Positions 1 through 64,000 of a stretch of DNA of 64,000 bases are shown here, one piece after another (the first letter of the stretch is position 1; the number at the start of each line of letters is the position of its first letter). The translations under genes were made by a program, and so were the position numbers. Under the pieces are notes generated by a model that had not been told where the DNA came from, made no database searches, and worked only from the letters and a program-made list of their open reading frames with translations. The DNA comes from Lachnospiraceae bacterium (GTDB lineage Bacteria; Bacillota; Clostridia; Lachnospirales; Lachnospiraceae), in assembly GCA_014803415.1 (NCBI GenBank), contig JAAVBZ010000046.1:1-64000 (forward strand), in the 5' to 3' direction.

Positions 1-112
<112 letters not shown>

Positions 113-437
113 AGTTTTTCTCCCGGTTAAGATTAACTCTAGCTAATTCTTTAACCGTTTTACTGTTCTTGGTTCGTTTCTGTTCGAAACTTTGCGAAAG
201 TCATAAATGACTGTCGCTGCAATAATCGCTTACAACTTTTGCTGCAAAAATCGTCTACGATTTTTGTCGCAACAATTGCTTGCAATTTTTGCGTATCTCT
301 GAATCTTCTTCAGAGCTTTCATCCTCTCGGACTCTTACTCATTTAGAATTTTCAGGGTTGCATTACTGTTTATTTGTCAAGGTACTTACTCCGAATAAAT
401 CGAAGCTTTCGTCAGGCAATCTTCTGAAGACTACCAA
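113..437 (-). other. rRNA operon leader between tRNA-Ser and 16S; tandem hairpin modules
   Basis: This 325-bp gene-free stretch is the transcribed leader of the 16S rRNA. From 216 to 290 it contains three consecutive 25-bp imperfect repeats (216-240, 241-265, 266-290). Each can fold into a short hairpin with an 8-bp stem and 4-nt loop; the middle one is perfect. On either side, 191-215 (AGTCAT/ATGACT) and 291-315 (CTCTGAA/TTCAGAG) are also 25-nt blocks with a hairpin but unrelated sequence. No ORF is supported here. Such leaders usually carry processing and antitermination signals; I could not pin down a boxA. Confidence 0.6.
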
Positions 438-526
438 CGGAGAAGGAGGGATTTGAACCCTCGCGCCGCTATTAACGACCTACTCCCTTTCCAGGGGAGC
501 CCCTTCAGCCTCTTGGGTACTTCTCC
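438..526 (-). tRNA. tRNA-Ser (anticodon GGA)
   Basis: The minus strand folds as a class II tRNA of 89 nt with a long variable arm. The acceptor stem GGAGAAG (526-520) pairs with CTTCTCC (445-439), with discriminator G at 438. The T-loop GGTTCAAATCC is present. The anticodon stem CTCCC/GGGAG encloses loop CTGGAAA, giving anticodon GGA, which reads UCC/UCU serine codons. No encoded CCA. It lies between tRNA-Ser(UGA) and the 16S gene and is probably co-transcribed with both. Confidence 0.95.
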
Positions 527-582
527 AAACAAAGCTGACTTTCTAAAATATTAATAATGTTCGTTGGAGAGGGTATCTCCAG

Positions 583-668
583 CGGAGAGGGTGGGATTCG
601 AACCCACGCGCCCTTGCGGACAAACGGTTTTCAAGACCGCCTCGTTATGACCACTTCGATACCTCTCC
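583..668 (-). tRNA. tRNA-Ser (anticodon TGA)
   Basis: Class II tRNA of 86 nt on the minus strand. The acceptor stem GGAGAGG (668-662) pairs with CCTCTCC (590-584); discriminator G at 583. The T-arm contains GGTTCGAATCC. The anticodon stem GCGGT/ACCGT closes loop CTTGAAA, so the anticodon is TGA (UCA serine codons). A partial echo of its acceptor region (GGAGAGGGTATCTCC, 566-580) lies just downstream in the spacer. Confidence 0.95.
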
Positions 669-699
669 ATGTCGCGCGCTCTCATTCAGCGCAAGGATT

Positions 700-728
700 A
701 TTCTAACAAATGAGGAATATAATGTCAA
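700..728 (-). promoter_or_regulatory. Promoter of the tRNA-Ser/rRNA transcription unit
   Basis: On the minus strand TTGACA (728-723), a 17-nt spacer and TAGAAT (705-700) form a near-consensus vegetative promoter. It lies about 30 bp upstream of the first tRNA-Ser, after the T-rich end of the ispD terminator region. A strong sigma-A site is expected for an rRNA operon. Further rRNA promoters could exist downstream. Confidence 0.8.
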
Positions 729-761
729 CAGCTTTTTTTATAAAAATTTAAAAAAATTGAT

Positions 762-929
762 AACAGTTCAGCCCTCGCATTCATAAAAGCGTCTGCTTGC
801 GCATCCGACGCCGCATTCGCGGCTCATCTTTTATTTCATTTGAGGGCGCTCCGCTCATGGAATAATGATAAAAGTGCTTTGTGAGCAAGCTCCCACGCTC
901 TCTTATCATTATTCCATGGCTGAACTGTT
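762..929 (-). repeat. Cloverleaf-like nested palindrome at the 3' end of ispD
   Basis: A 12-bp outer stem (AACAGTTCAGCC at 762-773 with GGCTGAACTGTT at 918-929) encloses two arms. One runs 771-847 (GCCCTC/GAGGGC, then ATAAAAG/CTTTTAT, then GCGTC/GACGC and CCGC/GCGG). The other is a perfect 16-bp stem (856-871 with 903-918). The second arm and outer stem include the last ispD codons and its triple stop (TAA TGA TAA). A T-rich tract (about 732-758) follows in transcript direction, so it may also terminate the operon. The multibranch shape is unlike a simple terminator and resembles a REP/MITE-like dispersed element. Confidence 0.7.
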
Positions 930-1640
930 GCAATAAAGTCTTTCTGCGATCAACAGGTCATCCGGAGTGGTAATTTTAATATTTTCATAAGAACCTTCCA
1001 CCAGTTTTACCGGTTGTTCCATGAACGTCTCCACTACCATAGCATCATCCGTAATATTGATCCCCCCTGCTTTCAGTTTTTCTTCTTCCATCAGGAGCTT
1101 ATCATAAGCTGTCCTGATCAATTGATAAGAAAATACCTGGGGCGTCTGGATCAGCCAGACCAGATCTCTGTCAGGCGTCTGTTCTATAAATCCTCTTCTG
1201 TCCGCTATCTTAATGGTATCTTTCACCGGCATTCCCGTCACACAGGCGCCGCTTTTTGTTACTTCACTGTAAGCCCTGTTCAAAATCTCATTCGTGATCA
1301 TGGGCCTTGCCCCGTCATGAATGAAAACATAATCACAATCCGTAAGACACTGCAAGCCTGCTGCCACGGAATGGTATCTTTCCCTGCCGCCTGCAGTAAT
1401 ATACTTTACTTTTGTAAAATGATATTTTTGAACGATTTCATCTCTGCAATAATCAATATCTTCTTCAGAAACAACTAAAACAATATCATCTATAAAACTC
1501 TCTTGAAAGGTTTTAAGGGAATAGTAAATAATCGGCTTATCCTTAATTAACAGGAACTGCTTTTTTGTTTCACTATTCATTCTTTTGCCTGATCCTGCTG
1601 CCAGCACTACAGCCCCGCAGTGATTTTTCCTGTTTTCCAT
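909..1640 (-). CDS. ispD: 2-C-methyl-D-erythritol 4-phosphate cytidylyltransferase (IspD)
   Basis: IspD transfers CMP from CTP to methylerythritol 4-phosphate, the third step of the non-mevalonate isoprenoid pathway, in the cytoplasm. The 243-residue protein has the nucleotidyltransferase glycine-rich loop LAAGSGKRM (residues 13-21), the HDGARP metal/substrate segment (108-113), VKDTIK (139-144) and QTPQ (165-168), all typical of the family, whose usual length is 225-240. The start is 3 bp after the tsaD stop, so it is the last gene of the tsaE-tsaD operon. The reading frame ends in three consecutive stops inside a large palindrome. The reductase/synthase partners (ispF etc.) are not in the window. 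Confidence 0.95.
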   Translation of the reverse strand: MENRKNHCGAVVLAAGSGKRMNSETKKQFLLIKDKPIIYYSLKTFQESFIDDIVLVVSEEDIDYCRDEIVQKYHFTKVKYITAGGRERYHSVAAGLQCLTDCDYVFIHDGARPMITNEILNRAYSEVTKSGACVTGMPVKDTIKIADRRGFIEQTPDRDLVWLIQTPQVFSYQLIRTAYDKLLMEEEKLKAGGINITDDAMVVETFMEQPVKLVEGSYENIKITTPDDLLIAERLYCNSSAME

Positions 1641-1643
1641 ATC

Positions 1644-2666
1644 TTATCTCTCGCCAAGCTTTAAATTGGGAACCGCATTCAGATCAAAACCGTGGCGGAT
1701 TCCTTTCCTGTATTCATAATATCCTGCCGTTCCGATCATAGCTGCGTTATCCGTACAAAAAATCGGTGAAGGATGATAAAATTCAACATTTTCTTTCTCG
1801 CAGGCTTTTTCAAACGCAGCCCGCAGGGAGGAATTAGAAGCCACGCCTCCTGCTATGGCAAATTTTGTGAAACCATAACTTTTTACCGCATGCATAGAGT
1901 GCTCTACCAGCACATCAATGACTGCCTTTTGAAAAGAAGCCGCAACATCCGCTCTGTTGATCGTTTCACCTCTCATCTCACATGAATTCAGATAATTCAA
2001 GACCGCTGACTTTAAACCGCTGAAACTGAAATCATATTCTGCTTCCGCCACTTTTGCACGGGGAAAATGAATGGCGTCAGGATTTCCTTCTTTGGAGATC
2101 TTATCGATTTTGGGGCCGCCGGGATAACCCAGACCAATGGCCCTTGCCACCTTGTCAAAAGCTTCTCCCGCCGCATCATCTCTGGTACGTCCAAGGATTT
2201 CATATTCTCCATAGCCCTTTACCAGCACCAGATGGGAATGGCCTCCTGAGACCACCAGACAGACAAATGGAGGCTCCAGATCCTTATTTTCTATGTAGTT
2301 GGCGCTGATATGCCCTTCTATATGATGCACGCCGATAAGGGGAATTCCGGAAGCAAAACTGATTGCTTTGGCTGCAGATACCCCCACAAGTAAGGCCCCT
2401 ACCAGTCCGGGGCCATAGGTTACTGCTATTGCATCCATCTCCTTTAATTCCATATGTGCTTCAGATAAAGCCTGTTCGATTACCTGATTGATCTTTTCAA
2501 TATGTTTTCTGGAAGCTATTTCCGGAACCACGCCCCCATACTCCGTATGCAGCGCTATCTGGGAATAAATAATATTGGAACATATCTCCCTTCCGTTCTT
2601 AACAACAGCGGCAGCTGTTTCATCACAGGAGCTCTCTATTGCCAGTATATAAACATCTTTTTCCAT
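1644..2666 (-). CDS. tsaD: tRNA N6-adenosine threonylcarbamoyltransferase (TsaD)
   Basis: TsaD transfers the threonylcarbamoyl group onto A37 of ANN-decoding tRNAs, together with TsaB and TsaE, both encoded upstream in this operon. The protein starts with the ASKHA-type ESSCDET motif (residues 11-17) and has the metal-binding HHIEGH (114-119) and the VSGGHSHL segment. I chose ATG at 2666 (340 aa, the usual length) because AGGA lies 9 nt before it. The frame also opens with a TTG at 2693 and an ATG at 2672, but their spacing is worse. ispD follows after 3 bp; a DUF6715-like gene precedes it. Confidence 0.96.
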
Positions 2667-2696
2667 ATCCATACGTCCTATCCCATTAAGCAAATT

Positions 2697-3305
2697 CTAT
2701 CCGGCATTCTCTTCATCAGCCAAAGTCCAGCCATAGATCTTCCAGTGTCCGTCACTGTCCTTGCGAAGGAGAAAAATCTCATCGCTGTAAGAAAGCTGTG
2801 TACCCGTCCTCAAAGTAAAGCGGCAATGAAGCTTGGCAAAATCAAATCCGTCCTGAGTAAAATAATCCACATCCGCTCCTGACGCCACAGCATAACTGGA
2901 GATATTAGTTCCTTTTTCCTTGAATATATTAATATCCCACTTCAGATCTTCTATATATTGATTTTCTGTCTTGTTAGCTATCAGCTCATCGTCATAAAGT
3001 TTCTGTATCTGCATGGCCATCTGCCGAAGCTCTTCTTCTGTATATTCTTCATTATAAAAGCATTGAGTGAACTTTCCATACAGCTTTACCACTTCTTTGG
3101 GTAACTGAGGATAATTACGTTCAAAGTTATAAAGGATCACTTCCTGGACCGCCGTTGCCTTCACATTTTCTTCCGTATCATCTTTTCCCTTTTTATTGGA
3201 CAGGTAATAGTAATATCCTACAACAAGGCCGATCAATACAACTCCTATGATCAAAACCTTGATCCCTGCTCCACCGCTGCTCTTTTTATTACTGCTGCCA
3301 GCCAT
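2697..3305 (-). CDS. Conserved membrane-anchored protein, DUF6715-like
   Basis: I recognise this only as a conserved Lachnospiraceae protein resembling DUF6715; no function is known to me. It has a short Lys/Ser/Gly-rich cytoplasmic N-terminus, one transmembrane helix (about residues 14-35, ending in four tyrosines), and a ~165-residue extracellular domain. The C-terminal part (WKIYGWTLADEE) looks like an NTF2/SnoaL-type fold end. AGGAGG sits 8 nt upstream of ATG 3305, which I prefer to a GTG two codons earlier. It sits between rnz and tsaD in the t6A operon. Confidence 0.75.
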   Translation of the reverse strand: MAGSSNKKSSGGAGIKVLIIGVVLIGLVVGYYYYLSNKKGKDDTEENVKATAVQEVILYNFERNYPQLPKEVVKLYGKFTQCFYNEEYTEEELRQMAMQIQKLYDDELIANKTENQYIEDLKWDINIFKEKGTNISSYAVASGADVDYFTQDGFDFAKLHCRFTLRTGTQLSYSDEIFLLRKDSDGHWKIYGWTLADEENAG

Positions 3306-3334
3306 AGCCACACCCTCCTTTTATTACTGTTCAT

Positions 3335-4258
3335 CTATTCTTTTATTTCTTCATCTTCAAAAGCAAGTTCAATGGTTTTTCCATCCCTGCAGGTCTCTGC
3401 AGCAGGAAAAATTTTCTTTACAAGAGGTAAAAATTCATCAGGTCTGTTTAAAGACGGGCTGTAATGCGTCAGCCACATTCTTTGTACATCTGCTTTTCTG
3501 GCAAGCTCTGCTGCCTCATAAAAAGTCATATGTTTGTTTTCTTTTGCTTTTGACAGCTTATCCGGTTCTCCATACATGCCTTCACAAATAAACAGATCCG
3601 CATTTTCCGCATGTTTTACGATGCTTTCCGTAGGTCGGGTGTCGGTACAATAAGTAACCTTGATCCCCTTTCTTTTTTCCCCCATAACCATCTCAGGTAC
3701 CAGTGTTGTATCACCTACTTGTATTATTTCTCCATGCTGCAGGCGATTCCAGTACTTCTTATCGATTCCAAGGGCCATTGCCTTATCCAGCTGGAATTTA
3801 CCGTTTCGCTCGATCACAATGCTGTATCCGTAGCAGGGTACATTATGATTCACTTTAAAAGCTTCAATCCGAAATCCGTCAAAGCGAATAATGTGTTCAC
3901 TTTCTGTCAGCTCCAGGCAGTCGATTACAAAGGGAAGCTCCGGCGCAATGATCCTCAGGGAAGCTACCACTTTTGCAAGACCTTTGGGTCCCACCAAAAG
4001 AAGCGGCTCTGTCCTTTCTGCATTCCCCATAGTGAGAAGCATGCCGGGCAGTCCGCTAATATGGTCTGCATGGAAATGGGTAAAACAGATAACGTCAATC
4101 GGTTTAGGGCTCCAGCCTTTTTCCTTCATGGCAATCTGTGTACCTTCTCCGCAGTCGATCAATATACTTTGTCCATTGTATCTGGCCATCATTGATGTCA
4201 GCCACCTGTAAGGCAGCGGCATCATTCCTCCTGTGCCCAACAAGCAAATATCGAGCAT
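3335..4258 (-). CDS. rnz: Ribonuclease Z
   Basis: RNase Z is the endonuclease that matures tRNA 3' ends that lack an encoded CCA; both tRNA-Ser genes in this window lack CCA. The 307-residue metallo-beta-lactamase protein shows the HFHADH zinc motif (residues 61-66), an N-terminal GTGGMMP loop, the NHNVPCYGY segment, the YCTDTRP aspartate region and LTHYSP near the C-terminus, all in family order. The length is normal. It lies in the tsa operon, which makes the cluster tRNA-centred. Confidence 0.95.
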   Translation of the reverse strand: MLDICLLGTGGMMPLPYRWLTSMMARYNGQSILIDCGEGTQIAMKEKGWSPKPIDVICFTHFHADHISGLPGMLLTMGNAERTEPLLLVGPKGLAKVVASLRIIAPELPFVIDCLELTESEHIIRFDGFRIEAFKVNHNVPCYGYSIVIERNGKFQLDKAMALGIDKKYWNRLQHGEIIQVGDTTLVPEMVMGEKRKGIKVTYCTDTRPTESIVKHAENADLFICEGMYGEPDKLSKAKENKHMTFYEAAELARKADVQRMWLTHYSPSLNRPDEFLPLVKKIFPAAETCRDGKTIELAFEDEEIKE

Positions 4259-4276
4259 AATACCTCCCTGATATCA

Positions 4277-4525
4277 TTATAGCATTTCATATACCTCCTC
4301 TGTTTCTGCAGGGATGGCAAATTCTGCTATCATTTTATCATAACATTCTTCGCAAAGGTCAAAGGAATATTTCATTCCATCTTTATTACTGAAATAGCCG
4401 AACTGACTATTACCGCAAAAACAGCCTTCCTTCACGATTCCGTCTTCAACTTTTATGATTTTTTTACATTTGTTGCAAGTAATGGAAATTAATTCCTTTT
4501 TATCTTTATCTGAATAAATTCGCAT
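4277..4525 (-). CDS. Small cysteine-rich (zinc-ribbon-like) hypothetical protein
   Basis: The function of this 82-residue protein is unknown. It has CNKCKK near residue 17, CFCG around residue 36 and CEEC around residue 59, so six cysteines in CxxC/CxC spacing that could bind zinc. An AAGGAGG site 7 nt before the ATG supports expression. It sits between rimI and rnz with short gaps, in the same direction, so it is probably part of the t6A/tRNA-processing operon. The compact size and cysteine pattern would also fit a small redox or RNA-binding protein. Confidence 0.7.
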   Translation of the reverse strand: MRIYSDKDKKELISITCNKCKKIIKVEDGIVKEGCFCGNSQFGYFSNKDGMKYSFDLCEECYDKMIAEFAIPAETEEVYEML

Positions 4526-4602
4526 GGCTTATCCTCCTTTGTTCTTATTCCATTATACATGTTTTTAGAATAAGAAACAGTGGTAAATCATCCATGCTAT
4601 AC

Positions 4603-5034
4603 CTATCTTTTCCACATGATCAGGGCATCTTCCTTAGGTTTCTCATAGAAGTCAGGTCTCACGCCTTCGCTCTTAAATCCAAGACTTTCATATAAACGAA
4701 TTGCCGGCATATTGCCTGAGCGAACCTCCAGAGTACAATCCCCGATTCCAAAGAGGGGAGCCTCCTGCAGCATATGACTTAACAATTTTCTTCCGATGCC
4801 CTTACGTCTGAACTTTTCCGTTACTGCAACATTGGTGATCTCGCCGTCTCCTGCAAGCTTACGAATTCCACAGCAGCCTACGATTTCGCCATCTGCTTCT
4901 GCCACATAAAAATGAGCGTAATCCGCTTCCACCATCTCAAGAAAATCCCTTGCAGTCCAGGGCATGGAAAAAACTTCCCTTTCGATCCGGCATACAGCCT
5001 CAATGTCCTCAGCCGTCAATTCCCTTATGATCAT
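4603..5034 (-). CDS. rimI: Ribosomal-protein-alanine N-acetyltransferase (RimI)
   Basis: GNAT-fold acetyltransferase of 143 residues. The acetyl-CoA pyrophosphate loop RRKGIG is at residues 76-81 after the beta-4 strand EITNVAVTEKF, and the family C-terminus (LYESLGFKSEGVRPDFY) is intact. RimI acetylates the N-terminal alanine of ribosomal protein S18. Its start overlaps the tsaB stop by 4 nt (ATGA), so translation is coupled. The tsaB-rimI-tsaD neighbourhood is the classic bacterial arrangement and supports the name over a generic GNAT call. Confidence 0.92.
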   Translation of the reverse strand: MIIRELTAEDIEAVCRIEREVFSMPWTARDFLEMVEADYAHFYVAEADGEIVGCCGIRKLAGDGEITNVAVTEKFRRKGIGRKLLSHMLQEAPLFGIGDCTLEVRSGNMPAIRLYESLGFKSEGVRPDFYEKPKEDALIMWKR

Positions 5035-5750
5035 ACCATCCCCCTCTTTTCACGTTCCGCCTGGGAAAGTCTCAAATATTCGGGGGCATGGTCTGCTGCA
5101 TTGACCACTTTGCCTTCCTTATAATAATCAGCTGCCAGAATTCCAAAAGCCGCTGCTCTCTGCCTGTTCATATGGGCCGGTGCAAAACCATAAGGTACTT
5201 TCATAAGCTCCGTCAGCTTTTCTTCAAAAACAGGAACCCCATCTCCTAAGAAGATCACTTCTCTTCCAAAGCTGTTGCAGCGCTCTGCAATTTCTTCTAT
5301 TGAGACCGCACATTGCGAAAGAAGGCTGCTCAGTTTATAACTGACAGGCTTTTCTTTTCTTTTGACAAATTCATATATTCCGGTATAAACCTGATTTCTT
5401 CTGGCATCCATGATCGGACAGATAAGTTTATCCGTTCCATATAAATTGCATGCCAGCCCATCCAGTGTAGGAATCTCTATGATCGGTTTGTTCATAGCAA
5501 GCCCCAGTCCCTTGGCCGTTGCAGAACCGATCCGAAGCCCCGTAAAAGAACCGGGACCTTTCGCCAGTGCGATCGCATCTATTGTGTCCAGATCCAGTTC
5601 CACCATCTTCCTAAGTTCGTCCAGCATAGGAAGCAATGTCTGGGAATGTGTTTTTTTATACTGTATATTATATTCTGCGATCAGGGTCTGATCTTCAATA
5701 ATAGCCGACGAGGCTACCAGTCCTGAACTGTCCAGAGCGATTATTTTCAT
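5031..5750 (-). CDS. tsaB: tRNA threonylcarbamoyladenosine biosynthesis protein TsaB
   Basis: TsaB is a TsaD paralogue that lacks the metal-binding histidines and acts as the scaffold dimerising with TsaD for t6A synthesis. The 239-residue protein begins IIALDSSGLVASSAI and has the conserved AIALAKGPGSFTGLRIG stretch (about residues 61-77) with the KGLGLA helix after it. As expected, it has no HxxxH motif. It is placed directly after tsaE (5-bp gap) and overlaps rimI. Length and order are normal. Confidence 0.94.
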   Translation of the reverse strand: MKIIALDSSGLVASSAIIEDQTLIAEYNIQYKKTHSQTLLPMLDELRKMVELDLDTIDAIALAKGPGSFTGLRIGSATAKGLGLAMNKPIIEIPTLDGLACNLYGTDKLICPIMDARRNQVYTGIYEFVKRKEKPVSYKLSSLLSQCAVSIEEIAERCNSFGREVIFLGDGVPVFEEKLTELMKVPYGFAPAHMNRQRAAAFGILAADYYKEGKVVNAADHAPEYLRLSQAEREKRGMV

Positions 5751-5755
5751 TTCGC

Positions 5756-6211
5756 CTAACCTTTCTGATCCCTTTCCATTTCCTCAATAAGGATCCTGCG
5801 ATAATCAAAGCCTTTTTCAAGATCCTTCTGTATTATGATCTTCGTATATTTTTCCGGAAGGATCTCTTCGATCAAATCTGCCCATTCGATCAGACACACT
5901 CCCTGTCCGTAGAAACAGTCCTCATATCCGATTTCATCCATTTCGGAAATATCGCCTATCCGGTATACATCAAAATGATAAAAGGGAAGCCTTCCATCCT
6001 CATAGATCTGAACAATGGTAAAAGTAGGACTGTTTACCGGCTCATCAATCCCAAGCCCTGCTGCCAGTCCCTGTGTAAATACAGTTTTTCCTACACCCAG
6101 ATCGCCTATTAAGGTATAAATCTCTCCCGGCTTTGCTTCTTCTCCGATTTCTCTGCCAAGTGCAAAGGTATCCTCCGGGCTGTAACTATCTATTTCTTTC
6201 AATTTCTTCAC
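5756..6211 (-). CDS. tsaE: tRNA threonylcarbamoyladenosine biosynthesis ATPase TsaE
   Basis: P-loop ATPase of 151 residues needed to reset the TsaB-TsaD complex. Walker A GDLGVGKT is at residues 36-43. The NSPTF segment (threonine of switch I) and the conserved FYHFDVYR and EWADLI motifs follow. It is the first or second gene of the operon; a YcxB-like membrane protein lies 15 bp upstream. Length matches the family. Confidence 0.95.
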   Translation of the reverse strand: MKKLKEIDSYSPEDTFALGREIGEEAKPGEIYTLIGDLGVGKTVFTQGLAAGLGIDEPVNSPTFTIVQIYEDGRLPFYHFDVYRIGDISEMDEIGYEDCFYGQGVCLIEWADLIEEILPEKYTKIIIQKDLEKGFDYRRILIEEMERDQKG

Positions 6212-6226
6212 CTGTTTTCCTGATTA

Positions 6227-6706
6227 TTAACAGCGTATTTTAACTTTCTTTACAGGCATATGAGTGGAAATGATCTCGATCACGCCGGGCAGCTGCTCTC
6301 CAAGCACTCTTTTGGGAAAAATAGATGCATTCACAGGTGATGTATATACCACGATACTTTTCATGGTAGAAACAGCCTTATACATATCCTCCCACTTCTG
6401 ACTCTGGATCTCCCCATCCTGTGATACTTCTATTCCTTCCTCTGTCATTTTAAAATGAAGAGGCTTTTTAAAAGATGGATTGGCAAGAAACTGCTGCCTG
6501 GATCTAAGGAATAATGTAACCGGCAGGTACAAAAGAACGACAATGCCGGCTATCAGGCAGATCATGCCTGCTCCTGAAACTCCTGCCACTACCATCAGCG
6601 CCCCCGCTATAGAACCGATCAGTCCCGAAGCGCTGCTGTAAGTATGATGCAGCATATAATCATATAAATCTCCGGGTGTCATCTTTATATCAAATTCTAC
6701 TTCCAT
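6227..6706 (-). CDS. YcxB-like membrane protein
   Basis: A 159-residue protein with an N-terminal MEVEFDIKMTPGDLYDYMLHH segment, two adjacent transmembrane helices (about residues 25-70) and a C-terminal domain (EGIEVSQDGEIQSQKWEDMYKAVSTMKSI shortened here) of YcxB-like type. Function unknown. I set the start at ATG 6706, which has GGAG 6 nt upstream. The frame stays open to 6769, but that stretch holds the terminator of the upstream ABC operon. It may head the tsaEB-rimI operon or simply precede it. Confidence 0.75.
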   Translation of the reverse strand: MEVEFDIKMTPGDLYDYMLHHTYSSASGLIGSIAGALMVVAGVSGAGMICLIAGIVVLLYLPVTLFLRSRQQFLANPSFKKPLHFKMTEEGIEVSQDGEIQSQKWEDMYKAVSTMKSIVVYTSPVNASIFPKRVLGEQLPGVIEIISTHMPVKKVKIRC

Positions 6707-6737
6707 ATTCACTCCATATGTATTTAGTCTAAAGCTG

Positions 6738-6763
6738 AAAAGCACCCACTTGAAGCAGGTGCT
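6738..6763 (-). terminator. Intrinsic terminator of the MacAB-like operon
   Basis: On the minus strand AGCACC (6763-6758) pairs with GGTGCT (6746-6741), with an inner CTT/AAG extension, and is followed by four Ts. It lies about 50 bp after the permease stop and before the YcxB-like start, separating the two units. The T-run is short, so readthrough is possible. Confidence 0.6.
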
Positions 6764-6809
6764 CTCCACTCTTTCTCTATTATACTAAAAAACTGGCAAA
6801 GTGCAATAC

Positions 6810-8027
6810 TTATTCGTGTCTAAGGGCCTCAATCGGACTTAGCTTTGCTGCCTTCTTAGCCGGATAAATACCAAAGAAAATACCGATTCCGCAAGAAAAA
6901 AGCGATGCTGCGATAACCGTACTTGCACTTACCATGGGTGCTATATTCGCTATAGAGCCAACGCCCATTGCTCCCAGCACTCCCAGAATAATGCCGATGA
7001 TTCCGCCAAGCAAAGTGATGATACCTGCTTCCGCCAGAAACTGCAGTAAAATAGAACCTGTTCTTGCACCCAGCGATTTTCTGATACCTATTTCTCTGGT
7101 TCGCTCCGTAACGGATACCAGCATAATATTCATAACGCCGATACCGCCCACCAAAAGGGAAATAGCGGCCACAAAAGATATAAAAATGGTAATAAATCCC
7201 AGAATCGTATCAAACTGTGCGGTATAATCTGTAAAGCTTTCCATCATAATCTGCCCTTCGCCTCTGCAATTATGTCTGATTTCCAGCAATGTCAGCGCCT
7301 TTGATGCAACTTCTGTTGCATATTCATTAGATTCAGCTATCACATAAAACTGTTCGAACTCATCAATATAATAACCCAGTTTATTTGCCATAAAAGTAAG
7401 CGGTACCTCGGCCTGGATGGTAGTGACTCCGTATCCGGTACCAATCAGAGCCGATGCATTATCCTGCCTTATCCCGATAATACGCAGTTCCTGAGTGATT
7501 CCCCAAAAGGTTGCATCAAAGCTCATGCCTACAACATCTGTTGTTCCGAAAAGGGCCACCGCGCTCTCCTCGGTAATAACACACACATTGCTGCCGGCAT
7601 CATAATCATTCTGTGAAAAATATTTGCCTTTCACAATAGGATCTGAAGAAGAATACTGTAATCCTGTAGTACCGCCGGACATTCTGATGTCAAAGTCTCC
7701 TTTGGGTCCTTCTGCGGTACCCCAGGATCCATAAGACGGCGTAACCCCTTTTACATGATCTATATTCTCCATGATCATATCAAAATCTGACTGATCAAAA
7801 GTTACCGTAGTATCCTTTCTGGTGCTGTCCACATAAAATGCGATCTGTCCGCCTCCTAAACCTTCCAGCTCTGAATTGACCTGTCCCCTGACGCCGTTTC
7901 CGATGGAAATGACCATGATAACGGAAGATATACCGATAATAATACCCAGCATCGTCAAAACGGAACGGCCTTTATTGCTTTTGATATTCATCAATGCAAT
8001 CTTAATATATTCCCAAATTTGTGCCAT
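6810..8027 (-). CDS. MacB-like ABC transporter permease (FtsX family)
   Basis: Permease of 405 residues with one N-terminal helix (about 20-42), a large ~230-residue extracytoplasmic MacB-type domain, and three C-terminal helices. The last segment holds the RTREIGIRKSLGARTG loop (about residue 315) that couples to the ATPase. It ends in PAKKAAKLSPIEALRHE, the usual terminus of this family. Together with the upstream ATPase and adaptor it should form a tripartite pump or exporter of a peptide, antibiotic or lipid-like substrate. The substrate cannot be told from sequence. Confidence 0.92.
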   Translation of the reverse strand: MAQIWEYIKIALMNIKSNKGRSVLTMLGIIIGISSVIMVISIGNGVRGQVNSELEGLGGGQIAFYVDSTRKDTTVTFDQSDFDMIMENIDHVKGVTPSYGSWGTAEGPKGDFDIRMSGGTTGLQYSSSDPIVKGKYFSQNDYDAGSNVCVITEESAVALFGTTDVVGMSFDATFWGITQELRIIGIRQDNASALIGTGYGVTTIQAEVPLTFMANKLGYYIDEFEQFYVIAESNEYATEVASKALTLLEIRHNCRGEGQIMMESFTDYTAQFDTILGFITIFISFVAAISLLVGGIGVMNIMLVSVTERTREIGIRKSLGARTGSILLQFLAEAGIITLLGGIIGIILGVLGAMGVGSIANIAPMVSASTVIAASLFSCGIGIFFGIYPAKKAAKLSPIEALRHE

Positions 8028-8038
8028 AACTATGCTCC

Positions 8039-9502
8039 TTAGTATGCGGGCACGGCTGTAACTGCCATGCCTTCTGTCAGTCCCGCCATTACATCACTTA
8101 CAAGCTGATCGCCCTCATTAATTCCCTCAGTGATCTGCACCATAGTATCCGAAGAGATACCTGTAACCACGGGCTGCTTTACCAGAATGCCTTCCCTGAC
8201 TACATAGACAAATTCTCCGTTCACATCTACGTTAACGGCGCCTACCGGAATAATGACGCTGCCTTCTTCTTTCGCAATACTGATCACTACCTTTGCTTCT
8301 ACTCCAAGATAAACGTCACTGTCAGGATTTAAAATTTTTATTTCTGTCCCTACTACTGCCGCACCGCTGGAATTCTTTTCCGCCATTTTATTGATCTTGG
8401 AAACTTCACCGTCATACTCTTTGCCGCCTATCGTCACAACTGCCTTCTGTCCAACTGAAATTTTATCCAGATCATATTTTGTGATGGAAATTTTTACGGA
8501 AACATCTTCCGTACTTTCCAGCTTAAGGAGCTGTGAACCGTCCGCAACACTTGCCCCCTCCACAGCGTTCATTTCTGTTACAACGCCGTCAAATTCTGCC
8601 ACAACGCCGTTTTCCACATTCTGAAGGCTGCTTAAGTTTTCATGCGCTTCTATTTCCTGTGTCTGATTATTTGCCTCCAGCTCTTCCCTCGCACCGGAGG
8701 TAAGCTTTCCGGCCTCTGCAGAACTTTTCTGTGACTTCATTTCTGAGCGATACTCTTTATAATCGGAAAGCATCTTGTTGTAAACATCCAGCTCTGCTTC
8801 CCAGCCCTTGATCTCTTCATTATTGGTCTGTTCCCAATTATTTAACTGCACCTGTTTCTGAAGGTTCATATATTCTTCTGAGTCGGGCTGATCCTGCCAG
8901 TCCAGAAGCGAAATCTGCAGCAATGTTCCAAAATATGCCAGATCGCTTTTCTTCTTTTCAATCTTGTTTTCCAGTCCCTTTATGTAAGCTTCCGTATCAG
9001 CTATCTGCTGATCCAGAACTGCAAGATTCACGTTGGCTTCCTTTAAATCTCCCAGCTTTTCGTTGTTGCTCTGCAGCGAATTTTTATAGCTGCCTTCGCC
9101 GGCCTGCAGCTTTAACTCTGCCAGCTGCTTTTCCTTTTCCAATGCTTCCTGATCATATTCAATCAGTACATCTCCGGCTTTGACTGCATCTCCGGCGCTT
9201 ACATTTACACTTCCGATCTTGACCTTAACGTCTGAAAAATAGCTTTTGGAATTATTGGTAGTCACAGTACCGCTGGTATTGATAGTCTGCTCTATCTCAC
9301 CTCTTTCCGCCGGAATAGTAGCTACCGGCATGGGTTGACTTGCTGCAATGGCCTTTGAGACCATGGAATACACAATGATAGCTACAATCGCCAGAATAAT
9401 GACAATTCTTCTGATCTTCTTTCTTTTAGCCTTGTCTACAGGCTTCTTTTCTTTCTTTTCTTTTTTCTTAAAGAGTCCCTTTTCGCTTTTATTTTCTTCC
9501 AT
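8039..9502 (-). CDS. HlyD/MacA-type periplasmic-adaptor-like protein
   Basis: Membrane fusion protein of 487 residues: a lysine-rich cytoplasmic N-terminus, one transmembrane anchor (about 33-52), a biotinyl-lipoyl-like beta domain, a long alpha-helical coiled-coil hairpin (roughly residues 130-275, Glu/Lys/Gln rich), then beta-barrel domains. In a Gram-positive it connects the MacB permease to the cell envelope. The start ATG 9502 has GGGAG upstream; the frame is open 12 codons further but without a better site. It lies between the ATPase and permease genes. Confidence 0.9.
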   Translation of the reverse strand: MEENKSEKGLFKKKEKKEKKPVDKAKRKKIRRIVIILAIVAIIVYSMVSKAIAASQPMPVATIPAERGEIEQTINTSGTVTTNNSKSYFSDVKVKIGSVNVSAGDAVKAGDVLIEYDQEALEKEKQLAELKLQAGEGSYKNSLQSNNEKLGDLKEANVNLAVLDQQIADTEAYIKGLENKIEKKKSDLAYFGTLLQISLLDWQDQPDSEEYMNLQKQVQLNNWEQTNNEEIKGWEAELDVYNKMLSDYKEYRSEMKSQKSSAEAGKLTSGAREELEANNQTQEIEAHENLSSLQNVENGVVAEFDGVVTEMNAVEGASVADGSQLLKLESTEDVSVKISITKYDLDKISVGQKAVVTIGGKEYDGEVSKINKMAEKNSSGAAVVGTEIKILNPDSDVYLGVEAKVVISIAKEEGSVIIPVGAVNVDVNGEFVYVVREGILVKQPVVTGISSDTMVQITEGINEGDQLVSDVMAGLTEGMAVTAVPAY

Positions 9503-9521
9503 TTTCTTTTCTCCCTTATCT

Positions 9522-10217
9522 TTATATTTCAACGTCATTTATAATATCCGCCACGATCTTGCCATCCATAATGCGGATAATTCTTTTCGCTCTGGCAGCA
9601 ATATCATTATCATGAGTGATCAGGATAACCGTCCTGCCTTCCTTGTGCAGGCCCTTTAATATTTCCATAATCTCTTTGGTGGATCCTGAGTCCAGATTAC
9701 CTGTAGGTTCATCCGCCAAGATCACAGGAGGGGCCTGGGCAATTGCCCTTGCAATGGCAACTCTCTGCTGCTGGCCGCCGGACATCTCGGAAGGTTTATG
9801 ATCCATTCTTCCTTTTAATCCTACTTTTTCAAGTGCGATCTCAGAAAGCCGAAGGCGTTCCTTTTTCCCTACTCCTCTGTAAATAAGCGGCAGTTCCACG
9901 TTTTCAAGTGCTGTCAGCCCGGCTATCAGATTAAATCCCTGAAAAATGAATCCGATCTCTTTATTTCTGATATCGGAAAGTTCGTCATCCGATAAGTGGG
10001 AAACATCCTGACCGTTTAATATGTAAGTGCCTGATGTGGGAACATCCAGGCATCCAAGCATATTCATCAATGTGGATTTTCCTGAACCTGACTGACCGAT
10101 AATGGCTACAAATTCATTCCGGGCAATTTTCAGATCTACATGGTCAAGCGCCCTCACTTCATTTTCACCCGGGTTATAAATCTTACACATATCCCGGATT
10201 TCAACTAATTCATCCAT
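9522..10217 (-). CDS. ABC transporter ATP-binding protein (MacB/LolD type)
   Basis: ATPase of 231 residues with Walker [10 protein letters not shown] (about 42-50), signature SGGQQQR (146-152), Walker B ending ADEPTG (168-173) and the H-loop LITHDNDIA. The QGFNLI Q-loop form and short length mark the MacB/LolD subfamily. ATG 10217 has AAGGAG 8 nt upstream and is preferred to an ATG seven codons earlier. First gene of a three-gene operon with its own promoter. Confidence 0.95.
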
Positions 10218-10266
10218 TGATGCTCTCCTTTGTTTCATAGTTTAGTCCTGTAGGCTTTGTATGATT

Positions 10267-10296
10267 GTATTATATAACTAATACAGTAAATGTCAA
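10267..10296 (-). promoter_or_regulatory. Promoter of the MacAB-like operon with palindromic overlap
   Basis: Minus-strand TTGACA (10296-10291), a 16-nt spacer and TATAAT (10274-10269). A perfect palindrome GTATTA-6 nt-TAATAC (10284-10267) covers the -10 box and half of the spacer, so it could be an operator. No regulator gene is adjacent. Confidence 0.7.
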
Positions 10297-10478
10297 TACA
10301 AAATTTTCAAAACATACATTTTGGTTGCTGAAAACCTTATTTTGGATACTGTTACTTTCAGTTCCTGTACATTATAACGAATTATATGCCCGTTTACCTT
10401 TAAAAAAATATTAGAATTTCTTAAAATTCCCTTAAATAAAGGAGAAAATTTATGGAAGTATATCTCTTTATACAAAAC
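10297..10478. other. AT-rich spacer, no gene supported
   Basis: Spacer between the ABC operon promoter and the terminator of the ECF transporter gene. A 60-codon minus-strand frame exists but lacks a convincing ribosome-binding site and has AT-driven composition, so I do not call it. Nothing else is visible. Confidence 0.5.
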
Positions 10479-10513
10479 GAAACGGAAAGCAGGCAGATCT
10501 CGCTTTCCGTTTC
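10479..10513 (-). terminator. Terminator after the ECF transporter gene
   Basis: A 12-bp perfect stem, GAAACGGAAAGC (10479-10490) with GCTTTCCGTTTC (10502-10513). On the minus strand it is followed by a T-rich stretch (GTTTTGT). It lies just after the ECF gene stop at 10537. Confidence 0.75.
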
Positions 10514-10536
10514 ATTCATTTACTCTTTAATTTATC

Positions 10537-11307
10537 TTATTTTCCTTCCGCCTGGGGATGCGGATTCTTTTTCGGCTTGATCGCTGATGTTTTTAAAATG
10601 GGACTGAGCATCTTGTAAGTCATCATTGTTATCAGGGAAACGCTACCGCCCTTTAATAGATTCATGGGAGCCACCGCAAATATTACAAGAGTCGTGACAC
10701 TGGTAATGGATCCGTTAATAGCCGTTCCCATACCCACTATCGTATCAAGAGGCATTCCGTATAGTTTGGAAAATGCCGGAAGCAGATATACTGCATTAAA
10801 TGCGGAGCCAAATACCGTCATGCAAAGCGTTCCAGCTGCGCATGCCAGAATGGCATTTTTCTTAGTCTTTTTAAACATATAAATAATAGATGCCGGCAGG
10901 ATGAAGCTGCACCCGATCACAAAATTGGCAAGATCGCCCACAAAAGCAGTAGATGTTCCCTTAATAAACAACTTAAGGACCACCTTGCAGAATTCGATCA
11001 TAACCCCCACTACCGGTCCGAATGCAAAGGTTCCTATCAGCGCCGGTATCTCACTGAAATCCAGTTCATAAAAGGAAGGGGCAAAGGGAAGGGGGAACTC
11101 GAACAACATGAGCACTGCCGCAATTGCCGAAAAAACACCTATCGTTGCAATCTTTCTGGTGGTCAGGATACGTTCTGTATCATGATTTTTCTTCTGCACA
11201 TACTTTTCTGCCGCGTAGGCAACTGCCACTAAAGCTGCCGCGATCGCTACAGATTCCAATACAAACACTGCGTTATCCATTACTGTGGACCATAAACCAT
11301 TATTCAT
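10537..11307 (-). CDS. ribU: ECF transporter S component, probable riboflavin uptake protein (RibU-like)
   Basis: Integral membrane protein of 256 residues with about six helices and the RibU-like segment TRKIATIGVFSAIAAVLMLF followed by FAPSFYELDFSEIPALIG (around residues 47-90). It is controlled by an FMN riboswitch with terminator immediately upstream, which fixes the ligand as riboflavin or a close analogue. It needs the general energy-coupling module (EcfA/A'/T), which is not in the window. The N-terminal extension with an extra helix (residues 1-30) is slightly longer than in many RibU proteins. Confidence 0.88.
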   Translation of the reverse strand: MNNGLWSTVMDNAVFVLESVAIAAALVAVAYAAEKYVQKKNHDTERILTTRKIATIGVFSAIAAVLMLFEFPLPFAPSFYELDFSEIPALIGTFAFGPVVGVMIEFCKVVLKLFIKGTSTAFVGDLANFVIGCSFILPASIIYMFKKTKKNAILACAAGTLCMTVFGSAFNAVYLLPAFSKLYGMPLDTIVGMGTAINGSITSVTTLVIFAVAPMNLLKGGSVSLITMMTYKMLSPILKTSAIKPKKNPHPQAEGK

Positions 11308-11384
11308 TTTCTTTTCCTCTCTTTCTGCTGTTTGACAGCCTGGCTTTAAGCCGTTTCAGAAAGGTTCTTCATTGAAAGCAAAAA

Positions 11385-11413
11385 CCCCGAATATTGACAG
11401 ACAATATCCGGGG
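11385..11413 (-). terminator. Riboswitch-controlled intrinsic terminator
   Basis: On the minus strand CCCCGGATATTG (11413-11402) pairs with CAATATTCGGGG (11396-11385) around a 5-nt loop and is followed by TTTTTG. It lies between the FMN aptamer and the ribU start, as expected for an expression platform that stops transcription when FMN is bound. Confidence 0.88.
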
Positions 11414-11470
11414 CATCATTTCTTAATGCTTTCCATATGACTGTTCCCATAAATCGGAAACATTCATTTT

Positions 11471-11601
11471 CTTCTTTCATCCAGACTTTACTGTTGGTTT
11501 TGGACTTGCACCAAATCAGCCGCTGCAAGGTAATCATCTTACTCTGCACAGCGGGTCGCGGACTGTACCGCCAGTAGGGAATTTCACCCGACCCCGAAGA
11601 A
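11471..11601 (-). promoter_or_regulatory. FMN riboswitch (RFN element)
   Basis: Read on the minus strand, the region contains the conserved RFN blocks in order: TCTTCGGGG, TCGGGTGAAATTCCC, a GGCGGT block, AGTCCGCGAC, then GTGCAAGTCC, AACAGT and AGTCTGGATGAAAGAAGA. The closing P1 helix pairs the two ends. It is followed at 11385-11413 by a terminator and then ribU, so FMN should repress riboflavin uptake. Confidence 0.96.
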
Positions 11602-11632
11602 CTTTTCTTTAATTACGTGTTGTATTATAAGC

Positions 11633-13012
11633 CTATTTTCTTTGTAAGTCAACAACCTTTCTGCCATATCCGGTAATAACTGCCGTCACCAGTATCACCA
11701 GCATGCAGATAGAATAATAATTCACAAAGGGTATTGATGCAGGTGCCACTGCAAATTCCTCTCCAAACTGAGCGGACTGCTGCGCCGGAATGACGCAGTG
11801 TACTGTCCATGGCGCCAAAAAGCAGAATACACAGCCTGTACAATCCATCAGGTTCGCACGACGATATGGATTTACTCCCGCTTTCTCTCCAATTTCATTT
11901 ATCAGATCACCAAGTGCTACGATCGCTACCGAGATCACACCTGTCACCATACTCAAGATACCGATCGACAACACAATCGTTGCTTCCGTACTTCGCATAT
12001 TTTTGGCAAAACGCGACAAAAGCGCTCCCACATCCTCAAATAGACCGCTGCATTCCAGCACGCCGAGAAGAGCAAATACCGCGATCAGCATTGCCACCGT
12101 GCCTGCTGTCCCCGTAATGGATTCTATGATGATTCCCGCTACGGAAAATCCGCCGGGAAATAAGATGAGATCGTTTACCGTATAAATTCCAAAAAGCAGT
12201 CCCCCAGCGATTCCTGTCAGAATCCCCCATGACAGAGCAGTGATCAGGTGTTTCCTCATCAGGCACAGGACGATGATCACCGCCGGCACAGCCAGCATTA
12301 CCAAGCTGACCGGATCGGCACTGCCGCCTGCAGCCAGATCGGCTGCATTCCCGTTTGTAGTTTTGGAAAACAGCAAAAACAAAACCAATGCTCCCGCTGC
12401 TGCCGGCAGACTGTAACGCATCCTGGTTTTTACCACCGTGCCCAGATCTGCATGCTGTGTCGCAGATGAGGCGATCGTAGTATCGGAAATAGGTCCCAAA
12501 TTATCACCGAACGCCGCACCTGACACGATAGCTCCGATCATAAATTCCGGTGATGCTCCCGCCATTACGCCCACCGGGAACAAAATCGGGATCACCACAA
12601 AATAAGTTCCTACTGATGTTCCCGTTGCAAACGCCAGCAGGCAGGTAATAAGGAAAGTCGCTGCCACAAAAAGTTTTCCCGTAAAGCCTGCTGCTACCAC
12701 ATATACCGCTATCGTCTGCACTACTCCGCTCGCCGAGATCAGTTTGCCCGAGATTGCTGCTAATATTACCGCCATTACGATCGTGGCAAACATGGGCTTA
12801 CTCAGGCCATATACCAGTGCTTCTCCGTATGCTTTTTCATCCTTTGCAAAAATAATCCCTGTTACCAAAGCTGCAAAAAAGGCCAGCACGTATCCATTCA
12901 CATTGGACTGACTAAATGCAGCCCATAGAATCATTGCCGCCGCAACAATAAGCGGCGCCAGTTTTCCGACTTTTCCAAAACGAAATTCTATCCCTTTTGC
13001 TTTTTGTTCCAT
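11633..13012 (-). CDS. NhaC-family Na+/H+ antiporter-like transporter
   Basis: Polytopic membrane protein of 459 residues with about 11-12 helices. It contains the family features GTSVGTYFVVIPILFPVG, GAAFGDNLGPISDTTIASSATQ (mid-protein, functionally important Asp and Thr/Ser residues) and a final DCTGCVFCFLAPWTVHCVIP half. It exchanges Na+ (or an organic anion such as malate/lactate in relatives) for protons. ATG 13012 has AAAGGAG 7 nt upstream; a TTG further up is rejected. Lies upstream of the FMN riboswitch, but the ions moved do not suggest a link to riboflavin. Confidence 0.88.
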   Translation of the reverse strand: MEQKAKGIEFRFGKVGKLAPLIVAAAMILWAAFSQSNVNGYVLAFFAALVTGIIFAKDEKAYGEALVYGLSKPMFATIVMAVILAAISGKLISASGVVQTIAVYVVAAGFTGKLFVAATFLITCLLAFATGTSVGTYFVVIPILFPVGVMAGASPEFMIGAIVSGAAFGDNLGPISDTTIASSATQHADLGTVVKTRMRYSLPAAAGALVLFLLFSKTTNGNAADLAAGGSADPVSLVMLAVPAVIIVLCLMRKHLITALSWGILTGIAGGLLFGIYTVNDLILFPGGFSVAGIIIESITGTAGTVAMLIAVFALLGVLECSGLFEDVGALLSRFAKNMRSTEATIVLSIGILSMVTGVISVAIVALGDLINEIGEKAGVNPYRRANLMDCTGCVFCFLAPWTVHCVIPAQQSAQFGEEFAVAPASIPFVNYYSICMLVILVTAVITGYGRKVVDLQRK

Positions 13013-13081
13013 CCCTATGCTCCTTTGTACATTCCTTCCAAAATTCAATTCTGCTCTCCCAATACAGCATGATTGAAGCTT

Positions 13082-14941
13082 TTATTTTATCTGCCAGATA
13101 CGCGCCTCGTATCCCTGCAGTTTTCTTACTTCTCTCTCACTTGGCTGCAGTGTATCATACACCAGCCTGCGGCAGCCCTTCATTTCATATGCCCTGCAGG
13201 GCTTTGCCCCCAGATTGCAGTCCACTATATAAGTTTTCGCTCCCAGTTTTCTGGTATATACAAAACGGTCTTTCTTTTTGCTCAGCACCTGAAAATCCCC
13301 ATAGACAAAAGCTTTCTCTTCATGCCGCAGGTGCAGCAGCCTTCTATAAGCTCTGTACACTTCCTCTTTCACTTCCTGATGCAGTCCTTCATGCCATGCC
13401 GGCATTTTCTTGTTCCAGGGTAAAAGAACTCTTGCATGCTCTCTCGTCCCTGCCAGAATTGCAGCAAACACTTTCTCCTCCGGTTCCTTTTTGATATGTT
13501 CGGCATAATATCCTTTTGCTTCCACATCAGTGATCTGATCCATGGACGTGAAATCATAGTTGGAAAGTCCCATCTCATCTCCCTGAAAGATAAAGGGCGT
13601 TCCTTTCAGCGTCAGCTGCATGACTGCCAGCAGCTTTGACAAGGCCGTATGACAGGATGTATCCCCTGTGATCTTACTGATCATCCGCGGATTGTCATGA
13701 TTATTATAAAAAAGAGACATCCAACAATTATTGCCATAATGTTCCATCCAGTCAATCATATAGTCTCTGAAATAATTTAAATCATATTCATAATCTTCCA
13801 TGCGCACATGCCCCGGTGTCTCCAAGTGATCAAAGGAAAAGACCATATCCAGTTCCTTACGCTCCTCGCCTGTTACCAGCTGGCACATTCTCATTCCCAG
13901 ACCGGGTGTTTCTCCTACAGAGAAAGCTTCATGGGGATCGAATGCCCTTTCTCTGATCTCCCGAAGATACTGATGCAGATGGGGACCGTAGTAATAATGT
14001 TCGATTCCCGAAAATCCCATCAGATTCCCAATTGTTTCATTCCCCTGCGGAAGCCCTTCCTTCTTGGAAATATAATTGATCACATCCATGCGAAAACCGT
14101 CCACGCCTTTGTCAAGCCAACGGTTGACCATAGCGATCACATCCTCCCGCACGGCAGGATTATCCCAGTTTAAATCCATCTGTTTCCTGGAAAAAAGATG
14201 CAGTGCCCAGCTGTCGCTTTCTTCTTCATACTTCCACGCCGGTCCTGAAAAGAAAGATGTCCAGTTGTTGGGCGGGGTATGACTGCCGTCATCCTTACGG
14301 AAGAAATAATAATCTCGATAAGGTGAATCCGGCTTTTGAGCTTCTCTGTACCATCTGTGCTCATCTGATGTATGGTTTACCACCAGATCCATGATCAGGC
14401 GCATTCCACGGTCATGCACCTCAGAAAGAAGTCTGTCAAAATCCTCCATATCACCGAATTCTTCCATAATCTTGTCATAATCTCTGATATCATAACCATT
14501 GTCATCATTGGGTGAGTCATAGACAGGAGACAGCCATAGCGCATCCACCCCCAGTTTTTTCAGATAATCAAGTTTACTGATGATTCCCTGCAGATCACCG
14601 ATTCCATCTCCATTGCTGTCGCAAAAACTGCGAGGATAAATCTGGTAAAACACCGCCTCTTTCCACCACTTAGGCGTAACCTCCCCCTTAGACGGACAGG
14701 GCTCGTCCTCCTCACTGCCTGCAAGCTCTAACAATGCGTCAAAGAAATCCATTCCAAGGCTCTTTTCGGCCAGATTTGCTATTGTACGCAGTTTCACGTT
14801 AGATATTATGGGATTGGTGATCACCTGCTCCGGCAGTCCCAGCTGCAATAATACTCTGGCAAGCGCATCATGTCCCACCGGATTACGGTACAATTCCCCT
14901 ATACTGCTGTCATAAGTCAGCCAATGTTCTTTGCTTTTCAT
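13082..14941 (-). CDS. GH13 alpha-glucosidase (oligo-1,6-glucosidase type) with extra N-terminal helical domain
   Basis: Intracellular glycoside hydrolase of 619 residues; no signal peptide. Residues 91 onward are a GH13_31-like catalytic domain: YQIYPRSFCDSNGDGIGDL, DLVVNH (185-190), GFRMD with nucleophile Asp286, VGETPG with acid/base Glu344, NNHDNPR with Asp416. These features favour alpha-1,6/alpha-1,4 gluco-oligosaccharides. The first ~85 residues (YRNPVGHDALARVLLQ...) are a separate helical module not normally part of GH13. ATG 14941 has AAGGAG 10 nt upstream. The GPH symporter gene ends 20 bp upstream, so the pair probably imports and hydrolyses the same sugar. Confidence 0.93.
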   Translation of the reverse strand: MKSKEHWLTYDSSIGELYRNPVGHDALARVLLQLGLPEQVITNPIISNVKLRTIANLAEKSLGMDFFDALLELAGSEEDEPCPSKGEVTPKWWKEAVFYQIYPRSFCDSNGDGIGDLQGIISKLDYLKKLGVDALWLSPVYDSPNDDNGYDIRDYDKIMEEFGDMEDFDRLLSEVHDRGMRLIMDLVVNHTSDEHRWYREAQKPDSPYRDYYFFRKDDGSHTPPNNWTSFFSGPAWKYEEESDSWALHLFSRKQMDLNWDNPAVREDVIAMVNRWLDKGVDGFRMDVINYISKKEGLPQGNETIGNLMGFSGIEHYYYGPHLHQYLREIRERAFDPHEAFSVGETPGLGMRMCQLVTGEERKELDMVFSFDHLETPGHVRMEDYEYDLNYFRDYMIDWMEHYGNNCWMSLFYNNHDNPRMISKITGDTSCHTALSKLLAVMQLTLKGTPFIFQGDEMGLSNYDFTSMDQITDVEAKGYYAEHIKKEPEEKVFAAILAGTREHARVLLPWNKKMPAWHEGLHQEVKEEVYRAYRRLLHLRHEEKAFVYGDFQVLSKKKDRFVYTRKLGAKTYIVDCNLGAKPCRAYEMKGCRRLVYDTLQPSEREVRKLQGYEARIWQIK

Positions 14942-14961
14942 ATCATTTCGACTCCTTATAT

Positions 14962-16458
14962 TTATAGCTTCTTCAATTCTCCACAAATTCTATCATATTC
15001 TTCTTCGTCCAGCTGATACTTCTTTTTATATAAAAAATGCGAGATCAGCATCAACACACAAGGCAGCACTGTCATAATGATCAGCAGCCCCTTACTCTGC
15101 CACGCCAGAACGCCTGACTGACTGCCTCCTGTGCTCCCAAAGATGACTCCAGATATTTCAGACAATTTCTGCTCTTCTGAGATCGCTCCCTGCGCACACT
15201 GCTGCTCCAAATCTGAAATCTTATTCGTGTAGCCTGTGACACCGAAGATCAGGTAAATTACAGAGGTAATAGCCACAATTAATGCAGAACTCATTTTGGT
15301 AATAAATGGCCGCAGTGATGTGATGATCCCCTCATCCCTTGTACCAAATTTGTACTCATTATATTCAACTGTGTTCATAATGGAGATCATCATGATCAGA
15401 TAAAAACAATATTGGCCAAAATTGGAGAACATATATCCTATTACCAATATCCAGAATTTCATCATTTCTGCTTCCGGAACCGCTAATGAAAGCAGCATCA
15501 GTACATATCCTGTAACAGAGACTGCTGCCATGATCCCCATCAGCTTCTTTCTGTGCATCTTCCTGGAAATCATCGGATAGGTTACCATCAAGATTGCCGT
15601 AGCTGACATCCCCACAATGGAAAACAACGAATACAACCCGCCATTATATCCGAAAGTAAAATAAATGTAAGTGGAACCGATGCCCCCGATGATCATCCCG
15701 TTACCCACCTGCTGAATCAAAAAGATGACCGCGATCCACACCAGCTGATCATTTCTGGCAATGGTCTTAAAAACCTGTTTTAGTGAAAAACGTTCTTTTT
15801 TCTTTTCCACTATAACCGTCTCCCGATGCTCCTGTACCCCAAACAATGTAAACAGTGTAAAAAGAGGCGCCAAAATTGCAATGATCAGCGCTATCCTTCC
15901 ATAGGCCACAGCTGTGCTTCCTCCAATCGCTCCGGTTCCGGTAGAAAACATGGGAATCAGCATCGATGCCAGCGTTCCGCCGATCCCCGCACACAATGTA
16001 GCTCTGGAGGTAAACTGATTCCTTGCGTTCGCATCGGAACCCAGCGCCGGGATCATTCCCCAATAAGAAATATCACTCATGGTATACGTAATGCTGAACG
16101 CAAAATACATCAGCGCGAAAAAACATACAAAACTCCAGCCCTGCAATCTGACATTGAAGAGCAGATAGATCACCACAGATGTTGACAAACTTCCGGCCAG
16201 CAGCCATGGCTTAAATTTTCCAAATCGCGACCGAGTCTTTTCGATAATATTTCCCATAATGGGATCATTGAGTGCATCAAACACTCTGGCCGCTATCATA
16301 ATTCCTGTAACAGCCGCTACTTGTGCACCGGTCAACACATGTGTAAACAGTACAAAAGTCAGCAGATAGCTGTTGATCAGGGCATACACCGCATCTCTGC
16401 CCAATGTCCCTACCGGAAAACAAAACAAATTTTTCCTTGTTCTTTTATTTTCTTCCAT
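14962..16458 (-). CDS. GPH-family sugar:cation symporter
   Basis: Major-facilitator type transporter of 498 residues, about 12 helices. It has the glycoside-pentoside-hexuronide features: early FPVGTLGRDAVYALINSYL, then ARVFDALNDPIMGNIIEKTRSRFGKFKPW (cation-binding Asp residues and the conserved loop 2-3; quoted in part). ATG 16458 is preceded by GGAGGGG. It imports a glycoside, likely the substrate of the GH13 enzyme encoded 20 bp downstream. Divergent from the TetR gene. Confidence 0.92.
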   Translation of the reverse strand: MEENKRTRKNLFCFPVGTLGRDAVYALINSYLLTFVLFTHVLTGAQVAAVTGIMIAARVFDALNDPIMGNIIEKTRSRFGKFKPWLLAGSLSTSVVIYLLFNVRLQGWSFVCFFALMYFAFSITYTMSDISYWGMIPALGSDANARNQFTSRATLCAGIGGTLASMLIPMFSTGTGAIGGSTAVAYGRIALIIAILAPLFTLFTLFGVQEHRETVIVEKKKERFSLKQVFKTIARNDQLVWIAVIFLIQQVGNGMIIGGIGSTYIYFTFGYNGGLYSLFSIVGMSATAILMVTYPMISRKMHRKKLMGIMAAVSVTGYVLMLLSLAVPEAEMMKFWILVIGYMFSNFGQYCFYLIMMISIMNTVEYNEYKFGTRDEGIITSLRPFITKMSSALIVAITSVIYLIFGVTGYTNKISDLEQQCAQGAISEEQKLSEISGVIFGSTGGSQSGVLAWQSKGLLIIMTVLPCVLMLISHFLYKKKYQLDEEEYDRICGELKKL

Positions 16459-16579
16459 CTTACCCCTCCATGATTCCGTTTCAGCCATAATCTCTCAATT
16501 CTGCCTGGGTTACCTGCGGCACTAGCAGATTTATTATAACATATATCTACACATGAAAAAAGAATCATCAATCAAACAG

Positions 16580-16628
16580 TTGACAGTCTAACGATCGTTA
16601 GATATAATATTGCCTAACGCTTGTTAGG
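16580..16628 (+). promoter_or_regulatory. TetR gene promoter with two palindromic operators
   Basis: TTGACA (16580-16585), 17-nt spacer, TATAAT (16603-16608). A palindrome TCTAAC-GATC-GTTAGA (16587-16602) fills the spacer exactly, and a second, CCTAAC-GCTT-GTTAGG (16613-16628), sits just after the -10. Centres are 26 bp apart. The shared half-site CTAAC/GTTAG is the likely binding site of the TetR protein encoded next, giving autorepression and possibly control of the divergent symporter gene. Confidence 0.85.
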
Positions 16629-16641
16629 GAGAGACAAAAAA

Positions 16642-17253
16642 ATGAATGAAACGAAGCAAAAAATATTAAATGCCGCATTAGATTTATTCTCTCAAAATGG
16701 TTTCTCTGCGGTCTCTATTAGGGACATTTGTAAGGTTGTAGCCATTAAGGAAAGTTCAATCTATTATCATTTCAAAAATAAACACGCTATTTTTGACGAG
16801 CTATTACAACATTTTGAAGCAATAGCAACTGACCTGATGCTCCAATTAGAACAGGCCCTAACAACTGCACAGAAACCTTTTGAAGGGAACTTATTTGAAA
16901 AGACTTGCTATTGCTTTTTTGAGGAATATCTAATGGATGAATACTGCAATAAAATCATGAGATTACTTTCGATTGAACATTTCCACAATAATGAAGTCCA
17001 GAAAATTTATGATTACTGGATATTTGACAAGCCACTAAATTTCCAAACGAAAGTATTTTCATTGCTAATGGAAGAAGGAATTATCAAGACAGCAGACAGC
17101 AAATATTTAGCAACGAAGTTTTATGCTCCGATTTTTCTTTTTATGCAGCAATGGCTTTTTCGCGGAACGTTAACAGATGAATACAAGCAGATTTTTCGGG
17201 AAAATGCATACGATCATATTAATAATTTTTTTAATGAAGTGGAGAATAATTAA
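16642..17253 (+). CDS. TetR/AcrR family transcriptional regulator
   Basis: Regulator of 203 residues. The N-terminal HTH domain (TKQKILNAALDLFSQNGF, then SAVSIRDICKVVAIKESSIYYHF, residues 4-45) is typical; the C-terminal ligand domain is unlike any I can name. ATG 16642 follows AGGGAG. The SDR gene starts 1 bp after its stop, so they form one operon, and two palindromic operators overlap its promoter. Codon use is AT-rich compared with the flanking sugar genes, which suggests transfer. Confidence 0.93.
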   Translation: MNETKQKILNAALDLFSQNGFSAVSIRDICKVVAIKESSIYYHFKNKHAIFDELLQHFEAIATDLMLQLEQALTTAQKPFEGNLFEKTCYCFFEEYLMDEYCNKIMRLLSIEHFHNNEVQKIYDYWIFDKPLNFQTKVFSLLMEEGIIKTADSKYLATKFYAPIFLFMQQWLFRGTLTDEYKQIFRENAYDHINNFFNEVENN

Positions 17254-17254
17254 A

Positions 17255-18016
17255 ATGGCAAATATACTAATTGTCGGTGCCGATCAAGGGATTGGTTATT
17301 ATCTTGTAGAAAGATTACTGGAATCCGGGAATAAAGCAGCGGTATTGGATATTCAGATTAACGCCGTTGAAATATTAAAAGAAAAATATCAAGAGGCAGT
17401 TCTGCCAATCATTGCAGATGCACGAAATCTTTCCAGCATTGAGAATGGTGTACGTCGGGCAATCGAACACTTTGGAGATATTGATATTGCAATACACAAT
17501 GCCTGCCTATGCACCTTTGAAAGCGAGCATGACACCGGCTATGAAATATATCAAAATGTAATGGATGTAAATTATTTCGGTGCATTAAGATTAGCGAAAA
17601 CAGTTCTTCCACATATGCGAAAAGCCCAAAAAGGGCGTATTATATTTACAAGTTCAGGTGTAGGCATTACCGGATTTTCAAACATCTCTCCATATGCCTC
17701 TTCAAAAGGAGCAATAGAATCATTGGCTAAATGTTTGCAATTAGAAAATGCGGAATATGGGATTACTTTTCATTTGTTCCACCCGCCACTGACAAATACA
17801 AAATCAGCCTCTGGAATTTCAGTTCCAAAAGAATTTAAGGCAGAGGCAAAAAAAGTGGGCTATGGACTGGCTGATCACATCTGGTCAAAAAAGTTCGTAA
17901 TCTGTCACTCTGCGTTTCAGGCAGCACAAATGAAGTTTTCTTACCGGCATCCTCTTTTCATTGGGAACATGATGACTAAGGCAGCAAAAAATGCAATCGA
18001 ACCAGAGAAGAAATAA
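17255..18016 (+). CDS. Short-chain dehydrogenase/reductase (SDR)
   Basis: NAD(P)-dependent oxidoreductase of 253 residues. The cofactor loop is VGADQGIGYY (residues 7-16, a variant of TGxxxGIG) and Asp in VLDIQ favours NAD; the HNA segment corresponds to NNAG, and catalytic Tyr-x-x-x-Lys appears as YASSK (about 151-155) after SSGVGITG. ATG 17255 follows GGAG and directly abuts the TetR stop. The substrate is unknown; a TetR-SDR pair suggests detoxification or modification of a small lipophilic molecule sensed by the regulator. Confidence 0.88.
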   Translation: MANILIVGADQGIGYYLVERLLESGNKAAVLDIQINAVEILKEKYQEAVLPIIADARNLSSIENGVRRAIEHFGDIDIAIHNACLCTFESEHDTGYEIYQNVMDVNYFGALRLAKTVLPHMRKAQKGRIIFTSSGVGITGFSNISPYASSKGAIESLAKCLQLENAEYGITFHLFHPPLTNTKSASGISVPKEFKAEAKKVGYGLADHIWSKKFVICHSAFQAAQMKFSYRHPLFIGNMMTKAAKNAIEPEKK

Positions 18017-18107
18017 GAGTCACCACCACGCCATCCGATAAGGTATCCAATGGTAAGGTGCGCAAGCAGAAGATTTATGCGGGGTTGCCCATTTCCCGGC
18101 AGCCCCA
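18017..18107 (+). other. Short open remnant between SDR and ABC permease
   Basis: No gene is callable. One frame, out of phase with the SDR, reads VTTTPSDKVSNGKVRKQK before running on to the convergent permease. Its hydrophilic, gene-like composition makes it look like the tail of a lost coding sequence, perhaps the edge of the TetR/SDR insertion. This is a weak call. Confidence 0.25.
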
Positions 18108-18950
18108 TCATCCCTTCACCGCACCCGCTGTCATTCCTCCAATGATATACTTCTGCAGGAATACATAGAAGACCAGTTCCGGCAGCATGATCATCAGACT
18201 GGCCGCAATGATGCCGCTGTAATCCATGGAGTACTGTCCCTTAAACATAGATGTCATCAAGGACACCGTATTTAACTTGTCGCTCTGAATAAACGTGGAT
18301 GCAAAAGGAAATTCATTGTAAATGTAAACCGCGTTAAAAATCACTATAGTCACAAAGGTAGGTTTCATAACAGGAATCACCACTCTGGTGCACAATCTGA
18401 AAAGTCCGCATCCGTCAATAATGGCTGCCTCCTCCAGTTCCTCCGGAATCCCCCTTAAGAATCCCACGAAAAGCAGAGTGTTAAATGAAATATTGACCGC
18501 AATATATGGCAGGATCAATCCCATTCTGGTTCCCAGAATCCCCAGCAGGGAATCAATTCGGTAAATGGGGAATAAAAGCACATAAATCGGGATGGATATT
18601 CCCATAAGCAGATAAAAATAAAGATAGTCTGCTGTGTTTTTCCGCTTAAAAGTCATACGCGCTATCGCAAAAGAGCTCATAAAGGTGATCGCCACACTGA
18701 AAAAAGTTGCTATGATCACGATAAAGATAGTGTTAAAATACATTCTTCCAAAATCAATGGTATCCACAGCACGCTGATAATTGGCGAAATTCCACGTATC
18801 AGGCAGGGACAGCGGCGCATTCACTATTTCATTATTTGTCTTGAAAGAAAGCAGCACAGACCACAGGATAGGCAGCATGGAAATAATGAGGATCGCTGCG
18901 ACTAACAAATAAAACAATATTCTTTTAACAGAAATCTTTTTTCTTCTCAT
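18108..18950 (-). CDS. Sugar ABC transporter permease (MalG-type)
   Basis: Inner-membrane permease of 280 residues with six helices. It has the EAA loop as EELEEAAIIDGCGLFRLCTRVVIPVMKP (about 178-205, part quoted), typical of CUT1 carbohydrate permeases, and the PLPDTWNFANYQRAVD-like N-terminal region. Its start overlaps the stop of the partner permease by 4 nt (ATGA). With the second permease and the binding protein it imports an oligosaccharide. No ATPase gene is nearby; CUT1 systems often share a MsmK-type ATPase encoded elsewhere. Confidence 0.94.
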   Translation of the reverse strand: MRRKKISVKRILFYLLVAAILIISMLPILWSVLLSFKTNNEIVNAPLSLPDTWNFANYQRAVDTIDFGRMYFNTIFIVIIATFFSVAITFMSSFAIARMTFKRKNTADYLYFYLLMGISIPIYVLLFPIYRIDSLLGILGTRMGLILPYIAVNISFNTLLFVGFLRGIPEELEEAAIIDGCGLFRLCTRVVIPVMKPTFVTIVIFNAVYIYNEFPFASTFIQSDKLNTVSLMTSMFKGQYSMDYSGIIAASLMIMLPELVFYVFLQKYIIGGMTAGAVKG

Positions 18951-19885
18951 AGATCCCTCCTCTGCTTTCTGGCCGCTATTCTGATATATGCAAAAGAACC
19001 GATGATCGAAAGAGTCAAAATGACAACTGCAATGGACATACCATACCCATATCTCCTGGAGGTAAAGACTGTGAAATACATATAAGAAGTCAAAAGCTCC
19101 GACTGATGGGCAGGTCCGCCTCCCGTCATCTGATAAACAAGTTCATATATTTTGAAAACACCGGTTACGATAAGAACCGTATTAATAATGATCGTTTCCT
19201 TCAGCATAGGGATCGTGATAAAAAACACCTTCTGAATCCCGTTTGCACCATCTATGGCACACGCCTCATATAATTCTCCTGAAATTGTCTTAATTCCGGA
19301 TAAAAATATGGTTGCATGAAAGCCCATCATCTGCCAGGTAAATACAATTGCCAGCGAAAGGGGAGACCACTTTCTTCCGCCAATCCATTCGATCGCCAGC
19401 GCATCAAGTCCAATACTTCTCAGGAAGCTGTTCAGCATCCCGTAGTTGGGATTTAAAATATATCCCCAGATAATACCAATAATGATAGGGGCAATTACAT
19501 AAGGCGCAAACACGATCATTTTAAAGAAGGCATTTCCCTTAAAGGACACATTCATGATCAGCGCTACCAGAAAAGAACCTACCAGGAGGAATAACGTGCT
19601 TAAGACCAGCACAAGCAGCGTATTGCGAAGGGCAATCCGAAACAGCTTATCCCCAAACATTCTGATATAATTGCTGATACCTGTAAATTCAGCTTTCCCG
19701 AGTCCACTGTATTCTGTAAAGCTGTAATATGCCGCGATAAATACCGGAATGATTATAAAAATACTGTATATGAACAGAGTTGGGAGCAACATGAATGCTT
19801 TTGCTCTTTTCGTACTTAACCAATGCATAGCCATCCTCCATAGCGGAAACAGCGGCGTCAGTAAAAATCGGCGCCGCTCTTTCAC
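18947..19885 (-). CDS. Sugar ABC transporter permease (MalF/UgpA-type)
   Basis: Permease of 312 residues with six helices after an N-terminal basic segment. The EAA loop reads GELYEACAIDGANGIQKVFFITIPML (part quoted, around 220-245). It is the partner of the MalG-type permease with which it overlaps by 4 nt. The binding-protein gene ends 25 bp upstream. A second possible start, ATG in MAMHWLSTKRAKAF, lies inside; the upstream one is kept. Confidence 0.93.
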   Translation of the reverse strand: MKERRRFLLTPLFPLWRMAMHWLSTKRAKAFMLLPTLFIYSIFIIIPVFIAAYYSFTEYSGLGKAEFTGISNYIRMFGDKLFRIALRNTLLVLVLSTLFLLVGSFLVALIMNVSFKGNAFFKMIVFAPYVIAPIIIGIIWGYILNPNYGMLNSFLRSIGLDALAIEWIGGRKWSPLSLAIVFTWQMMGFHATIFLSGIKTISGELYEACAIDGANGIQKVFFITIPMLKETIIINTVLIVTGVFKIYELVYQMTGGGPAHQSELLTSYMYFTVFTSRRYGYGMSIAVVILTLSIIGSFAYIRIAARKQRRDL

Positions 19886-19910
19886 TTTTTAAAGACCTTA
19901 TGATATCAGT

Positions 19911-21293
19911 CTATCTTTCCGCCATATGCAGATCTTCTACATACTGCGCTGCTTCCTCCGGTGAATAAACGCCTGTCATCACGCCAAAGGTTGCATCAAA
20001 ATAGCCATAAGCTACTGTTGTTGACATAGAATTGAAAGGTTCTGTCACTGCATCCCAGTCATCGTTTAAAGCAGTGATCATAGCCGCCAAAACCGGATGC
20101 GCCTGTGTATCTATTGTACCATTATATCTGGAGCAGGGCAGAGCTGATGTATCTTCCGCAATGATCCTGGTTCCCTCTTCTCCATAATAGAACTGCCAGA
20201 ATTTCATGATAGCATCTAAAAGATCCGGATCCTCAGCTGCCTTTGCAGATACTACATATACGCCGCCTGACGCCTTAATACCGATCTGCTGCGGATACTG
20301 GCTGTCTGAAAAAGTAGGTCCCCAGAAAAATCCAATATTCTGTGACATATCGCTGCTTTCAAAATCTCCGATATCCCATGCGCCTGTATTGAACATTGCT
20401 GCATTTCCGCCAAGAAAACGTTCTTTTGCTTCAAAATATCCAATATTGGCAATATCTTCCGTAAAGGTGCCATTATCTCTCATTTCTTCTACTTTTTCAA
20501 AGTAATGGATAAAATCCTCATTTGTCCAGGAAATATTTCCTGCATTCAGATCCTCGAGCTTATCAAAGAAACCATATCTTGCGATCATAGTTTCAAATGC
20601 CCAGATACTGTAGTTATCCTGCGCGCCTACGGTCAGCGGAACGATTCCGTTATCTTTCAGCTTATCTACTGCTTCTGTAAAATCTTCGTAGGTGATGGGA
20701 GCCTGGTCGATCCCTGCCTGCTCAAACAGGTCTTTATTATAGAAGAAACCTACCATCATAACCTCACTGGGAATTCCGCAGTCTTTTCCTTCAAATGTAC
20801 AGGAATTTACCAGTCCGGGAAGAAGACTGTCATTGATCCCATACTCGTTTAACGCATCTGTCAGATCATAAAGATATCCGTTTTGGGCAAATTCCTTAGC
20901 CGGAGCCTGTTCCAGCCAGAAAATATCCGGAAGATTATTCTCGCCTGCAAGCAGGGTCATCTGGGTATTATGTTCGGAAACCTCTTTTCCGGTAATTTCT
21001 ATGTGGATATTGGGGTATGTGTCCTCAAATGCCTGAATGATCTTCATCATGTGAGGCTCCTGCGCTTCAATATTGGCAACATGCTCGGAAAAATGAATTG
21101 TAATGTCCTGTCCTGACGCTGTTTCCTCTCCTGCTGCCGGCTCCTTTGTCTCTTCCTGTGATGCCGTATTTTCACTTTCCTTCGGCTGGCTCTCCTGTAC
21201 TTCCTTCTGCTTTGCGCCGCATCCTGATACCAGAAGCAGCGCCAGTACACTAACGATACTGATTGATTTTTTCAACAGTTCTTTCTTTCTCAT
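19911..21293 (-). CDS. Extracellular sugar-binding lipoprotein of the ABC transporter
   Basis: Substrate-binding protein of 460 residues. The lipoprotein signal runs to the lipobox LVSGC, with Cys25 as the predicted lipidation site, followed by a Glu/Ser/Thr-rich linker and a family-1 SBP domain (ADEPT-like HTQMTLLAGENNLPDIFW and the late YGEEGTRIIAEDTSALPCSRY). The start is 13 bp after the GH116 stop. The ligand is probably the oligosaccharide or glycoside cleaved by the GH116 enzyme. Confidence 0.94.
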   Translation of the reverse strand: MRKKELLKKSISIVSVLALLLVSGCGAKQKEVQESQPKESENTASQEETKEPAAGEETASGQDITIHFSEHVANIEAQEPHMMKIIQAFEDTYPNIHIEITGKEVSEHNTQMTLLAGENNLPDIFWLEQAPAKEFAQNGYLYDLTDALNEYGINDSLLPGLVNSCTFEGKDCGIPSEVMMVGFFYNKDLFEQAGIDQAPITYEDFTEAVDKLKDNGIVPLTVGAQDNYSIWAFETMIARYGFFDKLEDLNAGNISWTNEDFIHYFEKVEEMRDNGTFTEDIANIGYFEAKERFLGGNAAMFNTGAWDIGDFESSDMSQNIGFFWGPTFSDSQYPQQIGIKASGGVYVVSAKAAEDPDLLDAIMKFWQFYYGEEGTRIIAEDTSALPCSRYNGTIDTQAHPVLAAMITALNDDWDAVTEPFNSMSTTVAYGYFDATFGVMTGVYSPEEAAQYVEDLHMAER

Positions 21294-21306
21294 ATTGTTT
21301 ATCCTC

Positions 21307-23787
21307 CTAGTTTTCTATGGTAACATCGTCTAATGTACCATATAATACATCAATGTTTTTTTCCAGTTTCCCATTTACCTTCTTCTGACTATACACTCCC
21401 CATGCTTTTCCGCAGATAAAAAAACTGGAAATATCTTCTTCATCTATCACCGGATGAAAACTTAAAATTTTCCGGTACATATCACTTTTTTGTCCCAGCA
21501 ATGCGTTTAAAACTCCCCAGCTTGCCATGGCTCTGCTGTAATGATGTCCTGACTCCACCTCGCTGAAGGGATTTCTTTTATACCCGTCATAACGATCGCG
21601 CACTGATTTAATTATAGTAAGTGCTTTGTCGATACATCCGGAATAGATCAGGTTTACTGCCACTTCATACTCTATGCCTGTCCATACTTCCCCTGCATAA
21701 GATAAGGGAAATTTAGGCCGTCCGCCTAAAGGCCATGTGGCGATCACCAGTCCATGCTCCTCATTGATCGCATAAGCTCTGTGTACGCTGTCCGTATGAT
21801 AAAAGTCTGTCATGTAATTATACTTAAAAACTGCTTCCATGGCGGATTTAACATGTTCTTTGGGAAGAATCTCCTCAATCCCGGCCATATATGCCAGAAA
21901 TTGTCCCAACAGCTGATCAGAAAGGCATCCTTTTCCGAATTGATACTTATATTTATCAATCTCCTCCTGCACCTGAATGTAGTACTCTCCATTGAACATT
22001 AATTCGTCTGTCCGCTGCTTTCCTTTTTGAAACATCTCTTCATATCGCTTTTTATGTTCCTCATCCCCAAGAATATCCGCCATTTCTGCACAGCATTTCA
22101 GTGCTGCCAGAAACAGGCTTTGGGTCATAGGGTTGGGGCCGTAAAACTCAATATCATAGGTAGTATTCTGCTGTCCATCCAGTACTCCGTCATGATCCAG
22201 GTCCCACTGCCTCATGGAATAGTCCATAGCTGCTGATGCTTTGGGCCAGATCTTTTTTAAGAACTCCGTATCTCCAAGATTCTTAAAATCCCTATAGAGC
22301 CGGACAATACTTCCTAATTCTCCGTCACAGGCAGGAACCATAGCATATTTCTCCTGCTCGAATACGGAAAACATTCTGGTTGACATACACCCATCTTTAT
22401 CTGTCTCCTGCAAAAACTCTACTTCCCGCATGGTCTTCTCCAACTCCGGGAATAAAAAGGCAACAGTCTGCTCATAATTCCATACATGAGGAACACTTCC
22501 GTACCCACACCCAATGTCATCCCGGATTCCTTCAAATCCTGCAAAGGTTCCGTTTTCCAGCCAGAAGCAGAGATTGCTCCGAAGGTTCGTAATATTGGCA
22601 GTCAGTGCGTCGATCACATAGCAGGGAAGTGTTGTCCTTTCAAACATTGCCCGTGAAAAATCTCTGCTTCCTTTTTCCAGCCGCTCCATATGCTGACAAA
22701 CATATTCTCCCGCATCCCATGCATTTTTAAACCTTACTGCATAATGATTTCTGACTATTCCATACTCTCCTTTTAAAAAGTTCTCGTAATCCTCATCAAA
22801 TTCAATCCACGCCTTAACGCGATTGGGGAAATACCAGCTTATGACAAATTCAAATACCTTTTCTTCTCCCGGCTTTAATACTTGACATGCACCGATAGAT
22901 CCTACCTTCTCCCGCCTTTTCAAAAAGCTGAAATTATGAAACTGAGCAAATTCACACCCCACACTGTCTGACTTTGTCTCTTTCTCAAGAAGTCCGTCTT
23001 CCGTAAAGTCATCCCAGAAATCCTGAATCCCATCAACCCATTCTCCATCAAACCACTGGGTTTTGTAGGTCACATTTTCCTCACGCATCATGATCGCCAT
23101 AGTCCCATAGCGCAGATGATCCTCCGGCAAAGCTTCCGGTGAATAATACAGTCCCTTGATCTCTCCTGACTGACGATATTCGTTCTTTACACTGCCGGCC
23201 AGTTTCAGATTTTCGATCACATCATACCCTTCAAAGCCCGAAGCATTAGGCAGTGTTCCCACCAGACTGACTTTGGTATCGCAATCTGCCTGATTCTTCA
23301 CTTTATACCGAATGATTCCGCAGGGGATACCCGAATCTTCTGCGTTTAATGGGATGAACGGAGTAAACGCCTCCATAGATACTTCCACCGGCAGCTCGCC
23401 ATCTTTAAATCCGACCCTGGCAAAAGGATATTCACATACAAGCTCTGAGTCCTCCATTCTCGGCAGATTAACGAGCTCCGCCTGCAGATATCCATGAGAA
23501 CTGGTGTAGGGTGGAAGAAGCCTGCCCTCTAAGATCTTCGACACAGCCTGCTCCATTTTCTCATTTTCAACTCGAATTGCAAAAAAGGAAAGCGGAAACT
23601 TCGTATTTTTGGACGGCCAGTTGAAAATTTCCCAATCTAAAAATTTTCCACGGGCATCCACTGAAAAATTGCCTGTCCCGATTCCTCCCAGCAAAAAGCG
23701 TACCTGGGAAGCATCCCTTTTGTAAACCCTGGGGTTTTGACCATACAATTCTTCCTTTGAAAATACCTTTTCCTTTAAAGTATCCAT
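21307..23787 (-). CDS. GH116-family glycosidase (DUF608, beta-glucosidase/glucosylceramidase-like)
   Basis: Large cytoplasmic enzyme of 826 residues without signal peptide. The N-terminal domain opens with FLLGGIGTGNFSVDARG (31-47) and DWEIFNWPS; the C-terminal (alpha/alpha)6 domain has PHVWNYEQTVAFLFPELE, the DGELG segment (488-492), DGQQNTTYDIEFYGPN (537-552) and LNALLGQ near the end. GH116 enzymes act on beta-glucosides, beta-xylosides or N-acetylglucosaminides; the exact substrate is not readable. First gene of the operon with the ABC transporter, divergent from the GntR-SBP regulator. Confidence 0.88.
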   Translation of the reverse strand: MDTLKEKVFSKEELYGQNPRVYKRDASQVRFLLGGIGTGNFSVDARGKFLDWEIFNWPSKNTKFPLSFFAIRVENEKMEQAVSKILEGRLLPPYTSSHGYLQAELVNLPRMEDSELVCEYPFARVGFKDGELPVEVSMEAFTPFIPLNAEDSGIPCGIIRYKVKNQADCDTKVSLVGTLPNASGFEGYDVIENLKLAGSVKNEYRQSGEIKGLYYSPEALPEDHLRYGTMAIMMREENVTYKTQWFDGEWVDGIQDFWDDFTEDGLLEKETKSDSVGCEFAQFHNFSFLKRREKVGSIGACQVLKPGEEKVFEFVISWYFPNRVKAWIEFDEDYENFLKGEYGIVRNHYAVRFKNAWDAGEYVCQHMERLEKGSRDFSRAMFERTTLPCYVIDALTANITNLRSNLCFWLENGTFAGFEGIRDDIGCGYGSVPHVWNYEQTVAFLFPELEKTMREVEFLQETDKDGCMSTRMFSVFEQEKYAMVPACDGELGSIVRLYRDFKNLGDTEFLKKIWPKASAAMDYSMRQWDLDHDGVLDGQQNTTYDIEFYGPNPMTQSLFLAALKCCAEMADILGDEEHKKRYEEMFQKGKQRTDELMFNGEYYIQVQEEIDKYKYQFGKGCLSDQLLGQFLAYMAGIEEILPKEHVKSAMEAVFKYNYMTDFYHTDSVHRAYAINEEHGLVIATWPLGGRPKFPLSYAGEVWTGIEYEVAVNLIYSGCIDKALTIIKSVRDRYDGYKRNPFSEVESGHHYSRAMASWGVLNALLGQKSDMYRKILSFHPVIDEEDISSFFICGKAWGVYSQKKVNGKLEKNIDVLYGTLDDVTIEN

Positions 23788-23820
23788 ACCCTTTTTACTA
23801 AACCTCCCTTCTCTTATTCG

Positions 23821-23916
23821 GTTGTTCGAATAACTTGTTCTATTTAATAACTCCTCTTGTGTTTTGCGAGGAGTTCAGCCTTTTCTATTGATTATTCGAA
23901 CAACTTATGTTATGAT
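23821..23916. promoter_or_regulatory. Divergent control region: two inverted operator-like sites, a promoter, and a hairpin
   Basis: GTTGTTCGAATAAC (23821-23834) and ATTATTCGAACAAC (23891-23904) are the same site in opposite orientation around a TTCGAA core (13 of 14 matching). For the plus-strand gene, TTGATT (23888-23893), a 17-nt spacer and TATGAT (23911-23916) form a promoter with the second site in its spacer. The first lies upstream of GH116. Between them AACTCCTC/GAGGAGTT (about 23850-23876) forms a hairpin. They are the likely binding sites of the GntR-SBP regulator. Confidence 0.7.
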
Positions 23917-23983
23917 GTTATCATACATACAAGGCTTTGTCAAGCTTTGTTAACTACGTTTAATAAACTCAGGAGAATTTAAA

Positions 23984-25426
23984 ATGCATGCCACAAATAC
24001 ACGAATCCCAAAGTATGTCACCATCAAAAATACTTTGATCAAAAAAATTGAAAACGGCAGTTATCTTCCGGGAGATGCCATCCCTTCTGATAACGAGCTG
24101 ATGCGGACCCTGGGCGTGAGTAAAAGCACCATTACCCAGGCGTTAAAGAATTTGGAATCGGAAGGCTATATTGTACGCCAGCAGGGAAAAGGCAGCTTTG
24201 TCACTGATCGCTCTAAATCACAGCTTGTTCTCTCCTTATATCTATGTCCTATGGAACAAGGAGAGGAACAGTTCTGGACATCATTGATCGATGAATTTAA
24301 CAACGCTAATCAGGGATTTTCCGTGAAAGCTACCTTTCTTTCCAATGAAAAAGTCCCCCTGCGTGATTCATTGCTCCAAAGCTTTGTCAGCGGCAACGCG
24401 CCGGATATTCTATCCCTTGACGGTCCCGACGTGGCATACTGGGCCTATATGAACTCTCTGCTTCCTTTTGACGATTATTTGGATCCTTCGTTTTTAAATT
24501 CCTTTATGGAGCCTATTTTGCTGCAGGGAAGTTACAACGGCAGACTTTATCATTTAGGTTATACCGAATCCACCCTTTGCATCCTATATAATAAAGAGCT
24601 TTTTAATTCCCTTAACATACGGATTCCTGCAAACATTAATGAAGCCTGGAGCTGGGAAGAATTTTTATCCATTTGCCGGCTGATCAAAGAAAAAACCCCG
24701 CTTCCCTATCCTCTTCTTATGGATTCGGGCCGAGGCTTATCTCCTAAATCAGGAGAGTGGAACAGTTATTCCGGTCTTCCTTTTATCCTGCAGAACAATG
24801 GCAGTCTTTTTAATGATGACCTGACAAAAACCGCCGGTTATATCAATTCTCCTCAATCAGTAGCTGCTATGAAGTGGCTGGGAGACTTGTTTCATAAGTA
24901 TCATTACACCCATATTGAAGATATCAGCGACTGCTTTCCCGGCGACTTTGCAATGAGCTTGTCCTTGCCAAGTGCTTATTTTCAATCATTAAAAAATGGT
25001 GAAAATGTAGGCATTATACCGCTCCCCAAAGGTTTACAGCCAGCAACCCCTCATGGAAGCTGGGGACTTTGCATGTCCAGACAGACCAAACATCCGAAAG
25101 AGTGCTGTCAGTTTATCCGGTATGTCTTCACAATTCAGAATCAGCTTAAGATCAGCAAATATACCGGTATCCCTGTGTTAAAAGAAATTTATGAGGTTAT
25201 GGATAGTTTTAATACTGTTTCCAACAATACCAACATATTATTTTCACAGCTCCATCACTCCTCCTTTACCAGGCCCCAGACACCGGCTTACCCGTTTTTC
25301 AGTAAGCAGTTCGCCTATGCCTACTATAATATAGCCGCGGGTACAGATGTGCAGACCGAAATGGATCATTTGGCAGAGCTGGTTGATGACCATTTATACC
25401 GGCATAATTATTACAAAATGAAATAA
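23984..25426 (+). CDS. GntR-type HTH fused to a family-1 solute-binding domain
   Basis: A 480-residue protein. Residues 1-75 are a GntR winged helix (KIENGSYLPGDAIPSDNELMRTLG, then VSKSTITQALKNLESEGYIVRQQGKGSFV; parts quoted). Residues ~80-440 are a periplasmic-binding-protein family-1 fold (FWTSLIDEFNN, SGNAPDILSLDGPDV, WSWEEFLSICRLIKE), with no signal peptide or membrane segment. It is therefore a cytoplasmic regulator whose ligand-sensing half descends from an ABC sugar-binding protein. It is divergent from the GH116-ABC operon and probably controls it through the two TTCGAA-centred sites. AGGAG is 8 nt upstream. Confidence 0.9.
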   Translation: MHATNTRIPKYVTIKNTLIKKIENGSYLPGDAIPSDNELMRTLGVSKSTITQALKNLESEGYIVRQQGKGSFVTDRSKSQLVLSLYLCPMEQGEEQFWTSLIDEFNNANQGFSVKATFLSNEKVPLRDSLLQSFVSGNAPDILSLDGPDVAYWAYMNSLLPFDDYLDPSFLNSFMEPILLQGSYNGRLYHLGYTESTLCILYNKELFNSLNIRIPANINEAWSWEEFLSICRLIKEKTPLPYPLLMDSGRGLSPKSGEWNSYSGLPFILQNNGSLFNDDLTKTAGYINSPQSVAAMKWLGDLFHKYHYTHIEDISDCFPGDFAMSLSLPSAYFQSLKNGENVGIIPLPKGLQPATPHGSWGLCMSRQTKHPKECCQFIRYVFTIQNQLKISKYTGIPVLKEIYEVMDSFNTVSNNTNILFSQLHHSSFTRPQTPAYPFFSKQFAYAYYNIAAGTDVQTEMDHLAELVDDHLYRHNYYKMK

Positions 25427-25462
25427 CAATAGAATCCTCGTTTCACGAGGATTCTATTGTTA
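25424..25462. terminator. Bidirectional terminator between converging genes
   Basis: A perfect 17-bp stem (25424-25440 with 25446-25462) with loop TTTCA lies directly after the stop of the GntR-SBP gene and in front of the converging histidine kinase gene's end. The stem itself is symmetric enough to serve both directions. Confidence 0.8.
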
Positions 25463-25469
25463 TGAATTT

Positions 25470-25503
25470 AAGTGCTCTGCCGATTTTGGCAGAGCACTTT
25501 TAT
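25470..25503 (+). terminator. Second terminator after GntR-SBP gene
   Basis: AAGTGCTCTGCC (25470-25481) pairs with GGCAGAGCACTT (25488-25499), followed by TTTATCTTCTTT. It is immediately downstream of the first terminator. Two stacked terminators suggest strong insulation. Confidence 0.75.
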
Positions 25504-25508
25504 CTTCT

Positions 25509-28500
25509 TTATTTCAAAATATCTTGAAGCGTCTGCATCAGCTTTTCTATATCGATGGGCTTTGCCACATATCCGTTCATTCCGGATTCTATAGCTTCCT
25601 TCCGATTCTCCTCAAAAGCATTGGCAGTCATTGCCACAATGGGAATTGCCGCCTTGGCAGCATCATCCAGCTCCCGGATGGCTCTTGTCGCCTGATAGCC
25701 GTTCATGATAGGCATCTGGACATCCATCAGGATCAGATCATAGGTATCAGCAGGATTCTCTTTCATCCGCTCCACGGCTATGGTTCCGTCCTCCGCCGTA
25801 TCAACAATGAAACCGGCGCATCCCAAAATCTCCTGCGCAATTTCCTGATTCAGCTCATTATCTTCTACCAGCAGGATTCTCTTACCGTCAAAATGCAGCT
25901 CAGGTACGCTCTCTTCCTCTGTGCTTTCCTGATCCATATAAGGTGCTGCCAGAATACCCCGCAGCTCCGAAAGGAAGATCGGCTTAGAGCAGAACGCTGT
26001 AACGCCTGCCTCTCTGGCTTCTTCCTCAATATCCGTCCAGTCATAGGCAGTAAGTATGATAATAGGCGTCAAATCCCCGATGATCTTGCGGATCCGGCGG
26101 ACAAGCTCTATACCATTCATATCCGGCATGAGCCAATCGATGATGTATGCACTGTAAGGCTCGTTCTGTTCCAGCGCAAACTCCGTACGGATGATCGCTT
26201 CCTTTCCCAGAGTGGTCCAGTCGGGGTGCATACCAATAGCGGACAGCATCTTACAGGCACTGACACAGGTATTTACGTCATCGTCCACCACCAGAGCCCT
26301 TAGATCCACCAGCTGCTCCAGCCGCTGAGACTTCATTGGACTGTCGGGAACTTTAAAACGAAAAGCTACGGTAAACTCCGATCCCTTTCCTTCTTCGCTG
26401 TCCACCGTGATCGTGCCTCCCATCATATCCACGATATTTTTAGTAATGGCAAGCCCCAGACCGGTTCCCTGAATGCCGCTTACAGTAGCGGTCTGTTCCC
26501 TCTCAAAAGGCTCAAAAACATGCTGCAAAAATACATTGCTCATGCCGATGCCCGTATCCCTGACGTGGAATTCGTATGAAGCGCTGCCTTCCTGCGCTTC
26601 AGAGGTCTGGATAACGCGGACGCTGACCATACCGCCAGGCTTTGTATATTTCAGGGCGTTGCTCAGAATATTCAGCAGCACCTGATTCAGGCGCAGCTTA
26701 TCACAGATGATCGTCTCGTTTACCACATCCAGAGTGTCTATATAGAATTCCAGCTGCCTTGCTTTCACGTCAGCCTGGACAATGGTCTTCAGATCGTGCA
26801 TGATCTCCGGAAGGCTGGCCTCCTTTTCCTCAATCTTCATCTTGCCGCTCTCGATCCGGCTCATGTCCAGCACATCATTGATCAGACTCAGCAAATGATT
26901 GCCGGAGGTCATGATCTTACCCAGATAATCCTGCACCTGTGCCTTGTTGTCTATATGGGTCACCGCCAAAGAAGTAAATCCGATGATGGCATTCATTGGC
27001 GTACGGATATCATGGGACATATTGTTGAGGAAAGTAGTCTTGGCGTTGTTGGCATACTGAGCCTGCGCCAGAGCTTCCGACAGAACTTCTTTCTGCTCCT
27101 GCTCCTTGCGGATCATCTCATCAATGTTACGGAATCCCGCAAGAATAAAACTGTCTTTTTCAAGGGCACTTTCCCCAACCTTTATATAGGTATATTGGAA
27201 ATGATGGCTTTCTCCATCTTCCTGTATACGGTAGCTCCCCATATATTCCCCATTCAAGGCTATCTGCTCTCTGACTTTGTCCAGAGAAAGAGCCTGTGCA
27301 AGCTCCTCCTGATCCTCCGGATGGACACGATCCCTGATATACTGATTCAAAATCGGAGCATAAGGCTGCTCTTCCTTAGGATCTGATTTCAATCCTTTCG
27401 TCACATAACCTTCCAATTTTATAATTCTGGCAGTACCACGCTCCTCATTGACGGCAAAAACATTCGTATAGTCACGGCTCAATGTTTCCACAATAGCGAG
27501 CTGCTCCTTCAACGCCCTGTTCGATTGTTCTGTGGTATCCAGAAGCTTCTTGTTCCACCGTCCACGCAGATATTGCACCAGAATGATACAGATAATCATG
27601 GCGAAAGACAAAACCACCATGAGCATGATCTTCGGATTGGCCTGCATATATTGCCAAAGATTCATATCCTTAATGGTATAAGAGGTATATTTTAAAACCA
27701 ATTGATTCAACATATCGTTCGACGTCTGCTGGATACATTTATTCAATATGGTGATCAGCTCATGATCTGCACTGTCACGGACATACATCCGAAACTCTAT
27801 GTTCATATCATTGGCTATACTGTAGTACAGAGAATTGGTGACGTCACGGTTTACAAACAACTGCGCCGTATAGGCATATACATATGCGGCGTCTGCCTCC
27901 CGATCCAGAACAGCCTGCATAGCAGCCTCTCTGGTCGGATAGTTCAAATATTCAACATCTCTGAAAAGCTTTTGTGTGATCAAAGTCCCGCTCTGGGAAT
28001 CCGATACCGCAATCTTTTTGATATCTCCGGAAAAATCCTGTCTTGTCACCCTTGCCACATCTGTCGACATATAGGCATCCGTATTGAACCCATAGTAAGG
28101 AGCTCCCTCCATGACAGCGCTGGAGCTGATCCTGTCAATAACCACATCCACGCTGTTGGCGTCCACTATGGCATCATAGTCCTTTCTGTCCTCTGGTATC
28201 ACGATCTCATAAGGCAGGCCGGCTATCTCCATAACACTGGCAAAATAATCCGGCAGAATACCCTTTAATTCTCCGTCCTCTACATAGGAATAGGGTTCTC
28301 TTTCGCTAAAGGCGGTTACAGTAATCTTTTTTTCTCCGGAAACTACCGCTTGAATATATTCCTTCTCGCGTTCCGTAAAGGTAAGTGCAGAGGAATAAAC
28401 CGGACCATAGTAACGGTAATACAGCACATTTTTCCAGTCGCCTTCATTTTGATCCATCTGCTCAATGGCATAATTGATTTCGTTAAGCAGCGACTTGTCG

Positions 28501-29243
28501 TCTTTTCTGACAATTGCGTAGAAGTAATCCTCCGCGATAATATCCAGTGTCCTTTCATTTTCAGCCTTTCTCAGATCGCTGGAAAGGATTGCATCAATCT
28601 CGCCATCCTGTAGAGCTGCTACAAGGGCGTCGGTATCATTGTATTCCTTTGCCTGATAGGAAAATCCCTTCTCCTGGGCAAACTCTACCAGGCTTTGGTT
28701 CTGACTGCTTCCCGCAATCTGCCCCACTGTCATTCCATTATAAGTTTCATATTCACTGCTGTGCAGCTGCGCATTATCGGCTCTGACCGAGAGAACAGTA
28801 TTGTTTCTGCCGATAGGGTGAGAAAAAGCGAATTTCTCCTCCCGCTCCTCAGTCCTCCGGGCAGTGGTTACCAGGTCGATCTCACCGTTTTCCAGCATAG
28901 TCAGCATATCGCTCCAAGAGTTGTCATATCCTGTGTACTGGAAATTCAGATGGGAATATTCGGATACCAGATCAAGAAATTCTATGCCATAGCCGGTCAG
29001 TCTGCCCTCCTCGTCCTTCATGTGATAACCCTCAAAGTAAAAGATACCGGCTTTAACCGTCCGGTTATTTGACTGTCCGTCGTCAGCTGCGGCAGTTATG
29101 GAATTTTGCAGGATAAGGATCAAGCATATTATAAATGCAAGGATTCTTTTTCTATATGCCCTGTTTACAGACTGCACCGTATCCTTTCCCTGACTGCTTT
29201 TGATCACAGAAAACCTCTTTTTATCTTCTTGAATGTTCCGCAT
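25509..29243 (-). CDS. BvgS-like hybrid sensor histidine kinase with two SBP sensor and two receiver domains
   Basis: Membrane sensor of 1244 residues. After a basic N-terminus and a signal-anchor (about 30-53) come two tandem family-3 solute-binding domains (about 62-280 and 300-520), a transmembrane helix (about 537-558), a PAS-like linker, HisKA with H-box NNMSHDIRTPMNAI (about 740), an HATPase domain (GTGLGLAI), and two receivers: one with VVDDDVN and IIDWLMPDMNG, the last with LVEDNELNQE and LMDVQMPIMNG. Such kinases sense amino acids or small ligands outside the cell. No Hpt domain and no response regulator is adjacent. AAGGAG is 7 nt before the ATG. Confidence 0.93.
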   Translation of the reverse strand: MRNIQEDKKRFSVIKSSQGKDTVQSVNRAYRKRILAFIICLILILQNSITAAADDGQSNNRTVKAGIFYFEGYHMKDEEGRLTGYGIEFLDLVSEYSHLNFQYTGYDNSWSDMLTMLENGEIDLVTTARRTEEREEKFAFSHPIGRNNTVLSVRADNAQLHSSEYETYNGMTVGQIAGSSQNQSLVEFAQEKGFSYQAKEYNDTDALVAALQDGEIDAILSSDLRKAENERTLDIIAEDYFYAIVRKDDKSLLNEINYAIEQMDQNEGDWKNVLYYRYYGPVYSSALTFTEREKEYIQAVVSGEKKITVTAFSEREPYSYVEDGELKGILPDYFASVMEIAGLPYEIVIPEDRKDYDAIVDANSVDVVIDRISSSAVMEGAPYYGFNTDAYMSTDVARVTRQDFSGDIKKIAVSDSQSGTLITQKLFRDVEYLNYPTREAAMQAVLDREADAAYVYAYTAQLFVNRDVTNSLYYSIANDMNIEFRMYVRDSADHELITILNKCIQQTSNDMLNQLVLKYTSYTIKDMNLWQYMQANPKIMLMVVLSFAMIICIILVQYLRGRWNKKLLDTTEQSNRALKEQLAIVETLSRDYTNVFAVNEERGTARIIKLEGYVTKGLKSDPKEEQPYAPILNQYIRDRVHPEDQEELAQALSLDKVREQIALNGEYMGSYRIQEDGESHHFQYTYIKVGESALEKDSFILAGFRNIDEMIRKEQEQKEVLSEALAQAQYANNAKTTFLNNMSHDIRTPMNAIIGFTSLAVTHIDNKAQVQDYLGKIMTSGNHLLSLINDVLDMSRIESGKMKIEEKEASLPEIMHDLKTIVQADVKARQLEFYIDTLDVVNETIICDKLRLNQVLLNILSNALKYTKPGGMVSVRVIQTSEAQEGSASYEFHVRDTGIGMSNVFLQHVFEPFEREQTATVSGIQGTGLGLAITKNIVDMMGGTITVDSEEGKGSEFTVAFRFKVPDSPMKSQRLEQLVDLRALVVDDDVNTCVSACKMLSAIGMHPDWTTLGKEAIIRTEFALEQNEPYSAYIIDWLMPDMNGIELVRRIRKIIGDLTPIIILTAYDWTDIEEEAREAGVTAFCSKPIFLSELRGILAAPYMDQESTEEESVPELHFDGKRILLVEDNELNQEIAQEILGCAGFIVDTAEDGTIAVERMKENPADTYDLILMDVQMPIMNGYQATRAIRELDDAAKAAIPIVAMTANAFEENRKEAIESGMNGYVAKPIDIEKLMQTLQDILK

Positions 29244-29337
29244 AGCTATGCTCCTTGTTAATCATCAACTTGGGATAAATTATTATAGCAAAAAACTTCT
29301 GCGTATTCAATAAAAGTTGGTAAAAGAATACCTGGAT

Positions 29338-30219
29338 TTACTGTTTCTCCCAATAAGTCCATTTTTCTGCAGGTTTGTAGCCAATTGCTTTATAAAAACC
29401 ATTTGCTCCCCCTGTCATATGCGTTGCGCCCAATGCTTTTGTCCTTCGATACATTTCAGACAAAGCGGCAGCGGCAAGCCCTTTGCGGCGATATTCCGGA
29501 ATTGTGCAAAGCGGTTCCATATAAGCCAGTTTATTTTCGGGAGTCCACCACATTCCGGCATAACAGGCATACTCTCCTTTTTCATCGGCAATCGTAACTG
29601 ACAGATTCGTCGTGGCGTGTGGTGCCACCTCTAATAAATAATTATTCTGCTCGTATTGGTGATTCCATGGGCCCTCATCTTGTTCATGATCAAATCCTTT
29701 CCAACAACACTTACCTCCCTTGTCCAAGTCATATTCGTCTGGATCCACAAAATGAAATCCCTTCGGCAAAGGATAATCCAATACATCATCAAAATCAAAT
29801 TGCATATCCCAATATTCTGATTTTTGATGATATCCTGCCTGTTTTGCGGCGCTCATCAAGGCGTCCTGTCCTCCGAAAAGAACTAATTGTATTTTTCCGT
29901 CTTTTATTGACATGTGGGTATCGGCATACGCAATCATTTCTGACGCCAATTCCTCATATCCGGGTTTCAAACTGAAAAAAATATCCGTCATAGGGTTTTC
30001 GTAAAAGCAAAATGCGACAATCTTGCCGTTATCCTCCCAAATGCGATTTTTATAAGAATATGTGATATCCATCCAATATGCAAAAGATGAAAAAGCATAT
30101 TCAAAAAATGGGGCGGGCACGCCATTTCTCCAGTCACGCTCATAAATATCCAGCATAAACTGATAAATTTTACCGCAGTCTGCCAATACGCTAAATTGTC
30201 TTGTTGTTATATTTTTCAT
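29338..30219 (-). CDS. GNAT-family N-acetyltransferase
   Basis: A 293-residue protein. The C-terminal half (YACYAGMWWTPENKLAYMEPLCTIPEYRRKGLAAAAL) contains the acetyl-CoA loop RRKGLA and the catalytic-region fold of GNAT enzymes; the N-terminal ~150 residues look like a degenerate second GNAT domain. The acceptor is unknown. Monocistronic, with converging or separate neighbours. Moderate AT-bias. Confidence 0.82.
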   Translation of the reverse strand: MKNITTRQFSVLADCGKIYQFMLDIYERDWRNGVPAPFFEYAFSSFAYWMDITYSYKNRIWEDNGKIVAFCFYENPMTDIFFSLKPGYEELASEMIAYADTHMSIKDGKIQLVLFGGQDALMSAAKQAGYHQKSEYWDMQFDFDDVLDYPLPKGFHFVDPDEYDLDKGGKCCWKGFDHEQDEGPWNHQYEQNNYLLEVAPHATTNLSVTIADEKGEYACYAGMWWTPENKLAYMEPLCTIPEYRRKGLAAAALSEMYRRTKALGATHMTGGANGFYKAIGYKPAEKWTYWEKQ

Positions 30220-30320
30220 TTTCCCATTCTCCTATCGCATGAATTTTATGTAGATTATTATAAAAAGGATAAAACTATCACACAAGTAGCAAGAACAGTT
30301 ATAATCAACATTGACCTAAA

Positions 30321-30349
30321 AAGACGCCTGCAGTTTATGCAAGCGTCTT
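30321..30349 (-). terminator. Terminator of the PadR-SdpI operon
   Basis: Minus-strand hairpin: AAGACGC..TGCA (30349-30338) pairs with TGCA..GCGTCTT (30333-30321) and is followed by a TTTTT tract. It lies about 20 bp after the SdpI-like stop. Confidence 0.8.
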
Positions 30350-30366
30350 AAAACTATCTATTCCAT

Positions 30367-30747
30367 CTAAAGCATTTCATTTCCATCTTTATCAAATTTC
30401 TTTACCAGGGCTCTTTCTACAAAAAAGATTGTCATAATCAATGCAATACATTCTACTGCTATAACTACGGCACCCAACTCACCTACAATATCAGCACTCT
30501 TTTCAATTGCCGGAAGCATCCCAAGTATTGACAAAGGCAGCATAACCCAGCCAATCTTCCACCATAATTTTCCGCAGTATAAATGGGCGAAATTCCATGT
30601 ACCTTGATTTTTCCTTGATCGAAAAGTCCGATAGCCATAAATTCCATTAATTGTTTTTGGCGGATTTTTTATAAACATCTTCCCTATCACAATCATCAAT
30701 ACTGGTATCATAAGATTACATATTGTCAAAAAAATCCAAAATCCCAT
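30367..30747 (-). CDS. SdpI-family membrane protein
   Basis: Membrane protein of 126 residues with three hydrophobic helices. The hallmark is the loop NGIYGYRTFRSRKNQGTWNFAHLYCGKLWW (residues about 34-63, part quoted), which matches the SdpI family YGYRTxxSxxNxxxWxxAn pattern. In Bacillus SdpI gives immunity to the SdpC toxin. Last gene of a PadR-HAAS operon; its ATG overlaps the upstream stop by 1 nt (TAATG), so translation is coupled. Confidence 0.85.
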   Translation of the reverse strand: MGFWIFLTICNLMIPVLMIVIGKMFIKNPPKTINGIYGYRTFRSRKNQGTWNFAHLYCGKLWWKIGWVMLPLSILGMLPAIEKSADIVGELGAVVIAVECIALIMTIFFVERALVKKFDKDGNEML

Positions 30748-31097
30748 TACCTGTCACTCTCCTTTTTGTAATACATACGGTCTAACTTTTCATGATATGC
30801 CATCATTGCAACTATGCCCCCTATCACTTCAATAATACACAAATATCCTGCAATTATTTCTCCAAAAAGAAGTCCGCATATAAGACAAATAATAAACCCC
30901 GCTCCTAAAAAAATCCACATAAGACCATGCTTTCGATTATAAGCTTTTACATCTGTAATCTGCTCTTTTTGAGGTGGTTTCTTTCCGGACCAAAAACCAA
31001 CCGGATCTTTACTCCTATACTGAACAATTCCTATAATTATAATAGGCGCTGCACTGATCAACAGTACTACTGAAAAAATTACTGTTTCAGCCATCAT
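30747..31097 (-). CDS. Small membrane protein (DUF3784-like)
   Basis: A 116-residue protein with three helices and a cytoplasmic loop containing DPVGFWSGKKPP and VKAYNRKHGLMW. It resembles small DUF3784-type proteins that accompany SdpI genes; I know no function. Translation-coupled to the SdpI gene, 10 bp after the HAAS gene. A second ATG one codon in is equally possible. Confidence 0.65.
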   Translation of the reverse strand: MMAETVIFSVVLLISAAPIIIIGIVQYRSKDPVGFWSGKKPPQKEQITDVKAYNRKHGLMWIFLGAGFIICLICGLLFGEIIAGYLCIIEVIGGIVAMMAYHEKLDRMYYKKESDR

Positions 31098-31107
31098 ATA
31101 ATCCCCC

Positions 31108-31755
31108 TTACCTCATGTAAATACCCGAAAGACGCATATCCTCATCGTATGTCAGCCGATAGGTAGCACTTACGTTTTCATAGGTAACTGTAATTTCTCC
31201 TATTGCAAAATGTTTGTTTCCTTGTACCAATTCTACCAAATATACTGTCCCAAACAGTTTTCGTTCTCCCCAGTCATCGGATAACATTCCTTTTACATCA
31301 TCCATTGTTTCTGCATTCAATAGTGTCTGCATCTGAGGTGTAACTCTTTCCCGTAAAGCAGTATAATCTCCTGCATCTAATAATTCTATTGTTTCTTTCA
31401 TCGCAGTTTCTACTTGCTCTTTGGAAAAATATTTGCTCTGCTCAATGTCATAACTCTTAGGAAATATCCAATATACAAATAATATCAGAAAAACCAGCAT
31501 CACAATGATAGGAATTACGATTTTCATCACTTTATTTCTTACATAACGCTTCTGCTCATTTAACGATATATTTTCGTTAAAGCTATCTGCGATTTCCTTC
31601 ACTGTTCCCATTTGCGAAATGATTTCTTCCAATCGTTCCCCCTGCTTCATCCGCATATGAATATCCAGCAGCAACTGCTTCTTAATCTCTTTTTTCTTTT
31701 TCCCATTGCACTTAATCTTTCTTGCGATAGCGTTTACATACTTTTTTGCATCCAC
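31108..31755 (-). CDS. HAAS-domain membrane protein
   Basis: A 215-residue protein. Residues 1-65 form the HAAS-like helical domain often partnered with PadR regulators (YVNAIARKIKC, KKEIKKQLLLDI, EIISQMG). Then comes a transmembrane helix (about 72-94) and a ~120-residue extracytoplasmic domain (RLTYDEDMRLSGIYMR) of unknown role. Placed 3 bp after the PadR gene, it probably relays a membrane signal. Confidence 0.75.
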   Translation of the reverse strand: MDAKKYVNAIARKIKCNGKKKKEIKKQLLLDIHMRMKQGERLEEIISQMGTVKEIADSFNENISLNEQKRYVRNKVMKIVIPIIVMLVFLILFVYWIFPKSYDIEQSKYFSKEQVETAMKETIELLDAGDYTALRERVTPQMQTLLNAETMDDVKGMLSDDWGERKLFGTVYLVELVQGNKHFAIGEITVTYENVSATYRLTYDEDMRLSGIYMR

Positions 31756-31758
31756 TGC

Positions 31759-32094
31759 CTAATCCCCCATTATCTTTGATATTCCGTCAGAAATCCGCTT
31801 CCAGACTGTCTCTATTTCATCCAGCGTTTTTTGTCCCATTTCGGTAATTTCATAATATTTTCTTGGTACTTGCTTCCCTTCTGCTTCGCTCCACTTACTT
31901 ACCACCAGCTTATCATCTTCCAGACGATAGAGTATTGGATATAATGTGCCATCCTTCAGCATAAATGTTTCTCCGCTCTTTTCTTTCATCTCCTGAATAA
32001 TCTGATATCCATATTTTGCTTCTGACTTCAGCAATCTTAAAACAAGCATATCTAAAACGCCTTTTTTCATTTGTCGTTCATATTTATCATTCAT
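31759..32094 (-). CDS. PadR-family transcriptional regulator
   Basis: Winged-helix regulator of 111 residues with the PadR pattern: VLDMLVLRLLKSEAKYGYQIIQEMKEKSG, then GTLYPILYRLEDDKLVVSKW (parts quoted), and PRKYYEITEMG. First gene of a four-gene operon ending in SdpI. A 25-bp palindrome overlaps its transcription start and is probably its own operator. PadR regulators commonly respond to envelope-active antimicrobials. Confidence 0.93.
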   Translation of the reverse strand: MNDKYERQMKKGVLDMLVLRLLKSEAKYGYQIIQEMKEKSGETFMLKDGTLYPILYRLEDDKLVVSKWSEAEGKQVPRKYYEITEMGQKTLDEIETVWKRISDGISKIMGD

Positions 32095-32104
32095 AATTTA
32101 CCTC

Positions 32105-32156
32105 ATATACTTTGTATTACAAAGTATATTATATAGTAAACATCTAATAAAGTCAA
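32105..32156 (-). promoter_or_regulatory. PadR promoter and palindromic operator
   Basis: Minus strand TTGACT (32156-32151), 17-nt spacer, TATAAT (32133-32128). Directly after it, ATATACTTTGT-att-ACAAAGTATAT (32105-32129) is an 11-bp-arm perfect palindrome that begins inside the -10 and covers +1. A dimeric PadR would block the promoter here. Confidence 0.85.
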
Positions 32157-32189
32157 CAGTTTCGAAGTTCCAGTATTTCTGCGCGTAAA

Positions 32190-32219
32190 AAGGCTTCCAG
32201 GAAAAAACCTGGAAGCCTT
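32190..32219 (-). terminator. Strong terminator after the 289-aa gene; related to the tuf terminator
   Basis: AAGGCTTCCAGG (32190-32201) pairs with CCTGGAAGCCTT (32208-32219), followed on the minus strand by TTTTTAC. The stem and the CAGTAAA preceding it resemble the terminator after tuf at 42978-43007. Confidence 0.85.
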
Positions 32220-32256
32220 AGCTTTACTGCAAAAATTATCTGTTGTAATTGCTCCT

Positions 32257-33126
32257 TTATAGGCCAAACCTCCCCATGCCCTTTATAAAAGAATCCAATC
32301 CATGCAATCTTTTCACTCTACGTAATTTAATTCCACACACATCACAAATCTGTTCCAGACATGCCTCTACAATAATATTAGTCACACGAATCTCTTTCGG
32401 GGCACCATATTGAAAAATAAAATGTATCACCATTTCCGCGAGTATTATATTCGGATCATCATCCGGTTCTGCCATTTCAAAATTTATAATCATTTCCGAT
32501 TCCGCATCTCCCAGAAGAACTAAGGCAGGATTTGCCGGACGACTGTATTTTTTATCATCTATCCTTGCTCCCATGGCTGAAATATCAGCTTCTAAGACGG
32601 CACTACTCTTCGGTGCCTCCGCTAAATCGACAAGTAATTCTTCATCAGTGATAAGCAGATTTCCAAATTGAAAAGATGTAAACGGCAATGGAGCCTCACC
32701 AAAATTCCGTGTTTTTTTATCTTTATCAAATGAAAGCAGGAGCATGTTACCATGCTCAAAGTCTACTTTCATATTTACATCATTATAATCTTTTAACGCC
32801 AGTTCCAAATCCTGAAAATATTCACTCAGACGAACCACCTCTTCTGAATCCAAATTATATGGATAATATCCCGGTTCAAAAGACAGAAAGTAAAGCCATT
32901 GATTTTTACCCCTGTAAGAATACCCCAAATCCTTAATAATCTTTCTCTGTTTATCTGTCAACTCATCACGATTTCCCCAATAGCAAGTCAGATTCCTCTG
33001 ATTGAACATGGCATATTCCGCAGTTAAATTCATATCCCAAAACTTTTCCCAAGGCTTTAACTCTTTAATTCGTGTTGCTGCCCCATACAGCACTCTCCAC
33101 TGCTCTAATGATGCTTCTTTTCTCAT
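32257..33126 (-). CDS. Hypothetical protein (DUF7309/DUF6930-like)
   Basis: A 289-residue cytoplasmic protein. The N-terminal half (LYGAATRIKELKPWEKFWD, then YPYNLDSEEVVRLSEYF) and C-terminal half (MVIHFIFQYGAPKEIRVTNI, LEQICDVCGIKLRRVKRL) recall proteins carrying DUF7309 and DUF6930; function unknown. The coding frame starts at the third of three tandem copies of the start region; two five-codon minicistrons precede it. Paired with the large gene upstream, separated by only 37 bp. Confidence 0.75.
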   Translation of the reverse strand: MRKEASLEQWRVLYGAATRIKELKPWEKFWDMNLTAEYAMFNQRNLTCYWGNRDELTDKQRKIIKDLGYSYRGKNQWLYFLSFEPGYYPYNLDSEEVVRLSEYFQDLELALKDYNDVNMKVDFEHGNMLLLSFDKDKKTRNFGEAPLPFTSFQFGNLLITDEELLVDLAEAPKSSAVLEADISAMGARIDDKKYSRPANPALVLLGDAESEMIINFEMAEPDDDPNIILAEMVIHFIFQYGAPKEIRVTNIIVEACLEQICDVCGIKLRRVKRLHGLDSFIKGMGRFGL

Positions 33127-33162
33127 GCTTCTTTTCTCATGCTTCTTTTCTCATGCTTCTCT
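33121..33162 (-). repeat. Triplicated 14-bp start-codon repeat with two coupled minicistrons
   Basis: Three copies of a 14-bp unit (33121-33134, 33135-33148, 33149-33162, the last with one changed base at the edge) each contain ATGAGAAAAGAAGC on the minus strand. The ribosome-binding site TAGGAG sits before the first ATG (33154). Because 14 is not a multiple of 3, the first two ATGs read Met-Arg-Lys-Glu-Ala-stop, and each stop overlaps the next ATG (ATGA). Only the third ATG (33126) opens the 289-codon gene. Confidence 0.85.
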
Positions 33163-33163
33163 C

Positions 33164-34936
33164 CTATTTTCTCTTAGTATCTATAAAGCCATAATTTCTC
33201 ATTGCTTCCCGAAATGCACTCCTTCGCAGATACTTATCCTTATACAATGTCATAAGTCTCTGCTTTGCACCTATTTCTCCCATTGACTCCCGCACCTCGC
33301 CCAGAGCGGCTATATACGATGCACATTCTCCATAATAGTTTCTTCGGTTTGCATCCATAATTCCTTCTGTTCGCTTTTCAAGCAGTGCTTCGATTCTTTT
33401 TACTGCACAATTTCTAATATCAGATTCCATTGGCACCATAGACTTCCATTTAAAAAATAATTGGCAAAACAAATCGTTTTCGCCTATCTCTTCAAGCCCG
33501 CAAGTGCCTTTTCTGTATTCTTCCGCTGAAAATCTCATTGCACCTTTTACTATCTTTGCCATAGCAGCAATTCCCTTATCATTCCATTGCCCCTCATGCA
33601 AGTATAACAGATACAACGCGATTCCCTGTTTCATAAAAGACCCTGTCCATCCTAATGCCTCCGATCTGTTCAATCCTTTGGCCAATACATCCTCAAACTG
33701 CCCGTCTAAAAATCTGAGCAGTAAAACCATATTGCTGTCGGGTCTGTTTTCTTCTCTCTCAGAGCATGAATAACTTCTTTCATACATCCCAAAAGAATCG
33801 CTGCTTTTATGTACGGATAATTTCATGAAGATCTTTTGAAGTTCTTCCCCTTTCTTTTCGTTTTCACAACCATTTAACAGCACCCGAAGATAATTCAGGG
33901 CAGATGTATCTGATTCAAACGCGGCAACATAACACTTTTCCAGCAGAGATAATTCCCTACCGGCTTCAATAGCATATTCAGCCGTTTTCAACGCTACCCT
34001 ACTAAGCATAATATACTTCTTTGGTATCGTCTTCATCGCTTCTATTCCTATAGATACCATATCATTTGCCGTCATATATTTCCCATTTTCCAATATATTT
34101 AAATATAATCCCGGATGGACAGCAGCATATTTTTCCGCATACTGAACCTCCAAAGGAACATCATTTAACAAGCTCACAGCTTCCAAGATAAGACGGTCAG
34201 CATCATGCCCTGCCTTATCGCCAAGATATATGATCCAGAGCGGCAAAAAATCTTCAAGCGCAGGTAATTCCTCATCTCCATGCTGCATAATTGCTTCTAA
34301 TGTGATTTCATCCCTTTTTGCATTTACAATAATCCCATACAATGCCTCCGGACGTTTGTCGGGTGTCACTGCATGATATGCACAATATACTGTGTCAAGG
34401 ATAACCTGTTTCAGATCACAGTTCAAGAGCTCATGATATACCATGTCTCCAAGAGAAAGTTCTTCATCGCCATACTCACTATCGCATAGAATTTCCATTG
34501 CAAACATTTGATTTCCAACTTCAAAGCCTTCCTTATATCTCTCCCTGTCCATACAAATATGTACAAAGTCACAGGCTTCCTCCAGCATAGCCGAAATACC
34601 GCCATTGTCTTCATAATAAAACTCCTCGTCACTATTGTCATACCAGTCATCATATTCTTCGTTCAATATTCCGGTAATAGTAACTTCCTGTGAATCAATA
34701 CTCTTTAGATTATCTCTAATGCGACTGTACATTTCATCGAATTCAATATCTTTCGTCCTATTCTCGTTTGAGGCTTTTTCCCCTTTATTCCCGGCAGATT
34801 TCAGCATCTCCAAAAAATCTTCCCTGCGGTATTCCGGAAAAACTCTCCCGATATCATGGATAAATGCAATGAGCTGCCCCGGTGAGTATTGTGCCGTAAG
34901 GGTATCTATCTGTTTTAAAAAATTTGTCAGATTCAT
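33164..34936 (-). CDS. Large hypothetical protein, helical-repeat type
   Basis: I do not recognise this 590-residue protein. It starts MNLTNFLKQIDTLTAQYS and is mostly helical, with an acidic stretch YDDWYDNSDEEFYYED (about residues 98-113) and recurring helix pairs from 130 on, similar in layout to the C-terminal part of SWIM-type zinc-finger proteins, though no zinc motif is present. ATG 34936 follows GGAG with 7-nt spacing; an upstream TTG is rejected. Ends 10 bp before the first minicistron of the next gene, so it is likely one operon. Confidence 0.6.
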   Translation of the reverse strand: MNLTNFLKQIDTLTAQYSPGQLIAFIHDIGRVFPEYRREDFLEMLKSAGNKGEKASNENRTKDIEFDEMYSRIRDNLKSIDSQEVTITGILNEEYDDWYDNSDEEFYYEDNGGISAMLEEACDFVHICMDRERYKEGFEVGNQMFAMEILCDSEYGDEELSLGDMVYHELLNCDLKQVILDTVYCAYHAVTPDKRPEALYGIIVNAKRDEITLEAIMQHGDEELPALEDFLPLWIIYLGDKAGHDADRLILEAVSLLNDVPLEVQYAEKYAAVHPGLYLNILENGKYMTANDMVSIGIEAMKTIPKKYIMLSRVALKTAEYAIEAGRELSLLEKCYVAAFESDTSALNYLRVLLNGCENEKKGEELQKIFMKLSVHKSSDSFGMYERSYSCSEREENRPDSNMVLLLRFLDGQFEDVLAKGLNRSEALGWTGSFMKQGIALYLLYLHEGQWNDKGIAAMAKIVKGAMRFSAEEYRKGTCGLEEIGENDLFCQLFFKWKSMVPMESDIRNCAVKRIEALLEKRTEGIMDANRRNYYGECASYIAALGEVRESMGEIGAKQRLMTLYKDKYLRRSAFREAMRNYGFIDTKRK

Positions 34937-35012
34937 ATCGTGTCTCCATTTTTCCAAGCAAGCCTCTTCTTGCTGCTTCTTTATGCAACAATTCTATATT
35001 CCAAAACGCGGC

Positions 35013-35158
35013 TCAAAAGTTTTCTTGGCCAACCTTAATTTTTTTCGCAAGTGCCATATATCTATCGTCTAATCTATCCTTATACTCTTCCTCTACTGCC
35101 AATTTATCTTCTTCCCTATATAAAAAAGTTTGTAGTAATAAAATACAGCATTGAATAA
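35013..35158 (-). pseudogene. 5'-truncated remnant of an unknown gene
   Basis: A frame ending at TGA 35013 reads LYREEDKLAVEEEYKDRLDD then RYMALAKKIKVGQENF. It is charged, helical and clearly protein-like, but there is no start codon with ribosome-binding site; upstream it runs straight into the tuf fragment. I read it as the C-terminal tail of a lost gene. I could not assign a family. Confidence 0.5.
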
Positions 35159-35213
35159 TCACTTGATGGTCGTAGGCAACACGGCCTGAACCAACTGTTC
35201 TACCACCCTCACG
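35159..35213 (-). pseudogene. Fragment of a tuf 3' end (EF-Tu C-terminus)
   Basis: Codons from 35213 to 35175 read [13 protein letters not shown], identical to the corresponding EF-Tu residues encoded at 43083-43045. The 39 bases differ at 7 positions, all synonymous. After a few shifted bases the sequence continues ACC ATC AAG TGA, which would be the usual EF-Tu end (T-I-K-stop) in a shifted frame. A stop codon precedes the fragment. It is in the same orientation as the intact tuf gene. In another frame the same bases read VVEQLVQAVLPTTIK-stop, so a mobile-element end is an alternative. Confidence 0.65.
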
Positions 35214-35736
35214 GTTTTATGCGGGGGAAATCACTGTGATTTTGCTTGATTTATAGGGATTTTTCGGCGTTTTTTTCTTTGATATTCGCCTTGTATCTGA
35301 CGTCTTTCAAATTTTTGTTATCATGGTGTTATCACAGTTACCTTGGGTCTGCAACTTAAATCTTGAATTATTATTCTCTTATAAGCGTACCACAAATTAT
35401 TTCAACTTCCATTTTTACTTGTAAATATGCTCTTTTCATAAAATTGCCTTTTCTATACCGGAAAATAATTCATAGCTTAATGCAACTTATTATAACTTAA
35501 ATCATGCCCTAATCAAAATATCCTTCATATGACGGCCTTGTTGTATCTGTCCTTACAGATTAGGCTAGTGAAATCATCAGTGAACAATTGCGTGTTTTCT
35601 GTTTTTTTGCCATTTTGTATTCACATGAACTTCGGTCATTTTTTTGACCGAAGTTTACGCCGCCCAAGTTATAGCTCATATAATCCTCATTTTATATTAC
35701 CAGTTTTCTGCTTCAAATAAATTATGTTATTGTATA
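35214..35736. other. Gene-free AT-rich stretch with scattered repeats
   Basis: About 520 bp without a supportable gene. It contains a perfect short palindrome ATCACTGTGAT (35229-35239), two 11-bp near-direct repeats TGTTATCATGG/TGTTATCACAG (35316-35337), and at 35628-35654 an inverted repeat copied from inside the AlbA_2-like gene. A 63-codon plus-strand frame across the last part is the antisense of that copy. Confidence 0.5.
35628..35654. repeat. Copy of a coding hairpin from the AlbA_2-like gene
   Basis: AACTTCGGTCA and TGACCGAAGTT arms around a T-run match 37415-37442 almost base for base. On the minus strand it reads NFGQKNDRSS followed by CEYKMAKKQ, the same residues (NFGQKNDRS) found in the linker of the protein encoded at 37170-38726. 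It is therefore a remnant of a related gene or of its 3' part; the following T-rich side could also make it work as a terminator. Confidence 0.6.
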
Positions 35737-37149
35737 TCAACTCGATTTTCTACTAGCAGATAATCTCTTTTGAGCATCTATAATATACAAATATGGCACT
35801 ATTCCACCTGATTTTTGTCTCCTTAAGTATGCCTGTTTAATTTTTTTATCTTTTTGTGGATGCTTTTCAATTTTCACATAAACATAAATACACTTGTTCG
35901 TTTTTTCTGCTTTTGCATAAGTCTCTATCTGTTCCTCATATCCATGAAGATAATCAGGATTTGTATTCAGTTTTACCTCAATAATTGTCTTATCTTTTGA
36001 CCCTCTACTGATTTTAATATCAGCAGGTCCCGGTCCCTCGTTTGGTTCAAATGTAAAATCAAAATTATTATCCTCACAATATTTAAGCCCACTTAACTGA
36101 ATAAGCCCTTGAACAGTTTTCTCACGCTTTGCAGAAGGTGCTGACAAGATTATATCCCATCCCTTATTATCTTCCACCCAAAATTTAAATATATCTAATA
36201 CTTTTAAAGAAACCTCCCAACTTCCAATCCCAGAATGGTCTGAGTGCTCTAAGAAATTAAACGCACCGCTACGTTTCATTTGCTTAAATATTGTTGCTAT
36301 GAAGTATTCAATATCAGATGCCGGTGAAAATCTACCTATTTCTTCATTTTTATACCCTTCAATCACATGGGCACAACGCTTTGAGTCTTTAAATATATAC
36401 TCTTTTAAATATGATTTTTTCTCAGAAGATGCAAGCTTTCTCCACTTATTTCCAATTACCTCATTTACTTCTTCCCTTATAACCCTGTTTTCCGCAATAA
36501 CACGGTCTATATCATTCCAACAACGAGCAATGGGCAATTCATGCAAAATTTCTTCTGGCAAGTATAGAAGCTCACATTTTTTATAGGGATTAATAACTAC
36601 ATCGTTAAGAAATTCGACTTCTGGATAATTCTCTTGGTTTATGCCAAGTTCTACATTGATTCTTTTGGTATATGCCAAGATATCTGGAAGAATAATTGTT
36701 GCAATCATATCACTTAACCGATCTGCTCCAACATTCTCTTCAAATAACCCAACTAGTTGAAAAATCTCTGGCTGATTAGATCCGGTTTTTACAATATCAT
36801 AAGCATCACTTATTACTTGTTTTGACAATACTTTCCCAAAACCTGCACCCATGCTAGATTCTGAAAAGCCTAAATTTATACCATTTACTTCAGAAAACTG
36901 AAACCTTTCCAACGCATTTCTATATAATTTATCATTTTTCTGATTTGAATTTTGTAATAAAATCATTATCTTGCCAAAAAAGTCATTAATTCTTTCATAT
37001 GAACCAACAAATTCTGGTGTTTGTGCTTGTTTTAATCGCAGTACATTAATGAAAAAATGGCTGTCACGATCAATAAGAGCATCAAATACTCCAAGTTCAT
37101 CCAATTTATTATCTAATTCCAGAAAATCCGATATAAATACTCCATTCAT
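35737..37149 (-). CDS. Putative PD-(D/E)XK nuclease-domain protein
   Basis: A 470-residue protein. The first ~330 residues are an unrecognised helical region. The C-terminal part shows a PD-(D/E)XK-like pattern: GPADIKI with Asp377, EVK with Glu391 and Lys393, and QIETY with Gln407 and Tyr411 (QxxxY as in RecB-type nucleases). That makes DNA or RNA cleavage plausible but unproven. It begins 20 bp after the AlbA_2/ATPase-like gene and should be co-expressed with it. The locus lies in the accessory zone beside tuf, so a defence role is a reasonable guess. Confidence 0.65.
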   Translation of the reverse strand: MNGVFISDFLELDNKLDELGVFDALIDRDSHFFINVLRLKQAQTPEFVGSYERINDFFGKIMILLQNSNQKNDKLYRNALERFQFSEVNGINLGFSESSMGAGFGKVLSKQVISDAYDIVKTGSNQPEIFQLVGLFEENVGADRLSDMIATIILPDILAYTKRINVELGINQENYPEVEFLNDVVINPYKKCELLYLPEEILHELPIARCWNDIDRVIAENRVIREEVNEVIGNKWRKLASSEKKSYLKEYIFKDSKRCAHVIEGYKNEEIGRFSPASDIEYFIATIFKQMKRSGAFNFLEHSDHSGIGSWEVSLKVLDIFKFWVEDNKGWDIILSAPSAKREKTVQGLIQLSGLKYCEDNNFDFTFEPNEGPGPADIKISRGSKDKTIIEVKLNTNPDYLHGYEEQIETYAKAEKTNKCIYVYVKIEKHPQKDKKIKQAYLRRQKSGGIVPYLYIIDAQKRLSASRKSS

Positions 37150-37169
37150 CTCTCTATCCTCATCAATTC

Positions 37170-38726
37170 CTAACTTTCATTTACATCTATAACATTAGAT
37201 ACCTTGTAAATAATGTTACTTGTATTCCCATTTACCTCAATATACCCTGTCTCTACAAGCATAGATAAGTATCTATACGTAGTTGATTTCGATTTCTGAA
37301 TTATTGCTTCAGCGGCTTGCGGTGTAATTTTCCCATTTTTATCTAAATATTTAATGATAGGAAGTAGTTTATTATAATTTCTTTTCGTCAAAACTTCGGT
37401 CAAAACTTCGGTCAAACTTCGGTCATTTTTTTGACCGAAGTTCTCATTATTCACCCTGAAACCTTTATGAATCTTTACAGTTGTAATCATATAGGTTCTA
37501 TCTGCATCTGTCTCAAATTCCGGCAATGGTGAACCATTTCTTTCCAATTCACGCAAAATTTTTGATATTCCCGTGGATTTTTTCTCGGACAAGTCAATTT
37601 CTTTGAAAAATTCTCCGATTTTAGGATTACGGTATCTTCTTGCCCGGACTTTGCCAGCAGCAAACTTCTCCATATCAATGTAATGTTCCGGTCCCGGAAA
37701 GTTGATGATCTGTATCTGATCCACATATATCCTGATTTCTACTGGCACATCCTCTTTATAATTCTTGTGCAAAACCGCATTAACAATCGCTTCTTCTAAA
37801 GCATTATAGGGATAATTGAAGAAGCGGTCTGCTTCTGCTCTCCCATCAACTTTTACAACCTTTTCCTCAATCACATTTGTTTTGATATAGTCCAGAGCAT
37901 CCTTGACCTGCTTCCAGATCGGACCATAAAACGTCTTTTCCGTAAAATCTGATGCCTCTGCCTCTTTGTCATGAAAACGCACCAACTCAATTTTACTTCC
38001 GGAGATCAGCTTGTCCGGTCTTTCTCCAAACATGAGCAGTCCTATGTTTTTAATTGCAATTCCCTCATCTTTTTCTTCCGCCACTTCTTCAGAAACTAAT
38101 AAGTCTTCCAAAGAACGCACATTCAGTTCTTCTATCAGTGAACTGTTACTTTCTCTGATAAAGTCTTCCAAGTAGCCTCTGCGTATTTGTTCCATAGTCG
38201 CCCGACTGTTAATACGATCCACAAAAGGTATTGATGTGAATTTTTCAAAAAGCTCCGCTATCTCACTTTGCTTCGCCTCTACTGTTAGTGATGCCGGACG
38301 GATCCAATATTTCATAGTACGGTTTGGTTCTTTTCCAGATTTCTTTTTTGAATACACATCTACAGGTGCCTGATAGGGACCAGCATCACCTGCCGCACAT
38401 TTCAGATAAAGCAAATTTGCACCTTGATATTCCACAACATCAATTTTAGGAATATAGCGAGGTTCAATCTTATTACAGTATTCAAATAATTTCAGTTGAA
38501 TATTATCAAGTTCTTCATTAGGCAATCCTACCGGCGGAAGAATTGGGATTCCATCTTCTGATTTTACACCAATTACAAGATATCCTCCGTCGACACCAGC
38601 AATATCATTGGCATATGCGCATATGGTATGCACAATATCTTCGGGGTTAAAGCCTGCCTTGTATTCAATTCGATTTCGCTCAACTTTGCGACCTTGCAAT
38701 AAAGTCTCGATTTTTATCGGGATCAT
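37170..38726 (-). CDS. AlbA_2-domain protein with HATPase_c_4-type domain and winged helix
   Basis: A 518-residue protein of the Schlafen/AlbA_2 group. N-terminal AlbA_2 domain with ERNRIEYKAGFNPEDIVHTICAYAND-like start (part quoted) and GYLVIGVKSEDG; a middle region YNALEEAIVNAVLHKNYKE as in HATPase_c_4 (often labelled RecG-like); then the linker NFGQKNDRSLTEVLTEVLTK and a C-terminal winged helix (ITPQAAEAIIQKSKSTTYRYL). Such proteins are regulators or phage-defence components. ATG 38726 has TTAGGAG 8 nt upstream. The IS630 element is inserted about 65 bp upstream, in its promoter region. Confidence 0.82.
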   Translation of the reverse strand: MIPIKIETLLQGRKVERNRIEYKAGFNPEDIVHTICAYANDIAGVDGGYLVIGVKSEDGIPILPPVGLPNEELDNIQLKLFEYCNKIEPRYIPKIDVVEYQGANLLYLKCAAGDAGPYQAPVDVYSKKKSGKEPNRTMKYWIRPASLTVEAKQSEIAELFEKFTSIPFVDRINSRATMEQIRRGYLEDFIRESNSSLIEELNVRSLEDLLVSEEVAEEKDEGIAIKNIGLLMFGERPDKLISGSKIELVRFHDKEAEASDFTEKTFYGPIWKQVKDALDYIKTNVIEEKVVKVDGRAEADRFFNYPYNALEEAIVNAVLHKNYKEDVPVEIRIYVDQIQIINFPGPEHYIDMEKFAAGKVRARRYRNPKIGEFFKEIDLSEKKSTGISKILRELERNGSPLPEFETDADRTYMITTVKIHKGFRVNNENFGQKNDRSLTEVLTEVLTKRNYNKLLPIIKYLDKNGKITPQAAEAIIQKSKSTTYRYLSMLVETGYIEVNGNTSNIIYKVSNVIDVNES

Positions 38727-38790
38727 GAAATCATCTCCTAACGCTAATTGCCCAAACACTGTTTCTGCATTTCAATCTATAAATTTACTC

Positions 38791-40080
38791 TAGTACTTCG
38801 TCCTTTAATTAACTGGACTTTTTAATCGGAAGCGTGTCAACAATAACCGTTTCCGATACATCAACATCATCAAGATTATATTTCCAGTGAAATACAACCG
38901 GCTCCTCATTTGCTTCGTTAAAATATTTATATACACGGTCTGTGAGTTCTTCCTTGGATTTTACACGGATACCGCGAAGCATCTGCCGGGTCATTTTACT
39001 GAAAAAGCCTTCAACCATGTTAAGCCATGATCCATGCTTGGGCGTGAACACAAATTCAAACCTGCCAGGAATGGTGGCAAGATATCTCCTTGTTTCTTCA
39101 GAAGTATGTACTTTGAGATTATCAAGCACTATACGGATCTTATCTCCTTTAGGGTACTTTCCGTCCAGCAGTTTTAAAAATTCGATGTATTCCCGGCTGC
39201 TGTGCTTATCCCTGATAAGCGGAATGCATTCTCCCGTCTGGAGGTCTATGGCAGCAAGAAGTGATACAGTTCCCAGTCTTTTGTATTCATAATCACGGCA
39301 GAACGTACTGTGTTGCTCATCAGGTCTTAAATCATCTGATGTTGTGGCTATAGCCTGTATCCCCGGCTTTTCATCATAGGATAGTACATGTACCATCTGC
39401 CCGTTCCCGGGGGATGGGATCAGGTTCCCGTTCTCATCGAACTGGAGCGAAAGCTGCTTATACACCAAAAGGACATTGTGCATCTTTGCATCGAAATCAG
39501 GATCACGGTTTTCGCAATAATATCTGATTTTATGAGGCTTTATATCCGCTTCTTCAAGAATGGTGTTTACCGTGCTTTTATGTATAGTGGAAAGCCTTGT
39601 AAATCCTGCCGCTTCCGCTGTTTTATTGATATGGGATGTCAGCTTGACATATGTCCATGTTTCAGCTGCATATCCAAAATCAACAGGTTTTTGGCAGGCG
39701 AGATTGATGATCCATGCTTTTTCCTCATCCGTGATCTCAGCATTCCTGCCACGTCCGGGTGCATCAAAAAGAGCATTTTCAATGCCGCCCTCCTTATATT
39801 TCTTAAGGCAGAGCATAACACTTTTTCTGTTTATGCCAACCTTATCGGCTATTTTGTCAATTGAAATGCCATCAGCTTTTAGCAAAAGGATTCTTGCCCG
39901 GATAACAGTTTGTGCTTGAATGGTACGTGCCCTGGTTTGCAGTTCAAGGTAATCGCGTTCGGCTTTTGTAAGTTTAATAGATGATGCATTTCTTCCCATG
40001 GTATTGTCCTCCGAAATTATTTGGATTCATTATACCATAGTAAAAATATTTAGTCCGGTTATCAAAAAGACAAAATACTA
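38791..40080 (-). mobile_element. IS630-family insertion sequence
   Basis: Imperfect 27-bp terminal inverted repeats (20 of 27 matching) begin at 38793 (GTACTTCGTCC...AACTGGACT) and end at 40078 (AGTCCGGTTA...ACAAAATAC). A TA dinucleotide flanks each side (38791-38792 and 40079-40080), the expected IS630 target duplication. It carries a single intact transposase gene. About 1.29 kb. Confidence 0.88.
38809..39999 (-). CDS. IS630-family transposase
   Basis: Transposase of 396 residues, apparently intact. The N-terminal HTH (ILLLKADGISIDKIADKVG and VGINRKSVMLCLKKY) is followed by a DDE domain: VLSYDEKPG (first Asp), IRIVLDNLKVH (second Asp) and SWLNMVEGFFSKM (Glu). GGAGG lies 8 nt before the ATG. 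It inserts at TA. Its presence in the accessory zone is consistent with recent rearrangement. Confidence 0.95.
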   Translation of the reverse strand: MGRNASSIKLTKAERDYLELQTRARTIQAQTVIRARILLLKADGISIDKIADKVGINRKSVMLCLKKYKEGGIENALFDAPGRGRNAEITDEEKAWIINLACQKPVDFGYAAETWTYVKLTSHINKTAEAAGFTRLSTIHKSTVNTILEEADIKPHKIRYYCENRDPDFDAKMHNVLLVYKQLSLQFDENGNLIPSPGNGQMVHVLSYDEKPGIQAIATTSDDLRPDEQHSTFCRDYEYKRLGTVSLLAAIDLQTGECIPLIRDKHSSREYIEFLKLLDGKYPKGDKIRIVLDNLKVHTSEETRRYLATIPGRFEFVFTPKHGSWLNMVEGFFSKMTRQMLRGIRVKSKEELTDRVYKYFNEANEEPVVFHWKYNLDDVDVSETVIVDTLPIKKSS

Positions 40081-40240
40081 GTATGCATTTATATTACATG
40101 CATATATCATTATTAGGATTTTGACTACATATAACAGAATATGTTTATCCTGCTTTCTAGTTTTTCAAACATCCCTCACAAATTATTATTCAACCCTTTT
40201 CAAATCTTCAAATTTTGCTCTGCGATAATGATTTCTATGA
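40081..40240. other. Spacer, no feature seen
   Basis: AT-rich stretch between the IS630 element and the end of the RCC1-repeat gene. No gene, hairpin or promoter is convincing here. Confidence 0.4.
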
Positions 40241-41935
40241 CTACTCTAACATAATACCTTTCCAACAGTTCACTTCATCGCTCTGGTTGTAATCATTGTA
40301 ACCCACCGCTATTGTTGTCCCATCCGCTTTCAGACCGATTGTGGTTCCACAGCCGGCTGAAACTTCAATAATGCCTTCCCAATCGTCCACATCACAAGCA
40401 CCCAAATAGAATGGAGCATCATCTGGCTTTGTTGAGACAACTGTACCATCTGCACGCAAACCAACCGTATGCCAGTCTCCCGCAGCAATCGCTACGATAT
40501 TTCTCCACTCTTTACCAGTAACATTACACTGCCCATAACTATTATCTCCAACAGCTACAACTGTACCATCTGCACGCAAACCAACCGTATGCCCAGAACC
40601 GGGATTATCGCTACTACCGCCTCCCGCAGCAATCGCAATGATATTTGTCCATTTATCTTTTTCTTTTTCAATTTGCTGTTGCTGGGAAGATGAACCATAT
40701 CCTGTAATCCATATTTTTCCATTTTTATCTAAACCAACCGTATGCCTCCATCCTGCAGCAATGGAAGTAATGCCTTCCCAATTACTAACATTCCGTTGCC
40801 CATCGCCTTCATCGTGTCCTTGACTAACTAGAGTTCCATCATTTTTCAGGCCAATTACATATCTTTCTCCTGCTGCAACCGCAATAATATTCGACCAATC
40901 GCTGACATCAATGTTGGAAAGCTGATGGGATGCAACGACCGTACCATCATACTTCAGACCGATAGTAACAGCACTTTTTGCTGAAATGGATACTATATTA
41001 TTCCATCCTGAGACATTGCTCTGTCCAACCTCATTATAGCTAGTAGCAATAACTGTTTTATCATTTTTGATTCCAACTGTATAACGTATTCCTGCAGATA
41101 TAGTAGTTGCTAACTCCTGACGCTTTAGTCTATCTTTGCAATCCTGCGCCAAATCTTCACTGTCTAAGTAGTCACCCAATTTTTCAAATTCTGTCAACGC
41201 TGAAGTGTAAGACTCCATGTAATAAAGCCTGCATGCTTCTTCGTAAACTGTAAGCTGCCTGCTTTCATATAAAATTAAAGCTATCTGTGCAACATATAAT
41301 TCGCTCTGACAGTAATCACCTAATGTCTGAAATGTTAAAGTTGCTATCTCATAATTTTCAAGTTCATATTGTTCAATTGCGTACTGATAAGTAGACTCTT
41401 TAAATAGATATTCACTGTCTTCAAAACTCCCTAGCTCTTCAAAGGCTTCTGCTGCTTCTATAAAATTCCCTTCATCAAATAATTTTTGCGCCGATCGATA
41501 GTCAAGCCAATTTTGGGCCGTTTCAATTTGATCAAGACTGTCTTTATAATTGCCTAGTTCTTCAAAGGATATTATTGCATCAAGGTAATCTCCTTCGTTC
41601 ATATCAGAAAGGGCAGCTTCATAGCGATTGTTTGCAAGCCATTTTAAATGGAATGAATTAGCAACAAATATTACTATTGTTATTAACATAGGAATCGCAT
41701 GTATAATGGTTTTAATTTGTACATAATTGTGTTTTGAATTCGTTTTTTCCTCGGGAAAAGACAACTTCGAAACTTCAACGGAATTATCATCAATATTTTG
41801 CGAAAAAACTCTTGAACTAGCCACCTTTGAATACTCTTTTTTTAATAAATGCTTTTCGATGATTTCAAAACTTTTGAGAAGGATAACAAGGACAATCCCT
41901 ATTATGCAAGAAATGGTAATTATCATAAAGTTCAT
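40241..41935 (-). CDS. Membrane protein with TPR-like and RCC1-like repeats
   Basis: A 564-residue protein. Two N-terminal transmembrane helices (about 3-20 and 78-96) flank a cytoplasmic linker. Then follow four to five TPR-like units with the recurring pattern A..FE.LG.Y.DS (about 105-270), and six or seven RCC1-type repeats (280-564) with the core IAAGxxHTVGLRADGTVVA. RCC1 repeats usually build a beta-propeller for protein binding. Function unknown. Its start overlaps the stop of the small membrane gene by 4 nt (ATGA). Confidence 0.8.
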   Translation of the reverse strand: MNFMIITISCIIGIVLVILLKSFEIIEKHLLKKEYSKVASSRVFSQNIDDNSVEVSKLSFPEEKTNSKHNYVQIKTIIHAIPMLITIVIFVANSFHLKWLANNRYEAALSDMNEGDYLDAIISFEELGNYKDSLDQIETAQNWLDYRSAQKLFDEGNFIEAAEAFEELGSFEDSEYLFKESTYQYAIEQYELENYEIATLTFQTLGDYCQSELYVAQIALILYESRQLTVYEEACRLYYMESYTSALTEFEKLGDYLDSEDLAQDCKDRLKRQELATTISAGIRYTVGIKNDKTVIATSYNEVGQSNVSGWNNIVSISAKSAVTIGLKYDGTVVASHQLSNIDVSDWSNIIAVAAGERYVIGLKNDGTLVSQGHDEGDGQRNVSNWEGITSIAAGWRHTVGLDKNGKIWITGYGSSSQQQQIEKEKDKWTNIIAIAAGGGSSDNPGSGHTVGLRADGTVVAVGDNSYGQCNVTGKEWRNIVAIAAGDWHTVGLRADGTVVSTKPDDAPFYLGACDVDDWEGIIEVSAGCGTTIGLKADGTTIAVGYNDYNQSDEVNCWKGIMLE

Positions 41936-42426
41936 CTATCCTCCTTTTCTTCAAATTTGTCAGGGTTTTCTTCTAGAGGCTCCTTATTCTCAAGTCCATC
42001 GGCATCCTCTACCAAAAGCATAATGCTATCTATAGTGATGATAGCTAGTGAAATAAGTGTTAAATCCATTAGTGTTACACAGTATGGATTGTATGGAGTT
42101 TTCGTAAAATATGAAGCTGAAATAATCGTAATATAACTGTTTATAAAAGCAAGAGCCATTGGTAATATTTTTGTATAAGATTTTCTTTCTATAGCAGAAA
42201 AAGCATATTCTATTATCATCGCTAAAGCAAACATCAAAAACCCGCTACCCTTTACAGCAGTATCTGAACTATCAGTAATACCTTGCAATCCAAAAATCAT
42301 AGATATCCAAAAAATTATCGTCTTTGCAAGAGCTTCGCCTTTTCTATTGTATAAGTGTATATTATGTATAAAGAGACGTATCTTTTTTATAAGATTCCGC
42401 CAATTTATCTTTTTGTGCTTTTTCAT
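41932..42426 (-). CDS. Small four-helix membrane protein
   Basis: A 164-residue protein of unknown function with a basic N-terminus, four predicted helices (about 34-52, 60-80, 88-106, 118-138), and a Glu-rich cytoplasmic tail (ENKEPLEENPDKFEEKEDR). AAGGAAG is upstream. Translation-coupled to the RCC1-repeat gene, so the two probably work together at the membrane. Confidence 0.6.
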   Translation of the reverse strand: MKKHKKINWRNLIKKIRLFIHNIHLYNRKGEALAKTIIFWISMIFGLQGITDSSDTAVKGSGFLMFALAMIIEYAFSAIERKSYTKILPMALAFINSYITIISASYFTKTPYNPYCVTLMDLTLISLAIITIDSIMLLVEDADGLENKEPLEENPDKFEEKEDR

Positions 42427-42925
42427 TCTATTTCTTCCTTAAGTAAAGCAGTGGCAATAATCCTATAAATATTTTAATAATTACTACTCATGCCTGTTTA
42501 CATATATTTTTATTTACATTATATTATATGCAATTTCTTATAAATTTTAAAATCCAATTGAGATTTATTATTCAACCTTCCCACTACTTAATATGTTGAA
42601 GCTTTAAAAATCAATCCACTAATCTATACTCCTTGCAAATGCTACAATTGATTTGACGAAAAGCAATTATGCTACAGGGAAATTTATGTCATCTTTAATG
42701 TACTGCATATAGGAACCAGATAAATAGCGTTTAATTTTTACTTAAAATAGTTACAAATAAAAAATCATATTTTTCCCAACAGATCCGCTAATTTGACTAA
42801 TATAAAAGAGAAGCAGAATATCGTAAAATAACCAAATATTCGTTGTAGAACAACGTTCTCTCATTTTGAACATAAACCCAGAAATGCGTGTCTGCTTAGC
42901 TCGTTAACTGCAAAAATAAAATGTT

Positions 42926-42958
42926 GTAGTCATTTTGTAGTCATTTTGTAGCCATTTT
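42926..42958. repeat. Three tandem 11-bp direct repeats
   Basis: GTAGTCATTTT twice (42926-42936, 42937-42947) and GTAGCCATTTT once (42948-42958). One helical turn per unit, and 70 bp from the end of tuf. This resembles arm-type binding sites of tyrosine integrases, but no integrase gene is present. Confidence 0.75.
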
Positions 42959-42977
42959 AATTTACTTTTCATATATA

Positions 42978-43007
42978 AAGGCTTCCAAGCAAATGCTCGG
43001 AAGCCTT
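42978..43007 (-). terminator. tuf terminator
   Basis: Minus-strand AAGGCTTCC..AGCA pairs with TGCT..GGAAGCCTT, followed by TTATATAT rather than a pure T-run. About 25 bp after the tuf stop. Confidence 0.75.
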
Positions 43008-43029
43008 GAATTTACTGTAATTCTATTGA

Positions 43030-44217
43030 TTACTCGATGATAGTAGCAACCCTACCAGATCCAACAGTTCTACCACCCTCACGGATAGCGAATGTAAGAC
43101 CCTGCTCCATAGCGATGGGATGGATCAGTTCGATAGTCATTTCTACGTTATCACCAGGCATGCACATTTCTGTACCAGCAGGAAGGTTGCAGACACCAGT
43201 TACGTCTGTTGTTCTGAAATAGAACTGAGGTCTGTAGTTGTTGAAGAAAGGAGTGTGACGTCCACCTTCATCTTTGGTCAGAACGTAAACCTGAGCAGTA
43301 AACTTTGTATGACATTTAACTGAACCGGGTTTGGAAAGAACCTGTCCTCTTTCGATTTCTGTTCTCTGAACACCACGAAGAAGTGCACCGATGTTATCAC
43401 CAGCCTGAGCTTCATCAAGGAGCTTACGGAACATTTCGATACCGGTTACAACTGTCTTACGTGTTTCTTCCTTAATACCAACGATTTCAACTTCTTCATT
43501 GAGGTGAAGAGTACCACGCTCTACTCTACCAGTAGCAACTGTACCACGGCCTGTGATTGTGAATACGTCCTCTACAGGCATAAGGAAAGGCTTATCTGTT
43601 GCTCTTTCAGGATCAGGAATATAGGAATCAACTGTTGACATAAGTTCCATGATCTTGTCGCCCCATTCTCCGTTAGGATCTTCAAGAGCCTTAAGAGCGG
43701 AACCCTTAATGATAGGACAATCAGTGAAGCCATATTCTTCAAGCTGTTCTGTAACTTCCATTTCTACTAATTCGATCAGCTCAGGATCGTCTACCATATC
43801 GCACTTATTTAAGAATACTGTGATATAAGGTACACCTACCTGACGAGACAGAAGGATGTGCTCCTTAGTCTGAGCCATAACACCGTCAGTAGCTGCAACA
43901 ACGAGGATAGCGCCGTCCATCTGAGCTGCACCGGTGATCATGTTCTTTACATAGTCAGCATGGCCAGGACAGTCAACGTGTGCATAGTGTCTTGATTCTG
44001 TTGAATACTCAACATGGGCTGTAGAGATAGTAATACCTCTTTCTCTCTCTTCGGGAGCCTTATCGATGTTCTCGAAATCAGTAGCTTCGTTACCAGCAAC
44101 TCTTTCAGCAAGCACCTTTGTGATTGCTGCTGTTAAAGTAGTTTTACCATGGTCAACGTGACCAATGGTACCAATATTACAATGGGTTTTGGATCTGTCA
44201 AATTTAGCTTTAGCCAT
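43030..44217 (-). CDS. tuf: Translation elongation factor Tu
   Basis: GTPase of 395 residues that carries aminoacyl-tRNA to the ribosome. P-loop GHVDHGKT (19-26), [19 protein letters not shown] and the GSALKAL motif are intact, and the C-terminus is [17 protein letters not shown]. Last gene of the str operon. The very 3' codons use AGA and AGG for Arg, and a diverged copy of the same 39-bp stretch lies at 35.2 kb in the same orientation, which raises the possibility that the gene's end was replaced by an integrating element. Confidence 0.98.
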
Positions 44218-44321
44218 TTCTAAAGTCCTCCTTTAATTGATAAAAAATAAATTAGTTTCGTTACATAATCAACTATCTTAGATTATATTAAAAATTAACG
44301 ATATTTTCAAGCATTAAATGC

Positions 44322-44352
44322 TTATTTTGCTTTTGCTGCCAAGACTTTCTCT
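44322..44352 (-). repeat. Duplicate of the fusA 3' end
   Basis: This 31-bp stretch matches 44375-44405 with one mismatch. The upstream member is the end of fusA (EKVLAAKSK-stop); this copy reads EKVLAAKAK-stop and lies 53 bp downstream in the fusA-tuf spacer, with no start codon. A direct repeat including the stop codon. Confidence 0.9.
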
Positions 44353-44374
44353 GCAAGATAAAGTCTCACAACTT

Positions 44375-46492
44375 TTATTTTGATTTTGCTGCCAAGACTT
44401 TCTCTTGTACGTTCTTAGGTACCTGCTCATATTTCTCAAAGAACATGGAGTAGTTACCACGTCCCTGAGTTCTGGAACGAAGGTCTGTCGAATAACCAAA
44501 CATTTCAGAAAGGGGAACAAAAGCTCTAATCATCTTACCGCCGCCGATATCATCCATACCTTCGATACGGCCACGACGGGAGTTGATATCGCCGATAACA
44601 TCACCCATATAATCTTCAGGCATTGTTACCTCTACCTTCATGATAGGCTCAAGAAGTACAGGGTTTGCCTTTGACATAGCATCTTTAAATGCCATGGAAC
44701 CGGCAATGTGGAATGCCATTTCTGAAGAGTCGACTTCATGATAAGATCCATCATATACGGTAGCGTGAACGCCAAGTACAGGGAATCCGCCAAGAATACC
44801 ACACTTAGCAGCTTCTTCGATACCTTCACCGACTGCAGGAATATATTCCTTAGGAATAGCACCGCCCACAACAGTGGATTCGAACTTGAACAGTTCTTCT
44901 CCGTTGGCATCCATAGGCTCGAATTTAACTTTACAGTGGCCGTACTGACCACGTCCGCCTGACTGCTTCGCATACTTGGAATCAACATCAACTGTCTTGG
45001 TAAATGTCTCTTTGTAAGCAACCTGAGGTGCACCTACATTAGCTTCTACCTTGAATTCACGTAAAAGTCTGTCTACGATGATCTCCAGATGCAGTTCGCC
45101 CATACCGGCAATAATGGTCTGTCCAGTTTCCTGATCTGTATGAGCACGGAAAGTAGGATCTTCTTCTGCAAGTTTAGCAAGAGCTTCACCCATCTTGCCC
45201 TGTCCTGCCTTGGTCTTAGGCTCAATAGCCAGCTCAATAACGGGTTCAGGGAATTCCATGGATTCCAGAATTACAGGATGCTGATCATCACAGATGGTAT
45301 CACCTGTTGTTGTAAATTTAAATCCAACGGCTGCTGCAATGTCACCTGAGTAAACTTTATCCAGTTCGGCTCTCTTATTTGCATGCATCTGAAGGATACG
45401 TCCAACACGTTCCTTTTTATCTTTTGTAGCATTCAGTACATAAGAACCGGAGTTCATTGTACCGGAATAAACTCTGAAGAAAGCCAGCTTTCCTACGAAG
45501 GGATCAGCCATGATCTTGAATGCCAGAGCTGAGAACGGTTCATCATCAGATGAATGTCTCTCTACCTCATTACCGTCTAAGTCGGTACCCTTAATAGCAG
45601 GGATATCCAACGGTGAAGGCATAAATTCAATGATCGCATCCAGCAGCTTCTGAACACCTTTGTTTCTGTAAGCTGTACCGCAGCATACAGGAATTGCCTG
45701 ACATTCACAAGTAGCCTTTCTCAATACTTTCTTCATTTCTTCATTAGAAGGCTCTTCACCTTCCAGGTACATCATCATCAAATCGTCATCCAGCTCGCAG
45801 ATTTTTTCAACAAGCTCTGAACGATATAATTCAGCTTCATCCTGCATGTCTTCAGGGATATCAACAACAGAAATATCATCTCCCTTATCATCATTGTAGA
45901 TGTAAGCTTTCATCTCAAATAAATCAATAATTCCTTTAAAGTCATCTTCCTTACCAATGGGCAGCTGAAGACAGATAGCATTCTTTCCTAATCTGGTACG
46001 AATCTGATCAACAGTTCCGTAGAAGTTCGCACCTAAGATATCCATCTTATTGATAAATGCCATTCTGGGTACATTATAGGTATCAGCCTGACGCCATACA
46101 TTTTCGGACTGAGGTTCAACACCACCCTTTGCGCAGAAGACACCAACAGCGCCATCAAGTACACGAAGTGAGCGCTCAACTTCTACCGTAAAGTCTACGT
46201 GTCCCGGGGTATCAATAATATTGATACGATGCTCTAATGCACCCGGCTTAGCCTTGCAGTTTTCCTGCAATGTCCAGTGACATGTAGTAGCGGCGGAAGT
46301 AATGGTAATACCTCTTTCCTGTTCCTGCTCCATCCAGTCCATGGTCGCAGTACCTTCATGAGTATCACCGATTTTGTAATTGACACCGGTATAGTAAAGA
46401 ATACGCTCTGTTGTTGTTGTTTTACCAGCATCAATATGAGCCATAATACCGATATTACGAGTTCTCTCTAACGGATATTCTCTTCCAGCCAA
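44375..46492 (-). CDS. fusA: Translation elongation factor G
   Basis: GTPase of 705 residues that drives ribosome translocation. P-loop AHIDAGKT (18-25), [12 protein letters not shown] and the GMGELHLEI segment of domain III are present, as are SGGRGQYGH of domain IV and domain V. Normal length. Third gene of the str operon, about 85 bp after rpsG. Its 3' end is duplicated just downstream. Confidence 0.98.
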
Positions 46493-46578
46493 GGTTTTTT
46501 CCTCCTTATATTAGTCTGGGCAAAGCACCAGGGCTTCATACCGCTTGCTTTAGACAAACAACCAAATTGCCTGTCTTA

Positions 46579-47073
<495 letters not shown>

Positions 47074-47233
47074 TTAGATCATCGGTACTCACAGTGTGTC
47101 GTTCTAATTCACATAATGTGTACGTGCGGATAAGTCTCATTACAAACAAATACCTGCTTTCGCAGTTCTTATATCCGTAACAGAATTCCAACACTAATTA
47201 GTTTACGTTTGTGGGTCCAATCTGTTCCAAAAA

Positions 47234-47653
47234 CTACTTGCCAGCCTTAGGTCTCTTGGCACCATATTTGGAACGGGCCTGCTTTCTGTTAGCAACTCCT
47301 GCAGTATCAAGAGTACCTCTGATTACATGGTATCTTGTACCGGGTAAGTCTTTAACTCTTCCGCCTCTGATCAGAACAACGCTGTGTTCCTGTAAATTGT
47401 GTCCTTCACCGGGAATGTAGCTTGTTACTTCGATTCCATTGGAAAGACGAACTCTGGCGATCTTTCTAAGAGCTGAGTTAGGCTTCTTAGGAGTAGCTGT
47501 CTTAACTGCAGTACAAACACCTCTCTTCTGTGGAGCAGAAGTATCGGTAGCTTTCTTATGAAGGGAGTTCCATCCTTTCTGCAAAGCAGGAGCAGTTGAC
47601 TTCTTGACTGATGTCTGACGTCCTTTTCTGACTAACTGGTTAAATGTTGGCAT
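47234..47653 (-). CDS. rpsL: 30S ribosomal protein S12
   Basis: Decoding-site protein of 139 residues: [32 protein letters not shown] and the streptomycin-region [11 protein letters not shown] are all present. The lysine at the usual resistance position in PKKPNS is the common type, so no resistance change is seen there. First gene of the str operon; about 180 bp downstream of the rpoC terminator. Confidence 0.98.
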
Positions 47654-47803
47654 TCTGTTTCACCTCCTATATATAATATCTGTTTATTGCAACAAAAGAA
47701 CACATGCCTTTTGCCGCACACTCAGTAAGTATACTTTCTCAAAATTCACTTGTCAATACGTTTCCTGATAAAAAGATGTATTTTTGCTCAATTTGCTCAA
47801 AAA

Positions 47804-47834
47804 CCCCATGTATACCATTATAGTATACACGGGG
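47804..47834 (-). terminator. rpoBC terminator
   Basis: Minus-strand CCCCGTGTATAC (47834-47823) pairs with GTATACATGGGG (47815-47804), then TTTTTG. Directly after rpoC. Clean separation from the str operon. Confidence 0.9.
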
Positions 47835-47842
47835 CTTTTTTA

Positions 47843-50800
47843 CTATTCCATAATCACTTCTTCCGCTGTTTCTTCTGCAATCTCATCAGCAGCTTTATCT
47901 TCAGCATCATCAATGATAATCTCATCATCAGGGGCAACATCGTCACTGATGTCAATTACTTCTTCTTCGTCAACGGAACCTGTCAGGTTATCATCCGTGC
48001 TGAGTCTGGTACTGCGGTAACGCTTCATGCCTGTACCTGCCGGGATCAGCTTACCGATAATAACATTTTCTTTTAATCCGATCAGTGGATCTACCTTTCC
48101 CTTGATCGCAGCCTCTGTCAGAACTTTAGTGGTTTCCTGGAATGAGGCAGCTGACAGGAATGAGTTGGTTGCAAGCGCTGCCTTGGTAATACCAAGCATT
48201 ACCTGCTTGCCGTCAGCGGGTTCCTTTCCTTCAGCGATCAGCTTTTCATTCATATCCTCATAGTCAAGCACATCAACTAATGTACCGGGAAGGAAATCTG
48301 TATCACCGTTATTTTCAATCCTGACTTTCTTCAGCATCTGACGAACGATCACTTCAATATGCTTATCACTGATATCAACACCCTGCAGACGATAAACTCT
48401 CTGAACCTCCCGGAGCATATAATCCTGAACGGCGCGGATCCCTTTGATCTTCAAAAGATCATGAGGGTTGACACTTCCTTCTGTCAGTTCATCACCGGCT
48501 TCCAGTACTGCTCCGTCCATGACTTTGATCCTGGAACCATAAGGGATCAGATAAGCTTTGGTCTCTCCTGTTTCATCATTGGAAATAACCACTTCACGCT
48601 TTTTCTTCGTATCTTTAATGGAAGCTACGCCGCCAAATTCAGCAATAATTGCAAGTCCCTTAGGCTTTCTTGCTTCAAAAAGCTCTTCTACACGGGGAAG
48701 ACCCTGTGTAATATCATCACCGGCAACGCCGCCTGTATGGAAAGTACGCATGGTCAGCTGTGTACCGGGCTCACCAATAGACTGAGCTGCAATGATACCT
48801 ACTGCTTCACCTACCTGAACAGCTTCGCCTGTAGCCATATTGGCACCATAGCACTTAGCGCAGATACCAATGTGGGAACGGCAGGTAAGGATCGTACGGA
48901 TCTTAACGCTCTCTATGGGTTCTCCTTTTTCGTCCACGCCAACGCTTAATATCTTCGCTGCACGGCTGGGAGTGATCATGTGATTCCGCTTAACGATCAC
49001 GTTGCCGTCTCTGTCTTTAATCTCCTCACAGGTATATCTTCCTGTAATTCTGTCCTTTAAGCCTTCGATGGTTTCCTTGCCATCCATGAATGCCTTAACG
49101 GTCATTCCCGGGATAGTATCAGCACCTTCCATACAATCCACTTCACGGATGATCAGATCCTGTGATACATCCACCATACGTCTTGTCAGATAACCTGAGT
49201 CAGCCGTTCTAAGGGCAGTATCGGAAAGTCCTTTACGTGCACCATGCGCAGACATAAAGTATTCCAGTACGTCCAGACCTTCACGGAAGTTAGATTTGAT
49301 AGGCAGCTCGATGGTACGGCCTGTTGTATCTGCCATCAGACCACGCATACCTGCAAGCTGTTTGATCTGCTGGTTGGAACCACGGGCACCCGAGTCAGCC
49401 ATCATAAAGATATTATTATATTTATCAAGTCCTGCAAGCAGTACTTCTGTTAACTCTTTATCCGTTTCATTCCATGTCTCTACTACGGCACGGTATCTTT
49501 CTTCTTCTGTGATAAGCCCACGTCTGAAATTCTGTGAGATCTTATCAACCGTAGCCTGAGCCTGGGCCAGCATCTGCGGCTTTTGTGCAGGCACAGTCAT
49601 GTCGGAAATAGATACTGTCATGGCCGCCTTGGTAGAATATTTATATCCGGTTGATTTGATCAGATCCAGTACTTCCGCTGTCTTGGAAGCTCCGTGTGTA
49701 TTAATAACTTTTTCAAGGATCTGTTTTAACTGCTTTTTGCCTACATGGAAATCAACTTCAGGAAGCAGGAAATTCTCCTCCTTACTTCTGTCAACATATC
49801 CCAGATCCTGAGGAAGGATCTCATTGAACAGGAATCGTCCCAGTGTGGATTCCACTACTCCCGTGATTTCTTTCTCTTCGGCGTTTTTCTTACTTACTCT
49901 TACTTTAATTCTGGAATGAAGAGTACAGAACCCGTTTTCATATGCCAGAATTGCTTCATTAACATTCTTAAAGAATTTACCTTCTCCAACCGCGCCCGGT
50001 CTTTCCTGTGTCAGATAATAGATACCAAGTACCATATCCTGTGAAGGAACGGCAACCGGACCACCGTCTGAAGGCTTTAACAGGTTGTTAGGAGATAAGA
50101 GAAGGAATCTGCACTCCGCCTGTGCCTCTACGGAAAGAGGAAGGTGTACCGCCATCTGGTCACCGTCAAAGTCGGCATTGAAAGCCGTACATACAAGGGG
50201 ATGCAGCTTGATAGCTTTACCTTCTACCAAAATAGGTTCAAATGCCTGAATACCGAGTCTGTGCAGTGTAGGTGCACGGTTTAACATAACAGGATGCTCT
50301 TTAATAACTTCTTCCAGCACATCCCATACCTGTGTATCCAGTCTTTCTACCAGTTTTTTCGCATTCTTAATATTCTGTGAAATACCTCTTGTCACCAGTT
50401 CCTTCATAACAAAAGGCTTAAACAGTTCAATTGCCATTTCTTTGGGCAGACCGCACTGATATATCTTAAGTTCCGGTCCTACCACGATAACAGAACGTCC
50501 CGAATAGTCAACACGCTTACCAAGAAGGTTCTGACGGAAACGTCCTGATTTACCTTTCAGCATATCAGACAGGGACTTCAGCGCTCTGTTGCCGGGTCCT
50601 GTTACCGGTCTTCCTCTTCTTCCGTTATCGATCAGCGCATCTACTGCTTCCTGGAGCATTCTCTTTTCATTACGAACGATAATGTCCGGAGCTCCCAGTT
50701 CCAGAAGTCTCTTCAAACGGTTATTTCTGTTGATGATCCTTCTATATAAATCATTTAAATCAGAAGTTGCAAAACGTCCTCCGTCCAGCTGAACCATAGG

Positions 50801-51547
50801 ACGAAGATCCGGAGGAATGACCGGAATGGCATCCATGATCATCCATTCAGGCTGATTTCCCGACTCTCTGAAAGCCTCTACAACTTCCAGTCTCTTGATG
50901 ATTCTGGCACGTTTCTGACCGGTTGATTCTTTCAGTCCGGTCTTTAATTCTACTGCTTCTGTCTCAAGATCGATAGCCTGCAGCAGTTCCTTGATTGCTT
51001 CTGCACCCATGCCGACACGGAACTTATTGCCCCATGTTTCTCTTGCATCCTGATACTCCTTTTCAGAAAGGACCTGCTTGTATTCAAGATTGGATTCCCC
51101 TGCATCCAATACAATATAAGATGCAAAGTATAAAACTTTCTCAAGTACTCTGGGTGAAAGATCAAGGATCAATCCCATACGGCTGGGAATTCCCTTGAAA
51201 TACCAGATGTGGGATACCGGAGCTGCAAGCTCGATATGACCCATACGCTCTCTTCGCACGCTGGATTTGGTCACTTCCACACCGCATCTGTCGCAGACAA
51301 CGCCTTTATATCTGATCTTTTTATATTTACCGCAATGACATTCCCAATCTTTACTGGGCCCAAAAATCCGTTCACAGTACAGACCATCTTTTTCAGGCTT
51401 TAAAGTCCTGTAGTTAATGGTCTCCGGCTTAGTTACTTCGCCTCTTGACCACTCTCTGATCTTCTCAGGTGATGCTAAACCGATTTTGATTGCATCAAAC
51501 GTCATCGGCTGGTATGCTTCTTGCTTTATTTCTGACATTTTTGGCAC
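47843..51547 (-). CDS. rpoC: RNA polymerase beta' subunit
   Basis: Catalytic subunit of 1234 residues. Zinc site [20 protein letters not shown] near residue 70, active-site [12 protein letters not shown] (about 455), and the bridge/trigger-loop region ([19 protein letters not shown]) are intact. The C-terminus carries an unusually acidic tail, about 40 residues with many Asp and Glu. Starts 30 bp after rpoB. Confidence 0.98.
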
Positions 51548-51577
51548 TCCTTCCAGATATATAATAACTGCTCGGAT

Positions 51578-54500
51578 CTACTCCTCATAGGAATCAACAT
51601 CTAACAATTCATCAAAATCATCACTGTATTCCTCATCAGGTTCTTCATCTTCCGCATTAATAAGCTCGCCGCTTTCCTCATCAAATTCCTGCTGCTGATA
51701 ACCATTGGAAGCCAGAGAATCTTTGTCATAATCATAATTCCTGTTATCACCTTCAATTTCATAACGGTAATCAGTATCTCCGTAATCAATTGTTTCGGTG
51801 ATCTCTACCTCAGTATTATCCTCACGCAGCACTCTTACATCCAGACCAAGAGACTGTAATTCTTTTAACAGTACCTTGAAAGATTCAGGAATACCGGGTG
51901 CCGGGATGTTATCACCCTTGATGATCGCTTCATAGGTCTTAACGCGTCCCACAACGTCATCAGACTTAACTGTCAGGATCTCCTGCAGTGTATAGGAAGC
52001 GCCATATGCTTCCAACGCCCAAACTTCCATTTCACCGAAACGCTGTCCGCCGAACTGCGCCTTACCGCCCAGAGGCTGCTGTGTAACCAGTGAGTAAGGA
52101 CCTGTTGAACGTGCATGGATCTTATCGTCTACCAGATGGTGGAGCTTTAAGTAATGCATATGTCCGATCGTTACCGGGCTGTCAAAATACTCTCCCGTTC
52201 TGCCGTCACGAAGCCTCACCTTACCGTCTCTGGAAATGGGAACGCCTTTCCATACTTCCCGGTGATCCCTGTTCTCCGACAGATACTGAAGAACCTCGGG
52301 AAGGAGTTCTTCTTTATGCTTCTCCTCAAATTCCTCCCAACTCAGGTTAACATAGTCATTCGCCAGATCCAGCGTATCCATAATATCTACTTCGTTGGCA
52401 CCGTCAAATACCGGCGTTGCAACATTAAATCCAAGAGCCTTGGCTGCCAGTGATAAATGAATTTCAAGTACCTGTCCGATATTCATACGGGAAGGCACGC
52501 CCAGAGGGTTAAGTACAATGTCAAGAGGACGTCCGTTAGGAAGATAAGGCATATCTTCTACAGGAAGCACACGGGAAACAACACCCTTGTTACCGTGACG
52601 GCCGGCCATCTTGTCACCTACAGAAATTTTTCTCTTCTGAGCAATATAAATACGTACTGCCTGATTCACACCGGGAGAAAGTTCATCGCCGTTTTCTCTT
52701 GTAAATATTTTGGCATCAACTACAATACCATACTCACCATGAGGTACCTTTAAGGAAGTGTCTCTGACTTCCCTTGCTTTTTCACCAAAGATGGCTCTGA
52801 GAAGCCTTTCCTCTGCTGTCAGCTCAGTCTCTCCCTTAGGTGTTACTTTACCTACTAAAATATCACCGGCACGAACCTCCGCACCGATACGGATGATACC
52901 TCTTTCATCCAGGTCTTTCAGAGCATCATCACCCACGCCTGGCACATCTCTCGTAATCTCCTCGGGCCCTAACTTGGTATCACGTGCTTCCGCTTCATAT
53001 TCTTCAATGTGTACGGATGTATAAACATCATCCTGTACCAGTCTTTCACTTAAAAGAACAGCATCTTCATAATTATAACCTTCCCATGTCATAAATCCGA
53101 TCAGCGGATTTTTACCCAATGCAAGCTCTCCCATGGAGGTAGACGGGCCGTCTGCGATCACCTGTCCTTCCTGCACGCGGTCACCCTTAAATACAATGGG
53201 CTTCTGATTATAGCAGTTGGACTGATTGCTTCTTGCAAATTTAGTCAGATGGTACTCTGCTTTTTCTCCATCATCATAAGTTATTCTGATCAGGTTGGAA
53301 GATACATAATCTACAGTACCTGTTTTCTTAGCCACGACACAGACGCCGGAGTCAACTGCGGTCTTGGGCTCCATACCGGTACCTACTGCCGGAGCTTCCG
53401 TTGTAAGGAGCGGCACTGCCTGACGCTGCATGTTGGAACCCATCAGCGCACGGTTGGCATCGTCGTTCTCAAGGAAGGGAATCAACGCTGTAGCCACAGA
53501 GAATACCATCTTAGGCGATACATCCATGTAATCAAACATCGTCTTCGGATATTCAGACGTCTCTTCTTTGTAACGGCCGGACACAGTGTTCTTTACAAAA
53601 TGTCCTTGTGCATCCAGAAGCTCGTTCGCCTGCGCTACATGGTAATTATCCTCTTCATCCGCCGTCATGTACTCAACTTCATTGGTAACGCGGGGATTTG
53701 CAGGATCAGACTTATCGATCTTACGATAAGGTGCTTCTACAAAACCATATTCATTAATTCTTGCATAGGATGCAAGAGAGTTGATCAAACCGATGTTAGG
53801 TCCTTCAGGTGTTTCAATAGGACACATTCTTCCGTAATGGGAATAATGTACATCTCGAACCTCAAATCCGGCACGGTCTCTGGACAGACCTCCGGGGCCC
53901 AGCGCAGAAAGACGTCTCTTGTGGGTCAGCTCACCAAGAGGATTATTCTGATCCATGAACTGTGACAGCTGTGAAGATCCAAAGAACTCCTTAACCGCTG
54001 CCTGTACCGGTTTAATATTAATAAGTACCTGAGGAGAAACCTCCTCGGCATCATGGGTAGTCATTCTTTCACGAACCACTCTTTCCATTCTGGAAAGACC
54101 GATCCTGTACTGATTCTGAAGCAGTTCGCCTACGGCTCTGATACGCCTGTTTCCCAAATGGTCGATATCATCGTCATTACCGATACCATACTCAAGATGA
54201 ATATTGTAGTTAATGGAAGCAATGATATCTTCCTTGGTAATGTGCTTGGGAATCAATTCATGTACATTCTTCCGGATAGCGTCCGCCAAAGCCTGCGGAT
54301 CTTCCCTGAACTCGTCAATGATCTGTTCCAGCACAGGATAATAAACCTTCTCCGTAATACCAAGCTCTTTGGGATTACATTCTACAAAGCTGGTAATGTC
54401 CACCATCATATTGGAAAGAACTTTAACGTTCTTTTCCTCTGTCTGAATATATACAAAAGGAACTGCCGCATTCTGAATCTGATCAGCCAGATCTCTTGTA

Positions 54501-55447
54501 ACCTTGGTTCCTGCTTCTGCCAGGATCTCACCTGTAAAAGGATCCACTACATCTTCCGCCAGAACATGATTTCTGATCCTGTTCCTGAATGCCAGTTTTT
54601 TATTGAATTTATACCTTCCCACTTTAGCCAGATCGTATCTTCTGGGGTCAAAGAACATTGCGTTAATCAGGCTTTCTGCACTTTCAACACTTAAAGGTTC
54701 ACCGGGGCGGATCTTCTTATATAATTCTAACAGACCATCCTGATAGTTCTCGGAAACATCTTTGGAAAAGCTGGCTTCAATCTTTGGTTCGTCGCCGAAC
54801 AATTCTCTGATCTCATCATTGGTGCCAACACCAAGTGCTCTGATCAGTACGGTAATAGGAACTTTTCTGGTCCTGTCCACACGTACATAGAAAATATCGT
54901 TGGAATCTGTTTCATATTCCAGCCACGCACCGCGATTGGGAATTACAGTGCATGAAAAAAGCCTTTTACCGATCTTATCATGACCGATACCATAATAGAT
55001 ACCAGGGGATCTGACAAGCTGGCTGACAATAACACGCTCTGCACCGTTGATAACGAATGTACCTGTTTCTGTCATGATCGGAAGGTCGCCCATGAAAATT
55101 TCATGTTCACTGATTTCTTCCTTTTCCTTATTGTAGAGACGAACTTTCACCTTCAGAGGAGCTGCATAAGTAGCATCTCTCTCCTTGCATTTTTCAATAG
55201 AATACTTTACATCTTCCTCACACAGTTCAAAATCCACAAACTCAAGACTCAAGTGTCCGCTGTAATCCTCAATCGGAGAAATGTCCTCAAAAACTTCCTT
55301 GAGGCCTTCTTCCAAAAACCACTTATAAGAATCCTTCTGGACTTCTATGAGGTTTGGCATCTCTAAAACTTCTTCCTGTCGTGAGTAACTCATACGTATG
55401 TTCTTGCCTGCGGCAATAGGACGTATTCTGTTCTTTTCCATTGACAT
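51578..55447 (-). CDS. rpoB: RNA polymerase beta subunit
   Basis: Beta subunit of about 1289 residues. The rifampicin-region [33 protein letters not shown] (part quoted) has the sensitive-type residues. The rest matches family order to the C-terminal [13 protein letters not shown]. It then has a ~85-residue acidic extension ending [14 protein letters not shown]. Start: ATG 55447 or ATG 55441, both just after GGGGTGA; the frame continues upstream to 55519 without support. Confidence 0.97.
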
Positions 55448-55588
55448 TTCACCCCGTTCTTTATGATTTATGAAGCTTTTTCTGCTTTCAAATATGCATA
55501 CCACACCACAATAGTGCACTATCCATATTACTACAAATTTAAAGTAACGTCAACCAATTTTTTGGTGAATTGGTAAATATTGCAAAAA

Positions 55589-55623
55589 GAACCCGGTCTC
55601 CACGCGAAGTGCAGACCGGGTTC
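55589..55623 (-). terminator. Terminator/attenuator between rplL and rpoB
   Basis: GAACCCGGTCT (55589-55599) pairs with AGACCGGGTTC (55613-55623), with TTTTTG after it on the minus strand. It lies immediately after rplL, so it should limit transcription from rplJL into rpoBC. Confidence 0.85.
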
Positions 55624-55640
55624 TGAGCTTACTTTTTCGA

Positions 55641-56018
55641 TTACTTAAGAGTAACCTTAGCGCCTTCAGCTTCCAGCTTAGCTTTGATCTCATCAGCTTC
55701 TTCTTTAGAAGCTGCTTCTTTTAATACCTTAGGAGCTGCATCAACTAAATCCTTAGCTTCCTTCAGTCCAAGACCTGTAGCTTCACGAACTACCTTGATA
55801 ACCTTAACCTTGTTAGGACCTACTTCTGTAAGTTCTACATCAAACTCTGTCTTCTCTTCTGCTGTCGGAGCTGCGTCACCTGTTGCTGCTGCAACTACAA
55901 CGCCTGCTGCTGCAGATACGCCGAATTCTTCTTCACATGCTTTTACTAAATCATTTAACTCTAATACTGTTAACTCTTTGATAGCGTCAATAAATTCCTG
56001 AGTGGATAATTTTGCCAT
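55641..56018 (-). CDS. rplL: 50S ribosomal protein L7/L12
   Basis: Stalk protein of 125 residues with the N-terminal dimerisation helix, an Ala/Gly-rich hinge ([16 protein letters not shown]) and the C-terminal factor-binding domain ([21 protein letters not shown]). I set the start at ATG 56018, where GGAGG is 8 nt upstream; two in-frame ATGs further up are closer than the site allows. Sits 98 bp after rplJ. Confidence 0.97.
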
Positions 56019-56116
56019 TTTCATTTCCTCCATTTAAATTATATTTCAGTGTTTTCTGTTTCTGACGATCATTTCGTCATTGATAGAAAATCCTCTTCCC
56101 GGATCACTATCATTGA

Positions 56117-56698
56117 TTATTCTGCAGGTGTTTCTTCTACAGCTGCCTCTTCCTGTGCAGGAGCTTCTTCTGCGGCAGGCGCTTCTTCTTTAGCAGGTGC
56201 TTCACATTCAGATGCACCGCCTTTTTCAGCCAGCTGGTTCATAACACGAGCAAAGTTTGCAATAGGAGACTGCATACTGCCAAGCAATCTGGACAGTAAT
56301 TCTTCTCTTGAAGGGATCTTAGCGATCTCACCGATGCCCTGCGCATCATATGCAACACCTTCAACTACGCCGCCTTTGATTTCAAGCTTATTTGCTTCCT
56401 TAGCGAACTTACAAAGTATTCTCGCAGGTGCTGTTGCATCCTCAGCAGAAATAGCTACTGCGCTGGGTCCTTCAAGATAAGGGGTAAGTGCTTCAAAATC
56501 TGTTCCCTTGAACGCAAAGTTCATCATGGTATTCTTGTAGACCTTGTAAGTAACCCCTGCTTCACGAAGCTGCTTACGAAGTCTGGTATCCTGTTCTACG
56601 GTAAGACCACGATAGTCTACAAGCACAACAGACTGGGCATCTTTAATATGAGCAGAAATTTCTTCTACGACGGGCTGTTTCAATTCAACTTTAGCCAT
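56117..56698 (-). CDS. rplJ: 50S ribosomal protein L10
   Basis: Stalk base protein of 193 residues: AKVELKQPVVEEISAHIKDAQSVVLVDYRGLTVEQ at the start (part quoted) and a C-terminal helix that binds L7/L12 dimers. Longer than most L10 (about 165-175) because of an Ala/Glu-rich tail of ~30 residues. AAGGAGG precedes the ATG. Controlled by the L10 leader upstream. Confidence 0.96.
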   Translation of the reverse strand: MAKVELKQPVVEEISAHIKDAQSVVLVDYRGLTVEQDTRLRKQLREAGVTYKVYKNTMMNFAFKGTDFEALTPYLEGPSAVAISAEDATAPARILCKFAKEANKLEIKGGVVEGVAYDAQGIGEIAKIPSREELLSRLLGSMQSPIANFARVMNQLAEKGGASECEAPAKEEAPAAEEAPAQEEAAVEETPAE

Positions 56699-56742
56699 TT
56701 TTTTACCTCCTTTTAGATTTGTGCCGAAAGGAGTTTATCACA

Positions 56743-56945
56743 AGAAAATCGCTTTGCGATTATCTTGGGAAGAATCTTCGATTCTTCCGCTCTTTGGAGG
56801 AATTTCCTATATTGCAAAAATCCTCCCGAAAACGGGAGGATGAAATTTACTTCAATAAACTCATTTCCTCGGTAGGCGATAAACTTACGCCGCAAAGCTT
56901 TGCTCTAAGCTGTGCTTTTAGGCACCTACTGTCTTCGGCATAGTC
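56743..56945 (-). promoter_or_regulatory. L10 leader and attenuator of rplJL
   Basis: On the minus strand from about 56945 comes a structured leader with the L10-leader-like blocks AGACAGTAGGTGC, CCTACCGAGGAAATGAG, then a perfect hairpin ATCCTCCCG/CGGGAGGAT (about 56819-56842) with TTTTTG: an attenuator by which L10 (with L7/L12) likely represses its own synthesis. After it are two additional hairpins, GGAAGAATC/GATTCTTCC (about 56769-56789) and AATCGC/GCGATT (about 56748-56762), before the rplJ ribosome-binding site. Confidence 0.8.
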
Positions 56946-56960
56946 ATAATGACCTTTATT

Positions 56961-56989
56961 AAAGTATCATAAAGTTATATTTGTGTCAA
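56961..56989 (-). promoter_or_regulatory. Promoter of rplJL-rpoBC
   Basis: TTGACA (56989-56984), 17-nt spacer, TACTTT (56966-56961) on the minus strand, just upstream of the L10 leader and right after the capA stop. Confidence 0.8.
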
Positions 56990-56996
56990 CATTTTT

Positions 56997-58319
56997 TTAT
57001 TCGGGCATAACAAATCCTTCTGAATCAATCGTTACACTATAGGAAATACTGTTCATGTATGAAATAATTCTTTCTTTTTCTTCCCCATTCGCAAAATCCG
57101 TCCGGCATCCTTCCTGAATAGCCGGAATAAACTGTAGGCTTTCGATGCCCTTTTCTGAAATATCCACCTGTATCAGGCAGGTATCAACAGTTTTGGAATT
57201 GAACCAGAAGTTTCCCAAACTGTAGATTACCGGTACTTTGCCAAAATATTGAATTCCCTGCAGACAATGGGGATGGTCTCCTATGATCAGATCAGCGCCG
57301 GCTTCCGCCAGTTTCGGTGCCTGATCCAGCTGTGCCCAGTCAGGTTCTGCAACATTTTCTGTTCCCCAGTGAATATATACAATCACAAAATCACTGTCTT
57401 CTTTCGCCCTGGCAACGACCTCATACAGTTTTTCAGGATTCCAGCACCTGAAAACACCTGCTGTATTTTCTGTTGCGCCTCTGGTATCAGGGTTGTCCAG
57501 ACGTTCGATCTGGGTCGCTGATACGACTGCGATCTTAATGTCTCCCGATATAAAATACACAGGAGCCATTGCTTCTTCTAAATTTCGGCCGGCTCCCACA
57601 TAAGGCATTCCTTTTTCTTCCAGTATGCTTAAGGTATCAAGCAGCCCCATCTCCCCGAAATCAAAAATATGATTATTGGCAACAGATACAATATCTACCC
57701 CCATATCATCAAGATAATTGACGGTAGATGGATCGGCACGAAAAGTAAACATCTTATCCTGCGTAGGCGTTCCCCTGTCAGTATAAGGAAATTCATTATT
57801 GATCATCATAATATCCATGTCCTGCATCTTTGAGAGAAGAGACTCCGAGATACCGTTTTCCATGCTTCCTCCCCTTCTTAGCAGATTGGCCATCACTGCA
57901 TACTCATCATCAAAAAGAATATCTCCTGCGAAACCCAGAGTAACGATTCCTTCTGTTTTATTCGGCTTTTCATAAATATGGTTCGATTCCATGTATTCTT
58001 TATCGGAAAGAATGGCTCCGTATCTGCTGCTGTCTTTTTCCGCCGGTTCTTTGGAATTCGTTTCCTGCGAAGAATCAAAAGCATTGTCATTTTTGTACCC
58101 TATGGTTTCTACAATATCTTCTCTCCAATCGCCGGAATTTATGACTGCTTTGTCAGCATGCTCCGAATAAACAAGCATAGCAGCAAGACCTATCCCCAGC
58201 ACCAGGCTCAAAGTTAAAAGGAAGGTCAATCCAGGAGAAATCCTTTTATTCCGTTTTTGCTTTTTGTTGTTTGGCATACTTGTATTTTTTTTCATATCAT
58301 TACCATACCATATTTTCAC
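56997..58319 (-). CDS. CapA-family (poly-gamma-glutamate capsule-like) metallophosphatase-fold protein
   Basis: Membrane-anchored protein of up to 440 residues: basic start, one transmembrane helix (about 30-50), Ser/Glu-rich linker, then the PGA_cap domain with FAGDILFDD, NNEFPYTD, ANNHIFDFGEMG, IYIHWGTE, IGDHPHCLQG and IYSLGNFWFN. These are the metal-binding Asp, Asn and His segments of CapA/YwtB proteins. Role in the envelope unknown. The start is uncertain (GTG 58319 or ATG 58295). Lies between rplA and rplJ, which are usually contiguous or close. Confidence 0.85.
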   Translation of the reverse strand: MKIWYGNDMKKNTSMPNNKKQKRNKRISPGLTFLLTLSLVLGIGLAAMLVYSEHADKAVINSGDWREDIVETIGYKNDNAFDSSQETNSKEPAEKDSSRYGAILSDKEYMESNHIYEKPNKTEGIVTLGFAGDILFDDEYAVMANLLRRGGSMENGISESLLSKMQDMDIMMINNEFPYTDRGTPTQDKMFTFRADPSTVNYLDDMGVDIVSVANNHIFDFGEMGLLDTLSILEEKGMPYVGAGRNLEEAMAPVYFISGDIKIAVVSATQIERLDNPDTRGATENTAGVFRCWNPEKLYEVVARAKEDSDFVIVYIHWGTENVAEPDWAQLDQAPKLAEAGADLIIGDHPHCLQGIQYFGKVPVIYSLGNFWFNSKTVDTCLIQVDISEKGIESLQFIPAIQEGCRTDFANGEEKERIISYMNSISYSVTIDSEGFVMPE

Positions 58320-58327
58320 CTAAAAAC

Positions 58328-58361
58328 AAAGCCGCCTTCACTAGTCTGTGAAAACGGCTTT
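58328..58361 (-). terminator. Terminator after rplKA
   Basis: Minus-strand AAAGCCG..TTCAC pairs with GTGAA..CGGCTTT, followed by GTTTTTAGG. It closes the ribosomal unit before the capA-like gene. Confidence 0.7.
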
Positions 58362-58386
58362 TGTATATTTATTATCCGGTTTATAA

Positions 58387-59076
58387 TCAGAATTTAGCTG
58401 TGCTGACCTTAATACCAGGTCCCATTGTGGAAGTAAGCGTAATACTTCTTAAATACTGTCCCTTTAATACTGAGGGTTTTGCTTTTACAATGGCTTCCAT
58501 AAGAGCATTGAAATTCTCCTGAAGCTTTTCTTCCGTGAAAGAAGCTTTTCCAATCGGAACGTGAATGATATTGGACTTATCAAGTCTGTACTCGATCTTA
58601 CCAGCTTTAATATCATTGATAGCCTTGGTTACATCCATAGTAACCGTTCCTGCCTTAGGGTTAGGCATCAGGCCTTTAGGTCCGAGAACCTTACCGAGAC
58701 GTCCGACAACGCCCATCATATCAGGTGTCGCAACAACTACGTCAAAATCAAGCCATCCATCATTCTGAATTCTGGGAATCAGCTCTTCTCCACCTACATA
58801 ATCAGCGCCTGCTGCTTCCGCTTCGTTAACTTTGTCACCTTTGGCAAATACCAAAACCTTAACCGTCTTACCAGTTCCATTGGGCAGTACAACTGCACCA
58901 CGGATCTGCTGTTCTGCATGACGTCCATCACAACCTGTTCTGATATGAACTTCAATAGTCTCATCAAATTTAGCTACTGCTGTTTTCTTTGCCAATGCTA
59001 CTGCATCTGCAGGCTCGTATGCTGTCATACGATCTACCTGTTTTGCAGCTTCCTTATATTTCTTTCCATGTTTCAT
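58387..59076 (-). CDS. rplA: 50S ribosomal protein L1
   Basis: L1-stalk rRNA-binding protein of 229 residues: [15 protein letters not shown], the family motif [15 protein letters not shown] and the end [16 protein letters not shown]. Normal length. 63 bp after rplK. Confidence 0.98.
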
Positions 59077-59139
59077 TATTAATTCCTCCTATGGTTCAAA
59101 CGACACTGTCCTAATGTCTCCCACTCTTCAAATTGATTA

Positions 59140-59565
59140 TTAGTCTTCTACTGTGATACCCATACTTCTTGCTGTACCGGCGATCATGCTCATAGCAGCT
59201 TCCAGACTGGCCGCATTCAGATCAGGCATTTTCATTTCAGCAATTTCCTGAATTTTAGCTTTGGAAATTGTTGCAACCTTGGTTTTGTTAGGTGTTCCAG
59301 AACCTGATTTAATGTTACAAGCTTTCTTAAGAAGTACTGCAGCAGGAGGAGTCTTAGTAATAAAACTGAAACTTCTATCCGCATACACTGTAATAACAAC
59401 CGGGATGATCAGATCACCCTTATCTGCTGTTCTTGCGTTGAATTGCTTGGTAAATTCAACGATATTAACACCGTGCTGTCCAAGTGCAGGACCAACCGGT
59501 GGTGCTGGTGTAGCTTTACCAGCAGGAATCTGTAACTTAATATATCCTACTACTTTCTTTGCCAT
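59140..59565 (-). CDS. rplK: 50S ribosomal protein L11
   Basis: GTPase-centre protein of 141 residues with proline-rich [20 protein letters not shown], the [10 protein letters not shown] segment and C-terminal RNA-binding domain (GTARSMGI). Normal length. Placed 160 bp after nusG. Confidence 0.98.
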
Positions 59566-59726
59566 TGTGGCACCTCCTATAATAATGCAATAAATGCATT
59601 GTGGTATGGCGCATCCTTCCGATCCGTAAAGAACCGTCTCTCTGCTCCCACTGTCCGTAAAAGCTTACGGACTTTAATAAGTTCCTTTTATTTATAAAGA
59701 AGTTTCCTTCTGCATAAATAACAATC

Positions 59727-60245
59727 CTATGACATCTTTCTCACTTCTGCAAAACTGATCTCCACAGGCGTTTCCCTGCCAAACAGTTCTACATTGATCG
59801 TTGCTGTTTGTTTGCCGAAATCCATACGCTGTACTACACCTACTGTATCTTTCCATACGCCGGCCACTACTGCGATAGTATCTCCTTCCGCAAAATCCAC
59901 AGAAATATTTTCTGTTCTGATTCCCAAAGGTTTCATTTCTGCTTCCGTAAGCGGAACTGGCTTGCTTCCCGGTCCAACGAATCCTGTAACACCTCTGGTA
60001 TTACGTACCACATACCATGTATCATCATTCATGATCATATTTATAAGCACATAACCCGGGAACATTTTTTTCTGGACTGTCTTCTTTGCCCCGTTTTTGA
60101 CTTCTACAACGTCTTCCATAGGCACGCGGACCTCCAGGATTTCTTCCTCAAGGTGTCTGTTCTCGATGGTCTTCTCAATATTGGCTTTGACTTTATTTTC
60201 ATAGCCGGAATAGGTATGAACTACATACCAGTTTGCTTCTGCCAT
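59727..60245 (-). CDS. nusG: Transcription termination/antitermination factor NusG
   Basis: 172 residues: NGN domain (NWYVVHTYSGYENKVKANIE and FPGYVLINM) and a KOW domain (FAEGDTIAVVAGVWKDTVGVV, ending with VEISFAEV). Binds RNA polymerase. 15 bp after secE. Confidence 0.97.
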   Translation of the reverse strand: MAEANWYVVHTYSGYENKVKANIEKTIENRHLEEEILEVRVPMEDVVEVKNGAKKTVQKKMFPGYVLINMIMNDDTWYVVRNTRGVTGFVGPGSKPVPLTEAEMKPLGIRTENISVDFAEGDTIAVVAGVWKDTVGVVQRMDFGKQTATINVELFGRETPVEISFAEVRKMS

Positions 60246-60260
60246 ATTATCACCCTCACT

Positions 60261-60470
60261 CTACAGACTTATCAGGAAATCTATGCCATACTGCATGATA
60301 AAATCCAACACGGCAATAACCGCTCCCAGCACAACGGAAATGCAAACAACTGCTACAGACTGCTTTAAGACCGCATCCTTGTCCGGCCATATGATTTTTT
60401 TGTACTCAGCCTTCACGCCTTTAAAGAAGCTGGGTTTAGATGTCTTTTCTTTCTTAACAGAATCTGCCAT
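60261..60470 (-). CDS. secE: Preprotein translocase subunit SecE
   Basis: 69 residues, short Gram-positive type: a cytoplasmic helix with FFKGVKAEYKKIIWPDK and one transmembrane helix (about 42-62). Stabilises SecY. In the usual rpmG-secE-nusG order. Confidence 0.95.
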   Translation of the reverse strand: MADSVKKEKTSKPSFFKGVKAEYKKIIWPDKDAVLKQSVAVVCISVVLGAVIAVLDFIMQYGIDFLISL

Positions 60471-60498
60471 CCTTAACTCCTTTCAAACATCTGAACAA

Positions 60499-60648
60499 TT
60501 ACTTGGTTTCCTTGTGTAATGTGTGAGTTTTGCAGAATCTACAATATTTCTTAGTCTCCATCCTGTCGGGATGTGCCTTCTTATCTTTAGTGGTATTGTA
60601 GTTACGCTGTTTGCACTCTGTACATGCTAGTGTAATTCTAGTACGCAT
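60499..60648 (-). CDS. rpmG: 50S ribosomal protein L33
   Basis: 49-residue zinc-ribbon L33 with CTEC and CRFC (C+ type), ending [12 protein letters not shown] 60648 is preceded by GGAGG; the frame upstream to 60747 is not translated. Starts the operon; the tRNA-Trp gene often found next to secE is absent. Confidence 0.96.
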
Positions 60649-60718
60649 CTTAAATTCCTCCAATCTTCTACCGGATTTTGAGCATAAAAAAAAGACCTGA
60701 ATCTTATCTCGTTTGATA

Positions 60719-60747
60719 ACTATATCATATCCTTTTTCCTGAGTCAA
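60719..60747 (-). promoter_or_regulatory. Promoter of rpmG-secE-nusG
   Basis: TTGACT (60747-60742), 17-nt spacer, TATAGT (60724-60719) on the minus strand, about 70 bp upstream of rpmG. Confidence 0.75.
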
Positions 60748-60961
60748 CTGATTTTGAATATTTATTTTTGCAGGTTCACTTTTCTTTCAAAACATCCGAT
60801 ATATAAAGTATCAGAAATTTATCTCTGTTTCTTGTAATTATTTGTTCGTTGTGATAACATATTAATATAATAATGTAGGTATGCCCTGATTGTCAAATGG
60901 TTTTGGCAAATTGCAAGACGGATTTTGCAAGTGTATTTCATGGAAGAAAGGAGGGGCTGAT

Positions 60962-62269
60962 ATGGCTTATAATGCCGCGCTCAACACTGTCTATTATAAC
61001 TATCTCACATCATATGCGCCTAAAAGTACCAGCCGCTATGATGCTCACAAAAAGAGCGAACTGCGTAATATTTACAATTCTATTATTAAGTTAAACAAGG
61101 AATCCCCTCTGTACTTTATTGATAACCGTAAGGAAACCCAAAATTATGCAATAGGGCTTAAGGAAAATGCAAGGCAGCTCCGTAATACTATCGCTTCACT
61201 GGGCGGTCTGGACGAAAACCAAATGCTGAATAAAAAAGTAACTTATTCAAGCAACGAAGAATTAGCAGAAGCTTCCTTTATAGGATCTATTCAGGAAGAT
61301 CAAGAAATTCCTTCCTATAATATAGAAATAACCTCTCTTGCATCCGGTCAGGTCAACATTGGCAGTTTTCTTCCTTCTTCGCATACCGTCGATCTGCCGG
61401 AAGACACTTATTCCTTTGATGTTACCATTAATGACCTGGGTTATGAATTTCAGTACCATGTGCGTGAGGATGAAACCAATAAGGAAGTACAGCACCGTCT
61501 GGCAAGACTTCTTACCAATGCTGATATCGGACTGAATGTTGATGTTGTAGAGGATGGCAAAGGCAATTCTGCTCTTCGTTTGACCTCCACCGCCATGGGT
61601 CTTAAAAACGAACAGCATTCTATATTTTATGTATCCGACACCAATACCAGCAAGCAAAGAGGAAGCGTTGATTACTTTGGCATTGATTCTGTCACTGCAA
61701 AGCCCTCCAATGCCGAATACCGGGTGAACGGTGAGCGAAGGACTTCTCCCTCCAATCGTGTTACTATTGATAATATGTTTGAAGTGCAGCTAAAGAGAGT
61801 CAGTTCATTTGCCGGGGACAATACCGAAATCGGCATAAAAGCAGATGTGGATTCCCTGACAGAAAACATCAGTGATCTGCTCGATGGATATAATTCTTTT
61901 ATCAGAACCACCGCTGATTATAGCAAATCATATCCCAAGAGCAACCGTCTCGTAGGTGAAATGGGGCAAATTGCATGGCGTTATTATAGTGATTTTGAGA
62001 AAATGGGCGTGACCCGGAATGAAAACGGCTTTCTGTCTTTGGATAAGGAAATACTTCGTCAGGCAGCTCTTTCCGATGGTGGAAAAGGAAGTCTTGACAC
62101 CATTAAGGATTTTGCCAACTCAATACTCCATAAGACAGATCAGGTATCCCTAAATCCTATGCAGTATGTTGAAAAAACAATAGTTGCTTATAAAAATCCC
62201 GGTCATAATTTCATTACACCGTATGTGACCAGCGCATATACCGGAATGATGTACAATAATTATTGTTGA
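60962..62269 (+). CDS. FliD-like (flagellar hook-associated protein 2-like) protein
   Basis: A 435-residue protein that resembles FliD: coiled N-terminus with RNIYNSIIKLNKESPLYF, the central D-domain pattern (NIEITSLASGQVNIGSFLPS, YSFDVTINDLGYEFQYHV) and the C-terminal helical DLLDGYNSFIRTTADY-like stretch. FliD caps the flagellar filament. No other flagellar gene is in the window, so it may act in a different appendage or on the surface. ATG 60962 follows AAGGAGG; the frame upstream is not supported. TATAAT (60866-60871) is a likely -10. Confidence 0.7.
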   Translation: MAYNAALNTVYYNYLTSYAPKSTSRYDAHKKSELRNIYNSIIKLNKESPLYFIDNRKETQNYAIGLKENARQLRNTIASLGGLDENQMLNKKVTYSSNEELAEASFIGSIQEDQEIPSYNIEITSLASGQVNIGSFLPSSHTVDLPEDTYSFDVTINDLGYEFQYHVREDETNKEVQHRLARLLTNADIGLNVDVVEDGKGNSALRLTSTAMGLKNEQHSIFYVSDTNTSKQRGSVDYFGIDSVTAKPSNAEYRVNGERRTSPSNRVTIDNMFEVQLKRVSSFAGDNTEIGIKADVDSLTENISDLLDGYNSFIRTTADYSKSYPKSNRLVGEMGQIAWRYYSDFEKMGVTRNENGFLSLDKEILRQAALSDGGKGSLDTIKDFANSILHKTDQVSLNPMQYVEKTIVAYKNPGHNFITPYVTSAYTGMMYNNYC

Positions 62270-62287
62270 TAATTTTTATAAAAGCAA

Positions 62288-62327
62288 AAAGCTTTATGCA
62301 GAATTAAAATTAACTGCATAAAGCTTT
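62288..62327. terminator. Bidirectional terminator between converging genes
   Basis: AAAGCTTTATGCAG (62288-62301) pairs with CTGCATAAAGCTTT (62314-62327), a perfect 14-bp stem. It is T-rich on the plus side (TCTCTATTTTT) and also on the minus side (TTTTTGC). Confidence 0.9.
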
Positions 62328-62329
62328 CT

Positions 62330-63514
62330 CTATTTTTCGATCTCAGTTTCTGCTGTATCAAGCGCTGCCTCAATCACCTTGTCCATATCATAATATTTGT
62401 AAGCTCCCAGGCGGCCGCCAAAAATAACATTTGGTTCCTTCTTTGCCAGTTCCTTATATTTTACAAATAAAGTGTCATTTCTTTCGTTATTGACCGGATA
62501 ATACGGTTCTGAAGAAGTACATTCTGCAGTATCATTCTCTGAAAAGGCACATTTATCTTCAGGTCTCCATTCTACCGGATATTCTCTGGTTATGACAGTG
62601 CCTTCTCCCTTACCGAATTCAAAGTGCTTATGCTCTATAATCCTGGTAAAAGGAATCTCCCGTTCCGTATAATTGACTACGGCATTTCCCTGGAAATTGT
62701 CACAATCCGGCATAACTTCCTGTTCAAATCGGAGAGACCTGTATTCCAGGCTCCCAAGCCTGTAATCAAAGTATTCATCTATCATTCCCGTATACAGAAC
62801 TTTATCCCAGGTAACATAATCCTGTCCCTGTGCCTTCAGTTCCATCTGCTTCTTTACAAAATCTCTGTATTTTACATTCAGGGCAACTTCTGTTCCTTCA
62901 AGCAGCTTTTCTATGATCTGAGTGTACCCGCCAATAGGGATTCCCTGGTATCTGTCATTAAAATAGTTATTGTCATAGGTAAAGCGGAACGGAAGTCTCT
63001 TAATAATAAATGCCGGCAGTTCTCTGCAATCTCTTCCCCACTGCTTTTCTGTATATCCTTTGATCAGCTTTTCATAGACATCTGTTCCCGCAAGAGATAA
63101 TGCCTGCTCTTCCAGATTCTGCGGTTCGGTAATGTGAAGCTGTGCTATCTGTTCCTGGATTTTCGTCTTAGCCTCTGCCGGTGTTTTAATTCCCCAAAGT
63201 CTGGAAAATGTATTCATATTAAAAGGCAGATTATATATTTCATCTTTATAGACCGCTATGGGAGAATTCACATAATGATTAAAATCCGCAAATTCACTTA
63301 CATAATCCCATATTTTCGTATTTGATGTATGAAAAATATGTGCTCCGTATTCATGTACCTGAATTCCCCTGACATTTCGGGTATATATATTGCCTCCGAC
63401 ATGATTCCTTTTATCAATTGCATAACATTTTTTCCCATTCTTTTTCATTTCATGAGAAAAAACCGAACCATACAGTCCGGTTCCTACAATCAGGTAGTCA
63501 TAATGCTTTCTCAT
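62330..63514 (-). CDS. glf: UDP-galactopyranose mutase
   Basis: Flavoenzyme of 394 residues that converts UDP-galactopyranose to UDP-galactofuranose for cell-surface glycans. FAD motif VGTGLYGS (about 10-17), AIDKRNHVGGNIYT, VHEYGAHIFHT, the catalytic-region KGYTEKQWG, and the C-terminal GGRLGAYKYYDMD. Normal length. Probably co-transcribed after the HTH gene (10-bp gap). Confidence 0.97.
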   Translation of the reverse strand: MRKHYDYLIVGTGLYGSVFSHEMKKNGKKCYAIDKRNHVGGNIYTRNVRGIQVHEYGAHIFHTSNTKIWDYVSEFADFNHYVNSPIAVYKDEIYNLPFNMNTFSRLWGIKTPAEAKTKIQEQIAQLHITEPQNLEEQALSLAGTDVYEKLIKGYTEKQWGRDCRELPAFIIKRLPFRFTYDNNYFNDRYQGIPIGGYTQIIEKLLEGTEVALNVKYRDFVKKQMELKAQGQDYVTWDKVLYTGMIDEYFDYRLGSLEYRSLRFEQEVMPDCDNFQGNAVVNYTEREIPFTRIIEHKHFEFGKGEGTVITREYPVEWRPEDKCAFSENDTAECTSSEPYYPVNNERNDTLFVKYKELAKKEPNVIFGGRLGAYKYYDMDKVIEAALDTAETEIEK

Positions 63515-63523
63515 ATATAATTC

Positions 63524-63856
63524 CTATTCTTTATACTTATCAAGCTGGGTGTAATCTTCCATCATCTCAAGGATCTTCTTACGTCCCTTCTTATTTAACT
63601 GAACATAATACTGCATAACTCTGTTTTCTAGAATCTTCTCACCAAGAGACTCGCCTTTTTCAAGTGAAGAAAAATCAACAGGATTCAGACTCAATCTATC
63701 ACACATACGAATGACGGTACCATAAGCCATACCCTCTATTCCTCTGTCAAGCGCTGTTACAAGGGTACTATAGGGAATTCCCATCTCAATTGCGAACTGT
63801 CTAACACTTTTATACTGTTTCAAAATTTCTGCCTTTAAAATTTCTGCTTTGGTCAT
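63524..63856 (-). CDS. Small HTH protein (XRE-like)
   Basis: A 110-residue DNA-binding protein: helix-turn-helix with YKSVRQFAIEMGIPYSTLVTALDRG and VIRMCDRLSLNPVDF (residues about 15-65), then a helical tail (NKKGRKKILEMMEDYTQLDKY). The N-terminus has an in-frame duplicated KAEIL. ATG 63856 follows GGGAGG. A TATACT (about 63886-63881) may be its -10. It probably regulates itself and glf. Confidence 0.8.
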   Translation of the reverse strand: MTKAEILKAEILKQYKSVRQFAIEMGIPYSTLVTALDRGIEGMAYGTVIRMCDRLSLNPVDFSSLEKGESLGEKILENRVMQYYVQLNKKGRKKILEMMEDYTQLDKYKE

Positions 63857-63871
63857 TTCTAAACCTCCCAT

Positions 63872-64000
63872 AGATGTCTAGTATAATATTAACAGTAAGT
63901 TTCCATATCAGGAGTATAGCACATTCCCGATATTTCGTCACTTAAAAAAGTACAAATTTACGCAAAATGGGACTAAAGTACCAGAAAGTAACTATTACAA
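63872..64000. other. Upstream region of the HTH gene
   Basis: Gene-free end of the window with a likely -10 for the HTH gene. Nothing else is seen. Confidence 0.4.

Follow-up and report, generated by a model that had tools for sequence, protein, structure and literature searches.

An island between tuf and a copy of its 3' end in a Lachnospiraceae genome as a probable relic of integrative elements that use the tuf end as attachment site

The window, a 64,000-nucleotide stretch of DNA from a Lachnospiraceae bacterium (genome G000), carries an intact tuf gene for EF-Tu on the minus strand (43030..44217) and, downstream of it on the same strand, a decayed copy of the tuf 3' end (35159..35213). 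The original prediction had described a direct repeat on the minus strand about 7.85 kb apart, with 13 codons identical in protein, 7 of 39 bases different and 18 bases identical in a row, beside an intact tuf. All of this was reproduced: between the minus strand at 35213-35175 and the tuf end at 43083-43045, 7/39 bases differ, the identical run is 18 bases if the C before CGT is counted, the copies lie 7,870 nt apart in direct orientation, and the tuf reading frame is complete from 44217 to 43030. The seven differences had all been called silent, which holds except for the last, at a 1-nt insertion where the fragment is frameshifted. Homology exceeds 39 nt; past GTTGC an additional base comes first, after which TACGACCATCAAGTGA stands against TACTATCATCGAGTAA, and the likeness reaches about 35159, as the predicted 55-bp interval (35159-35213) implied. 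Besides the one-base insertion, the copy has several changes after GTTGC, including a changed stop.

All features between the two tails lie on the minus strand. A hairpin after the tuf stop (42978..43007), noted by eye, is possibly a terminator; a terminator scanner found none in the left end of the window, where the T-run is short. Three arm-type units with an 11-nt period (TGGCTAC, TGACTAC and TGACTAC; 42926..42958) follow, and then two cargo genes, a 164-aa ORF with no Pfam match (41932..42426) and a 564-aa protein with RCC1 repeats (40241..41935). A transposase with DDE_3 and HTH domains (38809..39999), which we take to be IS630-like, is an insertion inside the island. Next are a SLFN_AlbA_2/HATPase_c_4 protein (37170..38759) and a 470-aa protein with no Pfam match and a weak match to the phage-defence candidate PDC-M36A (35737..37149). 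The right end (35216..35336) is 83% identical to L203:9717-9835 and contains arm-type repeats, TGATAACACCATGATAAC (35317..35334), at -121/-110 from the tuf fragment. The island was expected to hold accessory genes and an IS, and the RCC1, SLFN_AlbA_2 and 470-aa cargo and the DDE transposase fit that description. The expected absence of an integrase was borne out as well: no ORF of at least 60 aa in the window matched the integrase HMM at E 1e-10, and Pfam detected neither an integrase nor Mob among the five larger island proteins.

Across the G000 assembly (4.26 Mb, 48 contigs, 97% complete), a degenerate motif of the tail occurred at two places only, tuf and the fragment, and a reversed-pattern control gave 0 matches. 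A 54-nt weight matrix derived from 175 junctions, the two of the window among them, scored the fragment at 31.3 bits; nothing rose above 0 in five shuffled windows, and the matrix scan found no further tuf-tail site within the window.

We then compared relatives in a set of 60 genomes, comprising G000, 35 others of its genus and 24 from other families of the order, and fragments without a tuf body were separated from intact tuf by reading the loci. The motif was present in 30 of the 60 genomes. At least 11 of the 36 genomes of the genus have a fragment (G000, G005, G009, G014, G015, G023, G028, G030, G031, G032 and G033), a count that leaves out the match G027:C21, and eight of the 24 genomes of other families have a match, all to intact tuf only. 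Among 150 genomes of the family, one per genus, the plain motif occurred in 111, with two or more matches in 17, some of which were read. One second match, in G094, looks unrelated to a tuf tail. When genome contigs were scanned with a pattern designed to reject the Ile codon preceding the tail of intact tuf, at least 118 stretches matched, which are not genome counts, some contigs being present twice; in 110 of 118 the tail is complete to the stop, in seven it is altered, and one is tuf only. The titles of the 80 stretches listed are mostly Lachnospiraceae or its genera, with about twenty broader (Clostridia, Eubacteriales, 'Bacterium') and a few foreign ones (Muribaculaceae, Bacteroides, Thermoflexaceae and Gemmatimonadales), the foreign ones being taken for misbinned contigs or, for Gemmatimonadales, chance. 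Searches of plasmid and phage DNA with the fragment region gave weak matches only and led to L003 and L004.

The fragments of the relatives begin at CGTGARGG, and the sequence before that point is not tuf. Before junctions and repeats were counted, two copies of the window (L001, L002) and two chance-like matches without a tuf continuation (L106, L144) were dropped; duplicate removal left 175 distinct junctions, 133 of them fragments. Single linkage of the 132 fragment junctions with at least 60 nt upstream gave families of 78, 22, 15, 3 and 2 members plus 12 singletons. The right end of the window falls in the 22-member family, whose ends have about 115 nt in common. These flanks bear on the possibility that the fragment is the remnant of a second tuf gene or of a partial tuf duplication, which the original prediction had offered as an alternative. 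Likeness at the protein level is all that favors such a remnant; the tuf homology stops at CGTGAGGG, starting as CGTGARGG, the upstream flank is an element end common to 22 junctions, and the motif finds a single tuf in the genome. We rejected this alternative as exceedingly improbable. A second alternative, a dispersed mobile-element end, is right in so far as the attachment site is what the fragment represents.

It could also be that the tail fragments are a selected part of genes, as C-terminal fusions or peptides, rather than attachment sites, and in L036 the tail is indeed in frame with a CotH-family protein. However, an in-frame stop lies within 50 codons upstream in 122 of 124 fragments, which therefore do not terminate fusion genes; a frameshift is present in the window copy, and recombination is evident in the pair of genomes described next. 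We regard a selected gene part as very improbable.

This pair, one filled (G087) and one empty (G220), belongs, together with a second empty genome (G214), to a genus different from that of the window. G220 (L207) has an uninterrupted tuf, and the 300 nt upstream of CGTGAGGG are identical to the G087 (L184) tuf at 300/300 positions. The last 54 nt of the G220 gene match the far-side fragment of G087 at 54/54 positions and the next 150 nt at 148/150, compared with 43/54 and 37/150 for the tail and downstream sequence of the G087 tuf itself. Between the G087 tuf and its far-side fragment lies a 12.75-kb element with integrase and Mob, and the 54 nt of the G220 tail also close an uninterrupted tuf in G214. 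These identities imply that the element entered within CGTGAGGG, gave tuf a new synonymous tail and displaced the old one; integration of this element, with direct repeats at its ends, was site-specific. What had been proposed for the window, namely that the tuf 3' end served as an attachment site, that its tail was replaced and that the original was left at the far edge, is therefore seen directly in G087/G220, and recurrent element ends abutting tuf tails agree with it.

By analogy with this pair, the last 54 nt of the window's tuf (43083-43030) would be the left attachment site (attL) and would come from the element, crossover being limited to the 8-nt core CGTGAGGG (43076..43083), and the decayed fragment would be the right attachment site (attR), presumably the original host tail. 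A nearest-neighbor listing of tuf tails over 38 nt does not separate host from element. No empty site for the window flanks was found through the neighboring genes at 33164-34957 and 32257-33126; in G010 the order of tuf and neighbor gene is kept, with other DNA between them and no second recognizable fragment.

We also asked how synonymous variation is distributed along tuf, using only full 1,188-nt genes that start MAKAKF (34 genes, 29 distinct). Among the 17 distinct genes of the genus, the synonymous difference rate was 0.457 in codons 380-395 versus 0.230 before them, and none of 363 earlier 16-codon windows reached 0.457. All 29 distinct genes gave 0.454 versus 0.302, again with 0/363. 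The rise begins just after CGT GAR GGT. This gene is in wide use as a conserved marker and as a reference; since mobile DNA overwrites its 3' end, the tail has a separate history.

Given these observations, we are confident that the segment at 35-43 kb belongs, in decayed form, to a large group of integrative elements whose attB is the tuf 3' end. Many mobile elements of the Lachnospiraceae, which are gut bacteria, would insert in the end of tuf and return an equivalent tail, the window being an old and worn example. As read from the relative, integration would take place within CGTGAGGG, 17 codons before the tuf stop, and the full EF-Tu frame would be kept because the element supplies its own synonymous 54-nt tail, while the original tail comes to lie at the far side. 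The tail left by one element could then be the site for the next, giving rise to tandem arrays.

The fullest relatives may be regarded as IMEs, with a tyrosine integrase (Arm-DNA-bind_4, SAM-like and catalytic domains), a primase/VapE or other AAA ATPase, and Mob_Pre. Starting from tuf, the G087 element contains an unscanned ORF, an HTH_3 regulator, the tyrosine integrase (Phage_integrase E=1.1e-20, with Arm-DNA-bind_4 and SAM_3), a CHC2 zinc-finger protein, a VapE-like ATPase and Mob_Pre (E=7.5e-13), followed by Vsr, a C5 methylase, an NgoBV-type restriction enzyme and an AAA_15 ATPase beside the right end; none of the nine ORFs scanned matched conjugation families. The G177 element contains an integrase, AAA_25 and Mob_Pre. 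Five of the 26 bounded intervals hold an integrase (L037, L183, L184, L186 and L187; 4.6-12.8 kb), and none was found in the other 21, the window among them; L185 has matching ends at 13.1 kb without an integrase match. Where the distance was readable, about 1.1-3.6 kb separates the integrase from the tuf or tail before it, with the exception of L121 (0.4 kb). BREX genes (PglZ and BrxL) were seen in L042.

A prophage type differs from this arrangement, with the integrase 122-132 nt from the site and in reverse orientation (L012, L013, L044, L054 and L173); in L062 it is 122 nt away on the same strand. In L044, whose integrase is 122 nt from the site, genes for integrase, repressor, helicase, scaffold and major head adjoin the tuf tail, as in prophages known at gene 3' ends, and judging from these genes the tuf-end site is used by at least one prophage. 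One prophage-type left end stands after tuf in G029 and after the tail of another element in G030 (L012 and L013, 96.6% identical), so a tail can itself serve as a site. Elements in different genera can be closely alike, which suggests transfer from genus to genus: between those of G177 and G086, identity is 93% across 7,465 nt, tuf included, and 96% across the final 1,587 nt, compared with 84% across 2,426 nt on the fusA side, and the integrase region of G064 and G087 is 94% identical over 1,892 nt, compared with 80% for host genes.

Repeats with an 11-nt period mark many element ends. At right ends, the direct repeat at -121/-110 matches at 8/8 bases in 83 of 124 junctions and at 7/8 in 16, while the same search in a control stretch further upstream gave 8/8 in 1/117 and 7/8 in 1/117. 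The 15-member flank family mostly has no such repeat, and many left ends have similar repeats about 60-250 nt past the tuf stop. These end repeats resemble integrase arm sites, and we infer that this is what they are. We compared 24 integrases, each labeled with the repeat class of whichever end was readable. Arm domains share 71% identity when the repeat class is the same and 45% when it is not, and catalytic domains 72% and 60%; the nearest relative is of the same class in 13/18 cases for the arm, 14/18 for the core and 13/18 for the catalytic domain. With integrases collapsed at more than 90% likeness to 16, arm-minus-catalytic identity was -2.8 within and -13.3 between classes, and the arm-specific excess was reached in 183 of 10,000 permutations. 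The TGGCTCT class does not fit; its L146 has a GGTGCC-like arm and may be another composite. The domain identities support, without proving, the reading of the repeats as arm sites.

The two ends of an interval mostly agree in repeat class. Both repeats were readable in 12 of the 26 bounded intervals (L003 being counted from the end-repeat listing), the other 14 having a repeat that is unreadable on one side or both. Nine of the 12 have the same class at both ends (L003, L037, L083, L111, L149, L184, L185, L186 and L187), the ends of L076 nearly agree (TGACAAC/TGATAAC), and L035 and the window clearly differ. Because the window's left repeat, TGRCTAC, and its right repeat, TGATAAC, differ at 2 of 7 bases, the window is probably a composite of two tandem elements, in which a deletion would have brought together one element's left end and the other's right end. 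The original prediction of a decayed element thus stands as far as a relic without an integrase is concerned, though probably not as a single element. It is also conceivable, although we consider it unlikely, that one element is present whose integrase tolerates both TGRCTAC and TGATAAC arms and which lost only internal genes. The slight difference between the ends of L076 and a TGRYWAC-like shape common to the repeats would suit such tolerance, yet matching classes prevail where both ends are readable, and another flank family does contain right ends of the TGRCTAC class (L027, L031 and L156), with TGRCTAC-type units at both ends of the L156 interval, only one unit being on the right. The composite that we favor would be a relic of the cis-mobilizable kind, with integrase, replication and Mob genes lost.

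According to passages of the review PMC5704250, integration in the 3' ends of housekeeping genes, CIMEs and accretion are already known. IMEs with a tyrosine integrase are described there as carrying a mobilization gene and as entering a housekeeping gene at its 3' end, which leaves the gene undisrupted. The fullest tuf elements resemble them in this; they differ in their target, tuf, a term that occurs 0 times in that text, and in that one core is the common target of several integrase subgroups whose end repeats differ. An integrase and Mob of its own, as a full IME has, were not found in the window. CIMEs, as described in the same portion of that source, have lost integration and transfer genes, keep attL and attR, and can form tandem structures at one site. 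The window resembles them in its attL and attR (tuf tail, fragment and arm-type repeats at both ends, the attR tail being decayed) and in the lack of an integrase (ORFs of at least 60 aa) or Mob (five larger proteins), and differs from a simple CIME derived from one element in that its two ends seem to stem from different elements. The literature searched, which lay outside most subscription papers and all preprints, gave no report of tuf as an attachment site, and an earlier report may exist. In the portions seen, PMC4821235 names EF-Tu in a list of indel places without detail, PMC10654056 has the term tuf/EF-Tu in a reference title, PMC12382657, PMC9699202, PMC9366087, PMC11019378 and PMC11464305 treat tuf as an adhesion gene, and PMC12904643 and PMC9092696 contain no tuf.

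More tentatively, and with more doubt than belief, we picture the tuf end as a family-wide docking port at which several integrase subgroups would share one 8-bp core, situated in a gene that is essential and conserved, and use different arm repeats. Elements would stack in tandem and excise independently, the arm repeat acting as an address tag; short cassettes of cargo alone (1.9-4 kb, with ends that match) could be mobilized in trans by whichever integrase fits the tag, and the tuf 3' end would be rewritten at each event. Searching for tuf tails outside tuf is a simple way to mark out the mobile and defence-like cargo of a major gut family. The elements also supply a natural collection of integrases that share one core and fall into several end-repeat classes, of use in the study of site recognition.

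The cargo of the window appears to be of a kind that other tuf elements carry, some of it defence-like, as judged from a comparison of loci mostly fetched because of tuf or its tail, which is not a genome-wide count. In L044, L134 and L166, relatives of the SLFN_AlbA_2/HATPase protein with 82-85% identity are situated no more than 1.5 kb upstream of a tuf tail; L053 has another one behind tuf. Of the 60 genomes, four, G000 included, have the 470-aa protein (one of them at 48% and two others in pieces), and L185, from another genus, has a gene with 95% identity to it at a distance of 0.4 kb from a tuf element's right end.

The window gene adjoining the decayed copy of the last 54 nt of tuf (35159-35213, minus strand) encodes 597 aa (33164-34957) and has no Pfam match. 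Its relatives are 67-71% identical in three genomes of the genus and 28% identical in a fourth, and the relative in G010, a genome that keeps the gene order around tuf with other DNA in between, lies ~10 kb downstream of tuf.

At another locus (L036:4110-5960), a CotH-family protein is in frame with a tuf tail, the attachment site of these elements, giving 17 residues at its predicted C-terminus. Since this frame continues into the tail, the element gene seems to have its 3' end supplied by the attachment site.

The tuf-type right end of L042 belongs to the same family as that of the window, and BREX genes encoding BrxL and PglZ lie 2-6.5 kb inside it (L042:3542-8160). A right end homologous to the window's, without a tuf tail, occurs at L203:9600-9835, where the tail's expected place is taken by a transposase-like ORF whose C-terminal end is similar to that of an L042 ORF adjoining a tail.

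Four short intervals (L003, L083, L111, and L149; 1.9-4 kb) had matching end repeats and no integrase match, and could possibly be non-autonomous cassettes. L003 (NZ_CP143948.1, 201428-211484) carries tuf and, behind it, a 3.75-kb tuf-type element (radical SAM, MFS); the 251-kb record that holds them is labeled as an Agathobacter rectalis plasmid and could represent either a second replicon or part of the chromosome. On a viral contig, two large serine recombinase genes (L174:7237-10118) lie 1.4 kb from a tuf tail.
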